In this document: piece by piece, positions 1 to 64,000 of the stretch | Position numbering within the stretch: position 1 is the first letter of the stretch | Layout: each line of letters opens with the position of its first letter | NCBI RefSeq assembly: GCF_900215205.1 | Contig: NZ_OBDY01000012.1 | Location: 124,001-188,000, forward strand | From: Paractinoplanes atraurantiacus | GTDB taxonomy: Bacteria; Actinomycetota; Actinomycetes; Mycobacteriales; Micromonosporaceae | Reading direction: 5' to 3' | DNA length: 64,000 nt | Translations under genes and position numbers: made by a program | The notes under the pieces: generated by a model | What the model was told of the DNA's origin: nothing | Seen by the model: the letters and a program-made list of their open reading frames with translations, nothing else | Databases searched by the model: none

Positions 1-1
1 G

Positions 2-1270
2 GAGGCGCTGCTCGGCAAGGCCGTCGAGGTCGCCGACCACAAGGCGATCGCGAACGTGGCCACCATCTCGGCCCAGGACGCCACCATCGGCGAGCTGATC
101 GCCGAGGCGATGGACCGGGTCGGCCGCGACGGTGTCATCACCGTGGAGGAGGGCTCGGCCATGGCGACCGAGCTCGAGGTCACCGAGGGTCTGCAGTTCG
201 ACAAGGGCTTCATCTCGCCGAACTTCGTGACCGACGCCGAGTCGCAGGAGGCGGTGCTGGAGGACGCGTACATCCTCCTCACCACCCAGAAGATCTCCAG
301 CATCGAGGAGCTCCTCCCGCTGCTGGAGAAGGTGCTGCAGAACAGCAAGCCGCTGCTCATCGTGGCCGAGGACGTCGAGGGCCAGGCGCTCTCGACCCTG
401 GTGGTCAACGCGCTGCGCAAGACCATCAAGGTCGCCGCGGTGAAGGCGCCCGGCTTCGGTGACCGCCGCAAGGCGATCCTGCAGGACCTGGCGATCGCGA
501 CCGGTGGCGAGCTGATCGCCCCCGAGCTCGGCTACAAGCTCGACCAGGTGGGCCTCGAGTCGCTGGGCAGCGCCCGGCGCATCGTGGTCGACAAGGAGAA
601 CACCACCATCGTCGACGGTGGCGGCAAGTCGTCCGAGGTCGCCGACCGGGTCTCGCAGATCCGCAAGGAGATCGAGGCGTCGGACTCCGACTGGGACCGC
701 GAGAAGCTGCAGGAGCGGCTGGCGAAGCTCTCCGGCGGCGTGGCGGTCATCAAGGTCGGCGCCGCGACCGAGGTCGAGATGAAGGAGCGCAAGCACCGCA
801 TCGAGGACGCCATCGCAGCGACGAAGGCGGCCGTCGAGGAGGGCACCGTGCCCGGCGGTGGCGCCGCCCTCGCCCAGGTGGCGAAGGAGCTCGACGGTGG
901 CCTCGGCCTGACCGGCGAGGAGGCGATCGGCGTCTCGATCGTCCGCAAGGCGCTGGTGGAGCCGCTGCGCTGGATCGCGCAGAACGCCGGCCACGACGGC
1001 TACGTCGTGGTGGGCAAGGTCGCCGAGCTGGGCTGGGGCCACGGCCTCAACGCGGCCACGGACGAGTACGTGGACCTGGCCGCGGCCGGCATCCTCGACC
1101 CGGTGAAGGTGACCCGCAACGCGGTCTCCAACGCCGTCTCGATCGCCGGCCTGCTGCTGACCACGGAGAGCCTCGTGGTCGACAAGCCGGCCGAGCCGGA
1201 GCCCGCCGCCGCCGGCGGTCACGGCCACAGCCACGGTGGCCACGGCCACCAGCACGGCCCGGGCTTCTGA
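2..1270 (+). CDS. groEL: Chaperonin GroEL, 60 kDa, 5' end missing
   Basis: Cytosolic ATP-dependent chaperonin that folds proteins inside a double-ring cavity with GroES. The reading frame is open from base 2 and gives about 422 residues, so roughly the first 120 of the usual 540 lie left of the window; the GTG at 56 is internal. Visible family motifs are [27 protein letters not shown] and PGGGAAL, and the ATPase aspartate falls in GILDPVKV. The C-terminus is not the usual Gly-Met tail but a histidine-rich tail ([18 protein letters not shown]). Such tails are typical of the actinobacterial GroEL1 type, which usually follows groES. A strong terminator follows 16 bases after the stop. Confidence 0.97.
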
Positions 1271-1285
1271 CCCGACAGCAACACA

Positions 1286-1315
1286 AAAGGGCGCACCCTC
1301 CGGGGTGCGCCCTTT
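1286..1315 (+). terminator. Intrinsic terminator after groEL
   Basis: A perfect 13-bp stem (1286-1298 with 1303-1315) closes a TCCG loop. The arms begin with AAAGGG and end with CCCTTT, and CGCTTTT follows. The symmetric A/T ends mean it could also stop leftward transcription from the converging ABC exporter genes. Confidence 0.9.
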
Positions 1316-1383
1316 CGCTTTTCGGCCCGCGTCGCTCCCCGGCCCGCCCGATCCGGCCCCGGCGCCGGGCCGGACGGCGCGCG

Positions 1384-3174
1384 TCAGCGAATGGCGGTGG
1401 CGGCCTCTTCGTCGAAGGGGTCGGGGACGCGCTCGCCGTGCCATGAACGCCACAAGGCGGCATAAGGGCCGTTGGCCGCGACCAGCTCGTCGTGGGAGCC
1501 GAGCTCGGTGATGCGGCCGTCCTCGACCACGGCGACGCGGTCGGCGTCGTGGGCCGAGAAGAGGCGGTGGGCGATGGCCACGACCGTACGGCCGTGCAAC
1601 ACCGCCGCCAGCGACCGTTCCAGGTCGCGGGCCGCGCGCGGGTCGAGCAGGGACGTCGCCTCGTCGAGGACGAGCGTGTGCGGGTCGGCCAGGACGAGCC
1701 GGGCCAGCGCGAGCTGCTGCGCCTGCGCCGCCGTCAGCGCCTGCCCGCCCGAGCCGACCACCGTCCCGAGCCCGTCGGGCAGGGCCTCGGCCCACTCCAG
1801 CGCCCGCACCGCCGCCAGCGCCGCCCGCACCTCTTCCTCGGCCGCGCCCGGCCGCACCATGGCCACGTTGTCGTGGACCGTGCCGATGAAGACGTGATGC
1901 TCCTGGCTGACCAGCGCCACCTCGCGGCGCAGCCGGTCGAGCGGCAGCTCACCCAGCGGCACCCCGCCCACCGTGATCGTGCCGCCGGTCGGCTCGTGCA
2001 CCCCGGCCAGCAACCGGCCGAGCGTCGACTTGCCGGCCCCGGACGGCCCGACGATGGCGAGCCTCTCCCCCGGTTCGAGCGTCAGATCGATGCCGTGCAG
2101 CACTTCCCGTCCGGCCACATAGGAGAAGCGCACGCCGGCGACCTCGATGCGCGTGCCCACCGGTTCCTCGGTCGCGGCCGCCTGGACGGTTTCCCGCGCC
2201 TCGTCCTCGACGCCGAGCAGACGGGCCAGGGAGGCGCCGCCGATCTGGAGTTCGTCGAGCCAGCCCAGCAGGCGGTCGAGCGGGTCGATCAGCATCTGCA
2301 CGTAGATGACCGCGGCCGTGAGCTGCCCGAGCGAGACCGTGCCGCGCAGGTAGAGCCAGCCGCCGAGGACCAGCGTGGCCACCACCGGCAGCACGTAGGC
2401 CGCCTCGACCACCGGGAACCACACCATGCGCAGGAAGAGCGTGTACCGCTCGGCCACCCAGCTCTTGCTCAGGTCGGCGTCGGAGCGCTCGGCGCGCTGC
2501 CGCTGGCGGCGCAGCGCGTCGACCGTGCGGGCACCCTCGACCGTCTCGGCCAGCCCGTCGGTCACCGTCGAATAGGCCGCGTTCTGCTTCAGATATCCGG
2601 CCGGGGCCCGGCGGAGATACCACCGCGTGCCCACGACCAGGATCGGCACCGCGACCAGCAGCGACACCGCCAGCACGGGGGTGACCACGACGAGCGCGCC
2701 CACCACGAGCACCACGGTGATCAGCGCGATCATCGTCTCGGGCACCGCCAGCCGCACGCATCGCGACAGCGCGTCGACGTCGCGGGTCGTGCGGGTCAGC
2801 AGGTCGCCCGAGCCGGCCTGCTCCACTGTGGAGAGCGGCAGCGCGAGCACCCGGTCGACGAACTCCTCGCGCAGCCGGGCCAGCACCCGCTCGCCGAGCC
2901 GGGCCGAGGCCAGATAGGCGAACCGGACCAGAATCGCTTGCAGCACGACGAATCCGGCGATCAGCGCGGCCAGCTTGTCGACCACGCCGACGCCCTCGCC
3001 GTTGCGGATCGCCTCGACCAGGTCACCGAGCAGGCGCGGGCCGACCAGCCCGGCCAGCGCGCCCAGCACGTGCAGCCCGACCGCGACGGTCAGGGCGCGC
3101 GGGTAGCGCCGGAACAGATCGCGGGCGTAGCGCCGCACCTGGGCCGTGTCGGCCACCGGCAACAGGTTGCTCAC
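1384..3174 (-). CDS. ABC exporter half, membrane plus ATPase domain, catalytic-type Walker motifs
   Basis: 596-residue ABCB-type half-transporter: six predicted membrane helices in the first ~310 residues, then a nucleotide-binding domain. Walker A is intact (GPSGAGKST, near residue 380), Walker B is LVLDEATS (near 500) and the H-loop is AIAHRL (near 532). The ABC signature is degenerate: LTAAQAQQ where LSGGQRQR is expected (near 478). The GTG start overlaps the stop of the upstream exporter gene by 4 bases (GTGA), so the two are probably made together as a heterodimer. The partner has the reverse pattern, so one composite ATP site should be active. The substrate (drug, lipid or peptide) cannot be read from the sequence. 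Confidence 0.93.
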   Translation of the reverse strand: MSNLLPVADTAQVRRYARDLFRRYPRALTVAVGLHVLGALAGLVGPRLLGDLVEAIRNGEGVGVVDKLAALIAGFVVLQAILVRFAYLASARLGERVLARLREEFVDRVLALPLSTVEQAGSGDLLTRTTRDVDALSRCVRLAVPETMIALITVVLVVGALVVVTPVLAVSLLVAVPILVVGTRWYLRRAPAGYLKQNAAYSTVTDGLAETVEGARTVDALRRQRQRAERSDADLSKSWVAERYTLFLRMVWFPVVEAAYVLPVVATLVLGGWLYLRGTVSLGQLTAAVIYVQMLIDPLDRLLGWLDELQIGGASLARLLGVEDEARETVQAAATEEPVGTRIEVAGVRFSYVAGREVLHGIDLTLEPGERLAIVGPSGAGKSTLGRLLAGVHEPTGGTITVGGVPLGELPLDRLRREVALVSQEHHVFIGTVHDNVAMVRPGAAEEEVRAALAAVRALEWAEALPDGLGTVVGSGGQALTAAQAQQLALARLVLADPHTLVLDEATSLLDPRAARDLERSLAAVLHGRTVVAIAHRLFSAHDADRVAVVEDGRITELGSHDELVAANGPYAALWRSWHGERVPDPFDEEAATAIR

Positions 3175-4862
3175 GCGGCGTCCTCTCGCAGAACCGTCCG
3201 GGCATAGCCCGGCTCGGTCTCCAGCAGATCGCGGTGGGTGCCCGTGGCGACCACCCGGCCCTCCTCCACGTAGAACACCCGGTCGGTGCGATCGAGCACC
3301 AGCGGGCTGGACGTGCAGATCACGGTCGTCCGCCCGGCCCGGGCCACGACGAGCCGGTCGGCTATCCGCGCCTCGGTGTGCGCGTCGACCGCGCTCGTCG
3401 GCTCGACCAGCACCAGCGTGTCGGGATCGGCGACCAGGGCGCGGACCAGCCGCAGGCGTTGTTGCTGACCGCCGGAGAAGGAGCGCCCGCGCTCGGCGAC
3501 CTCGCTGTCGAGGCCACCGGGCAGCGCCTCGACGATGTCGGTGGCGGCGGCCGCGTACAGCGCCGCGGGAAGCCGGTCGCCGCCGGCCGGGTCGAGATCG
3601 GCACGCAACGGGCCGGTGAACAGCCGGGCGTCGTTGTCGCCGACCAGGATCCGCTCGCGGACCGTGGCCAGGTCGAACGACGACAGCGCCTGACCGCCCG
3701 CGGTCGCGCCCTCGGCATATCTCCCGAGGCGGTCGGCGATGGCGGCCGCGTCGGCCGGCACCGCCGCGACGATCGCGGTGACCTCGCCGGGCCGGACCGT
3801 CACGCCGGAGGCCGGATCGGCCAGCTCACCGGCGAGCTCGCTCGCCGGCCGGGGCTCGGCCGGGTCGGGCAGGTCGGTCCGCGCGGCCAGCATGGTGACG
3901 ACCCGCCGGGCCGAGACGTGCCCGCGGGTCAGTTTGTCGATCGCCTCGGTGAGCTGCCGCAACGGCGTGACGAGGAACGCGGCGTACGCGTAGAAGGAGA
4001 CCAACTGGCCCACCGTGATGTGGCCGGTGAGCGCGAAGCGCGCGCCGAGCCACGTGACCAGCACCAGGAAGATGCCGGGCAGCAGCACCTGCGCCGCCTC
4101 GAGCAGCGACTCGACCCGGGCCGTGCGCACGCCGGCCCCGCGCAGCCGCTGCGACTCGGCCCGGTAGCGCTCGCCCATGACCGCCTCGCCGCCGATGCCG
4201 CGCAGCACCCGCAGGCCACCCACCAGATCGGCGGCGCGGCCGGTGAGCAGGCCCTGCTGGTCGCGGGAGGCCTGCTGGAGGCGGTGCAGCGGGCGGATGA
4301 GCAGGCCCACGATCGCCGTCAGCAGCGGCACGCCCAGCACCACCACGAGCCCGAGCGGCACCGACGTGGTGAGCAGGATGACCGTCACCGCGACCACGGC
4401 GATGAGCGAGCCCGTGCCGCGGGCGGTGATGTCGATGGCGGACCCGATCTGGCGGATGTCGGACGTGCCGATCGCGACCACCTCGCCGGTGTCGAGCCGG
4501 CGGGGGAGCGCCGACCCGAGCCGCCCGGCCTGGCGGACCGTGACCTGGACGGTCCGGAACATCGCGCCGAGGAAGTTGATCACCGCGAACCGGTGCCGCA
4601 CCACGCCGAAGAACGCCTGGCCGAGGCCGGCCGCCAGCAGCACCAGCGACCAGATCACCAGGTCGCGCCGGTCGCGATCGGTGGCGGCGTCGATCGCCTT
4701 GCCCACCACGGCCGGAACGACGGCCTGGCAGAGCATCCAGAGCACGGCCATGACGATCGCCACATAGACCGAGAACCGGTCGCGCCGGATCAGCCATCGC
4801 AGATAGCGGACCGGTGACCGGCCGTCGGGGATGCCGGGATCGGCATCGGGTAGTTGTCGCAT
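3171..4862 (-). CDS. ABC exporter half with degenerate ATPase domain
   Basis: 563-residue half-transporter with six membrane helices followed by a nucleotide-binding domain. The signature is canonical (FSGGQQQRLRL, near residue 462). The P-loop is lost: the Walker A position reads AIVAAVPADAAAIAD, with no GxxGxGKS/T. The Walker B aspartate is replaced (TLVLVEPTS) and the H-loop histidine is missing (TSSPLVL). It therefore supplies the signature for the partner's intact Walker A, as in asymmetric heterodimeric exporters. I chose the ATG at 4862 rather than a longer frame because conserved sequence starts there and a promoter-like element lies just upstream, which would make the mRNA nearly leaderless. 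Confidence 0.92.
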   Translation of the reverse strand: MRQLPDADPGIPDGRSPVRYLRWLIRRDRFSVYVAIVMAVLWMLCQAVVPAVVGKAIDAATDRDRRDLVIWSLVLLAAGLGQAFFGVVRHRFAVINFLGAMFRTVQVTVRQAGRLGSALPRRLDTGEVVAIGTSDIRQIGSAIDITARGTGSLIAVVAVTVILLTTSVPLGLVVVLGVPLLTAIVGLLIRPLHRLQQASRDQQGLLTGRAADLVGGLRVLRGIGGEAVMGERYRAESQRLRGAGVRTARVESLLEAAQVLLPGIFLVLVTWLGARFALTGHITVGQLVSFYAYAAFLVTPLRQLTEAIDKLTRGHVSARRVVTMLAARTDLPDPAEPRPASELAGELADPASGVTVRPGEVTAIVAAVPADAAAIADRLGRYAEGATAGGQALSSFDLATVRERILVGDNDARLFTGPLRADLDPAGGDRLPAALYAAAATDIVEALPGGLDSEVAERGRSFSGGQQQRLRLVRALVADPDTLVLVEPTSAVDAHTEARIADRLVVARAGRTTVICTSSPLVLDRTDRVFYVEEGRVVATGTHRDLLETEPGYARTVLREDAA

Positions 4863-4872
4863 CAGGGCCCCG

Positions 4873-4895
4873 ACGTTACGGCGGGGGTACGACAA
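4873..4895 (-). promoter_or_regulatory. Putative promoter with RecA-NDp/PafBC-type spacing, ABC exporter
   Basis: On the minus strand TTGTCGTAC is followed after 8 bases by TAACGT, ending 10 bases before the ATG at 4862. The architecture TTGTCRGTG-N8-TANNNT is known for DNA-damage promoters of actinobacteria; here the spacing and TTGTC match but the GTG triplet does not. A copy of ATTGTCGTACCC with the same geometry lies before nnr. Confidence 0.4.
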
Positions 4896-4914
4896 TCCGC
4901 GACGCGTTTTCCCC

Positions 4915-5169
4915 TTAACGATCGACGGGTGTGAAGTCCCACACGTGGGCGGCACGGGCGATCAGATGAGGCGGTGGCGCGGGCATGCTCTCGGGCGTGT
5001 TCCGCCACTTCGAGATGACCACGATCCGGTTGTCGGTGGACGAGTAGACGTCGCTCGACACGTGCTGCGGAAGCACCTCGATCCGCGGCACGGCCACGTC
5101 ACAGACCCAGGCCAGCAGCTCGTCGAAGCCGCTCTTGGAGGCCCGTATCTCCCACATCCGCGCGATCAT
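4915..5169 (-). CDS. Small conserved protein, possible dimeric alpha-beta barrel (ABM-like)
   Basis: 84-residue protein with a beta-alpha-beta pattern (MIARMWEIRASKSGFDELLA, then a strand with RIVVISKW) resembling antibiotic-biosynthesis-monooxygenase-like dimeric barrels. No catalytic residues can be assigned. It starts 9 bases after the tsaD stop, so it probably belongs to the same transcript and may be translationally coupled. Its stop lies about 50 bases before the exporter gene, which has its own promoter-like element. The fold assignment is tentative; that it is a gene is supported by position and start. Confidence 0.65.
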   Translation of the reverse strand: MIARMWEIRASKSGFDELLAWVCDVAVPRIEVLPQHVSSDVYSSTDNRIVVISKWRNTPESMPAPPPHLIARAAHVWDFTPVDR

Positions 5170-5178
5170 GTTCGCTTC

Positions 5179-6228
5179 CTACCCCGCCACGCTGACCGAG
5201 GTCAATGGCATCGCGGAATCGGCAGGCAGATCGAGACGGCTGGGCGCGACACCGGCCGCGACCAGCCTCGAACCGAGCGCGGCGACCATCGCGCCGTTGT
5301 CCGTGCACAGCTGCGGACGCGGCACCCGGACCTCGATGCCGTGCTTGGCCGCCCGCTCCTCCGCCAGCACCCGCAGGCGCGAGTTCGCGGCCACTCCCCC
5401 GCCGATCACCAGGGTGCGGACGCCGTGGGTCAGGCAGGCATCGATCGCCTTGGCCGTGAGGACGTCGCACACGGCCTCCTGGAAGGAGGCGGACACGTCG
5501 GCGATCGGCACCGGCTCGCCGTCGCGCTGCCGCGCCTCGACCCAGCGGGCCACGGCGGTCTTGAGCCCGGAGAAGGAGAAGTCGAAACGGTGCGCCGCGA
5601 GGTCTTTGGCCGCCGTCAGTCCACGGGGGAAAGCGATGGAGGCGGAGCCATTTCCCGCCGTACGGTCGATGATGGGTCCGCCGGGAAAGCCCAACCCCAG
5701 CAGACGGGCCACCTTGTCGAAAGCCTCGCCCGCCGCGTCGTCGATCGTGGCACCGAGGGGCTTGACGCCGTTGGTGAGGTCGTCGACCAGCAACAGCGAC
5801 GAGTGGCCGCCGGAGACGAGCATGGCAATCGCGGGCTCGGGCAGCGGACCGTGCTCGAGGGTGTCGACGGCCACGTGCGCCGCGAGGTGGTTGACCCCGT
5901 AAAGCGGCTTGTCGGCCGCCACCGCGTACCCCTTGGCCGCCGCGACCCCGACCAGCAGCGCTCCGGCGAGACCGGGCCCGCTGGTCACCGCGATCGCGTC
6001 GATGTCGGCCAGGGTGACCTTCGCCTCGTCGAGCGCGCGCTGCATGGTCGGCACGAGGGCCTCGAGGTGGGCGCGGCTGGCCACCTCGGGCACGACGCCG
6101 CCGAACCGCGCGTGCTGCTCCACACTGGACGCCAGCGCGTCGGCCAGCAGAGTGTGCCCGCGGACGATGCCGATGCCCGTCTCGTCGCAGGAGGTCTCGA
6201 TGCCGAGGACCAGGGGCTCGTCAGGCAT
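5179..6228 (-). CDS. tsaD: tRNA N6-adenosine threonylcarbamoyltransferase TsaD
   Basis: Transfers the threonylcarbamoyl group from threonylcarbamoyl-AMP to A37 of tRNAs reading ANN codons, working with TsaB and TsaE. The 349-residue length is normal. The ASKHA-type start ([17 protein letters not shown]), the metal-binding histidine pair in NHLAAHV (near residue 112), the phosphate motif [10 protein letters not shown] and the late [13 protein letters not shown] are all visible. It overlaps rimI by 8 bases. tsaB and tsaE lie in the same operon, so the three core t6A genes are transcribed together. Confidence 0.97.
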
Positions 6229-6658
6229 TGCGCATCATCACCAGTGCGTCCGTGTTGCTGGGTTGGTAGTAGCCGCGCCGGATGCCGACGGGCTCGAAGT
6301 CGTAGGTGGCGTAGAGCCGCTGCGCGGGCGCGTTGTCGACCGCGACCTCCAGCAGCGTCTGCTTGATGCCGAGCCGGGCGGCCTCGGCGAGCAGCGCCTC
6401 GAGCAGGGCCCGGCCGGTGCCGCGGCGCTGGCCGTCGCGCTTGACCGCGATGTTCTGCACCCAGGCCTCGTCCGGCGTGGTGGACAGACCGGCGTAGCCG
6501 ATCACCTCGTCGTCCCCTTCCAGTGCGACCCGGTAGAAGTGCCGCTGGGCGAGCTCGTTCCAGAACATCGCCGGCGACCATTTCTCGTCGCCGAACAGGT
6601 CGGCCTCGATCGGCATCACGTCGGCGATGTGCCACCAGCGGAAACGCTCTATCCGCAT
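6221..6658 (-). CDS. rimI: Ribosomal protein S18 alanine N-acetyltransferase RimI
   Basis: 145-residue GNAT-fold acetyltransferase; family members acetylate the N-terminal alanine of ribosomal protein S18. The acetyl-CoA loop is [13 protein letters not shown] and the C-terminal strand-helix [20 protein letters not shown] is typical. It overlaps tsaB by one base and tsaD by eight. The tsaB-rimI-tsaD order is widespread in bacteria, which supports the name over a generic GNAT. Confidence 0.92.
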
Positions 6659-7515
6659 CAGGTGAGCACCGGCTTGCGCCCGGCCGGCTCGACCGCGTCC
6701 GGCCGGCGGAGATAGAGAGGTGTCAGCTGCTCGCTGGGCGCGCCCGAACGGATGCGCTCGGCGGCCAGCGCCACCAGCGCGGCGCCGGGCGGATAAAGAA
6801 GGTGCTCTTCCACGGGTACGCCGAAGATGTCCCCGTATTTGAGCGCGCCCTCGCCGGCCGCGCGGTCGAACGCCCGGAGCTTCTTGGCCCAGTAGCCGCG
6901 ATCCTCGTCGGGGTCGTCGACCACGGCGTCGATCTCGGCGCGGGCCAGGACGGCCGCGAGCCGGGCGGCCTCGACGCCGGCCAGCGCCGTGGCCGACTCG
7001 ATGATCTCGGACTCGGACAAGGCGGCCGACTCGGCCGCCTCGCTGGTCCTCTTCCGGTACGCCTGCCCGAGCACCTCGGCCACGTCAGCCGGCTTGGCCA
7101 CCTCGGGACCGAACAGCCGCACACCGTCCACATAGGTCGCGAAGTACACCTCGCGGCGCCGCGCGTCGGTGGCGACCAGCACCCGTCCCGGCCCGGCGGC
7201 GCGGCCGATCCCGTCGAGCGAACACACCCCGTACGTGGGAATGCCCAGAGCCTGTCCCATGCTCGCGGCGGTGGCCAGGCCGACCCGCAGGCCGGTGAAC
7301 GGCCCCGGCCCGAGCCCGGCGACTATCGCGCCGAGGTCACCCGGCCGGACCTCCGCCTCGGCGAGCGTGGCGGAGATCTCGGGCGCGAGCTTCTCCCCGT
7401 GGGCGCGAGGGTCGACGGTGCGCCGCTCGGCGACCCCGGTGAGGCGGTCGGCGGTGACCTCCACCAGGGCGGCCGTCGACGCGGGGGTCGCGGTGTCCAG
7501 AGCCAGTACGAGCAC
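6658..7515 (-). CDS. tsaB: tRNA threonylcarbamoyladenosine synthesis protein TsaB
   Basis: ASKHA-fold partner of TsaD without catalytic histidines; it scaffolds the TsaD-TsaE complex. The start [20 protein letters not shown], then [10 protein letters not shown] and [17 protein letters not shown] are diagnostic. At 285 residues it is longer than the E. coli form (~230), with an alanine-rich insertion in the C-terminal half, as in other actinobacteria. It begins 30 bases after the ung stop and its stop overlaps the rimI start. Confidence 0.94.
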
Positions 7516-7545
7516 GTCCCCGACCCTAACGCGCCGCCGTCTCCG

Positions 7546-8238
7546 TTATCCGGCGACCGGCTCGGCTCGCGGATCCCAGTCGATCAGCGGGCGGCCGCCG
7601 TCGGCCAGCGCCTTGTTGGCCGCGCTGAACGGGCGGGCGCCGCGGAACCCCTTCGGGTTGAGCGGGCTGGGGTGGCCGGCCTCGAGCACGGCGTGGGCCG
7701 GATTGGTGATCAGCGCGGCCTTCTTGCGCGCGTAACCACCCCAGAGCAGGAAGACGACCCGCTCGTTGCGAGCGTTCAGCGCCTTGATCGTCGCGTCGGT
7801 GAAGGCCTCCCAGCCCTTGCCGCCGTGCGACGCCGCGGCGCCGGCCCGGACGGTGAGGACCGCGTTGAGCAGCAGCACACCCTGCCGCGCCCAGCCGGTC
7901 AGGTCGCCGCTCTTCGGCGGCGCGACGCCGACGTCCTCGGCCAGCTCCTTGAACACGTTGCGCAGCGACGGCGGGATCCGCACGCCCTCACGCACGCTGA
8001 AGCTCAGGCCTTGGGCCTGGCCGGCGCCGTGGTAAGGGTCCTGGCCCAGGATCAGCACGCGGGTCTGCTCCGGCGGGCAGAGCCGGTACGCCGCGAACAG
8101 ATCCTCGATCGGCGGATAGATCGTGTGCTCCGCGTACTCCGCCGCCACGAACTCGCCCAGCGCGGTGGTCTCTTTCTCGTCGAGAAAGCCGGCAAGCTCG
8201 GCCCGCCAGTCGGCCGGCAGCAGTTCCGCCAGATTCAC
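7546..8238 (-). CDS. ung: Uracil-DNA glycosylase, family 1
   Basis: Removes uracil from DNA in base-excision repair. The general-base aspartate is in LGQDPYHGAGQAQGLSFSV, the uracil-stacking region is LLLNAVLTVR, and the catalytic histidine loop is GHPSPLNPKGF. I chose the GTG at 8238 rather than the longer frame starting at 8385: it has a GAAGGGA ribosome site, overlaps the tsaE stop as GTGA and gives 230 residues, the usual length. It sits between tsaE and tsaB. Confidence 0.96.
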   Translation of the reverse strand: MNLAELLPADWRAELAGFLDEKETTALGEFVAAEYAEHTIYPPIEDLFAAYRLCPPEQTRVLILGQDPYHGAGQAQGLSFSVREGVRIPPSLRNVFKELAEDVGVAPPKSGDLTGWARQGVLLLNAVLTVRAGAAASHGGKGWEAFTDATIKALNARNERVVFLLWGGYARKKAALITNPAHAVLEAGHPSPLNPKGFRGARPFSAANKALADGGRPLIDWDPRAEPVAG

Positions 8239-8702
8239 GGTTGTCCCTTCGTCATGGTTTCTACGCGCCTTGCCCAGTCGCCGCCGTGCGGGACCAGCTC
8301 GATCACCCGCGTGTCGTCGTCCAGCCGATCGATGCGGACCTGCAGATATTCGTCGTTCAGTTGCTCGACCATCCCGGCGCCCCACTCGACGACAGTGACG
8401 GCGTCGTCGGCCGAGGCGTCCAGGTCGAGGTCGTCGATCTCGGCGCGCGGGTCGGGACTGTCGCCCAGCCGGTACGCGTCCGCGTGCACCAGCGGCGTGC
8501 GCCCGCGATGGACCCGGGCGATCACGAACGTCGGCGACGTGATGGCGTCGGTCACGCCCAGGCCGGCCCCGATGCCCTGCACCAGGGCCGTCTTGCCCGC
8601 GCCGAGCGGACCGGTGAGCAGCAGCAGATCACCCGCGCGGAGCAGACCGGCGAGCCGCTGCCCGAACGCGTGCGTGTCCTCGACCGTCGGCAGCTTGATC
8701 AC
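8235..8702 (-). CDS. tsaE: tRNA threonylcarbamoyladenosine synthesis ATPase TsaE
   Basis: 155-residue P-loop ATPase needed for cycles of t6A synthesis with TsaB and TsaD. Walker A is GPLGAGKTALVQGIGAGLG (near residue 31) and ITSPTFVI is the conserved switch region. HADAYRL and the late VVEWGAG carry the metal and catalytic positions seen in the family. It overlaps ung (4 bases) downstream and the hydrolase gene (4 bases) upstream, within a run of coupled genes starting at alr. Confidence 0.96.
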   Translation of the reverse strand: MIKLPTVEDTHAFGQRLAGLLRAGDLLLLTGPLGAGKTALVQGIGAGLGVTDAITSPTFVIARVHRGRTPLVHADAYRLGDSPDPRAEIDDLDLDASADDAVTVVEWGAGMVEQLNDEYLQVRIDRLDDDTRVIELVPHGGDWARRVETMTKGQP

Positions 8703-9757
8703 GAGATCTTCTCCAGGAAGGGCACGAGCACGGCGTCGACCTCGTCCGCCTTCTCCAGCATCACCACGTGACCGCTGTTCTCAATCTTGACCAGCTCGGC
8801 CTCGGGCAGATATTTGAGGATCTGCTCGGAGTGGGCGACCGGCGTCAGATAGTCCTTGGTGCCGACGATGACCAGCACGGGAACCCCGCGCAGGGCGGAC
8901 AGCGCCGGGAAGCGGTTGTGCGTGTAGAGCGTCTGCAGATACTTCGTCAGCGTCTCGGCCGAGGTCTTCGAGTTCATGCTCTCCACGAACGTGACCAAGG
9001 ACGGGCTGGGCTTCGGCTCACCGAAGCCGTACCGGCGGGTCAGCAGCCAGGAAAGGTCGGACGACACCATCCGGGCCCGGTCGATCCGGCTGCCGCCGAG
9101 CTGGGCCGCCTTGCCCCACAGCGGGAAGAACGGCGCGCTGGCCCGGGCGACCAGCGACGGAATGCCGATCTTGGCCTTGTCGATCAGGCCGGCCGAGGTC
9201 GACATCAGCACGACGCCGGTGACCCGTTTGCCGAACCACTCCGGATATTGCTCGGCGAAGGCCATGATGGTCATGCCGCCCATCGAGTGGCCGACCAGAA
9301 TGATGTGCCCGTCCGGCACGGTCGCGTCGAGCACCGCGGCCAGCGACTTGCCCAGCGCGGCGATGTCGTAGTCGCCCGACTTGAGCCGGCTGGACTTGCC
9401 GTGCCCGGGCTGGTCGTAGAAGACCAGCCGCTGGTCGCCGCGCGCGGTCAGCGCCTTGCGCTGGAAGTAGAAGGTGCCCATGTCGAGCGCGAAGCCGTGC
9501 ACGAAGACGATGGTGGGCTTGGCGCTGGGTTTCCGCGGCTCGACGATCTCGACGTGCAGGTCGGTGCCGTCGGCCGCGGTCACGGTCAGCTCGCGGTCGA
9601 ACGGCTGGTCGCCGAAGGGCTCGTCCACGTGGGGGTCGCCGGGCGCGTTGACCGAGCGGCGCACGAGGGCCCGCTCGACGGCGAACGCGGTGGCGAGACC
9701 GGCCGCGACGACGCCGACGGCGGCGCCCGCGATGCCGACCTGCTTGGCCCGGCTCAT
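8699..9757 (-). CDS. Membrane-anchored alpha/beta hydrolase
   Basis: 352-residue alpha/beta-hydrolase. An N-terminal hydrophobic stretch (VGIAGAAVGVVAAGLATAF) looks like an uncleaved anchor or signal. The oxyanion region is FVHGFALD, the nucleophile elbow GHSMGG, the acid probably the Asp in GTKDYLTPV and the histidine in ENSGHVVML. The ATG at 9757 overlaps the alr stop (ATGA) and the gene's own stop overlaps tsaE. A hydrolase between alr and tsaE is a common actinobacterial arrangement, but the substrate is unknown. Confidence 0.92.
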   Translation of the reverse strand: MSRAKQVGIAGAAVGVVAAGLATAFAVERALVRRSVNAPGDPHVDEPFGDQPFDRELTVTAADGTDLHVEIVEPRKPSAKPTIVFVHGFALDMGTFYFQRKALTARGDQRLVFYDQPGHGKSSRLKSGDYDIAALGKSLAAVLDATVPDGHIILVGHSMGGMTIMAFAEQYPEWFGKRVTGVVLMSTSAGLIDKAKIGIPSLVARASAPFFPLWGKAAQLGGSRIDRARMVSSDLSWLLTRRYGFGEPKPSPSLVTFVESMNSKTSAETLTKYLQTLYTHNRFPALSALRGVPVLVIVGTKDYLTPVAHSEQILKYLPEAELVKIENSGHVVMLEKADEVDAVLVPFLEKIS

Positions 9758-10932
9758 GAGGCGCCCCCGTCGTCGACCCGCGGCTCCCGCATGCTGCCGT
9801 CGTGGACCCGCGGCTCCCCCGTGCTGCCGTCGTAGACCCGCGGCACCCTCGCGCTGCCGAACCTGGTCACGATCTCGTAGTTGATCGTGCCGACCACCTC
9901 GGCCCAGTCGTCGGCGGTCGGCCCGCCGTCGTCGCCCGGCCCGAACAGCGTGGCCACCTCGCCCGGCTCGACCGGGTCGTCGCCGATGTCGAGGACGATC
10001 TGATCCATGCAGACCCGGCCGGCGATCGTCCGCCGCTTGCCGCCGAGCTGCACCGGGCCGGCGTTGGAGGCGTGGCGGGGCACGCCGTCGGCATAGCCCA
10101 GCGGCACCAGGGCCAGGGTCGTCTCCCGCTCGGTGTAGTACGTATGCCCGTACGACACGCCCTGACCGGCCGGAACGCGCTTGGTGAGCGCCACCCGGGC
10201 CCGGGCGGTCATCGCCGGCCGCAGCCCGAAGGTCTCGCCCGCGATCGGCGACAGTCCGTAGACCGCGATGCCCGGGCGGACCATGTCGTAGTGGGTGTCG
10301 GGCCTGGTCAGCGTGGCGGCGGAGTTGGCGATGTGGCGGTAGCGCGGGGTGATGCCGAACCGCTCGGCCGTGGCCAGCCCCTCGGCGAAGACGGCGAGCT
10401 GGTGATCGATGGTCTCGTGGCCGGGCTCGTCGGCGTAGACGAAGTGACTCCAGATGCCGACCACGTCGATGTCGCCGTCGGCCTGCGCCTTCGCCGCCGC
10501 CTCGAGCAGCGCCGGCCACTCGGCCGGCGTCGCGCCCCCACGGGACAGGCCTGTGTCGATCTTGAGGTGTACGCGTGCGGGCCGCTCCGCCCGCCGCGCG
10601 GCCGTGACCAGCTCGGCGAGCAACTCGAGACTGCCCGCGCTCAGGTCGATGTCGGCCGCCACGCCCTCGTGCAGCGGCATGCCCGGGGAATGCAGCCAGG
10701 ACAGCACCGGCGCGTCGATGCCGGCCCGCCGCAGCTCCAGGCCCTCTTCGAGGGTCACCACACCCAGCCAGGTCGCACCGCCGGCCAGCGCGGCCCGGGC
10801 CGCCGGCACCATGCCGTGCCCGTAGCCGTCGGCCTTGACGACCGCCATGACCTCGGCGGTGGTGCGGGCGCGCAGCAACGCGACGTTGTCCCGGATTGCG
10901 TCCAGATCGACCCGGACCTCGGCCTGCCACAT
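9754..10932 (-). CDS. alr: Alanine racemase
   Basis: PLP enzyme interconverting L- and D-alanine for peptidoglycan. The PLP lysine lies in VVKADGYGHG near residue 35, and the catalytic tyrosine region is GVSYGHTYYTERE. The 392 residues include an odd C-terminus with three copies of a ten-residue repeat (PRVYDGSTGE type), encoded by a 30-bp DNA repeat at 9771-9860, beyond the usual end of the family. A TAGGCT -10-like hexamer (10939-10944) ends 6 bases before the ATG, so the transcript may be leaderless. This is probably the first gene of the alr-hydrolase-tsa operon. Confidence 0.96.
   Translation of the reverse strand: MWQAEVRVDLDAIRDNVALLRARTTAEVMAVVKADGYGHGMVPAARAALAGGATWLGVVTLEEGLELRRAGIDAPVLSWLHSPGMPLHEGVAADIDLSAGSLELLAELVTAARRAERPARVHLKIDTGLSRGGATPAEWPALLEAAAKAQADGDIDVVGIWSHFVYADEPGHETIDHQLAVFAEGLATAERFGITPRYRHIANSAATLTRPDTHYDMVRPGIAVYGLSPIAGETFGLRPAMTARARVALTKRVPAGQGVSYGHTYYTERETTLALVPLGYADGVPRHASNAGPVQLGGKRRTIAGRVCMDQIVLDIGDDPVEPGEVATLFGPGDDGGPTADDWAEVVGTINYEIVTRFGSARVPRVYDGSTGEPRVHDGSMREPRVDDGGAS
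9771..9860. repeat. 30-bp tandem repeat, three copies, in the alr 3' end
   Basis: Units 9771-9800, 9801-9830 and 9831-9860 share the pattern CGTNGACCCGCGGCTCCCNC plus ten further bases. The period is a multiple of three, so the reading frame is kept and the repeat adds decapeptides to the racemase C-terminus. Confidence 0.85.
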
Positions 10933-10969
10933 GATCCCAGCCTACTTATTCGGTATGACGATTTCCCTT

Positions 10970-11027
10970 ACGGCGTACCCCGCATCTCGCTCACGGCGTA
11001 CCCCGCATCCCGGTCACGGCGTACCCC
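10970..11027. repeat. 23-bp tandem repeat over the nnr stop codon
   Basis: Two full units (10970-10992, 10993-11015) and a partial third (11016-11027) start ACGGCGTACCCCGCAT. The nnr stop (TCA on this strand, 11014-11016) sits at the junction of units. A 23-bp period shifts frame, so changes in copy number would leave or alter the protein end depending on where they fall. Confidence 0.8.
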
Positions 11028-12474
11028 TCAAGAGGTCGCCGACGACCGGGCGCAGGGCGGCGGCCACGTCCGGCGCGGTGACCGGGCCGTCGAGCGCGGC
11101 CCGGCGCCCGGCCAGCCCGTGCGCATAAGCCGCGGCCACGGCGGCCCGCTCGGGCTGCAGCCCACCGGCCAGCAGCGAGCCGAGCAGCCCACCCAGCACG
11201 TCGCCGCTCCCGGCGGTGGCCAGCGCCGACGAGCCGGTCGGGTTGACCCAGACCTCGCCGGCCGGGGTGGCCACGATCGTGCGGTCGCCCTTGAGCAGCA
11301 CCACCGCGTTCATCCACGAGGCGAGCCGTAGGGCACTGCCCACCCGGTCGGCGCCGGGCGCCTCGCCGGCCAGCCGCTTGAACTCGCCGTCGTGCGGCGT
11401 GATCACCAGAGGCGCGTTGCGCCGCAGGTCTTTGGCGTGCTTGCCGTCGACCAGCAGGGTCAGCGCGTCGGCGTCGAGCACCACCGGAACCGAGGTCGCG
11501 AGCACACTGCGCAGCGCGGTGCGCGCCTCCTCGTCGGTGCCGAGACCCGAACCGCACACCCAGGCCTGCACCCGGCCGGCGTCGTTGACCTTGGGCACGG
11601 CCACGACGGAGGGATGGGCGCGGACCACCTCCTGATGACCGCTGCCCGCATAGCGGACCATGCCGGAGGGGCCGGCCAGCGCGCCGGTCGTCGACAGGAC
11701 CGCGGCACCCGGATAGGTCGCCGAGCCGGTCGCGACGCCGACGACACCACGCGTGTACTTGTCGGAGGCCGGGCCCGGCTGAGGCCACCAGCCCGCGATG
11801 TCGCCCACGTCGGGCACCCGCAGGGCCGGATCGGCGCGCAGGACCGGGCCGAGACCGATGTCGACCAGCTCGACCTGCCCGCAGCGCGGCGCCGCGGCCC
11901 CCACGAAGTGGGCCGGTTTGTAGCAGCCGAAAGTCACGGTGACATCAGCGGTCACGGCCTCGCCGGGCACGTCGCCGGTGTCGACCGCGACCCCGCTCGG
12001 CACGTCGACGGCGACGATCGGGGCCCTTGCGCCCGTACGCCCCCTCAGGCTGCCCAGCGCATCGACGATCACCGTGGCCGGCGGGCGCAGACCACCGGTC
12101 GCGCCGATACCGACGATGCCGTCGAGCACCAGGTCGGCGCCGTCGGGCAGGTCGCGCACGGTGAAACCGCCCGCGGCCCGCAACGCGGACAGGCCGGCCA
12201 GATGGACCCGCTCGGGCCGCAGCAGCAGCGCCCGCACCTGGGCGCCCCGCCGGGCCAGGGCAGCGCCGGCGTAGAGCGCGTCACCGCCGTTGTCGCCGCT
12301 GCCGACCAGCAGCAGCACCCGGGAGCCGTAGACGCCGCCGCTGTCCTGAAGCAGCAGCGCGCACCGGCGGGCCAGCCCGGCCGCCGCCCGCTGCATCAGC
12401 GTGCCCTCGGGCAGCGTGGCCATCAGAGCCTTCTCGGCCGCCCGCACATCGGCGACCCGCCATGCCTGCCGCAT
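11014..12474 (-). CDS. nnr: Bifunctional NAD(P)H-hydrate epimerase/dehydratase
   Basis: Repairs damaged NADHX/NADPHX. The N-terminal YjeF_N domain (residues ~1-210) is the epimerase, with VGSGDNGGDALYAG and AVDVPSGV. The C-terminal ribokinase-like domain (~225-486) is the ADP-dependent dehydratase, with VITPHDGEFKRLAG, VLLKGDRTIVA and the nucleotide loop TAGSGDVLGG. The ATG at 12474 is chosen because GGAGG lies 6 bases upstream; the frame stays open further up. 486 residues is normal. It follows acpS after 71 bases and has its own promoter-like element. The acpS-nnr-alr order is common in actinobacteria. Confidence 0.95.
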   Translation of the reverse strand: MRQAWRVADVRAAEKALMATLPEGTLMQRAAAGLARRCALLLQDSGGVYGSRVLLLVGSGDNGGDALYAGAALARRGAQVRALLLRPERVHLAGLSALRAAGGFTVRDLPDGADLVLDGIVGIGATGGLRPPATVIVDALGSLRGRTGARAPIVAVDVPSGVAVDTGDVPGEAVTADVTVTFGCYKPAHFVGAAAPRCGQVELVDIGLGPVLRADPALRVPDVGDIAGWWPQPGPASDKYTRGVVGVATGSATYPGAAVLSTTGALAGPSGMVRYAGSGHQEVVRAHPSVVAVPKVNDAGRVQAWVCGSGLGTDEEARTALRSVLATSVPVVLDADALTLLVDGKHAKDLRRNAPLVITPHDGEFKRLAGEAPGADRVGSALRLASWMNAVVLLKGDRTIVATPAGEVWVNPTGSSALATAGSGDVLGGLLGSLLAGGLQPERAAVAAAYAHGLAGRRAALDGPVTAPDVAAALRPVVGDLLRGTP

Positions 12475-12505
12475 CTCGTCCTCCAGCCGCTGGGGTGTGC
12501 CGAGA

Positions 12506-12528
12506 GTTCTATGCCGTGGGTACGACAA
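12506..12528 (-). promoter_or_regulatory. Putative promoter with RecA-NDp/PafBC-type spacing, nnr
   Basis: On the minus strand TTGTCGTAC, 8 bases, then TAGAAC (one base off TANNNT). It shares 12 identical bases (ATTGTCGTACCC) with the element before the ABC exporter. It would give a leader of about 25 bases carrying the nnr ribosome site. Confidence 0.35.
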
Positions 12529-12545
12529 TTTCGCATCGGCGCTGG

Positions 12546-12914
12546 TCAGGACTCGGCGACCACCATCGCCGAGGCGATTCCCCCGTCGTGCGACAGGGAG
12601 AGGTGCCACCGGTTGATCCCTCGCTCGGTGGCGGCCGCGGCGACCGTACCGGAAACCGTCAACCAGGGCCGCCCGTCGGGATCGGAGACGATCTCGCAGT
12701 CGTGCCACCGGAGCCCGGCCGGGGCGCCGAGGGCCTTGGCCACCGCCTCCTTGGCCGCGAAGCGCGCGGCCAGCGACTCGGCCGAGCGCGGGCTGCCGGA
12801 GCCGGTCAGCCGCTCGTCCTCGGTGAAGAGCCGAACCCCCAGCAGCGGTGTCCTGTCGAGGGCGCGCGCGAAGCGCTCCACCAGAACCACGTCGATGCCG
12901 ACAGCCACGATCAC
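12546..12914 (-). CDS. acpS: Holo-[acyl-carrier-protein] synthase
   Basis: Transfers 4'-phosphopantetheine from CoA to acyl carrier protein. The 122-residue protein has the Mg-binding aspartate in VGIDVV near the start, the conserved [16 protein letters not shown] helix with the catalytic Glu and Lys, and [17 protein letters not shown] at the end. This is the short AcpS type rather than the Sfp type. It is divergent from the rightward EspC-like gene across a 163-base region with a 12-bp inverted repeat. Confidence 0.96.
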
Positions 12915-12975
12915 TCGCCCACCCTAACGGTCCGCCCATGCGGTCGCCTTTAGCACCAGGCAGGGCCGCGCTCAA

Positions 12976-13014
12976 GGCCCTGTGGACGGGTCCGCGGCGG
13001 TTGTCCACAGGGCC
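12976..13014. promoter_or_regulatory. 12-bp inverted repeat in the acpS divergent intergenic region, possible operator
   Basis: GGCCCTGTGGAC (12976-12987) and its exact complement GTCCACAGGGCC (13003-13014) are separated by 15 bases. Half-site centres are about 27 bases apart. It lies 62 bases from the acpS start and 63 from the EspC-like start. Each arm contains the actinobacterial DnaA-box-like TGTCCAC core, but nothing else suggests an origin. Confidence 0.55.
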
Positions 13015-13077
13015 GCCCACGGAGGTCGCGAGGCCCCTAACGTCGGCGCATCCCTTCGCACCGCCTGGAGGCTGCCG

Positions 13078-13365
13078 ATGCAACCCGATCTCGAAGTCGA
13101 CACCGAAGAGCTGCGCCACGACGCCTCGGCCGTGGCCGGCACAGCGTCCCGGATCATCGTGGGGGCGGCCCAGGCGCCGTCCCCCGACACCACACCGAGA
13201 TGGGTCACGGCCGACGCGGCCATGCTGGCGGCCCTGGCGGCCCGCCAACAGCTCGGCCTGATCGGCGCCGAGGTGGCCGACACCGCCCGCCGGATCACCA
13301 CAGCCGCCGCCGACTACGAGCTGGCCGACGCCCGGGCCGTCACCCGCCTGAGGCTGAGCCGATGA
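13078..13365 (+). CDS. Small EspC/WXG100-like protein, possible type VII secretion substrate
   Basis: 95 residues, alanine-rich and predicted helical, with no signal peptide. A tyrosine-x3-aspartate (YELAD) lies near the C-terminus in AAADYELADARAV, matching the YxxxD/E signal of type VII substrates. The ATG at 13078 has GGAGG 7 bases upstream. It overlaps the following DUF1023 hydrolase by 4 bases (ATGA). The combination of a ~100-residue helical protein and a DUF1023 hydrolase recurs in actinobacteria. The classic WXG turn is not evident, so EspC/DUF2580-like fits better. Function unproven. Confidence 0.75.
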   Translation: MQPDLEVDTEELRHDASAVAGTASRIIVGAAQAPSPDTTPRWVTADAAMLAALAARQQLGLIGAEVADTARRITTAAADYELADARAVTRLRLSR

Positions 13366-15119
13366 CCAGCGACCCCAGCCGTGCCCACGAGCAACCGCAG
13401 GCCACAGACCCCGGCCGGACCTACGGACAGCCGCAGGCCACCGACCCCGGCCGGGCCCACGAGCAGCCGCGGGTTGCCGACCCCGGGGTGGTCCACGCCC
13501 GGTTGCGGGTCACCGACCCCGGCCGGTGGCGGGCGCTCGCCCTCTCCTGGCGCCGTTGGGCCGACCTGGCCGGCCGTCTGGCGGCCGAGCTCACGGCACG
13601 GCTCGTGGCGCTCGGCCGCTCATGGACGGGCGCGGCGGCCACCGCCGCCACCCGCCGGCTCGCGGGCCTGCAGCGCCGGCTCGTGCTCTTCCGCCTTCAT
13701 TGCTGGCGGGCCGACCAGATCGTCAGCGAGTTCGCCGCGGCCCTGGAACGCGCCCGGCGCCTCCTTTCCCGCGCCTCTCCCGCCGACGGCGGCGCGGCCG
13801 CAAGCACCGCCGCAATGGGCGGCGCAGGCACGGGCGGCGCAGGCACGGGCGGCGCGGGTGGCGCTGGCGCGGGCGGCGTGGGTGGCGCTGGCGCGGGCGG
13901 CGCAGGTGTGGGCGGGACAGGCGCGGGCGGGGCCGCTGATGGGCCGCTGATCAGCGGGGAGCTTGCCGCGGCGATCTCGGTCGCCGCGCGTGCTGATGCG
14001 CAGGCAGCGGGTGCCCTTAGCCGGCTAACCGACGGGCTTCAGACCTCGGCCGCGCCGCCCGGTGCGGCCAGGCCGGACTGCACGGCGTCGCCCGCCGAGG
14101 TGCGCGGTTGGTGGGCGGCCCTGCCACCCGCCCAGAGGCAGTGGCTTCTGGTCACCGAGCCGGGAGTGCTGGCCGGGCTCGACGGCGTTCCGGCCGCCGA
14201 CCGCGATGTTGCCAACCGCCTCCTGCTCGACAACCGGCGCGCCGAGATCGACCGGGCCATCGCCGGCTCTCGCGGCGACGATCGGGATCGGCTGCGTCAC
14301 GTACGCGACGGGCTGGCCGCCCTGAGCGACCGGCTGGCCGACGGTGATGGTCCGCGGGCCTATCTACTACGGCTCGACCTGGCCGGTGAAGGGCGCGCGG
14401 TGGTGGCCCTCGGCGACCCGGACCGGGCCGGCAACGTGCTCACCCACGTGCCCGGGATGACGGCCGACCTGGCGTCCTTCGGTGCTGAGCTGACCCGGGC
14501 CGAGCGGGTCGCGACCCGGGCCGCCGAGCTGGGTCCCCAGGTCGCGTCGAGCGCCGTGCTGTGGCTCGACTACGACGCACCCGACTTCGTCGACGAGGCC
14601 GCCCGCTCGGGCCAGGCCGAGGCGGCGGCTCCGGTGCTGCGGCGGTTCCAGGAGGGTCTCCGGGCCGGCCACGACGGAACGCCGGGACGGCAGACGGTGC
14701 TCGGCCACAGCTACGGCTCGCTCGTGGTGGGCCGGGCCGCGACCGGCCCGGGGCTCGATGCCGACAGCGTCGTCTTCGTGGGCTCACCAGGTGTCGGCGT
14801 CGACTCCGCAAACGACCTGCGCCTGCGGACCGGGGAGGTCTGGTCCTCCACGGCCCGCGACGACGTCATCCAGTGGGCTCCCGTCGCGCCCGGCGGCCTG
14901 GCCCGCGACCTCGCCGTCGCCGCCGCGGTCCCTTTCGTGGGGCCGTGGCTCGCCTTCGGACGGCCGGAGGACGATCTGTGGTTCGGCCACAACCCGAGCG
15001 ACCCCGGCTTCGGCGCCCGGGTCTTCCCGAGCGCCCCGAAAGGCCACGTCGGCTATTGGGACCCCGGCAACCCGGCCCTCGACACGATGGCCGCCATCAC
15101 CCTTGGCACAGCCCGATGA
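13362..15119 (+). CDS. DUF1023-type alpha/beta hydrolase with repeat-rich N-terminus
   Basis: 585 residues. First come four 12-residue repeats (AHEQPQATDPGR type, residues 8-55), then a helical region, a Gly-Ala linker of about 40 residues resembling PGRS (GGAGTGGAGTGGAGGAG), and from ~225 a hydrolase domain. The domain begins AEVRGWWAALPPAQRQWLL and carries the nucleophile elbow TVLGHSYGSLVVG (near residue 449), with a late His in APKGHVGYWDPGNPALDTMA. This matches DUF1023 hydrolases. It is translationally coupled to the EspC-like gene. No signal peptide or membrane helix was seen, so export, if any, would need another route. The substrate is unknown. Confidence 0.85.
   Translation: MTSDPSRAHEQPQATDPGRTYGQPQATDPGRAHEQPRVADPGVVHARLRVTDPGRWRALALSWRRWADLAGRLAAELTARLVALGRSWTGAAATAATRRLAGLQRRLVLFRLHCWRADQIVSEFAAALERARRLLSRASPADGGAAASTAAMGGAGTGGAGTGGAGGAGAGGVGGAGAGGAGVGGTGAGGAADGPLISGELAAAISVAARADAQAAGALSRLTDGLQTSAAPPGAARPDCTASPAEVRGWWAALPPAQRQWLLVTEPGVLAGLDGVPAADRDVANRLLLDNRRAEIDRAIAGSRGDDRDRLRHVRDGLAALSDRLADGDGPRAYLLRLDLAGEGRAVVALGDPDRAGNVLTHVPGMTADLASFGAELTRAERVATRAAELGPQVASSAVLWLDYDAPDFVDEAARSGQAEAAAPVLRRFQEGLRAGHDGTPGRQTVLGHSYGSLVVGRAATGPGLDADSVVFVGSPGVGVDSANDLRLRTGEVWSSTARDDVIQWAPVAPGGLARDLAVAAAVPFVGPWLAFGRPEDDLWFGHNPSDPGFGARVFPSAPKGHVGYWDPGNPALDTMAAITLGTAR
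13383..13526. repeat. 36-bp in-frame repeat, four copies, N-terminus of the DUF1023 hydrolase
   Basis: Four 36-bp units each encode a variant of AHEQPQATDPGR. Units diverge progressively, the last reading VHARLRVTDPGR. Confidence 0.75.
13812..13935. repeat. Gly-Ala coding repeat, PGRS-like linker
   Basis: Imperfect 15- and 18-base units of GGCGCAGGCACGGGC type encode a run of GGAGxGG motifs that joins the helical N-terminal part to the hydrolase domain. Confidence 0.75.
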
Positions 15120-15159
15120 CACCGCCCGCCTCAGACCGGCCGCCGCCCACCGGACGACA

Positions 15160-15200
15160 CGAAGGCCGCCCCGGCGCGGTGGGCGCTGGGACGGCCTTCG
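15160..15200. terminator. Stem-loop between converging DUF1023 hydrolase and glmS
   Basis: Arms CGAAGGCCG (15160-15168) and CGGCCTTCG (15192-15200) pair perfectly around a 23-base GC-rich loop. It lies 40 bases after the hydrolase stop and 14 bases from the glmS stop. There is no T-run, so termination is plausible but not certain. Confidence 0.5.
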
Positions 15201-15214
15201 CCAGGCGGGGCCGG

Positions 15215-17098
15215 TTACTCGACAGTGACGGACTTGGCCAGGTTGCGGGGCTGGTCCACGTCGTGGCCCCGGGCGGCGGCGATCTCGCAAGCGAGGATCT
15301 GCAGGGGGACCGTGGTCATCAGCGGGGCCAGCAGTGTGGGGGTGTGCGGCACGGTGATGAGGTGGTCGGCGTAGGCGCGGACGTCCTCGTCGCCCTCCTC
15401 GGCGATCACGATGGTGCGGGCGCCCCGGGCCCGTACCTCCTGGATGTTCGAGACGACCTTGTCGCGCATGACGCCCCGGCCGGCCGGCGAGGGGACCACG
15501 CAGACGACCGGGGTGCCCTGGTCGATCAGGGCGATCGGGCCGTGCTTGAGCTCGCCCGCCGCGAAGCCCTCGGCGTGCATGTAGGCCAGCTCCTTCAGCT
15601 TCAGGGCGCCCTCCAGGGCCACCGGGAAGCCGACGTGGCGGCCGATGAAGAGCACCGTCGAGGCGGTCTTCAGGTCGCGGGCCAGGGCGCGCACGTCCTC
15701 CATGGAGTTGAGCAGCTCGCGGAGCGCGTCCGGGGTGCTGCGCAACTTCTCGACCACGGCCGCGACCTCGTCGGCGTACATGACGCCGCGGATCTGGGCC
15801 AGGTGCAGGCCGATCAGATAGGTGGCGACCAGCTGGGTGAGGAACGCCTTGGTCGAGGCCACCGCGATCTCCGGGCCGCCGTGCGTGTAGAGCACCGCGT
15901 CGGACTCGCGGGGGATCGTCGAGCCGTTGGTGTTGCAGATCGCCAGGACCCGGGCCTTCTGCTCCTTGGCGTGGCGCAGCGCCATCAGCGTGTCCATGGT
16001 CTCGCCGGACTGGCTGATCGCGATCACCAGCGTGGAACGGTCCAGGATCGGGTCGCGGTAGCGGAACTCGCTGGCCAGCTCGACCTCGCACGGGATGCGC
16101 ACCCAGTGCTCGATCGCGTACTTGGCGACCATGCCGGCGTGGTAGGCCGTGCCGCAGGCGACGATGAAGACCTTGTCGATGTCGCGCAGGTCCTGGTCGG
16201 TCAGGCGCACCTCGTCGAGGACGATCTCGCCGCGGTCGGAGAGGCGGCCCAGCAGGGTGTCCGCGATGGCCTGCGGCTGCTCGGCGATCTCCTTGAGCAT
16301 GAAGTAGTCGTATCCGCCCTTCTCGGCGGCCGACGCGTCCCAGTCGATGTGGAACTCCTGGCCGAGGGCGGGGGAGCCGTCGAAGCCGGTGATCTCGATG
16401 GCGTCCGGGGTGATCAGGACGACCTGGTCCTGGCCCAGCTCGATCGCCTCGCGGGTGTGCTCGATGAACGCCGACACGTCGCTGGCCAGGAAGTTCTCGC
16501 CCTTGCCGCGGCCGACGACCAGCGGCGAGTTGCGGCGAGCCGCGACGACCGCGTCCGGCACGTCGACGTCGACGGCGAGCAGCGTGAACGCGCCCTCCAG
16601 GCGGCTGACCGTGCGGCGCATGCCCTCGGCCAGCAGCTGCGGGCCGTCCACGGCGCCGGACTCGCGCAGCTTGCGCACCTCGGCGGCGAGCAGGTGGGCC
16701 GCGCACTCGGTGTCGGTGTCGCTGGCGAACTCGACGCCGGAGGCCTCCAGCTCGGCGCGAAGGCGGCCGAAGTTCTCGATGATGCCGTTGTGGATGACGG
16801 CGACCCGGCCGTCGGCCGACAGGTGCGGGTGCGCGTTGCGGTCGGTCGGCCCGCCGTGCGTCGCCCAGCGGGTGTGCCCGATCGCCGTACGCCCGGTGGC
16901 GATCTCGTCGGACGGCCGGTCGGCCAGAGCCTTCTCCAGGTTGGCGAGCTTGCCGGCCTTCTTCTCGGTCAGAACCTTGTCGCCGTCGATGACCGCGACG
17001 CCGGCGGAGTCATATCCGCGGTACTCCAGCCGGCGCAGGCCGTCGAGAACGATGCTGAGCGCCGGACGACCGCCGACGTACCCCACGATGCCACACAT
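15215..17098 (-). CDS. glmS: Glutamine-fructose-6-phosphate aminotransferase (isomerizing)
   Basis: Makes glucosamine-6-phosphate, the first committed step to UDP-GlcNAc. The mature N-terminal cysteine nucleophile is in MCGIVGYVGG, which fixes the start at 17098. The glutaminase domain covers ~1-240 (TRWATHGGPTDRNAHPH, HNGIIEN). Two SIS domains follow, with CGTAYHAGMVAKY, ISQSGETMDT, AEGFAAGELKHGP and the C-terminal DQPRNLAKSVTVE. 627 residues is normal. A -10-like TACAGT ends 7 bases before the ATG, suggesting a leaderless transcript. glmM lies 2 kb away in the same direction but not in the same operon. Confidence 0.98.
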   Translation of the reverse strand: MCGIVGYVGGRPALSIVLDGLRRLEYRGYDSAGVAVIDGDKVLTEKKAGKLANLEKALADRPSDEIATGRTAIGHTRWATHGGPTDRNAHPHLSADGRVAVIHNGIIENFGRLRAELEASGVEFASDTDTECAAHLLAAEVRKLRESGAVDGPQLLAEGMRRTVSRLEGAFTLLAVDVDVPDAVVAARRNSPLVVGRGKGENFLASDVSAFIEHTREAIELGQDQVVLITPDAIEITGFDGSPALGQEFHIDWDASAAEKGGYDYFMLKEIAEQPQAIADTLLGRLSDRGEIVLDEVRLTDQDLRDIDKVFIVACGTAYHAGMVAKYAIEHWVRIPCEVELASEFRYRDPILDRSTLVIAISQSGETMDTLMALRHAKEQKARVLAICNTNGSTIPRESDAVLYTHGGPEIAVASTKAFLTQLVATYLIGLHLAQIRGVMYADEVAAVVEKLRSTPDALRELLNSMEDVRALARDLKTASTVLFIGRHVGFPVALEGALKLKELAYMHAEGFAAGELKHGPIALIDQGTPVVCVVPSPAGRGVMRDKVVSNIQEVRARGARTIVIAEEGDEDVRAYADHLITVPHTPTLLAPLMTTVPLQILACEIAAARGHDVDQPRNLAKSVTVE

Positions 17099-17105
17099 GA
17101 CGGGC

Positions 17106-17134
17106 ACTGTAGCCGACGTCCGCTCATCCGTCAT
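17106..17134 (-). promoter_or_regulatory. Putative leaderless glmS promoter
   Basis: On the minus strand ATGACG, 17 bases, TACAGT, then 7 bases to the ATG. Transcription would start at or next to the start codon. No ribosome site is evident before the ATG, which fits leaderless translation. Confidence 0.4.
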
Positions 17135-17269
17135 GCGCGAGAAGCACCCTTTCGAGCACACGCTATGCGCAAAACGGTCCGAACGGAGGGTGGCGGCGCC
17201 GATCGGCTGGCGTCACGGGCGTACCGTCGGCTGACGGACATCTGACCAGCGCTCGCCCCGGGAGAGACG

Positions 17270-18007
17270 TTGAGCAGCAATACTCAGCCCGACCAGTCGC
17301 GGCCGGACCCCGGCCGGACGACGCCGGGTGACCCGACGTTCAGCCCCGGGTACGCGTCTCTTCCGCAGCCGCCGGACCCGGACTACCCGCCCACCTCGGA
17401 GTTCCCGGCCACCGCCTCCGACAACGTTCCGCCCGGCTACCCACCGCCCGGCTACGGCACCCCGTACGACCCGTACGACGGCGGATATCCGCCGCCCGCA
17501 GGCCCCACGCAAAGGCCGCCGCGGAAGAGCAACGTGCCCATCGTGGCGGTGATCATCGCGGTCACGCTTCTGCTCTGCGGCGGCGTCGGCACGGCCGGCG
17601 TGCTCATCGCGCGCAACGTCACAGAAAAGGCAAAGGAGGCGGTGGCCCCGATCACCGGCCTTCCCTCGGTCAAGCCCGAGCTGCCGGCCGCGCCGACCGG
17701 CGGCCCGGGGTTCGGCGCCAAGGTCAGCGTGACGTACGAGGTGACCGGCGACGGCCCCGCCTCGCAGCTGCTCTACGTCGAGTCGCTCAGCGAATCGCCC
17801 CAGCGGCTCGAGAGCGTGCAGCTGCCCTGGAAGTTCACCGGCGAGATCGACACCCCGACCGTGCTCAACGTCACCGCCTTCCGCCTCGGCGACCCGGACG
17901 GCACGATCAGCTGCCGGGTGCTCGTCAACGGCGAGGAGGTCGCGCGGAACACCTCCGATCCCGGTACGTTCGGCACAGTCACCTGCAACCACTTCGCGTT
18001 TGAATAG
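17270..18007 (+). CDS. MmpS-like membrane-anchored protein with proline-rich N-terminus
   Basis: 245 residues: a Pro/Gly/Tyr-rich cytoplasmic region (~1-88), one membrane helix (VPIVAVIIAVTLLLCGGVG, ~90-112), then an extracytoplasmic beta-rich domain that starts VSVTYEVTGDGPASQLLYV and contains WKFTGEI. The domain resembles MmpS accessory proteins, which usually pair with MmpL transporters, but no mmpL is nearby. The TTG start has GGGAGA 6 bases upstream. The stop is 5 bases before the aminotransferase gene, so they may be cotranscribed. The function is not established by the sequence. Confidence 0.8.
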   Translation: MSSNTQPDQSRPDPGRTTPGDPTFSPGYASLPQPPDPDYPPTSEFPATASDNVPPGYPPPGYGTPYDPYDGGYPPPAGPTQRPPRKSNVPIVAVIIAVTLLLCGGVGTAGVLIARNVTEKAKEAVAPITGLPSVKPELPAAPTGGPGFGAKVSVTYEVTGDGPASQLLYVESLSESPQRLESVQLPWKFTGEIDTPTVLNVTAFRLGDPDGTISCRVLVNGEEVARNTSDPGTFGTVTCNHFAFE

Positions 18008-18012
18008 GGACG

Positions 18013-19194
18013 ATGACGAGCGACCCCCTCGTCGAACGGATGCGCCCGTTCGGCACCACGATCTTCACCGAGATGTCCGCGCTGGCCGTCCGCACCGGCT
18101 CGATCAACCTCGGGCAGGGTTTCCCGGACACCGACGGCCCGGCCGAGATGCTCGACGCCGCCGCCCGGGCTCTCCGCGAGGGCGCCAACCAATATCCGCC
18201 GCTGCCCGGCATTGCCGCCCTCCGCCAGGCCGTCGCCGCCCACGAGCAGCGCTTCTGGGGCCTTTCCCGCGACCCCGACTCCGAGATCGTGGTCACCGCC
18301 GGCGCCACCGAGGCCGTCGCCGCCGCGATTCTCGCCCTCTGCGAGCCCGGCGACGAGGTCGTCTGCTTCGAGCCCTACTACGACTCGTACGCCGCCTCGA
18401 TCTCTCTGGCCGGCGCCGTCCGACGCCCGGTGACCCTTCGCCCCGGCCCCGGCGGCCGCTACGGCTTCGACGAGGATCAGCTCCGCGCCGCCTTCGGCCC
18501 CCGCACCCGCCTGGTGCTGCTCAACTCGCCGCACAATCCCACCGGCAAGGTCTTCACCCGCGCCGAGCTCACCCTGATCGCCGATCTCTGCCAGGAGTAC
18601 GGCACGTACGCCGTCACCGACGAGGTCTACGAGCACCTGGTCTTCACCGACGCCGCCGAGCCGCACGTGCCCCTGGCGAGCCTGCCCGGCATGCGCGAGC
18701 GCACGCTGCGCATCTCCTCGGCCGGCAAGACCTTCTCCTGCACCGGCTGGAAGGTCGGCTGGGCCACCGGCCCGGCCTCGCTGGTCTCCGCGGTCATGCG
18801 GGTCAAACAGTTCCTGACCTTTGTGAACGCCGGCCCGCTGCAACCGGCCGTCGCCGTCGCTCTCGGCCTGCCCGACGACTACTTCACCGGTTTCCGCGCC
18901 GCCCTCCAGGCCAGGCGCGACCGGCTCGTGACCGGGCTGACGGAGGCCGGCTTCGACGTTCAGCCCTCCGAGGGAACTTACTTCGTTACGGCCGATATCA
19001 CCCGATCGGGTGGCACGAGCGGCATCGAATTCTGCCGCGCCCTGCCCGAGCGGTGCGGTGTCGTGGCCGTACCCACCGAAGTCTTCTACGACGACAAGGC
19101 GGCGGGCCGCCACTTGATCCGCTTCGCCTTCTGCAAGCGCGAAGAGGTCATCGAAGAGGCAGCCCGCCGCCTGGCGAAACTGAAGCAGAGCTAG
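18013..19194 (+). CDS. Class I/II PLP-dependent aminotransferase
   Basis: 393-residue fold-type I aminotransferase. Substrate carboxylate region INLGQGFPD, Asn in [12 protein letters not shown], Asp-Tyr pair in [11 protein letters not shown] lysine in [16 protein letters not shown] (near residue 239) and the late arginine in LIRFAFCK. It belongs to the group containing methionine/kynurenine aminotransferases and actinobacterial DapC-like enzymes; the substrate cannot be chosen between these. It begins 5 bases after the MmpS-like gene. The stop codon overlaps the converging glmM stop within a single CTAG. Confidence 0.92.
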
Positions 19195-20540
19195 GCGGGG
19201 CTGGCCGCCCGCACCTCGTCCGCGATCCGGGACGCCACCGCGCGCGCCTGCTCCTCGGTGGCGGCCTCGACCATCACCCGGACCAGCGGCTCGGTGCCCG
19301 ACGGGCGCAGCAGCACCCGGCCGGTCTCGCCCAGTTCGTCCTCGGCCAGCGCCACGGCCGCCTGCACCGTCGGGGCGGCCGCGCCGGCCTCACGGTCGCC
19401 GACCTTCACGTTGATCAGGACCTGGGGCAGCGTGTGCACCACCGAGGCCAGGTCGGCCAGCGACTTGCCGCTCGCCGCGAGCTGGGCCATCAGGTGCAGC
19501 CCGGTCAGCACGCCGTCGCCGGTGGTGGCGAAGGCCGGCATCACGATGTGCCCGCTCTGCTCGCCGCCCAGGGCCAGGCCGTCCGCGGCCAGCGCCTCCA
19601 GCACGTACCGGTCGCCGACCTTGGTCTCGAGCAGCTTGATGCCGTTCTGCTTCATCGCGATGCGCAGGCCCAGGTTGCTCATCACGGTCGCGACCAGCGT
19701 GTCGTCGGTCAGCGTGCCCGCGTCGCGCATGGCCAGGGCCAGGATCGCCATGATCTGGTCGCCGTCGACGACCTCGCCCGAGGCCGTCACGGCCAGGCAG
19801 CGGTCGGCGTCGCCGTCGTGCGCGATGCCCAGGTCGGCGCCGTGCTCGACCACGGCCGCCTGCACCTTGTCCAGGTGGGTGGAGCCGCAGTCCTCGTTGA
19901 TGTTCAGGCCGTCCGGCTCGGCGTGGATCGCGATGACCTCGGCGCCGGCCTCCTCGTAGGCCACCGGGGCGACCTCGCTGGCCGCGCCGTTGGCACAGTC
20001 GACCACGACCTTGATGCCGGCCAGCGAGTGCGGCGTCGAGCCGACCAGGTGCTTGATGTAGTGCTCGGCGCCGTCGAGCAGGTCGTTGACCCGCCCGATG
20101 CCGGCGCCGGTGGGACGGCCGATCAGTCCGTGCCCGTCCTCGATCGCCTTTTCGATGCGCTCCTCCAGCTCGTCGGGGAGCTTGGTGCCACCCGCGGCGA
20201 AGAGCTTGATCCCGTTGTCGGGCATCGGGTTGTGCGACGCCGAGAGCATGACGCCCAGGTCGGCGCCGGTCTGCGCCACCAGGTAGGCCACGGCCGGGGT
20301 GGGCAGCACGCCGACCCGCACCACGTTGGCGCCGGCGCTGGTCAGGCCGGCCACGACGGCCGCCTCGAGCATCTCGCCGCTGGCCCGCGGGTCACGGCCG
20401 ACGATGGCCAGCGGAGGGTGGCTGCCGTCGCTCTCGACCAGCACACGGGCGGCCGCGACCGCGACGGACAGGGCCAGTTCGGGGGTGAGGTCGCCATTCG
20501 CGAGCCCGCGTACGCCGTCGGTACCGAAGAGTCGCCCCAT
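19191..20540 (-). CDS. glmM: Phosphoglucosamine mutase
   Basis: Converts glucosamine-6-P to glucosamine-1-P for peptidoglycan precursors. The catalytic phosphoserine is in [17 protein letters not shown] (near residue 102), the metal loop is DGDADRCL, the sugar loop GGEQSGH and the phosphate loop [12 protein letters not shown]. The ATG at 20540 gives the standard start [14 protein letters not shown] and has GGAAA upstream; 449 residues is usual. It lies downstream of rplM-rpsI on the same strand, a common actinobacterial order, but is separated from them by a stem-loop. Confidence 0.98.
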
Positions 20541-20621
20541 GGCGGTTTCCTTTCGCCGGCGGCCCAGGGAAGGGAGGGGCCGATCCGGGGTGCGTGCGTC
20601 GTTGAAGGGGAGGGAACGCAA

Positions 20622-20662
20622 ACGGCCGGGCCGCGGCCCCGCGAGGGGCGCAACCCGGCCGT
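20622..20662 (-). terminator. Stem-loop after rpsI
   Basis: ACGGCCGGG (20622-20630) pairs with CCCGGCCGT (20654-20662). An inner GCCCC/GGGGC stem closes a GCGA loop. It begins 18 bases after the rpsI stop. Downstream T content is low, so partial read-through to glmM is possible. Confidence 0.6.
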
Positions 20663-20680
20663 GTCAGACTCGGCGCAAAA

Positions 20681-21178
20681 TCAGCGCTTCGAGTACTGCG
20701 GAGCCTTACGGGCCTTCTTGAGACCGTACTTCTTGCTCTCCTTGACGCGGGCGTCACGGGTGAGGAAGCCGGCCTTCTTGAGAGCCGGACGGTCGTCGGG
20801 CTCGTTCGTGATGAGCGCCCGGGCGATGCCGAGGCGCAGCGCGCCGGCCTGACCGGTGATGCCGCCACCGCGCAGGTTGGCGATCACGTCGAACTGCTCT
20901 TCCTTCTCAGCGGTGACGAGCGGCTCACGGATGAGCTGCTGGTGCACCTTGCTGGGGAAGTAGCTCTCCAGCTCACGGCCGTTGCACGTGATCTTGCCGC
21001 TGCCGGGCACGAGGCGCACCCGGACGATGGCCTCCTTGCGGCGGCCGACGGTCTGGATGGGACGGTCACCGGGACGCGGGGCGCGGACCGGGGCCGGCGC
21101 GGGCGTCTCGACCACGACGACCGTCTCAGCGGGCTCCTCGACGGTCTCGACGACCTCGGGCTCGATGATGTCGGACAT
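20681..21178 (-). CDS. rpsI: 30S ribosomal protein S9
   Basis: Small-subunit head protein whose C-terminal tail reaches the P site. The conserved domain begins [16 protein letters not shown] and ends [12 protein letters not shown], the tRNA-contacting tail. A variable, Glu/Val/Pro-rich N-terminal extension of about 45 residues precedes it, as in other actinobacteria. I chose the ATG at 21178 (165 residues), with GAGAAGG upstream; an in-frame GTG at 21202 overlapping the rplM stop (GTGA) is the alternative. Confidence 0.97.
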
Positions 21179-21198
21179 GCTGCTGCCTTCTCCCGCGC

Positions 21199-21642
21199 TC
21201 ACTGCGCGATCTGGGTGATTTCGAACGGCTGGGGCTGCTGAGCGGCGTGCGGGTGCTCGGCGCCCGGGTAGACCTTCAGCTTCTTGATGATCTGCCGCGC
21301 GAGCTTGTTGTGCGGGAGCATGCCCTTGACGGCCAGCTCGACCGCCTTCTCGGGGCGCTTGGTGAGCAGCTCCTCGTAGCCGACCTGCTTGAGGCCGCCC
21401 GGGTAGCCCGAGTGGCGGTAGGCGACCTTGGTCTGCCGCTTGTTGCCGGTCAGGGCCACCTTGCCGGCGTTGATGATCACCACGTAGTCGCCGGTGTCGA
21501 CGTGCGGCGCGAAGATCGGCTTGTGCTTGCCGCGCAGAAGGTTCGCGGTGTGGGTGGCCAGGCGGCCCAGGACGACGTCAGAAGCGTCGATAATGTGCCA
21601 CTGACGCTCGATCTCACCCGGCTTCGGGCTGTACGTACGCAC
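21199..21642 (-). CDS. rplM: 50S ribosomal protein L13
   Basis: 147 residues with the family signature regions [32 protein letters not shown] and [18 protein letters not shown] start. It forms the two-gene operon rplM-rpsI found across bacteria. A -10-like TAGGCT (21706-21711, minus strand) lies about 64 bases upstream; no convincing -35 was seen. Confidence 0.98.
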
Positions 21643-22013
21643 AGAATTACCTTGTCTTGTCGTCGGTCTGGGGTCGCGCGCTGGTCGCGGCGAACGCGAA
21701 CATCAAGCCTACCCCGGGGGGCGCGCTCGCAGCTGTCGCACAACAGCAGGCAACAATACCCGGCCGCGCGGCGCGTGGTCAAAACGTGCAGGGTCACAGC
21801 GATCGGCGGTCGCGCCGATTGCCCGCAAGGACTTCGCCCCGCAAGGACCTAGGCCGACGTGACCTCCAAACATATGCGTGTCAAGCATACCCGGCCCTTT
21901 GAACACGCCCGGCACCGGGATCCAAGGTCACCGAGGTCACAACCCGGCGACGGTTAGCAGGCTCGAAACAAACGGGACGCGAGGGCGAAATTCCCGGAAG
22001 GCACGCTTCCGGC
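21643..22013. other. Intergenic region upstream of rplM
   Basis: About 370 bases without a convincing gene. It should hold the rplM promoter (-10-like TAGGCT at 21706-21711 on the minus strand). A direct repeat CCCGCAAGGAC occurs at 21822 and 21838. The stretch 21860-21960 is less GC-rich than its surroundings and could promote rightward transcription. No RNA gene was recognised. Confidence 0.5.
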
Positions 22014-22298
22014 ATGGCCATGGGTGCGGGGACCTCGACGAAGCGGGCCGGTGGAAGCCGGTACGCCGCGGGCGGGCGCACTATGGAAGAGCCACCGTCA
22101 GGGTTGAGGACGGACCTGACGGTGTCCGCCGAGCCGGTCATCCGGTTCGGCGAGGAGGAGTCGCGGCGCGCGCCGGCCGGAGGTACGGCGGAGAACGCAG
22201 GCGTGACATGGGAGCGGGTCGACGCTGAGGACGGCGGGCTCCGAGCGTGCCCTTCGGTGGACCGGCCGGCCGCGTCGCGACTTCTTCGGAAAACATGA
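22014..22298 (+). CDS. Possible small protein coupled to the uroporphyrinogen-III synthase-like gene
   Basis: 94-residue reading frame with no recognised family, rich in Gly, Arg and Glu. In its favour: GGAAGG about 10 bases before the ATG and a 4-base ATGA overlap with the next gene. Against it: no motif, weaker third-position GC bias at both ends, and an alternative internal ATG at 22083. It could be a leader peptide or simply a chance frame. Confidence 0.35.
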   Translation: MAMGAGTSTKRAGGSRYAAGGRTMEEPPSGLRTDLTVSAEPVIRFGEEESRRAPAGGTAENAGVTWERVDAEDGGLRACPSVDRPAASRLLRKT

Positions 22299-23398
22299 CC
22301 AGCCAGGTGGCGAGCCGGTCCGAACTGTCCGGCTACACGGTGGGCGTCACCTCGGACCGCCGCCGCGACGAGCTCGCGAGCCTGCTCGAGGGCCGCGGTG
22401 CCCGGGTGGTGCTGGCGCCGGCCCTGCGCATCGTCCCGATCGCCGACGACGCCGAGCTCAAGGCCGCGACCAGGGCCTGCCTGGAGACCCCACCCGACGT
22501 CGTGCTGGTCACCACCGGCATCGGCATGCGCGGCTGGCTCGAGGCGGCCGAGGGCTGGGGCCTGTCCGAGCCGCTGCGCACGGTCCTCTCCCGCGCCTAT
22601 CTGATCGCGCGGGGCCCCAAGGCGCGGGCCGCGGTCCGCGCCGCCGGCCTGCACGACCAGTGGTCCCCCGAGGGCGAAAGTTACGAGGAGGTCGTCGAAC
22701 ACCTCCGCGCCCGCGGCCTGACCGGGCGGACCGTGGCCATGCAGCTGCACGGCGAGAGCCAGCCCGAATACACCGAGGCCCTGCGCGAGGCCGGCGCCCG
22801 CATGATCGAGGTACCGGTCTACCGCTGGGCCCCGCCGGCCGACCCCGCTCCGCTGCACCGCCTGGTCGACCTGATCACCGGCCGCCTGGTCGACGCGGTC
22901 ACCTTCACCGCCGCCCCCGCCGTCACCGCCCTGCTCCGCGCCGCCGGTCCCGCCGCCGACCCCGTTCTGGAAGCGCTGCGCACGGACGTCCTGGTCGCCT
23001 GCGCGGGCCCGGTCACCGCCGCTCCCCTGCGCCGCCACGGCGTTCCGGTCGTGGCCCCTCCGCGCGCCCGCTTGAGCGCCCTGGTCCGCACGATCGCCGG
23101 CGAGCTCCCCAAGCGCGCCGTCTCACTGGAGGTAGCGGGCCACAACATAACGTTGCGTGGCCACGCAGCGATCGTGAACGGAGAGCTACGCCCCTTGGCG
23201 CCGGCTCCGATGGCCGTCCTGCGGGCGCTGGCCTCAGCCCCCGGCCGCGTCCTTTCCCGAGCCGCTCTACTCCACTCACTCCCCCGAGGCGCCGACGAAC
23301 ACGCGGTGGAGATGGCCGTCGCCCGCCTGCGGGCGGGCCTGTCCATTCCAGGAGTCGTCCAAACAGTGGTCAAGCGGGGCTATCGCCTGCCGGCTTGA
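22295..23398 (+). CDS. Uroporphyrinogen-III synthase-like protein fused to a winged-helix domain
   Basis: 367 residues. Residues ~10-265 form a HemD fold: GYTVGVTSDRRRDELASLLE, VVLVTTGIGMRGWLEAAEGW, then VAMQLHGESQPEYTEALREA and a late VDAVTFTAAPAVTALLRAA. The C-terminal ~95 residues resemble an OmpR/PhoB winged helix (PMAVLRALASAPGRVLSRAA, then VEMAVARLRAGL and VVKRGYRL). Such fusions occur in actinobacteria, and the DNA-binding half suggests a regulator rather than a housekeeping HemD. No other haem genes are nearby. Confidence 0.88.
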   Translation: MTSQVASRSELSGYTVGVTSDRRRDELASLLEGRGARVVLAPALRIVPIADDAELKAATRACLETPPDVVLVTTGIGMRGWLEAAEGWGLSEPLRTVLSRAYLIARGPKARAAVRAAGLHDQWSPEGESYEEVVEHLRARGLTGRTVAMQLHGESQPEYTEALREAGARMIEVPVYRWAPPADPAPLHRLVDLITGRLVDAVTFTAAPAVTALLRAAGPAADPVLEALRTDVLVACAGPVTAAPLRRHGVPVVAPPRARLSALVRTIAGELPKRAVSLEVAGHNITLRGHAAIVNGELRPLAPAPMAVLRALASAPGRVLSRAALLHSLPRGADEHAVEMAVARLRAGLSIPGVVQTVVKRGYRLPA

Positions 23399-23448
23399 AC
23401 GTTCGGCGATGTCGTGGCGGGTTGAGGCGCTTACAAAGACTCAAAAGA

Positions 23449-23496
23449 CGATGTCGCAGCCGGGTGGGGTGTACGCCCCACCCAGATGCGACATCG
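23449..23496. terminator. Bidirectional terminator between hemD-like gene and conservon
   Basis: Outer arms CGATGTCGCA (23449-23458) and TGCGACATCG (23487-23496) enclose an inner stem GGGTGGGG/CCCCACCC with a TGTACG loop. It lies 50 bases after the rightward stop and 12 bases from the cvnD stop. AAAAGA before it and CCTTCAAG after it give weak T-tracts for both directions. Confidence 0.8.
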
Positions 23497-23507
23497 CCTT
23501 CAAGAGG

Positions 23508-24128
23508 TCAGCCGACCGGCGCTGGGTAGCCGCCTGACTGCTCGGCCACCAGCGTTGCCATGGCGTGCTCGACAACTCCTACCAGCACCTGCTTGACCGA
23601 CTCGCGATGGCGGGCGTCGCACATGATCAGCGGGACGTGTGGCGGGATCGCCAGCGCCTCGCGGACCTCGTCGGGCTCGTAGCGGGGCGCGCCGTCGAAG
23701 CAGTTCAGCGCGACCAGGTACGGCAGGTGACGGTTTTCGAAGTAGTCGAGCGGCGCGAACGCGTCGGCGATGCGCCGCGTGTCGACCAGCACTGCCGCAC
23801 CGACGGCGCCGCGGATCAGCTCGTCCCACATGAACCAGAAACGGGTCTGACCTGGGGTGCCGAAGAGGTAAAGGATCAGGTCGTCGGCCATGGTGATGCG
23901 ACCGAAGTCCATGGCGACCGTCGTGGTCCCCTTGCCGGGCACCTTGGACGCGTCGTCGATCCCCTGGCCGGCCGAGGTCATCACGGCCTCGGTCGTCAGC
24001 GGCTCGATCTCGGAGACCGCACCGACCAGCGTCGTCTTGCCGACGCCGAAACCTCCGGCGACGACGATCTTCGCGGAGGTGATCTCCTTGGGTTGCGCCC
24101 CCGCCCGCTCAGAGCTTGCGAAGTCCAC
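23508..24128 (-). CDS. cvnD: Conservon GTP-binding protein CvnD
   Basis: 206-residue small Ras-like GTPase of the conservon family. P-loop VAGGFGVGKTT (near residue 23), G3 region LYLFGTPGQTRFWFMWDEL and a G4 variant ALNCFDG in place of NKxD. In Streptomyces, CvnD cycles GTP in a membrane-associated complex with CvnA-C and affects development and secondary metabolism. It is the last gene of the cvnABCD set and overlaps cvnC by 20 bases, so translation is coupled. Confidence 0.95.
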   Translation of the reverse strand: MDFASSERAGAQPKEITSAKIVVAGGFGVGKTTLVGAVSEIEPLTTEAVMTSAGQGIDDASKVPGKGTTTVAMDFGRITMADDLILYLFGTPGQTRFWFMWDELIRGAVGAAVLVDTRRIADAFAPLDYFENRHLPYLVALNCFDGAPRYEPDEVREALAIPPHVPLIMCDARHRESVKQVLVGVVEHAMATLVAEQSGGYPAPVG

Positions 24129-24471
24129 CTAACACCCTTTCCAGCAGGTCCATCCGCTCCGTGAACCCAGTCTTGGGAGCGGCGCTGTGCAACGACAGCA
24201 GCCCGTCGGCCACCATGTCCGCGACGAGCACCCGCGCGACACCCAGCGGCAACCGGGAGAGCGCGGAAAGCTCGGCGAGGGACTGCGCTTTCGCCTCGCA
24301 CAGAACAGCGATGCGGTATTTGTCATGCCCGGCGAACCGGGCCTCTTGCAGGCCGGCCTGGCTGGCTACCAGGACCGCTTCGATCGGGATGTCCCGGCGT
24401 GGTTCCGTCCGCCCGCGGGTGACCGCGTACGGGCGCACAAGGTTGCCTCTCGGGTCCTGTGGCTGTCCCAT
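24109..24471 (-). CDS. cvnC: Conservon protein CvnC, DUF742
   Basis: 120 residues of the DUF742 family: the opening LVRPYAVTRGRT, a winged-helix-like core with LAELSALSRLPLGVARVLV and an end ERVLGGLRKL. DUF742 proteins act between the roadblock protein and the GTPase in conservons, and the helix-turn-helix-like core may bind protein rather than DNA. Gap to cvnB 32 bases, overlap with cvnD 20. Confidence 0.94.
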   Translation of the reverse strand: MGQPQDPRGNLVRPYAVTRGRTEPRRDIPIEAVLVASQAGLQEARFAGHDKYRIAVLCEAKAQSLAELSALSRLPLGVARVLVADMVADGLLSLHSAAPKTGFTERMDLLERVLGGLRKL

Positions 24472-24503
24472 CCGCTCCTCACCCCGTTCCGGCGGTCCGG
24501 CCT

Positions 24504-24911
24504 CTAATGACTGACTGCTTCACGCGCGACCGGCGAGAGCGCCGCGCCGACCCGCTCGACCAGCAACGCCATCTCGTATCCGACCTGGCCGACGTCGCAG
24601 CTGCGGGCGGCGAGCACGGCCATCGCGGAGCCGTCGCTGATCGACATGAGGAAGAGGTATCCGCTCTCCATCTCGATGATCGTCTGCTGGACGGTGCCGG
24701 CGTTGAACATGCGTGAGGCGCCGTCGGTCAGGCTGACCACGCCGGAGGTGATGGCGGCCAGCTGGTCGGCCCGGTCGGCGGGCAGGTCGCGTGAGGCGGC
24801 CAGCAGCAGCCCGTCGGCGGACACGGCCACGACGTGGGCGATGCCGGCCACGCTGTTGGCGAAGTTGTTGAGCAGCCAGCCCATGTCCTGCATGGTGGGG
24901 GGCCTGGTCAC
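24504..24911 (-). CDS. cvnB: Conservon roadblock/LC7 protein CvnB
   Basis: 135-residue roadblock/LC7 domain protein (MGWLLNNFANSVAGIAHVVA, SADGLLLAASRDLPADRADQ, FLMSISDGSAMAVLA). This is the MglB-like role: a GTPase-activating or scaffold protein for CvnD. The GTG start overlaps the cvnA stop by one base (TAGTG). An ATG 18 bases further in, at 24893, gives the more usual N-terminus and cannot be excluded. Confidence 0.95.
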   Translation of the reverse strand: MTRPPTMQDMGWLLNNFANSVAGIAHVVAVSADGLLLAASRDLPADRADQLAAITSGVVSLTDGASRMFNAGTVQQTIIEMESGYLFLMSISDGSAMAVLAARSCDVGQVGYEMALLVERVGAALSPVAREAVSH

Positions 24912-27904
24912 TAGTCGGTCTCCTTAGCCTGGGAGGCGGCGGACTCGGCGGTGCCGTCCGTCCGCCCGCGTTGCACTCCCCGGTGGTACGCGGACAGCAA
25001 CCCGCGGACCTCGTCGGGGCTGCGGCGGTTCTGCGCCTTGGGTCCCGGCTGCACGCCGCCGGGCACGAGCTGTGCCTGCGGGACGCGCTTGGGGAGGCCG
25101 GATCTCGTGGTCCCGGCGTCGACCGGCTCAGCCGCCGCCATGGCCCGTTTCCATCCATCGTCCGCCGCTGTCTTCCACCGGTCCTCCTCAGCAGGACGCT
25201 GTCTCGGAACCGACGGTCCATTGTGCCCGGTGGCCGTCGGCGCCGGTTTCTCGGGCTTGGGAGCGGGCGGCGGCGGTGGCGACACGGGCGCCGGAGCGGC
25301 CGGAGCCGGAGCCGGAGCCGGAGCCGGGGACGCCGGGGCGGCGGCCGGGGCCGGGGCGGCGGCGGCCGTCGGCGCGGCGGGGGCCGGGGCCGCGTTGGGC
25401 GGGGGCGCGTAGCCCGCCGTCGGCATGCCGAACTGCTCCTGGCTCGCCCCGTCGTGGTTGCGGAACCAGCTCTGCTGCATCTGAACGAAGATCGGGGAAT
25501 CGTTGCGGTCCTCGACCGGCGCCGCCATCGGCTGCGCCGGCACCGGGGGCATCGCGGCGAGCGCCGCACCCCAGCCACCGGTCGGCGCCGAGACGGGCGG
25601 AGCGGAGACCGGCGGGGCCGAGACCGGAGGGGCCGAGACCGGAGGCGTCACGGTCGGCGTCTGCATCGTCGGGGTGAAGCCGTTCATCGTCGGCGCGTTC
25701 TGCGTCTGCGAGATCGTCTTCGAGACCCGGGTCGGCAGCGGCGGGCGGTTCGGCGTCGGCCGCACCTCGGGGTCGCTCGGCGGGCGCTGCGACGGGAAGA
25801 CCGGCAGCTGCGGGTGCGACGGCATCTCCTGCACCGGCTCGGGGGCCGGCGGCTCGATGGTCGGCAGCGTGGCCGTGGCCGCGCGAGAGGCCCGGCCGTC
25901 CCAGCCACCGGACGGGGCCGCGCCCAGCTCCGGGCGCGGGCCGCCGCCGAACGTGTCGTAGCGGCGCGGCGTGACGACGATGCTGCTCGGCAGCGTGACC
26001 TGGGCGACCGTGCCGCCTTCGAGGTTGGCCCGCAGCTCGACCTTGATGCCGTAGCGCGAGGCGAGCCGGGACACCACGGCCAGGCCCATCAGGCGGAACG
26101 CCGCGACGTCCACGCTGGGCGGCTCGGCCAGGCGGCGGTTGAGCTGGTCCATCTGCTCCTCGGACATGCCGAGACCGCGGTCCTCCACCTGGATCACGAC
26201 GTAGTCGCGGATGCGGCGGCCGTCGGCGACCACGACGGTGGTCGGCGGCGAGAAGCGGGTGGCGTTGTCGAGCAGCTCGGCCACGAGGCGGACCACGTCG
26301 TTGACGGCGAGCGCGGCGATCGAGACGTCGGTGTCGACAGTGCCGAACTCGATGCGGTTGTAGAGCTCGACCTCGGACTGCGCGGCGCGCAGCGCGTCGA
26401 CGACCAGCGCGTCCTCGCGCCGCGGCGGGCTCGAGTCGGCGCCGGCCAGCACGAGCAGGTTCTCGTCGTTGCGGCGCATCCGGGTGGCCAGGTGGTCGAG
26501 CTCGAACAGCTGCGCGAGCCTCTTCGGGTCCTCCTCGTTGCGCTCGATCATGTCGAGCTCGCCGATCATCCGGTCGACCAGCGACTGCGAGCGGCGGGCC
26601 AGGTTGAGGAACATGGTCGAGACGCTGGTGCGCAGCGCGGCCTGCTCGGCCGCGATGCGGACCGCCTCGCGGTGCACCACGTTGAAGGCCTGGGCGACCT
26701 GGCCGATCTCGTCGCGGTTGGGCAGCTGGATCGGCTCGCGCACCTGGCGGACGATGTCGTCGGCGCCACCCTCGCCGAGGTTCTTGGCGTCGCGGAGCTT
26801 GGTCACGGCGTCGGGCAGGTCGCGGTTGGCCACGGCGAGCGCGCCCTCACGCAGCCGGCGCAGCGACATGTTGAGCGAGCGGGCCAGGATCACGGCGAGC
26901 GCGATGGCGATGATCAGCACGATCACGACCAGGGCCGACTCGATCGCGGCCTGGCGGACGACGGAGTCGCGGTCGTCGCCGGTCGCCTTCACGATCTTCG
27001 CCTCGAGCTGCTGCTCGGCCCAGCGCATCAGGTCGACCACGGCGCCGAACGCCTCGGTGATGTCGGCCGCGGGCACGCTCTCACCGCGGCCGAGCTGGGT
27101 GGCGACGCCGTCGACCAGGTTGACCGCGTCGCCGCTGACCACCTTGTCGGCCAGGGCGCGCTGCTCGGCGCTGGCGACCAGGGAGAAGGTGGTCAGCGCC
27201 TCCTGCTGGCTGGTCTGGGTGGCGATGAAGGTGACCCGCTGCTCCTCGCTGAGGTCGTCGGCGACCCGCGCGGCGTACGAGACCGCCTCCTGCTCGGCCG
27301 TGCCGGCCTTGGCCCGGGCGAACGCGGAGAGCGCCCGCAGGCTGTCGGCGATGTCGCCGTCGCCGGCCAGCTGGCTGACCGAGTCGCCGTACGCGACCAG
27401 GTCGGTGATGACCACGCCGTAGCGGGAGACCGCCTCGGCCACGGCGATGCCCTCGTGCTTGCTGACCGCCGTGCGGGTGGCGTCCATCGTGTTGAGGTGG
27501 TCGTCGATGCGCGCGAGACGGTCGGCCACGGCGCCGGGCGAGTCGTCGACGCCGGCCCGGTGCGAGCGGTAGACGGCGATCTGGGCGTCGCTGTTGCGCA
27601 CCGCGGCGTCGTAGGCGTCGGGCTTGGCGCCGGCCGGTGCGGCCAGATAGGCCGCGGCGGCCATGCGCTCGGTGTGCAGCAGCTGCGTCAGCGCCGAGAT
27701 GTCGGTGTCGAGCTTGGTGAGCTCCTCGACCTGACCGGCGGCCGACGCGCGCTGTCCGATGTCGACAAGGCGCGTGGTGGCGAGAACGATTACTGCGGCC
27801 AGGGGCACGAGGAGGATCAGCGCCAGCTTCGAACGGATGCGCGCATCCCGAAGCCGGGGGAAGACACCACGGCGTGCCACCTGGGTCGAAGATCCGGTGC
27901 TCAC
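24911..27904 (-). CDS. cvnA: Conservon sensor kinase CvnA with NIT-like domain
   Basis: 997 residues. N-terminal helix (LALILLVPLAAVIVLAT, ~27-45), an extracytoplasmic helical domain resembling the nitrate/nitrite-sensing NIT fold (LTQLLHTERMAAAAYLAAP), a second membrane helix (~325-345), HAMP region, then a dimerisation helix LFELDHLATRMRRNDENLLV and a HATPase domain (ELLDNATRFSPP, VEDRGLGMS). The last ~330 residues are a Pro/Ala-rich tail with PPVSA repeats. GTG start with GGAGA. It heads cvnABCD and is divergent from the lipoprotein/ATPase pair, which may supply its signal. Confidence 0.94.
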   Translation of the reverse strand: MSTGSSTQVARRGVFPRLRDARIRSKLALILLVPLAAVIVLATTRLVDIGQRASAAGQVEELTKLDTDISALTQLLHTERMAAAAYLAAPAGAKPDAYDAAVRNSDAQIAVYRSHRAGVDDSPGAVADRLARIDDHLNTMDATRTAVSKHEGIAVAEAVSRYGVVITDLVAYGDSVSQLAGDGDIADSLRALSAFARAKAGTAEQEAVSYAARVADDLSEEQRVTFIATQTSQQEALTTFSLVASAEQRALADKVVSGDAVNLVDGVATQLGRGESVPAADITEAFGAVVDLMRWAEQQLEAKIVKATGDDRDSVVRQAAIESALVVIVLIIAIALAVILARSLNMSLRRLREGALAVANRDLPDAVTKLRDAKNLGEGGADDIVRQVREPIQLPNRDEIGQVAQAFNVVHREAVRIAAEQAALRTSVSTMFLNLARRSQSLVDRMIGELDMIERNEEDPKRLAQLFELDHLATRMRRNDENLLVLAGADSSPPRREDALVVDALRAAQSEVELYNRIEFGTVDTDVSIAALAVNDVVRLVAELLDNATRFSPPTTVVVADGRRIRDYVVIQVEDRGLGMSEEQMDQLNRRLAEPPSVDVAAFRLMGLAVVSRLASRYGIKVELRANLEGGTVAQVTLPSSIVVTPRRYDTFGGGPRPELGAAPSGGWDGRASRAATATLPTIEPPAPEPVQEMPSHPQLPVFPSQRPPSDPEVRPTPNRPPLPTRVSKTISQTQNAPTMNGFTPTMQTPTVTPPVSAPPVSAPPVSAPPVSAPTGGWGAALAAMPPVPAQPMAAPVEDRNDSPIFVQMQQSWFRNHDGASQEQFGMPTAGYAPPPNAAPAPAAPTAAAAPAPAAAPASPAPAPAPAPAAPAPVSPPPPPAPKPEKPAPTATGHNGPSVPRQRPAEEDRWKTAADDGWKRAMAAAEPVDAGTTRSGLPKRVPQAQLVPGGVQPGPKAQNRRSPDEVRGLLSAYHRGVQRGRTDGTAESAASQAKETD
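25590..25649. repeat. 15-bp repeat, four copies, in the cvnA tail
   Basis: Four units of GAGACCGGAGGGGCC type at 25590, 25605, 25620 and 25635 encode PPVSA pentapeptides in the proline-rich C-terminal tail. Shorter CCGGAG hexamer runs lie nearby at about 25291-25325 and encode alternating Ala-Pro. Confidence 0.8.
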
Positions 27905-28188
27905 GACTTCTCCTCCGTGGTCATCCCCGTGTCTCCGTGCCCGCCTGAGCGCTGCGGCCCGGGAATTTCATCAGAACGGACATTGGTTTGGGAAGTCCGG
28001 AAACTCCTCGAAACGAACTCCCCGCCCGACTGTTGGATGCATTGCCAGTTCCACAATCGACATTCACACCTCTTTGACGTGCACGAATATGCCGACCACG
28101 ACAATCCGTGATGACCCGGTCACGATCAAACTGCAAGATTCCAACCAATATGTGAGACAAGCGTCTCGCTCCATCGATGGACCTCTGC

Positions 28189-28217
28189 TTGACCAGGGGC
28201 CCTCACGTTGGCAAGGT
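28189..28217 (+). promoter_or_regulatory. Putative promoter of the lipoprotein/ATPase operon
   Basis: TTGACC (28189-28194), 17 bases, CAAGGT (28212-28217). The -35 is strong, the -10 is one base from TAAGGT. Transcription would start near 28225, giving a leader of about 47 bases. Confidence 0.4.
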
Positions 28218-28230
28218 TTGGCGCGTTCGA

Positions 28231-28247
28231 ACGGACATCTTGTCCGT
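28231..28247. promoter_or_regulatory. 7-bp palindrome near the predicted transcript start
   Basis: ACGGACA-TCT-TGTCCGT lies 25 bases before the lipoprotein start codon and just after the predicted start site. It could be an operator or a 5' hairpin. Confidence 0.4.
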
Positions 28248-28271
28248 ATCGCCTTTCTAGGAGGCACCGCA

Positions 28272-29435
28272 GTGCGGCTCCCCCGCATCACCGCGGCATA
28301 TGCCGTGGCCTCGATGCTCCTCGTCGCCGGTGCGGCCGGCTGCTCCTCGGACGACGGCAAGCCGGCAGCGTCCGAAGTGATCACGATCGCCGCCGACCTC
28401 GACAACTCGTCGCCCGTCGACATCGCGTACGCGCGCGCCCTTCAGCTGCGGATCGAGCAGGTGAACGCCTCGGGCCAGCTCGGCGACCGGCAGCTGCGAC
28501 TGACCACACAGGACAACCGGAACGACCCGACGTCCTCGATGCGCAACATCGGCGCGTTCGCCGACGACCGCTCGGTCGCCGCGATCGTCTCCGGCGCCTG
28601 CGACCAATGCGTGGTCGGCGCGGCCAAGACGATCAACGACAAGAAGGTGCCGACCATCTCGCTGGGCGCCTCCGAGGAAGTCGTCAACCCGGTTTCCAGC
28701 CGTCGGTACATCTTCAAGATCGGCCCGAACTCGGCCGACAACGCGTCGGCGATGGTGTCCGAGCTGCGCAAGGCGAAAACCAAGAACATCGGCGTCCTGT
28801 ACGCCGACGACCTTTACGGGCGCGGCGCCCAGAAGGCGCTGTTCACCAAGACGACCGGCACCGGCATCACGTCGGTGGGAGCCCGCGCGGTCAAGCCGAC
28901 CGCCACCGACATCACCCAGGCGATCGGCACGCTGGCCGCGCGCAACCCGAGCGCCATCGTCGTGCTGACCGCACCCGACCTGGCCCAGCTGGCCGCGGTC
29001 AACCTGAAGCAGGTCGGATACAAGGGCCGGGTGTATTTCGACGCCGCGGCCGCCGGCGACCTGTTCATCCCGGCCACCGCCTCCTCGGCCACGAACAACG
29101 TCCGGATGGTCTTCACCCAGATCCTGGCGATCGACGACGTCATCGCGACCACGCCCGCGAAATCCTCGCGCAAGCAGTGGTTCCGCGACTACACCTCGCG
29201 CTACGGCAGCTACTCGGGCGTCGCCGCCTTCGCCGCGGACGCGGTCGACCTGGTCGCCGACGCGGTGGCCCGGGTCGGCGCCGACCGCGAGGGCATCCGC
29301 GACATCCTGGAGACCTCGCAGGTCGACGGCCTCTCCGGGCCGCTGCGCCTGACCCCGGACAACCACTCCGGCCTGATGCCGCAGGCGCTCACCGTGCTGG
29401 TGGCCCGGGCCGGCCGCTGGCGGCTCGCCTCATGA
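28272..29435 (+). CDS. Branched-chain-amino-acid-type solute-binding lipoprotein
   Basis: 387 residues: a signal peptide ending in a lipobox (LLVAGAAGC), then a periplasmic-binding fold of the LivK type (VDIAYARALQLRIEQVNASG, a receptor-like DDRSVAAIVSGACDQCVVGA, IGVLYADDLYGRGAQKALF, VYFDAAAAGDLFI). The GTG start has AGGAGG 8 bases upstream. The stop overlaps the ATPase gene by 4 bases (ATGA). No permease gene is present in the window. The protein is divergently paired with cvnA, so it may act in sensing as well as, or rather than, uptake. Confidence 0.9.
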   Translation: MRLPRITAAYAVASMLLVAGAAGCSSDDGKPAASEVITIAADLDNSSPVDIAYARALQLRIEQVNASGQLGDRQLRLTTQDNRNDPTSSMRNIGAFADDRSVAAIVSGACDQCVVGAAKTINDKKVPTISLGASEEVVNPVSSRRYIFKIGPNSADNASAMVSELRKAKTKNIGVLYADDLYGRGAQKALFTKTTGTGITSVGARAVKPTATDITQAIGTLAARNPSAIVVLTAPDLAQLAAVNLKQVGYKGRVYFDAAAAGDLFIPATASSATNNVRMVFTQILAIDDVIATTPAKSSRKQWFRDYTSRYGSYSGVAAFAADAVDLVADAVARVGADREGIRDILETSQVDGLSGPLRLTPDNHSGLMPQALTVLVARAGRWRLAS

Positions 29436-30181
29436 TCCGCATCGAGAACGTGTCGCGCACCTTCACCGGCCGCTCGGGCACGGTCGAGGCGCTGCGCGAC
29501 GTGAGCCTCACCGTGGCCGACGGCGAGTTCGTGGCCGTGGTCGGCCGCTCCGGCTGCGGCAAGTCGACGCTGCTGCGGCTGATCGCCGGCCTGCTCCCCG
29601 CGACCGGCGGGCAGATCGAGGTGTCCGGCGAGCGGGTGGTCAAGCCGCGCCGCGACGTGGCCATGATGTTCCAGCGCCCGGCCCTGCTGCCGTGGCGGTC
29701 GGTGCTCGACAACGTGCTGCTGCCGGTGCAGATCTTCGGCTGGCGCAAGGCGGAATACGTGTCCCGCGCCCACGATCTGCTGGCGCTGACCGGCCTGACC
29801 GGCTTCGAGAAAAGGCTGCCGCACGAGCTCTCGGGCGGCATGCAGCAGCGGGTGGCGCTGTGCCGCGCGCTGATCGGCCGCCCCCGCGTGATGCTGATGG
29901 ACGAGCCGTTCTCGGCGCTCGACCCGCTGATTCGCGAGGAGCTGTCGGTCGAGCTCCAGCGCATCCACATGGAGCAGGCGCCGACCACGGTCTTCGTCAC
30001 CCATTCGATCGACGAGGCGGTGCTGCTGGCCGACCGGGTGGTGGTGCTGAGCCCGCGGCCGGGCCGGGTCCGCGAGATCCTCGACGTGCGCATCCCGCGC
30101 CCCCGCACGCTGGGCCGCACGGCCAACCTCGAAGAGGTCGCCCGCTGCAGCGCCCAGCTCCATGATCTCTTGATGGCGTGA
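29432..30181 (+). CDS. ABC transporter ATPase, nitrate/sulfonate/taurine type
   Basis: 249 residues with Walker A GRSGCGKSTLL, Q-loop MMFQRPALLPWRSVLDNVLL, signature LSGGMQQRVALCRAL, Walker B VMLMDEPFSALD and H-loop VFVTHSIDEAV. The LLPWRSVLDNV segment is typical of NitT/TauT/SsuB ATPases rather than LivG/LivF, the usual partners of a LivK-type binding protein. It is coupled to the lipoprotein gene. The permease is missing from the locus. Confidence 0.92.
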   Translation: MIRIENVSRTFTGRSGTVEALRDVSLTVADGEFVAVVGRSGCGKSTLLRLIAGLLPATGGQIEVSGERVVKPRRDVAMMFQRPALLPWRSVLDNVLLPVQIFGWRKAEYVSRAHDLLALTGLTGFEKRLPHELSGGMQQRVALCRALIGRPRVMLMDEPFSALDPLIREELSVELQRIHMEQAPTTVFVTHSIDEAVLLADRVVVLSPRPGRVREILDVRIPRPRTLGRTANLEEVARCSAQLHDLLMA

Positions 30182-30278
30182 CGAGATCACGCTGCGTACA
30201 AGAGTGTTCTAAGCGGGATTTTGGACTGCCTTAAGAATCGGACGTCCCAGTGGCGTTCACGGGAGAGGATTCCGTAAC

Positions 30279-31481
30279 GTGCCGGGCATGACTTTCCGCA
30301 CCTGGGCGAAGTTGTTGGGAGCCTCGTTCGGCGTTGCCGCGCTGGCCGGGGCTTCGCAGCTGGGCCTGGCCTACGGGTTGGGCGTCCTGCGCTTCTCCCG
30401 CGTCGTCGAGGTCACCGCGCGTGACGAGTGGATCGCCCAGCTGGCCTGGGTGGCGTGGTTCGCGATGACCGCCGCCGCGATCGGCGCCGTCGTCGCCCGC
30501 ACGCAACTGCCGAAACGCGCCCCCGCCGGCGCCCGCTTCGTCCCGGCGGTGGTGGCCGGCTTCGGCGCGGCCGCGATCCTGCCGCTCACCATGCAGCCGG
30601 CCCGGGCGGCCGAGGTCACCGGCGTCGACCCGGTCTTCGTGGTCGGCGCGTGCGCGGCGCTCGGTGCGGCGGTGGGCATCTTCGCGGCGTACGCGGCCCT
30701 GCGCAGTGCCGTCGCCCGCTGGAGCATCCTGACGCTGACGGTCGCGACGTGGGTGATCGCGCTGGTCTCGGTGGCGCCGTCGCTGAGGCCGGGTCAAGAG
30801 CCTGCTTCCGTACGCCTCGGCGTGCTCGACGTGAGCGTTCTGCCGGACAAGGTGGTCGATCAGGCCGCGCTGTTCACGATGCCGGCGCTCGCCCTGATCA
30901 GCGGCCTGGTGATCGGCCTGATCGCCCGCCGCGGCCGGCACTCGCTGGTCGCGATCGCGCTCTCCGGCCTGCCCGGCCCGGCGCTGCTCACGGTGGCCTA
31001 CCTGATCGCCGGCCCCGGCGCGGGCGCCGACCGCTACCAGGAGGTTCCGTACTGGGCGGCGATGACCGCCGCGGGCGCCGGCGTCTTCGGCTCCGTGCTG
31101 GCCGCGGTCTTCCGGCGCGGCCCGGCCGGCTCGGCGGCGGAGGCTCCGCCCACTCCCGACCGCCCGCCGCTGCCCCAGCGCGACGCCCAGCCCCACTCGG
31201 CGATCGCCCAGGCCGCCGGCGGCCCGTCGGCCAATGCCCCCACGGGCCCGCTGCCCGGCGCGGGTGCCGCCCAGGCCATCACCGGCCGCGCGAACGTCGC
31301 CGCGGCCCGGGCCTCCGTGGCCGCCCGCGCGTCGGCCGCCGCCCAGCGCCCCGAGCACGAGCTGCGCCCGTCCGACACCGGCGTGCTGCCGACACCGTCG
31401 TTCGACGGCTTCACTCCGCCCCAGCCCCGCCCGGGCAAGGAGAACGAGCTGTCCGACTGGGTGGGCGGCCTCGGCCGGTAA
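30279..31481 (+). CDS. Polytopic membrane protein of unknown function
   Basis: 400 residues with about seven or eight hydrophobic helices in the first ~285 (for example LLGASFGVAALAGASQLGLA, LAWVAWFAMTAAAIGAVVA, LTLTVATWVIALVSVAP), then a Pro/Ala-rich cytoplasmic tail ending SDWVGGLGR. No family was recognised. The GTG at 30279 is preferred because GGAGAGG lies 10 bases upstream; an ATG at 30288 is the alternative. It is separated from the ATPase gene by 97 bases and does not look like an ABC permease. Confidence 0.8.
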   Translation: MPGMTFRTWAKLLGASFGVAALAGASQLGLAYGLGVLRFSRVVEVTARDEWIAQLAWVAWFAMTAAAIGAVVARTQLPKRAPAGARFVPAVVAGFGAAAILPLTMQPARAAEVTGVDPVFVVGACAALGAAVGIFAAYAALRSAVARWSILTLTVATWVIALVSVAPSLRPGQEPASVRLGVLDVSVLPDKVVDQAALFTMPALALISGLVIGLIARRGRHSLVAIALSGLPGPALLTVAYLIAGPGAGADRYQEVPYWAAMTAAGAGVFGSVLAAVFRRGPAGSAAEAPPTPDRPPLPQRDAQPHSAIAQAAGGPSANAPTGPLPGAGAAQAITGRANVAAARASVAARASAAAQRPEHELRPSDTGVLPTPSFDGFTPPQPRPGKENELSDWVGGLGR

Positions 31482-31548
31482 CGCATAGGCAAACGTCAAT
31501 GGAATGATGCGGCCGGGAGGTACCGCGAGGCCCTCCCGCCGTCGCACG

Positions 31549-31992
31549 ATGTCGTCCATGACCGCTGACCGGTACCCTCGCCTCCGCCGGTTCCTCACCG
31601 GCCTCGCCCTGGTCGTCGCCCTCTCCGGCACCGCCCTGGTGGCGCCGGCCGTGGTGGCGCCCACGACCACCGACGCGGCCCAGGCCGCCGTCCACTCGAC
31701 CTGCACCATCTCCCGCTGCTCGGCCGCCCGCACGACCCGCACGGGATGGTCCACCCTGGGCTGGCCCACGAGCAGCGGCTGGTACGCGTGGCCGTACGGC
31801 CAGTACAACTACACGGGCGGCACGTTCCAGAACCGCGAGAAGCAGCTCCCCGTGAACGCCACCTACAGCGAATACGACGTCTACGCCCGCACCCGCGGGG
31901 CGGCCCGGGACGCCTACCGCATCGTGGTCAACCGCTCCACAAGGGAGACCTGGTTCACCCCCGACCACTACGTGACGTTCTACAAGCTCTAG
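31549..31992 (+). CDS. Secreted guanyl-specific ribonuclease (RNase N1/T1, RNase Sa type)
   Basis: About 147 residues: a signal peptide (RRFLTGLALVVALSGTALVA) and a compact domain. The domain holds the signature order of microbial RNases: FQNREKQLPV, the catalytic glutamate in YSEYDVY, the arginine in RDAYRIVV and the histidine in TPDHYVTFYKL. Two cysteines (STCTISRC) lie at the start of the mature part. It cleaves RNA after G in the family. The start is uncertain (ATG at 31504, 31549 or 31558; none has a good ribosome site). No barstar-like inhibitor gene is adjacent. Confidence 0.88.
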   Translation: MSSMTADRYPRLRRFLTGLALVVALSGTALVAPAVVAPTTTDAAQAAVHSTCTISRCSAARTTRTGWSTLGWPTSSGWYAWPYGQYNYTGGTFQNREKQLPVNATYSEYDVYARTRGAARDAYRIVVNRSTRETWFTPDHYVTFYKL

Positions 31993-32107
31993 CCCCGGAT
32001 GCACGCTGTGGCTGGGTGATTTCGGCGGACATGTCGGTCCTTTCTCGGTGGTGATGGGGAGACGTCCGGCACAGGGAGCGCTCTAGCTTTTCTCGTCGCG
32101 GACCGGT

Positions 32108-32113
32108 TATGGT
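32108..32113 (+). promoter_or_regulatory. Possible -10 of the thiamine operon
   Basis: TATGGT lies about 8 bases before the aptamer start, so transcription would begin close to the first aptamer base. No clear -35 is seen. An imperfect CGGACC/GGTCCG hairpin overlaps it. Confidence 0.25.
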
Positions 32114-32120
32114 CCGAGCA

Positions 32121-32211
32121 CAACCCCACGGGAGTCCGGTGCACCGGGCTGAGAGGGGGGCTGGGAGCCCCCGACCGTCGAACCTGATCCGGGTCATGCC
32201 GGCGCAGGGAG
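32121..32211 (+). promoter_or_regulatory. TPP riboswitch (THI element)
   Basis: Contains the conserved CTGAGAG (32049 frame equivalent at 32149-32155) and the thiamine-box core ACCTGATCCGGGTCATGCCG followed by GCGCAGGGA (ending 32210). The variable stem is GGGGGCTGGGAGCCCCC. The final GGGA also forms part of the GGGAGGA ribosome site (32207-32213) of the first gene. Ligand binding is therefore likely to close the ribosome site and repress translation rather than rely on a separate terminator. Confidence 0.95.
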
Positions 32212-32220
32212 GAGCGTTCG

Positions 32221-32795
32221 TTGTTTCCTCGATTGCATGTAGTCACCGACTCGCTCGATGTGGTGCGAGGGGTGGTCGGCCACGGGCCGGTCGCCGTGCA
32301 GGTGCGGGTGAAATCGTCCGATCGGGCGGCCTACGAGCTGACCGTGGCCGCTCTCGACGTGTGCCGGCGTGCCGGTGACGCGCTCTGCCTGGTCGATGAC
32401 CGGGTGGGTGTGGCTCTGGCCGCCGGCGCCGACGGTGTCCACGTGGGCGCCGAGGATCTTCCCGTGGCCGTCGTGCGGCGGGTGCTGGGCGCCGGTGCGG
32501 TTGTGGGGGCCACGTGCCGTACACCAGAAACCGCTTTGAAAGCCGTCGCCGACGGCGCGTCCTATCTCGGCGTGGGGCCGGCGTTCGCCACCGTCAGCAA
32601 GGCGGGGCTGCCCGAGCCGTTCGGGCCTGAAGGGGTCGCGAAGGTCGTCGCCGCGGTGCCCGGCACGCCGGTCGTCGCCATCGGCGGGGTCACGGTCGAG
32701 CGGGTCGCGTTGCTCGACTCGTACGGGGTCGCGGCCATCTCGGCGATCGCCGGTGACCCGTCCGGCGCCGCGGCCGCCTTCCAAAGGGCGCTGGC

Positions 32796-32799
<4 letters not shown>
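32221..32799 (+). CDS. thiE: Thiamine-phosphate synthase, first copy
   Basis: 192-residue TIM barrel joining the pyrimidine and thiazole halves. Motifs: PVAVQVRVKSSDR, LVDDRVGVALAAGADGVHVG, GATCRTPETALKAVADGASY, YLGVGPAFATVSK and VVAIGGV. The TTG start is fixed by GGGAGGA 7 bases upstream at the riboswitch end. It overlaps thiO by 4 bases. This copy keeps more of the ThiE signature than the second, so it is the better candidate for the catalytic enzyme. Confidence 0.92.
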
Positions 32800-39277
<6,478 letters not shown>

Positions 39278-39309
39278 GGCCGACATCCTCCCTGGCGCCC
39301 AGCCGGAAG

Positions 39310-39915
39310 TCAGGCGGTTTTCTCCGGGGACGTGACGCGCAGCACCCGGAAGCCCTTCTTGCTGGCGACCCGCGACACTTCCCAGCCCTCCGCGACGAGC
39401 CAGGCGTGCAGCGAGTCGCCGCCGAGGTTGCGGTTGATCACCAGCCAGGCCACGCCGCCGGGGGCGAGCCGGGGCAGCCAGCGCTGCATGATCGCGTGCA
39501 GTTCGGCCTTGCCGACGTGGGTGGGCGGGTTGCTCCAGATCTCGTCGAACGTCACGTCGGCCGGCACCTCGTCGGGCGCGGCGACGTGGACGGTCAGGCC
39601 GAGCGAGGCCGCGTTCTCCACGGTGAGCTGCCGGGCCCGCGAGTTGACGTCGACGGCGTGCACGACCGCCCCGGGCGCCGTGCGGGCCAGCACGCACGCG
39701 ATCGGCCCGTAGCCGCAGCCGAGATCGAGCAGCACCCCGCCGGTCGGCAGGTCACCTTTCTCCAGCAGTACGGTCGTGCCGGGGTCGAGCCGTCCCGACG
39801 AGAACACCCCGGCCGCGGTGGCCAGCTTGTAGTCCTGGCCCGAGACGCTGAACCGGATCTCGCGGCGCTGGTCGGGCGTGGTCGGCTCGGCGCTGAAGTA
39901 ATGGTCGGCGGTCAC
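39310..39915 (-). CDS. RsmC-like class I methyltransferase
   Basis: 201 residues. The AdoMet site is VLLDLGCGYGPIACVLARTA, and the NPP motif for exocyclic-amine methylation is WSNPPTHVGKAELHAIM. The opening HYFSAEPTTPDQRREIRFSV is typical of actinobacterial RsmC/RlmG relatives, which methylate guanines in rRNA. It lacks the N-terminal half of E. coli RsmC. The start is 95 bases from a divergent gene. It precedes the ABC-F gene by 32 bases on the same strand, so the two may be cotranscribed. Confidence 0.9.
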   Translation of the reverse strand: MTADHYFSAEPTTPDQRREIRFSVSGQDYKLATAAGVFSSGRLDPGTTVLLEKGDLPTGGVLLDLGCGYGPIACVLARTAPGAVVHAVDVNSRARQLTVENAASLGLTVHVAAPDEVPADVTFDEIWSNPPTHVGKAELHAIMQRWLPRLAPGGVAWLVINRNLGGDSLHAWLVAEGWEVSRVASKKGFRVLRVTSPEKTA

Positions 39916-40010
39916 CGGTCAAGTCTGCCGGTTTTCACCGCGTCACCAACCTCCGGGGTGCCGCACAAACTGTGCGTTCATTGATCACCATGCGCTCCTA
40001 GCGTGGCCGC

Positions 40011-40802
40011 ATGCGGTACGGCACCCCTTCCCGACCGGCCCACCGCGCGACCGCCGACGGCGGCCTGGCCCTGGTCGCCCGCGGCCTGGGGCCGGCCGGG
40101 CAGCACCGCCCGGACCCGCCCCGGGCCCGGCGCCGCGCCCGTGCGGAGCCGTTGCGCCCGTTTCAGCTGCTCACCCGCGGCCTGGCCGCCCTCATCCTGT
40201 TCGCCCTGCTCGGCATGTTCGGTTTCCTGGTCTTCGCCGACCGGTTCCGGGACCGGGCGCCGGCCACCACCCTCGCGCCGGCCGAGGTGGCCCAGCCGCA
40301 GACGCTCTCGCTCGGCTCGGTCTTCGGGGAGCGGGACGAGGTGCGCCCGGAGGGCGCGGCCGGTCCGTACGCCATCGATCTGCGCCACATGAGCGCCGAC
40401 TGTGCCGAGGCGACCACGGGTGAGCTGGGCGCCCTGCTCGACCGATACGGCTGCCGCGAGGTGGTCCGGGCCGGCCTGATCGCGCCCTACCCGGGCTACC
40501 GGGTCACGGCCGGCGCCTTCGACCTGGCCGACGCGGCCGGCGCGACCGAGGTCGAAGATCTGCTCCGCGGCCTGGTCGAGGGCGGCGACGGCGGGTTCGC
40601 GACGCTGCCCGCCGCCGAGGCCGGCACGACCACGCCGCAGGTGGGCTGGCACGCCCGGGGCCACTTCCTGCTCTACTGCGTGATCACCCGGGCCGACGGC
40701 CGGCTCGTGCCCAGCGACGATCCGGTGGCCGTCCGGATCACCGCCGAGATCATCGACACCCACCTGGCCGAGTCGCTGCTCAGGCCCGTAGTCGCCGGGT
40801 AG
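40011..40802 (+). CDS. Single-pass membrane protein of unknown function
   Basis: 263 residues: an Arg/Pro-rich cytoplasmic start, one membrane helix (GLAALILFALLGMFGFLVFA, ~57-76) and an extracytoplasmic domain with two cysteines (MSADCAEATT, RYGCREVV) and a third in LLYCVIT. No family recognised. No good ribosome site precedes the ATG, so the transcript may be leaderless. The 3' end overlaps converging truA by 23 bases, which supports the reading but leaves the end tight. Confidence 0.75.
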   Translation: MRYGTPSRPAHRATADGGLALVARGLGPAGQHRPDPPRARRRARAEPLRPFQLLTRGLAALILFALLGMFGFLVFADRFRDRAPATTLAPAEVAQPQTLSLGSVFGERDEVRPEGAAGPYAIDLRHMSADCAEATTGELGALLDRYGCREVVRAGLIAPYPGYRVTAGAFDLADAAGATEVEDLLRGLVEGGDGGFATLPAAEAGTTTPQVGWHARGHFLLYCVITRADGRLVPSDDPVAVRITAEIIDTHLAESLLRPVVAG

Positions 40803-41589
40803 CTTCGGCCCGTACGGCGTAGTCGGCTTCGGCCGGATAACCCACCTCGACCAGCGTCAGCCCGTGGGCCGGGGCCACCGTGACCTCGCTGGAGCGTTCC
40901 GTGCGGGTCAGCAGGGTGGCCGGCCAGCCCGGGTCGCGGCGGCCGTCGCCGACCGTCAGCAGGGCGCCGACCAGGCTGCGGACCATCGACTGGCAGAACG
41001 CGTCGGCCTGCACCGTGGCCACGCAGACGCCGTCCGGGTCGCGCCGCCAGTCGAGCCGGTTGATCGCGCGGATCGTGGTGGCGTGCTCCTTGCGCTTGCA
41101 GTACGCGGCGTAGTCGTGTTCGCCGGTGAGCCACTGCGAGGCCGCGTTGAGCCGGTCCAGGTCGAGGGGGCGCACCCAGCCGATGGTGTCGTGCCGGCGC
41201 AGCGGCTCCGGCCCCCACACGGTGTCGGCGACCCGGTACTCGTACCGGCGGAAGGTGGCCGAGAAGCGCGCGTCGAAGGTGGCCGGCACCGGCCGGATCG
41301 CGCGGACCCGCGCGTCGGGCGGCATGAGCGCGGCCAGCCGCCGCATCAGCGAGGCCTCGAGTTCCTCCCACGCCGGCACGGGCAGGTCGATGTGGCAGAC
41401 CTGGCCGGAGGCGTGCACCCCGGCATCGGTCCGTCCCGCGACCGTCAGGCCCAAAGAAGAAGCGTCGACGAGCCGCCCGAGCGCCTCGACCAGCACGCCG
41501 GCGACGGTCCGGCGCCCGGGCTGCGCCGCCCACCCGGAGAAGTCGGCCCCGTCGTACGACACGTCCAGCCGCAGCCGGATCGATTCCAT
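40780..41589 (-). CDS. truA: tRNA pseudouridine(38-40) synthase TruA
   Basis: 269 residues. The catalytic aspartate is in AGRTDAGVHASGQV (near residue 54); LRLDVSYDGADFSGWAAQPG, RRYEYRVA, FCQSMVRSLVGALL are typical. The ATG at 41589 has GGGGGAG just upstream. It follows rplQ, as in most actinobacteria, but a strong terminator lies between them, so it may have its own promoter. Confidence 0.96.
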   Translation of the reverse strand: MESIRLRLDVSYDGADFSGWAAQPGRRTVAGVLVEALGRLVDASSLGLTVAGRTDAGVHASGQVCHIDLPVPAWEELEASLMRRLAALMPPDARVRAIRPVPATFDARFSATFRRYEYRVADTVWGPEPLRRHDTIGWVRPLDLDRLNAASQWLTGEHDYAAYCKRKEHATTIRAINRLDWRRDPDGVCVATVQADAFCQSMVRSLVGALLTVGDGRRDPGWPATLLTRTERSSEVTVAPAHGLTLVEVGYPAEADYAVRAEATRRLRA

Positions 41590-41611
41590 CTCTCCCCCAC
41601 ACACACAAAGA

Positions 41612-41650
41612 AAAGACCCGGTGCTCCCGCAGTGGGAGCACCGGGTCTTT
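41612..41650 (-). terminator. Intrinsic terminator of the ribosomal alpha operon
   Basis: A perfect 17-bp stem (41612-41628 with 41634-41650) with a 5-base loop, followed on the minus strand by CTTTTCTTTGTGTGTG. It begins 9 bases after the rplQ stop. This is the strongest terminator in the window. Confidence 0.93.
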
Positions 41651-41659
41651 CGCGTTACG

Positions 41660-42244
41660 TCACGCCTTGGTGTCGTCGCCCTCGGCCTGGTCGCCCGGGC
41701 CCTCGGCACCCTTGTCACCGGACGCGTTGACCGGAGCCTCGGCGTCCTGGTCGGCGTCGGTGTCGGCCTTGGCGGCCGGCGCGGCGGCCGGAGCCTCGTC
41801 CTCGCGGGCCAGGGCCTCGACCTTGTCCTGCTGCGCGGTCGCCTTGCGGGCGGCCTTCTTGGCCGGCGCGGTGGTCGCCGCCACCTGGAGCTCCTCGACC
41901 AGCTCGATGACGGCCATGGGAGCGGCGTCACCCTTGCGCGGGCCGGTCTTGGTGATCCGGGTGTAGCCGCCCGGGCGGTTGCCGTAGCGCGGCGCGATCT
42001 GCTCGAACAGGGCGTACACGACGTCCTTGTCCTTCACCGTGGCCAGCACGCGGCGACGGTTGTGCAGGTCGCCGCGCTTGGCCTTGGTGATGAGCTGCTC
42101 AGCCAGGGGGCGCAGCCGACGGGCCTTGGCCTCAGTGGTCTTGATCTTCCCGTGCCGGAAAAGCTCGGTGGCCAGGTTGGCCAGGATGAGCTTCTCGTGC
42201 GCCGGGCTGCCGCCGAGGCGGGCTCCCTTGGTGGGCGTGGGCAT
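41660..42244 (-). CDS. rplQ: 50S ribosomal protein L17
   Basis: 194 residues. The L17 core ([40 protein letters not shown]) ends near residue 118. After it comes an unusually long Ala/Lys then acidic tail (residues ~120-194), longer than the E. coli protein by about 67. It is the last gene of the alpha operon. Confidence 0.97.
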
Positions 42245-42278
42245 TCCTAATGCTCCTTGTAAAAGGCGGCCGGGCTAC

Positions 42279-43301
42279 TTAGAGCTGCTCGGTCTCGCGG
42301 TAGTCGTCGGTGTCGTAGTCCACGTCGCCGAACGAGTCCACGACGTGCGCGGGGTCGAAGGACGGCGCGCTGTCCTTGAGGCCCAGGCCCATTCCGGCGA
42401 GCTTCATCTTGACCTCGTCGATGCTCTTCTGACCGAAATTCCTTATATCCAGAAGGTCGGCCTCCGTCCGCCCGATGAGTTCACCAACGCTGTTGATGCC
42501 CTCACGCTTGAGACAGTTGTACGACCGGACGGTCAGGTCCAGCTCCTCGATCGGCAGAGCCAGGTCGGCAGCGAGCTGCGCGTCCTGCGGCGACGGGCCG
42601 ATGTCGATGCCCTCGGCGGTCTCGTCCAGCTCACGGCAGAGCCCGAACAGCTCGACCAGGGTCGAGCCGGCCGAGGCCAGCGCGGTGCGGGGCGAGATGG
42701 ACGCCTTCGACTCGACGTCGATGATGAGGCGGTCGAAGTCGGTGCGCTGCTCGACACGGGTCGCCTCGACGCGGTAGGTCACCTTCATGACCGGCGAGTA
42801 GATCGAGTCGACCGGGATGCGGCCGATCTCGGCGCCGGCGCTCTTGTTCTGCGCCGCCGTGACGTAGCCACGGCCCCGCTCGACGGTGAGCTCCATGTCG
42901 AGCCGGCCCTTGCTGTTGAGCGTGGCCAGCTTCAGGTCGGGGTTGTGCACGGACACGCCGGCCGGGGGCTGGATGTCACCGGCGGTGACGTCGCCCGGGC
43001 CCTGCTTGCGCAGGTACATGCTGACCGGCTCGTCGTGCTCGGAGCTGACGGTGAGCTCCTTGACGTTCATGACCAGCTCGACCACATCCTCCTTGACACC
43101 GGGGATGGTGGTGAACTCGTGCAGAACACCGTCGATCTTGATGCTGGTGACAGCAGCACCGGGGATGGACGACAGCAGGGTACGCCGCAGCGAGTTGCCG
43201 AGGGTGTACCCGAAACCGGGCTCCAGGGGCTCGATGGTGAACCGGGAGCGGGTCTCGCTGATCGACTCCTCGGAGAGGGTCGGCCGCTGGCTGATGAGCA
43301 C
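42279..43301 (-). CDS. rpoA: RNA polymerase alpha subunit
   Basis: 340 residues: N-terminal dimerisation domain ([30 protein letters not shown]) to about residue 230, linker, and a C-terminal domain ([39 protein letters not shown]) that contacts promoters and activators. The GTG at 43301 gives the standard MLISQRP start, with an AAGAAG ribosome site; the frame is open further up. Confidence 0.98.
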
Positions 43302-43354
43302 GCTACTTCTTCTTTCTGTCGGGCCACCCACTATTTGATGGCCTTCGGTGATGC

Positions 43355-43382
43355 ACCGGGGGCGCCGAACGGCGCCCCCGGT
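43355..43382 (-). other. 12-bp intercistronic stem-loop between rpsD and rpoA
   Basis: ACCGGGGGCGCC (43355-43366) and GGCGCCCCCGGT (43371-43382) with a GAAC loop (GTTC in RNA). It begins 6 bases after the rpsD stop and is not followed by a T-run. It may slow polymerase, stabilise the upstream mRNA or set the S4-to-alpha ratio. Confidence 0.7.
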
Positions 43383-43388
43383 AGAGCA

Positions 43389-44015
43389 CTACTTGGAGTA
43401 GAGCTCGACGATCAGCTGCTCCTGGACCTGCGTGTCGATGACAGCGCGGGCCGGGAGCGAGTGCACGAGGACCTTCATCTCGCTCGGGATCGGCTCCAGC
43501 CACGCCGGAACCGGACGCGAACCGGCCTGAGCCTGGGCGACGACGAAAGGAGTCATCTCCTTCGACTTCTCCCGGGTCGTGATGATGTCCTTCTCCTTGA
43601 CGCGGTACGACGGGATGTCGACCTTCACGCCGTTGACCAGGAAGTGGCCGTGCTTGACCAGCTGCCGGGCCATGTCCCGGGACTGCGCGAGGCCGGCCCG
43701 GTAGACGACGTTGTCGAGACGGGACTCGAGGATCTGCAGGAGGACCTCACCGGTCTTGCCCTGCTTGTTGACCGCTTCCTCGTAGTAACCGCGGAACTGC
43801 TTCTCGAGCACGCCGTAGACTCGGCGGGCCTTCTGCTTCTCGCGGTGCTGCAGCAGGTACTCGGTCTCCTTGGTCCGGCCACGGCCGTGCTGGCCGGGCG
43901 GGAAGGGACGCGACTCGAACGGGCACTTCGGCCCGTCGCACTTGCTGCCCTTGAGGAACAGCTTCATCTTCTCGCGGCGGCAGCGCTTGCAGTCCGCACC
44001 TGTGTAACGAGCCAT
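43389..44015 (-). CDS. rpsD: 30S ribosomal protein S4, zinc-binding form
   Basis: 208 residues; primary 16S rRNA binder. The N-terminus carries four cysteines, CKRCRREKMKLFLKGSKC then DGPKC, typical of the zinc (C+) form. The S4 domain is visible (LESRLDNVVYRAGLAQSRDM, HFLVNGVKVDIPSYRV). The ATG at 44015 fits the conserved MARYTGADCK start. In other bacteria S4 regulates its own operon. Confidence 0.98.
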   Translation of the reverse strand: MARYTGADCKRCRREKMKLFLKGSKCDGPKCPFESRPFPPGQHGRGRTKETEYLLQHREKQKARRVYGVLEKQFRGYYEEAVNKQGKTGEVLLQILESRLDNVVYRAGLAQSRDMARQLVKHGHFLVNGVKVDIPSYRVKEKDIITTREKSKEMTPFVVAQAQAGSRPVPAWLEPIPSEMKVLVHSLPARAVIDTQVQEQLIVELYSK

Positions 44016-44031
44016 TGCTTCTGTCTCTCCC

Positions 44032-44439
44032 TTAGACCCGGCGGCGCTTCGGCGGACGGCAACCGTTGTGCGGCTGCGGCGTGACGTCGGAGATCTGCCC
44101 GACCTCGAGGCCGGCGGCCTGCAGCGAACGGATGGCGGTCTCACGGCCGGAGCCCGGACCCTTGACGAACACGTCCACCTTGCGCATGCCGTGCTCCATG
44201 GCACGGCGAGCGGCGGCCTCGGCGGCCAGCTGCGCGGCGAACGGGGTCGACTTGCGGGAGCCCTTGAAGCCCACCTGGCCGGAGGAGGCCCAGGAGATCA
44301 CAGCACCGGTCGGGTCGGTGATCGACACGATGGTGTTGTTGAAGGTGCTCTTGATGTGCGCCTGCCCGTGGGCGACGTTCTTGCGTTCCTTGCGCCGGAC
44401 CTTCTTTACTGCGGCCCCTGCGCGTGCCTTCGGTGGCAT
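44032..44439 (-). CDS. rpsK: 30S ribosomal protein S11
   Basis: 135 residues; platform protein. [40 protein letters not shown] and the end [13 protein letters not shown] are diagnostic. 16 bases from rpsD and 17 from rpsM. Confidence 0.98.
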
Positions 44440-44456
44440 AAGTCAGTGCGCTCCTA

Positions 44457-44837
44457 TTACTTCCGACCGGGCTTCTTCTTACCGGCGACCGTGCGCTTCG
44501 GGCCCTTGCGGGTACGAGCGTTGGTCCGGGTCCGCTGACCGCGGACGGGGAGACCCCGGCGGTGGCGGATGCCGGCGTAAGAGCCGATCTCGACCTTGCG
44601 GCGGATGTCCGCGGCGACCTCGCGGCGCAGGTCACCCTCAACCTTGAAATTGCCCTCGATGTAGTCGCGGAGCTGGACCAGCTCCTCGTCCGTGAGGTCC
44701 TTGGCGCGCTTGTTCAGGTCAATCGCGGTGGCGGTCAGTGCCTCGACGGCACGGGTGCGACCGATCCCGTAGATGTAGGTGAGCGCGATCTCCATGCGCT
44801 TTTCGCGTGGGAGATCGACGCCGACGAGTCGTGCCAT
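44457..44837 (-). CDS. rpsM: 30S ribosomal protein S13
   Basis: 126 residues; head protein contacting P-site tRNA and L5. [20 protein letters not shown] at the start, [20 protein letters not shown] at the end plus a Lys-rich tail. A 149-base gap with a stem-loop separates it from rpmJ. Confidence 0.98.
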
Positions 44838-44903
44838 GAAAGGGCGTACTCCTCAGAATCGTTCGGAGGTCTAAGCCCGTCCCACCCCGCCTGCCCGGGC
44901 GGG

Positions 44904-44923
44904 CCCCGGCCTCCGCGCCGGGG
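44904..44923 (-). other. Stem-loop between rpmJ and rpsM
   Basis: CCCCGGC (44904-44910) and GCCGGGG (44917-44923) around CTCCGC. It lies in the 149-base rpmJ-rpsM gap, about 64 bases after the rpmJ stop and 67 before rpsM. It could be the site of S4- or S13-type feedback, but no known leader was recognised. Confidence 0.5.
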
Positions 44924-44986
44924 GTGTAGCCACTAGGTGGCTGGAACGAGCTCTTGCAGTTGACGGATCTGGCAGCGAGCCGGGGC

Positions 44987-45103
44987 TCAGCCCTGGCGCT
45001 GCTTGTGGCGCGCGTCGGTCTTGCAGATGACCATGACGCGGCCGTGCCGCCGGATGACCCGGCAGTTGTTGCAGATCCGCTTGACGCTCGGCTTGACCTT
45101 CAC
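44987..45103 (-). CDS. rpmJ: 50S ribosomal protein L36, zinc-ribbon form
   Basis: 38 residues starting at a [23 protein letters not shown], then [17 protein letters not shown]. Cysteines 11, 14 and 27 with His33 form the zinc ribbon of the C+ type. Standard position between infA and rpsM. Confidence 0.95.
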
Positions 45104-45152
45104 GGTTTGCCTTAACTCTCAGCGGGACGGGATACGAGGTCCCCGCGCCCAG

Positions 45153-45374
45153 TCACTTGTAGCGGTAGACGATTCGCCCACGGGTGAGGTCGTACGGCGA
45201 CAGCTCGACGACGACTCTGTCCTCGGGAAGGATGCGGATGTAGTGCTGCCGCATCTTGCCGGAGATGTGTGCAAGTACCTTGTGACCATTAGCGAGCTCA
45301 ACGCGGAACATGGCGTTCGGCAGGGGCTCGATCACGCGGCCCTCGATCTCGATGGCTCCGTCTTTCTTAGGCAT
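45153..45374 (-). CDS. infA: Translation initiation factor IF-1
   Basis: 73-residue S1-type OB fold ([47 protein letters not shown]). The ATG at 45374 has GGAGG 2 bases upstream, giving the conserved MPKKDGAIE start. It heads the infA-rpmJ-rpsM-rpsK-rpsD-rpoA-rplQ run and probably has its own promoter. Confidence 0.98.
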
Positions 45375-45518
45375 GTCCTCCGCTACCTGACACTGGGAAT
45401 CGGGGCTAACGCGCCGCACGTCTTTACCGGGCCGTGAAGGCCCGGGCCAGCCGCGGCACCCGGCAGTCCTCGAAGCGCTGAGGACATGCGGGAGTGGACG
45501 CAGGCGCGCCAGCTAGCC

Positions 45519-45547
45519 AGTGTACGCCCGCTCAGCAGCGACACCAA
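45519..45547 (-). promoter_or_regulatory. Putative sigma-70-type promoter of infA and the alpha operon
   Basis: On the minus strand TTGGTG (45542-45547), exactly 17 bases, TACACT (45519-45524). It would give a leader of about 140 bases. It starts 14 bases after the end of the DUF1707 gene. Confidence 0.55.
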
Positions 45548-45560
45548 ACCGAGGTCTCCG

Positions 45561-46148
45561 CTACCCGTGGTCGGGTGTGTCGGCGACCTTTGAATCGGAC
45601 ATATCCCACTTTTGCGGGGGCGATGGAGGGAGCTGGGTCTGCTTTTCGGCCTTGAGGGCCGCCCGACGCTCACGCTTGCGTTCCTTGCGCTCGCGTTTGC
45701 GCTCCCGCTCCTCGACCATCTTGCGGGGCGCTCCACCGGCGAGGCCGCCGATGGTGGCGAACAGCTGCAGCAGGCCCCACGGGCCGGCCACCCAGATCGG
45801 CCAGAAGTAGCCCCACTCGTTGCCGGCCAGGCTCGTGATGAACCAGATGGCCGTGGTCAGCAAGGTGACGAAGGCCCACGAGCCCCACACCTGGCGGATC
45901 CACTCGGCCGTCGCCTCGCGCCCGGCGGTGGCCGCGACCTTGGCCACCGGCGCCGGCTGGGCCGGTCTGCTGCCGGGTAGATCGGCGATCAGAAGATCGA
46001 GTTCGGCGTACGTCTTCGCGGCGTACGCCGACTGGAGGCGCTCGTCGTACTCGGCCAGGTCGAGCCGGCCCTCGTCCAGCGCGGTCTTGAGCGTGTCGGC
46101 GATCTGCCGGCGGTCATCGTCACCGGCGCGCATCTGGTCACGGCTCAT
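45561..46148 (-). CDS. DUF1707 protein with two membrane helices
   Basis: 195 residues: an N-terminal DUF1707 domain (MRAGDDDRRQIADTLKTALD, EGRLDLAEYDERLQSAYAAK), two hydrophobic segments (~90-105 and ~113-135, GYFWPIWVAGPWGLLQLFA), then a very basic stretch (ERERKRERKERKRERRAA) and a short tail. Probably an inner-membrane protein of unknown role. It lies between map and infA, on the same strand. Its last codons contain a variant of the 19-base ribosomal leader element. Confidence 0.85.
   Translation of the reverse strand: MSRDQMRAGDDDRRQIADTLKTALDEGRLDLAEYDERLQSAYAAKTYAELDLLIADLPGSRPAQPAPVAKVAATAGREATAEWIRQVWGSWAFVTLLTTAIWFITSLAGNEWGYFWPIWVAGPWGLLQLFATIGGLAGGAPRKMVEERERKRERKERKRERRAALKAEKQTQLPPSPPQKWDMSDSKVADTPDHG
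45564..45582 (-). promoter_or_regulatory. Variant copy of the ribosomal leader element upstream of infA
   Basis: Minus strand CGACACACCCGACCACGGG, two transitions away from the copies in the rpsJ and rpsL leaders. It lies 190 bases before infA and overlaps the 3' end of the DUF1707 gene, where it is also coding. Confidence 0.5.
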
Positions 46149-46193
46149 ACCACCCAGAGTGCCAGCCCGGCACCAGAACCGGAAGCTTCGGCC

Positions 46194-47027
46194 TCAGGGC
46201 TGTCGAGAGGTCACCAGATCGCCGAGGCGGGCCCGGCCACCGTCCGGCGCCGTGGTGACCCACACACCGTCCTCCAGCAGCGCCATGGTGTGCTCCACGT
46301 GGGCGGCGTACGAGCCGTCGCGGGTCACCACGGTCCAGCCGTCGTCGAGCTCGGCCGTGCGCGGCGAGCCCATCGTGATCATCGGCTCGATGGCCAGGCA
46401 CAGGCCGGGCACCAGCCGCGGGCCCTTGCCCGGCTTGCCGTGGTTGAGCACGTGCGGGTCCTGGTGCATCTCGGTGCCGATGCCGTGGCCGCCGTAGCCG
46501 TCCACGATCCCGTAGCGCCCGCCCTTGCGGACGGCCTTCTCCACGTTGAAGGAGATGTCGGTGAGCTTGCCCCGGCCGTTGGCCGCGCCCCGGGCGGCGG
46601 CCGCGATGCCGGCCCACATGGCGTCCTCGGCCACCTCGGCCATGCGCAGCAGCGCCGGGTCGGTCTCGCCGACCCCGACCGTGATGGCCGAGTCGCCGTG
46701 CCAGCCGTCGAGGATGGCACCGCAGTCGAGCGAGATGAGGTCGCCCTCTTTCAGGATCTGCTCGTTGCCCGGGATGCCGTGCACGACCTGGTCGTTGACC
46801 GAGGCGCAGATCGAGGCCGGGAAGCCGTGGTAGCCCTTGAAGGACGGGATGGCGCCGGAGTCGCGGATGACCTTCTCCGCGATCGCGTCGAGATCACCCG
46901 TCGAGACACCGGGCGCCACGGCCTCACGCATCGCCTCGAGCGCCGCGAAGACCACGAGCCCGGCGGCCCGCATCCTCTCGATCTGCTCGGGCGTCTTGAT
47001 CTGGATGTCGAGTTGGGGGCGGCGCAC
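46194..47027 (-). CDS. map: Methionine aminopeptidase, type I
   Basis: 277 residues; removes initiator methionine. Metal ligands are visible in ISLDCGAILDGWHGDSAITV, GYGGHGIGTEMHQDP and LAIEPMITMG, with the last Glu in HVEHTMALLEDG. GTG start one base after the adk stop. Standard adk-map order downstream of secY. Confidence 0.97.
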   Translation of the reverse strand: MRRPQLDIQIKTPEQIERMRAAGLVVFAALEAMREAVAPGVSTGDLDAIAEKVIRDSGAIPSFKGYHGFPASICASVNDQVVHGIPGNEQILKEGDLISLDCGAILDGWHGDSAITVGVGETDPALLRMAEVAEDAMWAGIAAAARGAANGRGKLTDISFNVEKAVRKGGRYGIVDGYGGHGIGTEMHQDPHVLNHGKPGKGPRLVPGLCLAIEPMITMGSPRTAELDDGWTVVTRDGSYAAHVEHTMALLEDGVWVTTAPDGGRARLGDLVTSRQP

Positions 47028-47028
47028 G

Positions 47029-47682
47029 TCAGCCCCCGTACGACCGCAGGGCGTCGATGGCGCGCACGGTGACGTCCTCGACCGGCCCGGTGGCGTCGAT
47101 GCCCACCAGCTTGCCCTGAGCGCCGTAGAAGTCGACCAGAGGAGCGGTCTTCTCCGCGTACTCGACCAGGCGGTTGGCGATCGTCTCGGCCTTGTCGTCG
47201 TCCCGCTGGAACAGCTCCGACCCGCAGCGGTCGCAGATGTTCTCCTTGCTGGTCGGGTCGAACTCGACGTGCCAGATCTTGCCGCAGCCGCGGCAGGTCC
47301 GGCGGCCGGAGAGCCGCCGGATGACCTCGTCGTCGTCGACCACGAGCTCCATCACCAGGTCGAGCGCGGTGCCCAGATCGGCCAGGAGCTTGTCGAGCGC
47401 CGACGCCTGGGGAACCGTGCGCGGGAAGCCGTCGAGCAGGAAGCCGTCGCCGGCGTCCGGCTCGGCCAGCCTGTCCCGGACCATGTTGATGGTCACCTCG
47501 TCCGGGACGAGCTGGCCCGCGTCCATGTACCGCTTCGCCTCGACACCGAGCGGCGTTCCCTGCGACACGTTCGCCCGGAAGATGTCGCCCGTCGAGATCT
47601 TCGGTACGGCGAGATGGGCGGCAATGAACTCAGCCTGGGTCCCCTTGCCGGCCCCCGGAGGGCCCACCAGCACCAGCCGCAC
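47029..47682 (-). CDS. adk: Adenylate kinase, zinc-type lid
   Basis: 217 residues. P-loop [13 protein letters not shown] at the start; the lid carries CRGCGKIWH and CDRCGSELF, a four-cysteine zinc site found in Gram-positive adenylate kinases; [11 protein letters not shown] and [15 protein letters not shown] follow the family. GTG start. It balances ATP, ADP and AMP. Confidence 0.97.
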
Positions 47683-47747
47683 CTACATCGCCTCGCTTTG
47701 AGTCGTTGAGATCCTCGACGCAAGAGCCCCCCGGCTCCCGGTCGCCA

Positions 47748-49091
47748 CTACCGGAGGAATCCTTCGTAGTTGCGCTGCATCAGCTGGCTCTCGATCTGCT
47801 TCACCGTCTCCAGACCCACACCCACCATGATCAGCACGGCCGTACCACCGAACGGGAAGTTCTGGTACTGCTGCTGGTTCAGCCAGATGAAGAAGAAGTT
47901 CGGCAGGACCGAGATCAGACCCAGGTAGAGCGCGCCCGGCAGGGTGATCCGGCTGAGGATGAAGTCCAGGTAGTCGGCGGTCGGCTTGCCCGGGCGGATG
48001 CCCGGCACGAAACCACCGTACTTCTTCATGTTGTCCGCGACCTCGGTCGGGTTGAACGTGATCGAGACGTAGAAGTACGTGAAGAAGATGATCAGCAGGA
48101 AGTAGACGCCGATGTAGATCTCGCTCGTCGGGTCGGCCAGCCACTTCTGGATCCAGACCTGGTAACCCTTGAGGTTGTTCGGGTCGAAGAACTGCAGGTA
48201 CAGCTGCGGCAGGTAGAGCAGCGACGACGCGAAGATGACCGGGACGACACCGGCCTGGTTGACCTTGAGCGGGATGTAGGTCGACGTGCCGCCGTACATC
48301 CGCCGGCCGATCATCCGCTTGGCGTACTGCACCGGGATGCGGCGCTGGGCCTGCTCGATGAAGACCACCAGGCCGATGATGACCAGGACCAGGACGATGA
48401 CGAGGACGAACTTGCCGACGCCGCTCGACTCCTTGATCGTCCAGCCCTCACCGGGGAGGCGGGCGGCGATCGAGGTGAAGATCAGGACGGACATGCCGTT
48501 GCCGACGCCGCGGTCGGTGATGAGCTCACCGAGCCACATGACCATGCCGGTGCCGGCGGTCATCGTCAGCACCAGGACCGAGAGCGTGAGCCACATCGGC
48601 AGCCCGGTGTTCTCCGGGATGATCTGCGTCGAGGGGTCGTTCTGGTCGCACGCGTTGCCGAACAGCTGGCCGGTCCGCGCCAGGGCGACGAACGCCGAGG
48701 ACTGCAGGACCGCGAGGCCGAGCGTCAGGTAGCGGGTGTACTGCGTGATCTTCGCCTGGCCGGACTGGCCCTCCTTGCGGAGCTGCTCGAGGCGGGGAAT
48801 CACCACGGTCAGCAGCTGCAGGATGATGGAGGCGGTGATGTACGGCATGATGCCGAGCGCGAACACCGACAACTGGAGCAGCGCGCCACCTGAGAACAGG
48901 TTCAGCAGGTTGAGGACGCCGCCGGAGTTCTGGTCGTTCACGATCTGGATGCACTTCTGCACGTTGGTGTACGAGACACCGGGGCTGGGCAACGTAGCGC
49001 CGAGCCGGTACAGAGCGATGATCGCGACCGTGAACAAAAGTTTCTTGCGCAGGTCAGGCGTCCGGAACGCACTGGTAAAGGCGGAGAGCAA
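47748..49091 (-). CDS. secY: Protein translocase subunit SecY
   Basis: Channel of the Sec translocon, 447 residues with ten membrane helices. LGIMPYITASIILQLL (plug/TM2 region), IPLKVNQAGVVPVIFASSLL and GFVPGIRPGKPTADYL are diagnostic. I chose the TTG at 49091, with AGGAGG 6 bases upstream, over the longer frame from 49145, whose extra residues are a basic stretch not typical of SecY. Confidence 0.96.
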   Translation of the reverse strand: MLSAFTSAFRTPDLRKKLLFTVAIIALYRLGATLPSPGVSYTNVQKCIQIVNDQNSGGVLNLLNLFSGGALLQLSVFALGIMPYITASIILQLLTVVIPRLEQLRKEGQSGQAKITQYTRYLTLGLAVLQSSAFVALARTGQLFGNACDQNDPSTQIIPENTGLPMWLTLSVLVLTMTAGTGMVMWLGELITDRGVGNGMSVLIFTSIAARLPGEGWTIKESSGVGKFVLVIVLVLVIIGLVVFIEQAQRRIPVQYAKRMIGRRMYGGTSTYIPLKVNQAGVVPVIFASSLLYLPQLYLQFFDPNNLKGYQVWIQKWLADPTSEIYIGVYFLLIIFFTYFYVSITFNPTEVADNMKKYGGFVPGIRPGKPTADYLDFILSRITLPGALYLGLISVLPNFFFIWLNQQQYQNFPFGGTAVLIMVGVGLETVKQIESQLMQRNYEGFLR

Positions 49092-49286
49092 CTTCTTCCT
49101 CCTGCGCGAGGTTTTCCGCCGCGTCGGGCGGGTGGGGGAAGGCATCGGTCCGGACGACCGATATCTCTAGCTGGCAACGGACTCTAACAGTCTTGTCGCC
49201 CCACGGTGGAGCACGGTAGCCGTCACCGCGGGTAGGCATTTCACCCGGTTATGAAACCCCAGGTCAGACGCCAGAATGGGGATGCC

Positions 49287-49317
49287 GCCCGAACGACGCG
49301 TTTCGCGTCGCCCGGGC
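49287..49317 (-). other. Stem-loop between rplO and secY
   Basis: CGACGCG-TTT-CGCGTCG (49294-49310) flanked by GCCCG and CGGGC. It lies 18 bases after the rplO stop within the 243-base rplO-secY gap. No T-run, so read-through into secY is expected. Confidence 0.6.
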
Positions 49318-49334
49318 GAGCACCCCCACGAGCA

Positions 49335-49778
49335 TCACAGCTCGGTGGCGGAACCACCAGCAGCGGCGATCTTTTCCTTGGCCGACTCGCTGAACGCGTG
49401 AGCCGAGATGGTCAGCGAAACGCCGTCCAGCTCGCCCGAGCCCAGCACCTTGACCAGCTGGCCCTTGCGGACCGCGCCGGCCTGAACCAGCTCGTCCGGT
49501 CCGACCTCGCCGCCGTTCGGGAACAGCGCGGCGAGACGGTCCAGGTTCACGACCTGGAAGACGACCTTGTTCTTGTTCTTGAAGCCCTTCAGCTTCGGCA
49601 GCCGCATGTGGATGGGCATCTGCCCACCCTCGAAGCGGGCCGGAACCTGGTAGCGGGCCTTGGTGCCCTTGGTACCGCGACCGGCGGTCTTACCCTTGGA
49701 GCCCTCACCACGACCCACGCGGGTCTTGGGGGTCTTGGCTCCGGGCGCCGGGCGGAGGTGGTGGACCTTGATCGCCAT
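49335..49778 (-). CDS. rplO: 50S ribosomal protein L15
   Basis: 147 residues. [40 protein letters not shown] and [20 protein letters not shown] are the family start; the globular end follows. Shares one base with rpmD. Confidence 0.98.
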
Positions 49779-49960
49779 TACTCGACCTCCTCAACAGTGA
49801 CGAGGTGGTTCACGGCGAAGATCATGCCCCGGATCTCGGGACGGTCCTCCTTGACCACCACATCGTTGATCCGCTTCAGGCCGAGCGAACGCAGCGAGTC
49901 CCGCTGGTTCTGCTTGCGCCCGATCTCGGACCGGATCTGGGTGACCTTCAAACGTGCCAT
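49778..49960 (-). CDS. rpmD: 50S ribosomal protein L30
   Basis: 60 residues ([35 protein letters not shown]). The ATG at 49960 gives the normal short length and touches the rpsE stop. Its stop overlaps rplO by one base. Confidence 0.97.
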
Positions 49961-50583
49961 TATCGCACCGCCGCTTCCGCACGCGCCGCCAGCATGGCGG
50001 CCGGCGCGACGTCCTCGACCGGGAGGCCACGGCGAGCCGCGACGGCCTCCGGCGACTCCAGGCCCTTCAGAGCGGCCACGGTCGCGTGCACGATGTTGAT
50101 CGGGTTCGACGAGCCGAGGCTCTTCGACAGCACGTCGTGGATGCCCGCGCACTCCAGCACGGCACGCACCGGGCCACCGGCGATGACGCCGGTACCGGCG
50201 GAGGCCGGCTTGAGGAGCACGACACCCGCGGCGGCTTCACCGGTGATCGGGTGCGGGATCGTGGCGCCGATCCGCGGAACCTTGAAGAAGTGCTTCTTGG
50301 CCTCCTCGACACCCTTGGCGATGGCCGCGGGCACCTCCTTGGCCTTTCCGTAGCCGATGCCGACGGTGCCGTCGCCGTCGCCCACGATCACCAGAGCGGT
50401 GAAGCTGAAGCGACGACCGCCCTTGACGACCTTGGCGACACGGTTGATCGCGACGACCCGCTCGAGATGCGGGGTCTTCTCGACGGGCGCGTTGCCGCGA
50501 CCGCCCTCACGGCGGTTGTCCCTGCGGTTGCCACCCTCGGTGTTACCGCCGGACCCGCCGCCTCGGCGCTGCTGACCAGGCAT
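49960..50583 (-). CDS. rpsE: 30S ribosomal protein S5
   Basis: 207 residues; accuracy protein near the mRNA entry. A Gly/Arg-rich N-terminal extension of about 35 residues precedes the core ([54 protein letters not shown]). Confidence 0.98.
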
Positions 50584-50596
50584 TGGTCAATTCCTC

Positions 50597-50992
50597 CTAG
50601 AACTCGAGTCCGGCTTCGCGAGCGGCATCGGCCAGCGAGGCGATCCGCCCCGCGTACTTGTTGCCACCGCGGTCGAAGACGACCTTGGACACGCCCGCGG
50701 CCTTGGCCCGCTCGGCGAGGAGAGCGCCGACCTTGCCGGCCTGCGCGCTCTTGTCACCCTCGCCACCCCGCAGGGAGGTGTCGAGCGTGGAGGCCGAGGC
50801 CAGCGTGTGGCCCTTGAGGTCGTCGATGATCTGCGCGGTGATGTGCCGCGCGGAACGGGTGACGACCAGACGCGGCCGCTCGGCGGTGCCGAAGACGTTC
50901 CGGCGGACTCGGAAGTGGCGACGCGCCTTCCCGACAGCCCGCTTGGCGGAGACACCCGCGCCATTGCGACGCTTGAGAAGCGTGGCGGTCAC
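50597..50992 (-). CDS. rplR: 50S ribosomal protein L18
   Basis: 131 residues; binds 5S r[43 protein letters not shown] and [20 protein letters not shown] are typical. Overlaps rplF by 4 bases. Confidence 0.98.
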
Positions 50993-51528
50993 TTCTTACC
51001 TGCCTTTCCAGCCTTGCGGCGGATGACCTCGCCCTGGTACTTGACGCCCTTGCCCTTGTAGGGCTCCGGCGGGCGGATCTTCCGAATGTTGGCGGCAACC
51101 TCGCCGACCAGCTGCTTGTCGATGCCCGAGACCGTGAACTGGGTCGGCTTCTCGACCGAGAAGCTGATACCCGCCGGCGGCACGATGTTGACCGGGTGCG
51201 AGAAGCCCAGGGCGAACTCGAGGTCCTTGCCCTTGGCGGTCACGCGGTAGCCGGTGCCGTTGATCTCGAGCGTCTTCTTGTAGCCCTCGGTGACGCCGAC
51301 GATCATGTTGGCGACGAGGGTACGCGACAGGCCGTGCAGCTCCTTGGCCTTGCGCTCGTCGTTGGGGCGGTTGACGTGCAGCTCAGCGCCCTCCTGCTCG
51401 ACCGTGATCGGCTCGGAGACGGTGTGCGACAGTTCGCCCTTGGGGCCCTTGACCTTGATGGTCTGGCCCGAGATGGTGACGTCGACGCCGGCCGGGACCG
51501 GGATCGACTTACGTCCGATTCGCGACAT
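50989..51528 (-). CDS. rplF: 50S ribosomal protein L6
   Basis: 179 residues. [40 protein letters not shown] and [20 protein letters not shown], the conserved C-terminal signature. Confidence 0.98.
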
Positions 51529-51545
51529 GGTTTCTCAGTCTCCCG

Positions 51546-51953
51546 TTACCAGACGAAGGCGAGGACTTCCCCGCCAACGCTCCGCTTGCGGGCCTGCCGG
51601 TCGGTCAGCAGCCCCTGGGACGTCGAAATGATCGCGACGCCCAGGCCGCCGAGCACCCGGGGGAGCTCCTCGGACTTGGCGTACACCCGGAGACCGGGCT
51701 TGGAAACGCGCTTGATCCCGGCGAGACTGCGCTCGCGGTTCTGGCCGTACTTGAGCTCAACGACCAGACGCCGTCCGACAGCGCCTTCCTCGGGCTCCTC
51801 GGCCGACCAGGAGGCGATGTAACCCTCGCTCTTGAGGACCTCGGCGATGTTCGCCTTGATCTTCGAGAAGGGCATGGTCACCTTGTCGTGGTACGCCTGG
51901 TTGGCGTTACGCAGACGCGTCAGCATGTCTGCGATCGGGTCCGTCATCGTCAT
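51546..51953 (-). CDS. rpsH: 30S ribosomal protein S8
   Basis: 135 residues. [20 protein letters not shown] and the end [19 protein letters not shown] are diagnostic. In E. coli S8 represses this operon by binding near rplE; no such site is asserted here. 74 bases from rpsZ, with a weak GC hairpin. Confidence 0.98.
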
Positions 51954-52027
51954 GGGTGTTCGTCAACCTTTCTCGCCGGGGTTCCCGCAAGCGGGCCTAC
52001 GGCGAAGCGGTAGTACAAAAAGTCGGG

Positions 52028-52213
52028 TTACCAAGAAGCCTTCGACACGCCGGGCAGCTCGCCCCGGTGCGCCATGTCCCGCACGCAAACGCGGCACAGG
52101 CCGAACTTGCGGTAGACCGAGTGCGGGCGACCGCACTTCTGGCAGCGGGTGTAGGCACGCACGGCGAACTTCGGCTTCGCGGCCGCCTTGATGATCAGCG
52201 CCTTCTTAGCCAT
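52028..52213 (-). CDS. rpsZ: 30S ribosomal protein S14, type Z
   Basis: 61 residues with the zinc pairs CQKC (24, 27) and CRVC (40, 43), the short C+ form. [20 protein letters not shown] and [15 protein letters not shown] match. Two bases from rplE. Confidence 0.98.
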
Positions 52214-52215
52214 GC

Positions 52216-52785
52216 TCAGTTCTCCTTGAACGGGAAGCCCAGGAGCTTGAGCAGCGCCCGGCCCTCGTCGTCGGTCGTCGCGGTGGTGACCACCGTGATG
52301 TCCATGCCCCGCGGGCGATCGATCTTGTCCTGGTCGATCTCGTGGAACACCGACTGCTCGGTCAGACCGAAGGTGTAGTTACCGTGCCCGTCGAGCTTGC
52401 GCCCGTCGAGGCCGCGGAAGTCACGGATACGCGGGAGGGCGATCGACAGAAGCCGGTCGAGGAACTCCCACATCCGGTCGTTGCGCAGGGTCACCTTCGC
52501 GCCGATCGGCATGCCCTCACGCAGCTTGAACTGCGCGATGGACTTGGTCGCCCGCCGCACGAGCGGCTTCTGACCGGTAATGGTGGTCAGGTCACGCACG
52601 GCGCCGTCGATCAGCTTGGCGTCGCGGGCGGCCTCGCCAACACCCATGTTCACGACGACCTTCACCAGGCCGGGAACCTGCATGGGGTTGCCGTACTTGT
52701 ACTGCTCCTGAAGGCCGGCGACGACCTCCGAGCGGTACTTCTGCTTCAGGCGCGGAAGCGCCTTGGTCTCGGTGGCGGCAGTCAT
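52216..52785 (-). CDS. rplE: 50S ribosomal protein L5
   Basis: 189 residues; 5S rRNA binder and inter-subunit bridge to S13. [40 protein letters not shown] and [20 protein letters not shown] are typical. Shares one base with rplX. Confidence 0.98.
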
Positions 52786-53099
52786 CAGATTTCCTTACCG
52801 GTCGTACGCGCGATACGGACCTTGGTGCCGTTCTCGTCGACCTTGTACCCGATGCGGGTCGGCTTGCCCTGGTCGTCCACGATCTGCACGTTCGAGATGT
52901 GAACGGGGGCTTCCTGGGTCACGATGCCACCGGTCTTCGAACCACGCTGCGTGGTGCGAATGCGTTCGTGCTTCTTGACGCGGTTGACGCCCTCGACGAG
53001 GACCTTGTCCTGCCGCGGGTAGGCCGCGATGACCTTGCCCTTGGCACCCTTGTCCTTGCCGGCGATGACGACGACCGTGTCGCCCTTCTTGATCTTCAC
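52785..53099 (-). CDS. rplX: 50S ribosomal protein L24
   Basis: 104 residues with the KOW motif near the start ([39 protein letters not shown]). Early assembly protein. Two bases from rplN. Confidence 0.98.
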
Positions 53100-53101
53100 G
53101 G

Positions 53102-53470
53102 TCAGAGCACCTCCGGCGCCAGGCTGATGATCTTCATGAACCGCTTGTCGCGCAGCTCGCGGCCGACCGGGCCGAAGATGCGGGTACCGCGGGGGTCCCC
53201 ACCGTCCTTGATGATGACGGCGGCGTTCTCGTCGAAGCGGATGTACGAGCCGTCGGGACGGCGCTTCTCCTTCGCGGTGCGGACGATGACCGCCTTGACG
53301 ACGTCACCCTTCTTCACACCGGCGCCGGGGATGGCGTCCTTGACCGTGGCCACGATGACGTCGCCGATGCTCGCGTAACGGCGACCGGAGCCGCCGAGCA
53401 CACGGATGCACAGGATCTCCCGGGCACCAGTGTTGTCGGCGACGCGCAGTCGCGACTCCTGCTGGATCAC
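53102..53470 (-). CDS. rplN: 50S ribosomal protein L14
   Basis: 122 residues. [40 protein letters not shown] and [20 protein letters not shown] are diagnostic. A 95-base gap with a strong stem-loop separates it from rpsQ, so it may head the spc part of the cluster. Confidence 0.98.
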
Positions 53471-53532
53471 GTCTGTCTCCTATGTCTGCCAGTTCTTCAG
53501 CCGGGGGCCGAAGCTTGGCGGAACGATGGTGG

Positions 53533-53561
53533 GCTGGGCCGGCCCGTCAGGCCGGCCCAGC
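53533..53561 (-). other. 12-bp stem-loop after rpsQ
   Basis: GCTGGGCCGGCC (53533-53544) and GGCCGGCCCAGC (53550-53561) with a CGTCA loop. It starts 4 bases after the rpsQ stop, at the S10/spc boundary, with no T-run. Confidence 0.75.
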
Positions 53562-53565
53562 GCAC

Positions 53566-53844
53566 TCACTTGGCCTTTTCGAGGATCTCTACGACACGCC
53601 ACCGCTTGGTGGCCGACAGCGGACGGGTCTCCATCAGGAGAACCCGGTCACCGATGCCGCACGCGTTCTGCTCGTCGTGCACCTTGAGCTTGCGGGTGCG
53701 ACGCAGAACCTTGCCGTAGAGGGCGTGCTTCACGCGGTCCTCGACCTCGACGACGACGGTCTTGTCCATCTTGTCGCTGACCACGAGGCCCTCGCGGACC
53801 TTGCGGTTCGCCCGGGCCGTGGTGGCCGTGCTCTCGTCACTCAT
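53566..53844 (-). CDS. rpsQ: 30S ribosomal protein S17
   Basis: 92 residues. [40 protein letters not shown] and [20 protein letters not shown] match the family. Overlaps rpmC by 4 bases. Confidence 0.98.
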
Positions 53845-54074
53845 GCTGTCACCTCGTCCGGCGCAACCGAGAGCCCGAGCTCACGTTCACGCATGATCGT
53901 GTAGATCTTCGCGATGTCCTTGCGGACGACCTGCAGCCGACGGTGATTGTCGAGCTGGCCGGTCGCGCCCTGCACGCGAAGGTTGAACAGCTCCGCCTTG
54001 GCCTCCCGCAGCCGCGAAACCAGCTCCTCCTCGGAGAGTTCGCGCAGCTCGGATGCCTTAACGCCCGCTGCCAT
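53841..54074 (-). CDS. rpmC: 50S ribosomal protein L29
   Basis: 77 residues: a two-helix protein near the exit tunnel ([39 protein letters not shown]) ending in [19 protein letters not shown] and a short extra tail. Overlaps rpsQ by 4 bases and rplP by 1. Confidence 0.97.
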
Positions 54075-54499
54075 CAGCTTTCACCCACTTCGCGTGTCAC
54101 GATGCGGCACTTCATCGGGAGCTTGTGGATCGCGCGGCGCATCGCCTCGCGCGCGATCGTCTCGTTCGGGAAGGACATCTCGAAGAGAATCCGGCCCGGC
54201 TTGACGTTCGCCACCCACCACTCGGGAGAACCCTTACCGGAACCCATGCGGGTCTCGGCCGGCTTCTTGGTCAGAGCGTTGTCGGGGAAGACCGAGATCC
54301 AGACCTTGCCACCACGCTTGATGTGACGGGTCATCGCGATACGAGCCGACTCGATCTGCCGGTTCGTCACGTACGCGGGCTCCAGCGCCTGGATACCGAA
54401 CTCACCGAAGACGACCCGGTTGCCGCCCTTGGACGCGCCGTGGCGGTCCGGGTGGTGCGGCTTGCGGAAGCCCTTCGGGGGCTTACGCGGCATCAGCAT
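54074..54499 (-). CDS. rplP: 50S ribosomal protein L16
   Basis: 141 residues; organises the A-site tRNA region. The start [20 protein letters not shown] parallels the usual MLIPRKV, so the first of two close ATGs is kept. [20 protein letters not shown] and [19 protein letters not shown] are diagnostic. Confidence 0.98.
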
Positions 54500-54502
54500 C
54501 TG

Positions 54503-55360
54503 TCAGCCCTCCTGCTGCGTTTCGGCCTGAGCCGGAGCCGCGGCGACCGCGGCGTCGTTCGTGTTCTCGCCGGCCGGAGTGTCGCCACCCCGAGCCTGCG
54601 CGGCCGCGCGACCGGCCTCGGTGCCACCGGCCGTCGTACCCGACGAACCGGAGCGGCCACGACGCGGACGGTCGGGGCGGTCACCACGGTCACGGCGCGG
54701 GCGCGCCGGCGCCTCGGTGACGACCTCGCGACCCGGAACGGCGTCGCCCTTGTAGATCCAGACCTTCACGCCGATGCGGCCGAACGTCGTGCGGGCCTCG
54801 AAGAAGCCGTACTCGATGTTCGCGCGCAGCGTGTGCAGCGGAACGCGACCCTCACGGTAGAACTCCGTGCGGCTCATCTCCGCGCCGCCGAGACGGCCGG
54901 AGACCTGCACACGGATGCCCTTGCAGATCGGGTTCTTCATCGCGGACTGCATGGCCTTGCGCATCGCCCGGCGGAAGCTGACCCGGGAGGACAGCTGCTC
55001 GGCGACGCCCTGCGCCACGAGCTGAGCGTCCGACTCCGGGCTCTTCACCTCGAGGATGTTGAGCTGAACCTGCTTGCCGGTGAGCTTCTCGAGCTCGCCG
55101 CGGATCCGGTCGGCCTCCGCGCCCTTACGGCCGATGACGATGCCCGGCCGGGCGGTGTGGATGTCGACGCGCACCCGGTCACGGGTCCGCTCGATGTCCA
55201 CCTTGGAGATGCCGGCACGCTCGAGGCCCTTGGACATCATGCGGCGGATCTTGACGTCCTCGCCGATGTAGTCCTTGTAGAGCTTGTCGGCGAACCACCG
55301 CGACTTCCAGTCGGTCGAGATACCGAGGCGGAATCCGGTGGGGTGAACTTTCTGACCCAT
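54503..55360 (-). CDS. rpsC: 30S ribosomal protein S3 with Arg/Gly-rich tail
   Basis: 285 residues; mRNA-entry helicase protein. [20 protein letters not shown], the KH domain [20 protein letters not shown], and [20 protein letters not shown] are clear. The core ends near residue 212; the remaining ~70 residues are an Arg/Gly/Ala-rich tail, longer than in E. coli. Confidence 0.98.
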
Positions 55361-55821
55361 TACTCGGACTCCTCCGTGGTCTGGGACTGGGCAGCGGGCG
55401 CGGCCTTGGCCGGCGCCGCCTTCTTCGCCGCGGCCGCCTTCTTGGCGGGCCGTGCGACCTGGACCGCCTCGACGGCGATCGTGATGTGGCAGGTGCGCTT
55501 GCGGATCCGGTAGGCCCGGCCCTGCGCCCGCGGACGGAACCGCTTGAGCGTCGGGCCCTCGTCGACGAACGCCTCGCTCACGAGGAGTGCGTCGGGGTCG
55601 AGCCGCTCGTTGTTCTCCGCGTTCGCGATCGCGCTCGCGAGCACCTTGTAGACCTGCTCGCTCGCCGCCTGCGGGGCGAACTGCAGGACGATCAGAGCCT
55701 CCTTCGCGGGCAGACCGCGGACGAGGTTGACCACACGGCGTGCCTTGCTCGGCGAGATGCGGACGTGCTTGGCAACCGCACGACTGCCCGGAAGCGCCGG
55801 TGCGTCGTTCTTGACTGGCAT
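55360..55821 (-). CDS. rplV: 50S ribosomal protein L22
   Basis: 153 residues. [20 protein letters not shown], the tunnel hairpin [20 protein letters not shown] with minor variation, and an Ala/Lys/Pro-rich tail of about 35 residues. Its long loop lines the exit tunnel. Shares one base with rpsC. Confidence 0.98.
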
Positions 55822-55852
55822 CGCTGTGACCCCTTTCTTATCCGTGGACTGA

Positions 55853-56134
55853 CTAGCGACGACGGCTCTTGCGGTCGTCCTTCTCGTGACCCTTGAACGT
55901 GCGGGTCAGAGCGAACTCGCCGAGCTTGTGACCGACCATGGCCTCGGTGATGAACACCGGGACGTGCTTGCGGCCGTCGTGCACGGCGATCGTGTGCCCG
56001 AGCATGTCGGGGATGATCATCGAGCGGCGCGACCACGTCTTGATGACGTTCTTCGAGTTCTTCTCGTTCTGGACTTCCACCTTCTTGAGCAGGTGGTCGT
56101 CGACGAACGGGCCCTTCTTCAGGCTGCGTGGCAT
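55853..56134 (-). CDS. rpsS: 30S ribosomal protein S19
   Basis: 93 residues. [40 protein letters not shown] and [20 protein letters not shown] are diagnostic. Binds S13 in the head. Confidence 0.98.
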
Positions 56135-56147
56135 CTTCTAACTCCCG

Positions 56148-56987
56148 TTACCCGCGCTTGCGGGTGGCGTAGCGGCGGCGAACGATCAGCTTGTCGCTCT
56201 CCTGGCCCTTGCGGCGGGTACGGCCCTCCGGCTTACCAGCCGGGTTGACCGGGTGGCGACCACCCGAGGTCTTACCCTCACCACCACCGTGCGGGTGGTC
56301 GATCGGGTTCATGGCGACACCGCGGACGGTCGGGCGCTTGCCCTTCCAGCGCATACGGCCGGCCTTGCCCCAGTTGATGTTCGACTGCTCGGCATTGCCG
56401 ATCTCGCCGACCGTCGCGCGGCAACGGATGTCGACCCGGCGGATCTCACCGGAGGGCATACGCAGCGTGGCGTACGCGCCCTCACGGCCGAGCAGCTGGA
56501 TGCCGACACCGGCCGAACGGGCCAGCTTGGCGCCACCGCCGGGACGAAGCTCCACACCGTGGACCGTCGTACCGACCGGGATGTTGCGCAGGGGAAGGTT
56601 GTTCCCCGGCTTGATGTCGGCGCCCGGACCGGACTCGACCCGGTCGCCCTGCTTGAGGTCCTTCGGCGCGAGGATGTAGCGCTTCTCGCCGTCGGCGTAG
56701 TGCAGCAGCGCGATGCGCGACGTGCGGTTCGGGTCGTACTCGATGTGCGCGACCTTGGCCGGCACGCCGTCCTTGTCGACCCGCTTGAAGTCGATCAGGC
56801 GGTACTGCCGCTTGTGGCCGCCGCCCTGGTGCCGCGTGGTGATGCGGCCGTGGACGTTACGTCCACCCTTCTTGGGCAGCGGGACCAGCAGCGACTTCTC
56901 CGGCGTGGACCGGGTCAGCTCGGCGAAGTCGGCGACGCTGGAGCCGCGACGGCCCGGCGTGGTCGGCTTGTACTTACGGATAGCCAT
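56148..56987 (-). CDS. rplB: 50S ribosomal protein L2
   Basis: 279 residues; largest primary 23S binder near the peptidyl transferase centre. [40 protein letters not shown] and [20 protein letters not shown] (with the conserved histidine) are diagnostic. Confidence 0.99.
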
Positions 56988-57001
56988 TGTCTTCTAACCC
57001 C

Positions 57002-57304
57002 TTAGCTGACCGGGCCGCCGAAGGCCTCGATACGGTCGCCGTCAGCCAGCTTGACCATCGCGCGCTTGGTCGCCTTGCGCTGTCCGAAGCCGGTCCGGGT
57101 GCGCTTGCGCTTGCCCTCGCGGTTCGCGGTGTTCACCGAGAGCACGCGGACGTTGAAGATCTGCTGGATCGCGATCTTGATCGCGGTCTTGTTCGCGTCC
57201 GGGTGGACCTCGAACGTGTACCAGTTCTGGTCGAGGACGCTGTAGCTCTTCTCGGAGACCACCGGGCGGACGATGATGTCGCGCGGGTCAGCGATCGTGG
57301 TCAC
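57002..57304 (-). CDS. rplW: 50S ribosomal protein L23
   Basis: 100 residues; exit-tunnel docking site for trigger factor and [43 protein letters not shown] and [20 protein letters not shown] match. Overlaps rplD by 4 bases. Confidence 0.98.
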
Positions 57305-57948
57305 TTGTTCCCCTCCTCGGCCGTCGCCGGGGTGCCCAGGAACTCGTCGAGCGCGTCCTTGGTGAACACAACCTCGTCGGCGACCAGCACGTCGTACGTG
57401 TTGAGCTGTCCGGCCTCGAGCAGGTGAACCGTGACCTCGTTGCGCAGCGAGAGCCAGTTGAGCTCGTCGGTGCTGCTGAGCACGACCAGAACCTTGGTGG
57501 ACTCGGCCACCTTGCGCAGGGTGGCGATGGCGGCCTTGGTCGACGGCGTCTCGCCGCTGACGAAGGACTCGACCACGTGCACCCGGCCGTCGCGGGCCCG
57601 GTCGGACAGGGCGCCACGCAGGGCGGCGGCCTTCATCTTCTTGGGCGTCCGCTGGCTGTAGTCGCGCGGCACGGGACCGTGCACGACGCCACCGCCGGTG
57701 AACTGCGGCGCGCGGATCGAGCCCTGACGGGCGCGGCCGGTGCCCTTCTGCTTGTAAGGCTTCTTGCCGCCGCCGGCGACCTCGCCGCGGGACTTCGCCT
57801 TGTGCGTGCCCTGGCGGGCGGCCGCGAGCTGGGCCACCACGACCTGGTGCATCAGCGGGATGTTGGCCTGGACGTCGAAGACCGAGTCCGGCAGCTCGAC
57901 CGAGCCGGCCTTGTTGCCCTCAACGTTGATCACGTCAACCGAGCTCAC
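57301..57948 (-). CDS. rplD: 50S ribosomal protein L4
   Basis: 215 residues. [20 protein letters not shown], the tunnel loop [20 protein letters not shown] and [20 protein letters not shown] are diagnostic. In E. coli L4 represses the S10 operon; no L4-type leader was recognised here. Overlaps rplC by 4 bases. Confidence 0.98.
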
Positions 57949-58595
57949 TTGGCACCGCCCTTCTTCGCCGCGGTACGGACCAGGATCAGCGCGCCCTTGG
58001 GACCGGGCACCGCGCCCTTGACCAGGATCAGGTTGTTCTCGGTGTCCACCGCCTGCACGGTCAGGTTCTGCACGGTGAAGCGCTGGCTACCCATGCGACC
58101 GGCCATCCGGACGCCCTTGAAGACGCGACCCGGGGTCGCGCAGGCGCCGATCGAGCCGGGCGAGCGGTGCTTGCGCTCGACACCGTGGCTGGCCTTGAGG
58201 CCGTGGAAGCCGTGCCGCTTCATGACACCGGCGTAGCCCTTGCCCTTGGTCTTACCGGTGACGTCGATCGGCGTGCCGACCGGGAACGTCTCGACGGTGA
58301 CCTCTTGGCCGAGCTCGTAAGCGTCGGCGTCGCTGGTGCGCATCTCGACGACGTGCCGCCGCGGCGACACACCGGCCTTCGCGAAGTGACCGCCCTCGGG
58401 CTTGTTCACCTTGCGCGGGTCGATCGCGCCGTACGCCAGCTGGACGGCGGTGTAGCCGTCCTTCTCATTGGTACGAACCTGGGTCACGACACAAGGGCCG
58501 GCCTGGACCACGGTCACGGGGACAACCTTGTTGTTGTCCCAGACCTGGGTCATGCCGAGCTTGGCGCCCAGGATCCCCTTTACTTGCCTGTCCAT
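57945..58595 (-). CDS. rplC: 50S ribosomal protein L3
   Basis: 216 residues. [60 protein letters not shown] are diagnostic; the glutamine methylated in some bacteria is not assigned. 13 bases from rpsJ. Confidence 0.98.
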
Positions 58596-58608
58596 TAGTC
58601 GCAGATCC

Positions 58609-58917
58609 CTACAGCTTGATCTCGATGTCGACGCCAGCCGGCAGGTCGAGGCGCATGAGCGAGTCGACCGTCTTGGGAGTCGGGTCGATGATGTCGATCA
58701 GCCGCTTGTGCGTGCGCATCTCGAAGTGCTCGCGCGAGTCCTTGTACTTGTGCGGCGAGCGGATGACGCAGAAACGGTTGATCTCCGTGGGCAGCGGCAC
58801 CGGGCCGGCAACCGACGCCCCGGTACGCGTCACAGTCTCGACGATCTTCCGAGCCGAGGAGTCGACGACCTCGTGGTCATAGGCCTTGAGCCGGATGCGG
58901 ATCTTCTGTCCCGCCAT
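58609..58917 (-). CDS. rpsJ: 30S ribosomal protein S10
   Basis: 102 residues; also transcription factor Nus[41 protein letters not shown] and [20 protein letters not shown] are diagnostic. First gene of the S10 operon, preceded by a 321-base region with its own element and stem-loop. Confidence 0.99.
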
Positions 58918-59025
58918 AGTGGCTTCTGTTTCCTTCTCTCGATGCCGCTACAACTGCGAGAGGGGTGCCTCTCGCATGCCGCAGGCTCCACCGGCCAGAA
59001 CTGGTCGATCCTGCGTTGTCCGACC

Positions 59026-59044
59026 CCCGCGGTCGGGCGTGTCG
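59026..59044 (-). promoter_or_regulatory. Ribosomal leader element in front of rpsJ
   Basis: Minus strand CGACACGCCCGACCGCGGG, identical over 19 bases to the rpsL leader copy. Its 3' half can fold as CCCG-ACCG-CGGG, here extended by CCGACC/GGTCGG. It lies 109 bases before the rpsJ start. Confidence 0.7.
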
Positions 59045-59143
59045 CGCCTGCACTCAGAAATCTGCGCACAGCAGCAATCCAGATCACGGGGATCTTGGAG
59101 TGTCCAGCGGGCGGCTCAAAAACACACCCCAGACACCCGGCGA

Positions 59144-59175
59144 GGGTGGGCAGCTGCCAAGGCAGCTACCCACCC
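59144..59175 (-). terminator. 15-bp stem-loop after tuf
   Basis: GGGTGGGCAGCTGCC (59144-59158) pairs with GGCAGCTACCCACCC (59161-59175), with one G-U wobble and an AA loop. On the minus strand a T-run (GTTTTTG) follows about 20 bases later. It lies 64 bases after the tuf stop and is probably its terminator. Confidence 0.6.
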
Positions 59176-59238
59176 CGCTCGGACGCAACCTGACTAGTAT
59201 GCCGGAAAGAAGCCGGCAATGCTAATCGGGGTACCTCG

Positions 59239-60432
59239 TCAGACGTTGATCTTCGTGACCGTGCCGGCGCCGACGGTGCGGCCACCCTCACGGATCGCGA
59301 ACTTCAGGCCCTGCTCCATGGCGATCGGCTGGATCAGCTTGACCGACATGCTGGTGGAGTCGCCCGGCATGACCATCTCGGTGCCCTCGGGCAGCGTGAC
59401 GACGCCGGTGACGTCCGTGGTGCGGAAGTAGAACTGCGGGCGGTAGTTCTGGAAGAACGGCGTGTGACGGCCGCCCTCCTCCTTCGAGAGGATGTAGACC
59501 TGGCCCTCGAACTCCGTGTGCGGAGTGCTGGTGCCGGGCTTGACCACGACCATGCCGCGCTCGACGTCCTCGCGCTTGATACCGCGGAGCAGCAGACCGA
59601 CGTTCTCACCCGCGCGGGCCTCGTCGAGCAGCTTGCGGAACATCTCGATGCCGGTGCAGACGGTCTTCGTCGACTTCTCGCGGATGCCGACGATCTCGAC
59701 CTCCTCGTTCGGCTTGAGGATGCCGCGCTCGGCGCGACCCGTGACCACGGTGCCACGACCGGTGATCGTGAAGACGTCCTCGATCGGCATGAGGAACGGC
59801 TTCTCGGTCTCACGCTCGGGCTGCGGGATCGCGGTGTCGACCGCGTTCATCAGCTCGAGGAGCTTGCCGGTCCACTCCTTGTCGCCCTCGAGCGCCTTGA
59901 GCGCCGAGACGCGCACGACCGGCAGGTCGTCGCCCGGGAACTCGTAGGTGCTGAGCAGCTCGCGGACCTCGAGCTCGACGAGCTCGAGGAGCTCCTCGTC
60001 GTCCACCATGTCGCTCTTGTTCAGGGCGACGACGATGTACGGAACGCCGACCTGGCGGGCCAGGAGCACGTGCTCCTTGGTCTGCGGCATCGGGCCGTCG
60101 GTCGCGGCGACCACCAGGATCGCGCCGTCCATCTGGGCGGCACCGGTGATCATGTTCTTGATGTAGTCGGCGTGGCCGGGGCAGTCCACGTGCGCGTAGT
60201 GACGCGCCGCGGTCTGGTACTCGACGTGTGCGATCGAGATCGTGATGCCGCGGGCCTTCTCCTCCGGCGCCTTGTCGATCTCGTCGAACGGGGTGTACGG
60301 GTTGAGGTCCGGGTACTCGTCGTGCAGGACCTTCGTGATGGCCGCAGTCAGCGTCGTCTTACCGTGGTCGATGTGACCAATGGTGCCGATGTTGACGTGC
60401 GGCTTAGTCCGCTCGAACTTCGCCTTCGCCAC
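59239..60432 (-). CDS. tuf: Elongation factor Tu
   Basis: 397-residue GTPase delivering aminoacyl-t[47 protein letters not shown] and [20 protein letters not shown] are diagnostic. The GTG at 60432 with GAGGA upstream gives the standard [11 protein letters not shown] start; the frame is open further up. Confidence 0.99.
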
Positions 60433-60512
60433 TGGTGTCCTCCTGTGGACTGTGGTTTTTCTTTCGCCCGGCACGCCCGATAAGGCGATGGGGACTCTGT
60501 CGACTGCTCGCG

Positions 60513-60541
60513 CGCGTGCGGCCCTCGACGGACCGCACGCG
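60513..60541 (-). other. Stem-loop between fusA and tuf
   Basis: CGCGTGCGG (60513-60521) pairs with CCGCACGCG (60533-60541). It begins 20 bases after the fusA stop in a 129-base gap. No T-run follows, so it may weaken rather than stop read-through, and tuf may also have its own promoter. Confidence 0.7.
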
Positions 60542-60561
60542 CCTCAACGCTACGGCGGGGA

Positions 60562-62658
<2,097 letters not shown>

Positions 62659-62711
62659 TTCAATCCCTACTTTTCTTCGTCGTCGTCTCGTGAACCGGTC
62701 CGACTTGCGTC

Positions 62712-62735
62712 CCGGCCCGGTTGTCACCGGGCCGG
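62712..62735 (-). other. 10-bp stem-loop after rpsG
   Basis: CCGGCCCGGT (62712-62721) and ACCGGGCCGG (62726-62735) with a TGTC loop. It begins 10 bases after the rpsG stop in the 87-base gap to fusA. No T-run. Confidence 0.75.
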
Positions 62736-62745
62736 CAGCGGGGTC

Positions 62746-63216
62746 TTACCAGCGGTAGTGCGCGAAGGCCTTGTTGGACTCCGCCATCTTGTGGGTGTCC
62801 TCGCGCCGCTTGACGGCGGCACCGAGGCCGTTGCTGGCGTCGAGCAGCTCGTTCTGGAGACGCTCGATCATGGTCTTCTCACGGCGCGCCTTCGAGTACT
62901 GGACGAGCCAGCGAAGGCCGAGCGTGGTCTGACGCGGGGTGCGGACCTCGACCGGAACCTGGTAGGTCGCGCCACCGACGCGGCGGCTGCGGACCTCGAG
63001 GGTCGGCTTGACGTTGTCCATGGCGCGCTTGAGGATCACCACGGGGTCGGTGCCGCTCTTCTCGCGGGCACCCTCGAGGGCGCCGTACACGATGCGCTCA
63101 GCGAGCTGACGCTTGCCGCCGACCAGGATCTTGTTCACCAGCTGAGTGACCAGCGGCGAGTTGTAAACCGGGTCCGCGACCACTGGGTGGCGCGGAGCGG
63201 GGCCCTTACGCGGCAT
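62746..63216 (-). CDS. rpsG: 30S ribosomal protein S7
   Basis: 156 residues; head-assembly initiator. [40 protein letters not shown] and [18 protein letters not shown] are diagnostic. The ATG at 63216 gives the normal length. It is one base from rpsL. In E. coli S7 represses this operon. Confidence 0.99.
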
Positions 63217-63217
63217 G

Positions 63218-63592
63218 TCAGCTCTTCTCCTTCTTCGCGCCGTAACGGCTGCGGGCCTGCTTGCGGTTGCGGACACCCTGGGTGTCCAGCGAACCACGGA
63301 CGATCTTGTAGCGGACGCCCGGGAGGTCCTTCACACGACCGCCACGCACGAGCACGATCGAGTGCTCCTGCAGGTTGTGGCCGACGCCCGGGATGTACGC
63401 CGTCACCTCGATCTGGCTGCTGAGCTTCACACGAGCGACCTTGCGCAGCGCAGAGTTCGGCTTCTTGGGGGTAGTGGTGTACACGCGCGTGCACACGCCG
63501 CGCCGCTGAGGGCTCCCCTTCAGCGCCGGCGTCTTGGTCTTGCTCGTCTTAGCCTGGCGGCCCTTTCGGACCAGCTGCTGGATCGTGGGCAC
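63218..63592 (-). CDS. rpsL: 30S ribosomal protein S12
   Basis: 124 residues; decoding-centre protein. [40 protein letters not shown] and [20 protein letters not shown] are diagnostic. Both lysines associated with streptomycin sensitivity are present (KKPNSA; the later loop is wild-type-like, [19 protein letters not shown]), so no resistance substitution is seen. GTG start. First gene of the str operon. Confidence 0.99.
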
Positions 63593-63694
63593 CGGGTTCT
63601 CTCCGCTCCCTTCGGCCGCCTTTCACCGCGACCGCACCGTCTTAGATATGCCTCTGTGTGCCGAAGGCTCCCCATGCCCGGGGGGCTTCCGGCA

Positions 63695-63713
63695 CCCGCG
63701 GTCGGGCGTGTCG
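63695..63713 (-). promoter_or_regulatory. Ribosomal leader element in front of rpsL
   Basis: Minus strand CGACACGCCCGACCGCGGG, 103 bases before the rpsL start and about 155 bases into the predicted transcript. Identical to the rpsJ copy at 59026-59044. Confidence 0.7.
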
Positions 63714-63843
63714 TCCGGCTCACGGTCCCGCCGCGCGTTTGTCAACGCGCACCGGGTCTTGTCTGTGTCGGCGCCCTGAAAAGGCGCCGCGCTCGGCCTG
63801 TCGACCCCGTCGTAGTACTACCGACTCGGGCGCACGCACGAGT

Positions 63844-63863
63844 TGCCCTGGCAAGCCAGGGCA
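63844..63863 (-). promoter_or_regulatory. 9-bp palindrome at the rpsL transcript start
   Basis: TGCCCTGGC-AA-GCCAGGGCA. It starts about 3 bases downstream of the predicted transcription start. It may be an operator or a 5'-end hairpin that protects the mRNA. Confidence 0.55.
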
Positions 63864-63872
63864 CGAGGGGAA

Positions 63873-63901
63873 AGAGTACCCACCCCAAGCATCCAGGTCA
63901 A
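63873..63901 (-). promoter_or_regulatory. Promoter of the str operon (rpsL)
   Basis: On the minus strand TTGACC (63896-63901), exactly 17 bases, TACTCT (63873-63878). This is the best sigma-70-type (HrdB-like) promoter match in the window. The leader would be about 270 bases. Confidence 0.7.
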
Positions 63902-64000
63902 AATGAGCACCTAGTCCTCGTGACGGATACCTCCGAGACAAGTGTACCGGGTGCGTAAACGAACCGGCGCCGCGGTGCCCGATCCGCTGCGGGAAGAGCA

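Follow-up and report, generated by a model that had tools for sequence, protein, structure and literature searches.

The locus described here raises the question of what a conservon has to do with the divergently oriented genes for a binding lipoprotein (SBP) and an ABC ATPase that stand beside it without a permease. The first-pass annotation had proposed a sensing unit rather than an uptake system, in which the ATPase and an adjacent polytopic protein took part. The following features were assigned in the 64-kb stretch that was analysed (the window).

23508-24128, minus strand: cvnD, conservon small GTPase (ATP_bind_1, E 7.9e-33, and operon position)
24109-24471, minus strand: cvnC, DUF742 protein (DUF742, E 3.8e-28)
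24504-24911, minus strand: cvnB, roadblock/LC7 protein (Robl_LC7, E 4.3e-23)
24911-27904, minus strand: cvnA, histidine-kinase-like conservon sensor with extracytoplasmic NIT domain (NIT PF08376, HATPase_c)
27965-27974, no strand assigned: conserved cvnA-side element ATTTCATCAG (plus-strand letters), perhaps the cvnA promoter region
28189-28217, plus strand: putative SBP promoter TTGACC-17-CAAGGT (conserved pattern)
28272-29435, plus strand: LivK-type (Peripla_BP_6) binding lipoprotein, proposed CvnA co-receptor (Peripla_BP_6, E 5.9e-35)
29432-30181, plus strand: NitT/TauT-type ABC ATPase (best NCBIfam models and loci of relatives)
30279-31481, plus strand: polytopic membrane protein, conserved flank outside the unit (present in 9/9 SBP-less loci)

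Gene content and predicted structures

Pfam and NCBIfam searches confirmed the annotated gene identities, that is, cvnABCD with a NIT-like sensor, divergent from a LivK-type lipoprotein and a NitT/TauT-type ATPase; the spacing of 367 bases between the starts of cvnA and the SBP gene was likewise correct. All four components of a conservon are encoded in the order A-B-C-D on one strand: (i) histidine-kinase-like CvnA; (ii) roadblock protein CvnB; (iii) DUF742 protein CvnC; (iv) GTPase CvnD. The CvnA translation has LPKR close to its C-terminus, in line with the C-terminal LPxR motif of CvnA defined in PMC4316618.

The NIT domain of CvnA was matched at residues 72-304 (E 1.9e-39) and HATPase_c with an E value of 2.4e-12. 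A model of residues 1-345 (mean pLDDT 91.1) superimposed on NasR (4akk) with a Z score of 32.1 over 273 residues, and the predicted sensor fold is that of a NIT domain of the NasR type. When the arginines which we take to be the nitrate-binding residues of NasR were compared with the CvnA profile, one ER arginine was matched while the arginine of the NasR QERAL segment corresponded to glutamate. A match of TorS to the CvnA sensor (Z 10-12 over 111-117 residues, VIA-align) was rejected as a specific likeness, as unrelated helical bundles score in the same range.

The SBP gene starts with GTG at 28272, preceded by AGGAGG, and lipobox cysteine 24 is invariant across 29 aligned sequences. The nearest solved SBPs to the predicted structure (mean pLDDT 90.6) include aromatic-acid binders (p-coumarate, caffeate, phenylpyruvate) alongside amino-acid binders; at about 20% identity, and with amino-acid binders among the matches, the fold provides a lead only, and a ligand assignment based on it was dropped.

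The SBP stop codon overlaps the start of the ATPase gene (ATGA), which is followed by the polytopic frame and a ribonuclease gene. The best NCBIfam models for the ATPase are ATPases of the SaoA, TauB and NtrCD types, all of them below the curated cut-offs, and searches of Pfam and NCBIfam at E 0.001 left the polytopic frame without a match. The reported lack of a permease held throughout the window for both classes. NitT/TauT permease homologues were located at 19 places in the genome, none of them on contig C31 or in the window, and no Liv-type permease was found in the window with LivH and LivM of locus L097 as queries. Hence, of a Liv/HAAT importer the locus contains the Peripla_BP_6 SBP without LivH/LivM-type permeases, and of a NitT/TauT importer (ATPase, BPD_transp_1 permease and NMT1-type SBP together) it contains only the ATPase.

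Conservation of the locus and fate of the transporter genes

Two sets of loci with some species in common were compared. The first comprised 59 loci from genomes of the family, taken among the matches listed (best 12 or fewer candidates per genome scored) and consisting of most strong matches, one per genome, after removal of near-duplicates and weaker ones; the second comprised 80 loci. Divergent adjacency of cvnA and the SBP gene was seen in 54/59 and 79/80 loci, respectively, the remaining locus of the second set lying at a contig end. Because of this recurrence the arrangement exceeds chance, and the suspected genomic link between cvnA and the lipoprotein was borne out. In a search at E 1e-30 with up to 14 candidates scored per genome, 99 of 150 genomes gave a match; 31 of those without one are absent from the listing. 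When the order was sampled with 121 genomes, the A3 query at 1e-60 matched 12, 11 of them within the family; the one outside (G212) has relatives at 32-35%, and one of its two loci is near a cvnD-like gene. Further conservon-SBP loci were noted at L164-L168.

In five loci of the first set (L091, L093, L096-L098) the conservon stands beside Liv permease/ATPase genes and a related SBP; at L097 the genes for an SBP, two permeases and two ATPases are consecutive. These loci, with Liv genes between cvnA and the SBP gene, are exactly the five of 149 stretches (window plus 59, 9 and 80 loci) that contain LivH/LivM homologues.

The ATPase is present together with a permease in 47 of the 54 loci with cvnA-SBP adjacency, and for the majority of the relatives considered its neighbours are a NitT/TauT permease and an NMT1-type SBP. 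In the present genome the latter two are encoded on contig 26 (G000:C26:133583-135517; 73% identity for the NMT1 SBP and 66% for the permease). As no ATPase match was detected in 18 kb around them, the importer is split. By homology, the ATPase of the window is best described as the presumptive stranded subunit of a separate NitT/TauT importer, and the contig-26 proteins probably still use it in trans. Its reading frame is intact, with a dN/dS of 0.205 versus P. deccanensis.

In 8 of 80 loci (L186, L188, L189, L191-L193, L203 and L205) the SBP gene is kept beside cvnA without ATPase or permease genes, and the best NMT1 relatives in these eight genomes are only 43-49% identical. L195 and L200 lack the ATPase while permease and NMT1 SBP are present; in these counts L222, L225 and L256 are cut by contig ends. 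The suggestion that the ATPase is an unusual signalling partner was rejected given the split importer and the loci that keep SBP and cvnA without it. Nor can the missing permease be taken as a sign of a sensing role for the ATPase, as a permease lost here is found nearby in 47/54 relatives and is encoded elsewhere in this genome; for the SBP's own class the argument holds at the locus. The polytopic protein, considered earlier as a candidate membrane partner, is retained in 9/9 genomes without SBP and ATPase there and was therefore assigned to the flank.

In the region between cvnA and the SBP gene, the pattern TTGAC-N16-19-[CT]AAGGT was found in 29/29 Actinoplanes-type and 49/51 other intergenic regions, whereas none of the nine SBP-less loci had it in the stretch that separates cvnA from the polytopic gene. 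The cvnA-side element was found in 29/29 and 48/51 regions, and a variant, ATTTCA[TC]CAG, in all nine SBP-less loci. A palindrome search of the genome itself returned the locus and one place with one mismatch, compared with one match for a reversed control pattern. A common operator for both promoters was set aside; of the co-regulation envisaged for this region, conserved elements were seen but nothing that indicates co-regulation.

Sensor divergence in lineages without the lipoprotein

In nine genomes the conservon persists without an SBP orthologue; seven of them still have distant SBP relatives elsewhere, among the matches listed. They represent two independent losses, each nested in its genus (Actinoplanes and Micromonospora). 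ATPase searches in five of the nine (150 of 155-291 candidates scored in each) gave a best value of 66% in G126 and no match at 1e-80 among the 150 scored candidates in the four others. Since the SBP-less genomes lack the SBP, the ATPase and the NMT1 gene alike, on their own they are uninformative on which of the three matters, and only the eight transporter-free genomes can tell.

Sensors of SBP-containing and SBP-less Actinoplanes were 38.2% identical to each other, compared with 50.5% to SBP-containing members of other genera (23 chosen sequences). The same comparison gave 79.1 versus 74.6 for HemD and 93.0 versus 89.7 for CvnB. For Micromonospora the values were 51.2 versus 58.0 (sensor) and 90.4 versus 81.0 (HemD). 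The cytoplasmic core of CvnA had diverged too in SBP-less Actinoplanes (72.2 versus 82.5% to other genera), so that the change extends beyond the sensor there; in SBP-less Micromonospora it was sensor-specific (core 86.8% versus 83.8% to other genera). Stem lengths for sensor/core at the two losses were 0.76/0.40 and 0.72/0.085.

Of 69 conserved sensor sites, 23 were lost in SBP-less Actinoplanes and 15 in SBP-less Micromonospora, with 12 lost in both compared to 5.0 expected (Fisher p 3.8e-5). Eleven sites lost in the latter under a stricter cut are kept to 16% in SBP-less Actinoplanes and to 73-91% in eight diverged SBP-containing clades. The reverse test was weak (22 sites lost in SBP-less Actinoplanes; 55% kept in SBP-less Micromonospora, 62-75% in the eight clades). 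Overall sensor identity was 33.2% in SBP-less Actinoplanes versus 37.6-45.3% in these clades. Where a full Liv operon is the neighbour, the sensors (27-31% identity) retain no more than 36-39% of the positions that SBP-less Micromonospora has lost. The 12 shared sites were selected using the nine SBP-less sequences, which keep 0-2 of them, and are tested only by sequences scored afterwards. Some of these (e.g. L187, L197, L198, L202) stem from the same genomes as the discovery sequences. The eight transporter-free genomes do not; absent from the selection, they keep 10-11 of the 12 sites. The signature thus tracks the SBP, irrespective of the NitT/TauT genes. Since signature residues K199, Q233 and Q234 are identical in NasR, their loss may reflect that of a ligand site in the sensor rather than that of a docking face.

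The alignments were made without L053, whose cvnA is cut by a contig end. The first ca. 77 sensor residues of L163 were read as gaps, its cvnA start having been placed too far downstream; site 62, among the 15, rests on L162 alone, and the 12 shared sites are unaffected. L172 was left out of the scoring, L190 yielded no scored sensor, and the group of 51 labelled Micromonospora contains a few other genera. Partial distance correlation was 0.82 for SBP and sensor and 0.67 for SBP and ATPase at the same permutation p; as the second value is also high, this measure discriminates poorly and carries little weight.

A candidate co-receptor, its alternatives and related systems

We consider it probable, on the strength of gene order and sequence comparison, that cvnABCD and the divergent lipoprotein gene form a unit in which the lipoprotein would be a co-receptor of CvnA, the ATPase belonging to a separate importer. 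The lipoprotein, with no transporter of its own class alongside, appears to be an outside ligand catcher for the kinase of a G-protein switch in Actinoplanes and relatives. Anchored outside the membrane, it would bind a small molecule and, ligand-loaded or ligand-free, dock on the helical NIT sensor and set the kinase state; CvnA would then act via CvnB and CvnC on the GTPase CvnD. It would no longer supply a Liv-type permease encoded beside it, and the ATPase would serve the NitT/TauT importer whose NMT1-type SBP and permease are, in this lineage, encoded on a different contig. The earlier idea of a sensing unit is thereby kept for lipoprotein and CvnA and given up for ATPase and polytopic protein.

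That the lipoprotein still feeds a Liv-type permease encoded elsewhere, which the conservon regulates or whose ligand it senses contact-free via the NIT domain, seems unlikely to us. Further SBP relatives do occur in the genome, among them one on contig 37 that neighbours two ABC ATPase matches, five of 59 loci combine a conservon with Liv genes and a related SBP, and losing a shared ligand would likewise alter the sensor; however, at the level of loci, no LivH/LivM homologue was present in the 54 adjacent loci, the 80 of the second set or the window, and the sensor signature goes with the SBP rather than with NitT/TauT genes. It is more improbable still that the adjacency is a neutral relic kept by a stable glmM-rpsI-rplM-hemD-cvn stretch and the sensor change a general relaxation of CvnA. 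hemD, rplM and rpsI are indeed syntenic in many loci, and the CvnA core of SBP-less Actinoplanes fits a general relaxation, but adjacency holds in six loci where hemD was not found in the fetched stretch (L079-L081, L084, L089, L090), dN/dS of the SBP is 0.33, the Micromonospora change is confined to the sensor, and many identical sites changed in both lineages.

A single sensing complex of lipoprotein, ATPase, polytopic protein and CvnA is hardly credible. It would account for the ATGA overlap, the intact ATPase frame and the SBP-ATPase distance correlation, and it is largely contradicted by the loci which retain SBP and cvnA without the ATPase, by the matching permease and NMT1 SBP encoded in trans, and by the polytopic gene that remains where SBP and ATPase are gone.

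The co-receptor reading would imply a new type of input for Ras-like G-protein systems, on which our judgement is evenly balanced: a solitary, formerly transport-type lipoprotein would be the extracytoplasmic co-receptor of NIT-type CvnA across the Micromonosporaceae, about 12 sensor residues would share its fate, its loss would twice have retuned or blinded the kinase, and an unrelated importer would have been split or dropped, leaving the pair unaffected. The literature searched contained no description of an SBP input of this kind for conservons. The linked lipoprotein is a concrete, purifiable handle whose ligand, once found, would be a candidate for the signal to which the G-protein system responds, and the SBP-less and transporter-free genomes are ready-made comparisons.

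The locus shows the conserved linkage, coupled evolution and lack of an own-class permease that were looked for as signs of an SBP-assisted sensor kinase, and on the best reading by analogy the pair would work like TorT-TorS or GlnH-GlnX. In the TorT-TorS system a periplasmic binding protein docks on a helical-bundle sensor kinase; the solved complexes 3o1i and 3o1j were among the fold-search matches. A difference is that conservons are described without a response regulator in PMC4316618. GlnH-GlnX-PknG of Corynebacterium and Mycobacterium (PMC9769921) likewise has an actinobacterial lipoprotein SBP in signalling whose membrane partner has helical-bundle extracytoplasmic domains; GlnX, however, has four TM segments and a Ser/Thr kinase as its target, whereas the presumed partner here is a histidine-kinase-like CvnA with a NIT domain feeding a small GTPase, and the SBP, unlike GlnH, is of the Peripla_BP_6 type. 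CvnE and CvnF are introduced in PMC13343842 as conservon accessory proteins giving input to CvnA, CvnF having a GAF domain and a proposed role in making cytosolic ligands sensible to the system, and are overwhelmingly reported there with CvnA proteins that have no extracytoplasmic sensor. The present locus departs from this arrangement, since its CvnA does carry an extracytoplasmic NIT sensor, and a Peripla_BP_6 lipoprotein on the outside, not a GAF protein, is the candidate partner. SsuABC and TauABC are NitT/TauT importers, the class to which the ATPase and the trans-encoded NMT1 SBP and permease correspond; here, in contrast, the genes are spread over two loci.

Gene order at the conservon locus

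The nearest named relatives of P. atraurantiacus (genome size 10.9 Mb) belong to the Actinoplanes/Paractinoplanes group of the Micromonosporaceae. The genes considered here are as follows.

27904 to 23508, minus strand: conservon operon cvnA-B-C-D
28272-29435, plus strand: lipoprotein (SBP; Peripla_BP_6)
29432-30181, plus strand: ABC ATPase, with an ATGA overlap with the lipoprotein gene
30279-31481, plus strand: polytopic frame, 3' of the ATPase gene

The first-pass annotation had read these genes correctly, including the NIT domain that forms the sensor of CvnA, and a homologue search confirmed that NitT/TauT or Liv permease homologues are absent from the 64-kb window. Downstream of the polytopic gene lie a small gene whose product matches a ribonuclease family in Pfam (31504-31992) and a TPP riboswitch (32118-32227) ahead of thi genes, whose names were read from the frames.

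In 54 of 59 loci taken from the lipoprotein matches listed among 150 family genomes, the lipoprotein gene divergently adjoins cvnA; in the remaining five, Liv permease and ATPase genes sit between the two. Among the best 80 of 159 relatives, the closest lipoprotein is that of P. deccanensis (85% identical), and cvnA is divergently adjacent at 79 of the 80 named loci, the exception being a contig end. Both permease and ATPase are present at 54 of these 80 loci, the ATPase alone at 13, the permease alone at four and neither at nine; contig ends account for two of the permease-only loci and one of the last class, leaving two and eight real cases. The eight transporter-free loci (seven Actinoplanes/Paractinoplanes, one Mangrovihabitans) encode a full-length lipoprotein, with the polytopic gene 87-143 bases downstream. 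Their genomes contain only distant relatives (43-49%) of the NMT1-type binding protein of NitT/TauT importers. Their ATPase relatives (67-72%) lie at most 2 kb from such a distant NMT1 relative in six of eight genomes, and are thus parts of other importers. Co-occurrence of the whole set, as envisaged in the first-pass annotation, therefore holds for cvnA and the lipoprotein but not for the ATPase, which is missing at the transporter-free loci. Binding lipoprotein and conservon kinase form a conserved, probably functional pairing.

LivH/LivM homologues were found in five of 149 stretches tested, exactly the five Liv loci. In L097, and also in L091, L093, L096 and L098 (loci of other Micromonosporaceae), the conservon adjoins Liv permease/ATPase genes and a related SBP; this arrangement is possibly the ancestral state of the pairing. 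At five further loci (L164-L168) an SBP relative (26-30% identity) is convergent with cvnD of another conservon, and at L165 the neighbouring frame (794 aa) has no Pfam match.

Origin of the ATPase

A permease (BPD_transp_1) accompanies the ATPase at 47 of the 54 loci with a cvnA-adjacent lipoprotein. At most of these 47, the SBP and ATPase genes are separated by oppositely oriented genes for the permease and an NMT1-type binding protein; an LLM gene (F420-type oxidoreductase) is often present as well. Only the ATPase is left at the other seven, which is likewise the state of the window. Counterparts of the genes absent here, at identities of 73% (NMT1 protein), 66% (permease) and 77% (LLM), are clustered on contig 26 of the same genome, away from the window:

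contig 26, 133583-135517: genes for the NMT1-type SBP and the permease, with the F420-dependent LLM oxidoreductase gene divergent from them

No ATPase match was present in the 18 kb surrounding this cluster, which is a split importer. The same split occurs in another family genome (G130), where the only ATPase match near the NMT1 copy is 29% identical. NMT1 genes are also present in P. deccanensis (92%), P. bogorensis (82%) and Actinoplanes sp. TBRC 11911 (78%), and none lies at the 17-kb SBP loci of these three strains.

Given the importer genes on contig 26 and the full importer in relatives, the permease missing from the window has been relocated, and the odd pair of LivK-type SBP and TauB-type ATPase is a secondary junction. 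The ATPase is thus an ordinary importer remnant and not the unusual sensing partner proposed in the first-pass annotation. That annotation had regarded a permease present in relatives and lost here as evidence against a sensing unit; relatives do carry it, which counts against a signalling role of the ATPase, and in this genome it was moved to another contig. The ATPase of the window may still be used in trans by the split importer.

Loss of the lipoprotein and divergence of the CvnA sensor

In seven Actinoplanes and two Micromonospora genomes the conservon lies between hemD and the polytopic gene, and no lipoprotein, matching ATPase or permease is found between cvnA and the latter. That the polytopic gene flanks the conservon in all nine speaks against its product being a membrane partner in the unit, as had been suggested. 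An NMT1 orthologue was not found in these genomes (at E 1e-40, no match in six and only relatives of 45-51% in three). Both groups lacking the SBP (SBP-) are nested inside their own genera in trees of the CvnA kinase core and of the sensor, and two losses are therefore deduced.

Sensor identity between SBP- genomes and congeners with the SBP (SBP+) was 38.2% in Actinoplanes and 51.2% in Micromonospora, against 50.5% and 58.0%, respectively, between these congeners and 23 hand-chosen SBP+ rows of other genera. The control proteins HemD and CvnB showed the normal order in the same comparison, congeners being closer. The kinase core had also diverged in SBP- Actinoplanes (72.2 against 82.5% for other genera) but not in SBP- Micromonospora (86.8 against 83.8%).

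Conservation across 59 SBP+ rows defined 69 sensor sites; the two SBP- groups share the loss of 12 of them, against an expected 5.0. With a stricter choice (71 sites, derived from 45 rows), SBP- Micromonospora had lost 11, of which SBP- Actinoplanes keeps 16% and eight diverged SBP+ clades 73-91%. The reverse test was weak: of 22 sites lost in SBP- Actinoplanes, SBP- Micromonospora keeps 55% and the eight clades 62-75%. Of the 12 shared sites, 10-11 are kept by the eight transporter-free SBP+ genomes, which played no role in site choice; two SBP+ genomes with permease but no ATPase keep all 12, 11 scored genomes with SBP and ATPase (the window among them) 11, seven full loci 11-12, and 51 rows, mostly Micromonospora, 8-12. 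The nine SBP- genomes, which defined the sites, keep 0-2. Across these alignments the 12-site signature tracks the lipoprotein rather than the transporter.

Structure models, known systems and the shared intergenic region

The sensor model (mean pLDDT 91.1) has the NIT fold (NasR 4akk, Z 32.1, 273 residues, 2.8 A), and that of the lipoprotein (mean pLDDT 90.6) resembles type I binding proteins, with aromatic-acid binders among its highest-ranking matches. As signature residues K199, Q233 and Q234 are identical in NasR, the sites may line a ligand pocket, form a docking face or do both.

TorT-TorS, for which solved complexes exist, is one of the two closest working analogues of the lipoprotein-CvnA pairing. 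The other is GlnH-GlnX (PMC9769921). Accessory proteins CvnE/CvnF are reported (PMC13343842) with CvnA proteins without outside sensors, unlike the NIT-bearing CvnA of the window. The ABC transporters named in passages of PMC4316618 are unrelated. A search of the open-licence literature found no description of a conservon linked with a substrate-binding or solute-binding protein.

The region between cvnA and the lipoprotein gene contains two conserved features:

shared intergenic region, lipoprotein side: putative lipoprotein promoter, TTGACC-17-CAAGGT
shared intergenic region, cvnA side: conserved element

The promoter pattern occurs in 29/29 Actinoplanes-type and 49/51 other regions and is absent between cvnA and the polytopic gene in 9/9 SBP-less loci, all nine of which keep the cvnA-side element (one base free). 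A palindrome, CGGACA-N3-TGTCCG (28232-28246), lies between the putative promoter and the ribosome-binding site of the SBP gene; its pattern (N2-6) was found in 17/29 Actinoplanes-type and 0/51 other regions. Upstream of the putative promoter is an inverted repeat, GAGAC-N4-GTCTC (28154-28167), whose longer pattern has its only perfect match in the genome here. Several relatives have GGGAC-N4-GTCCC at this site, a compensatory change, and forms of the repeat remain in some SBP-less loci.
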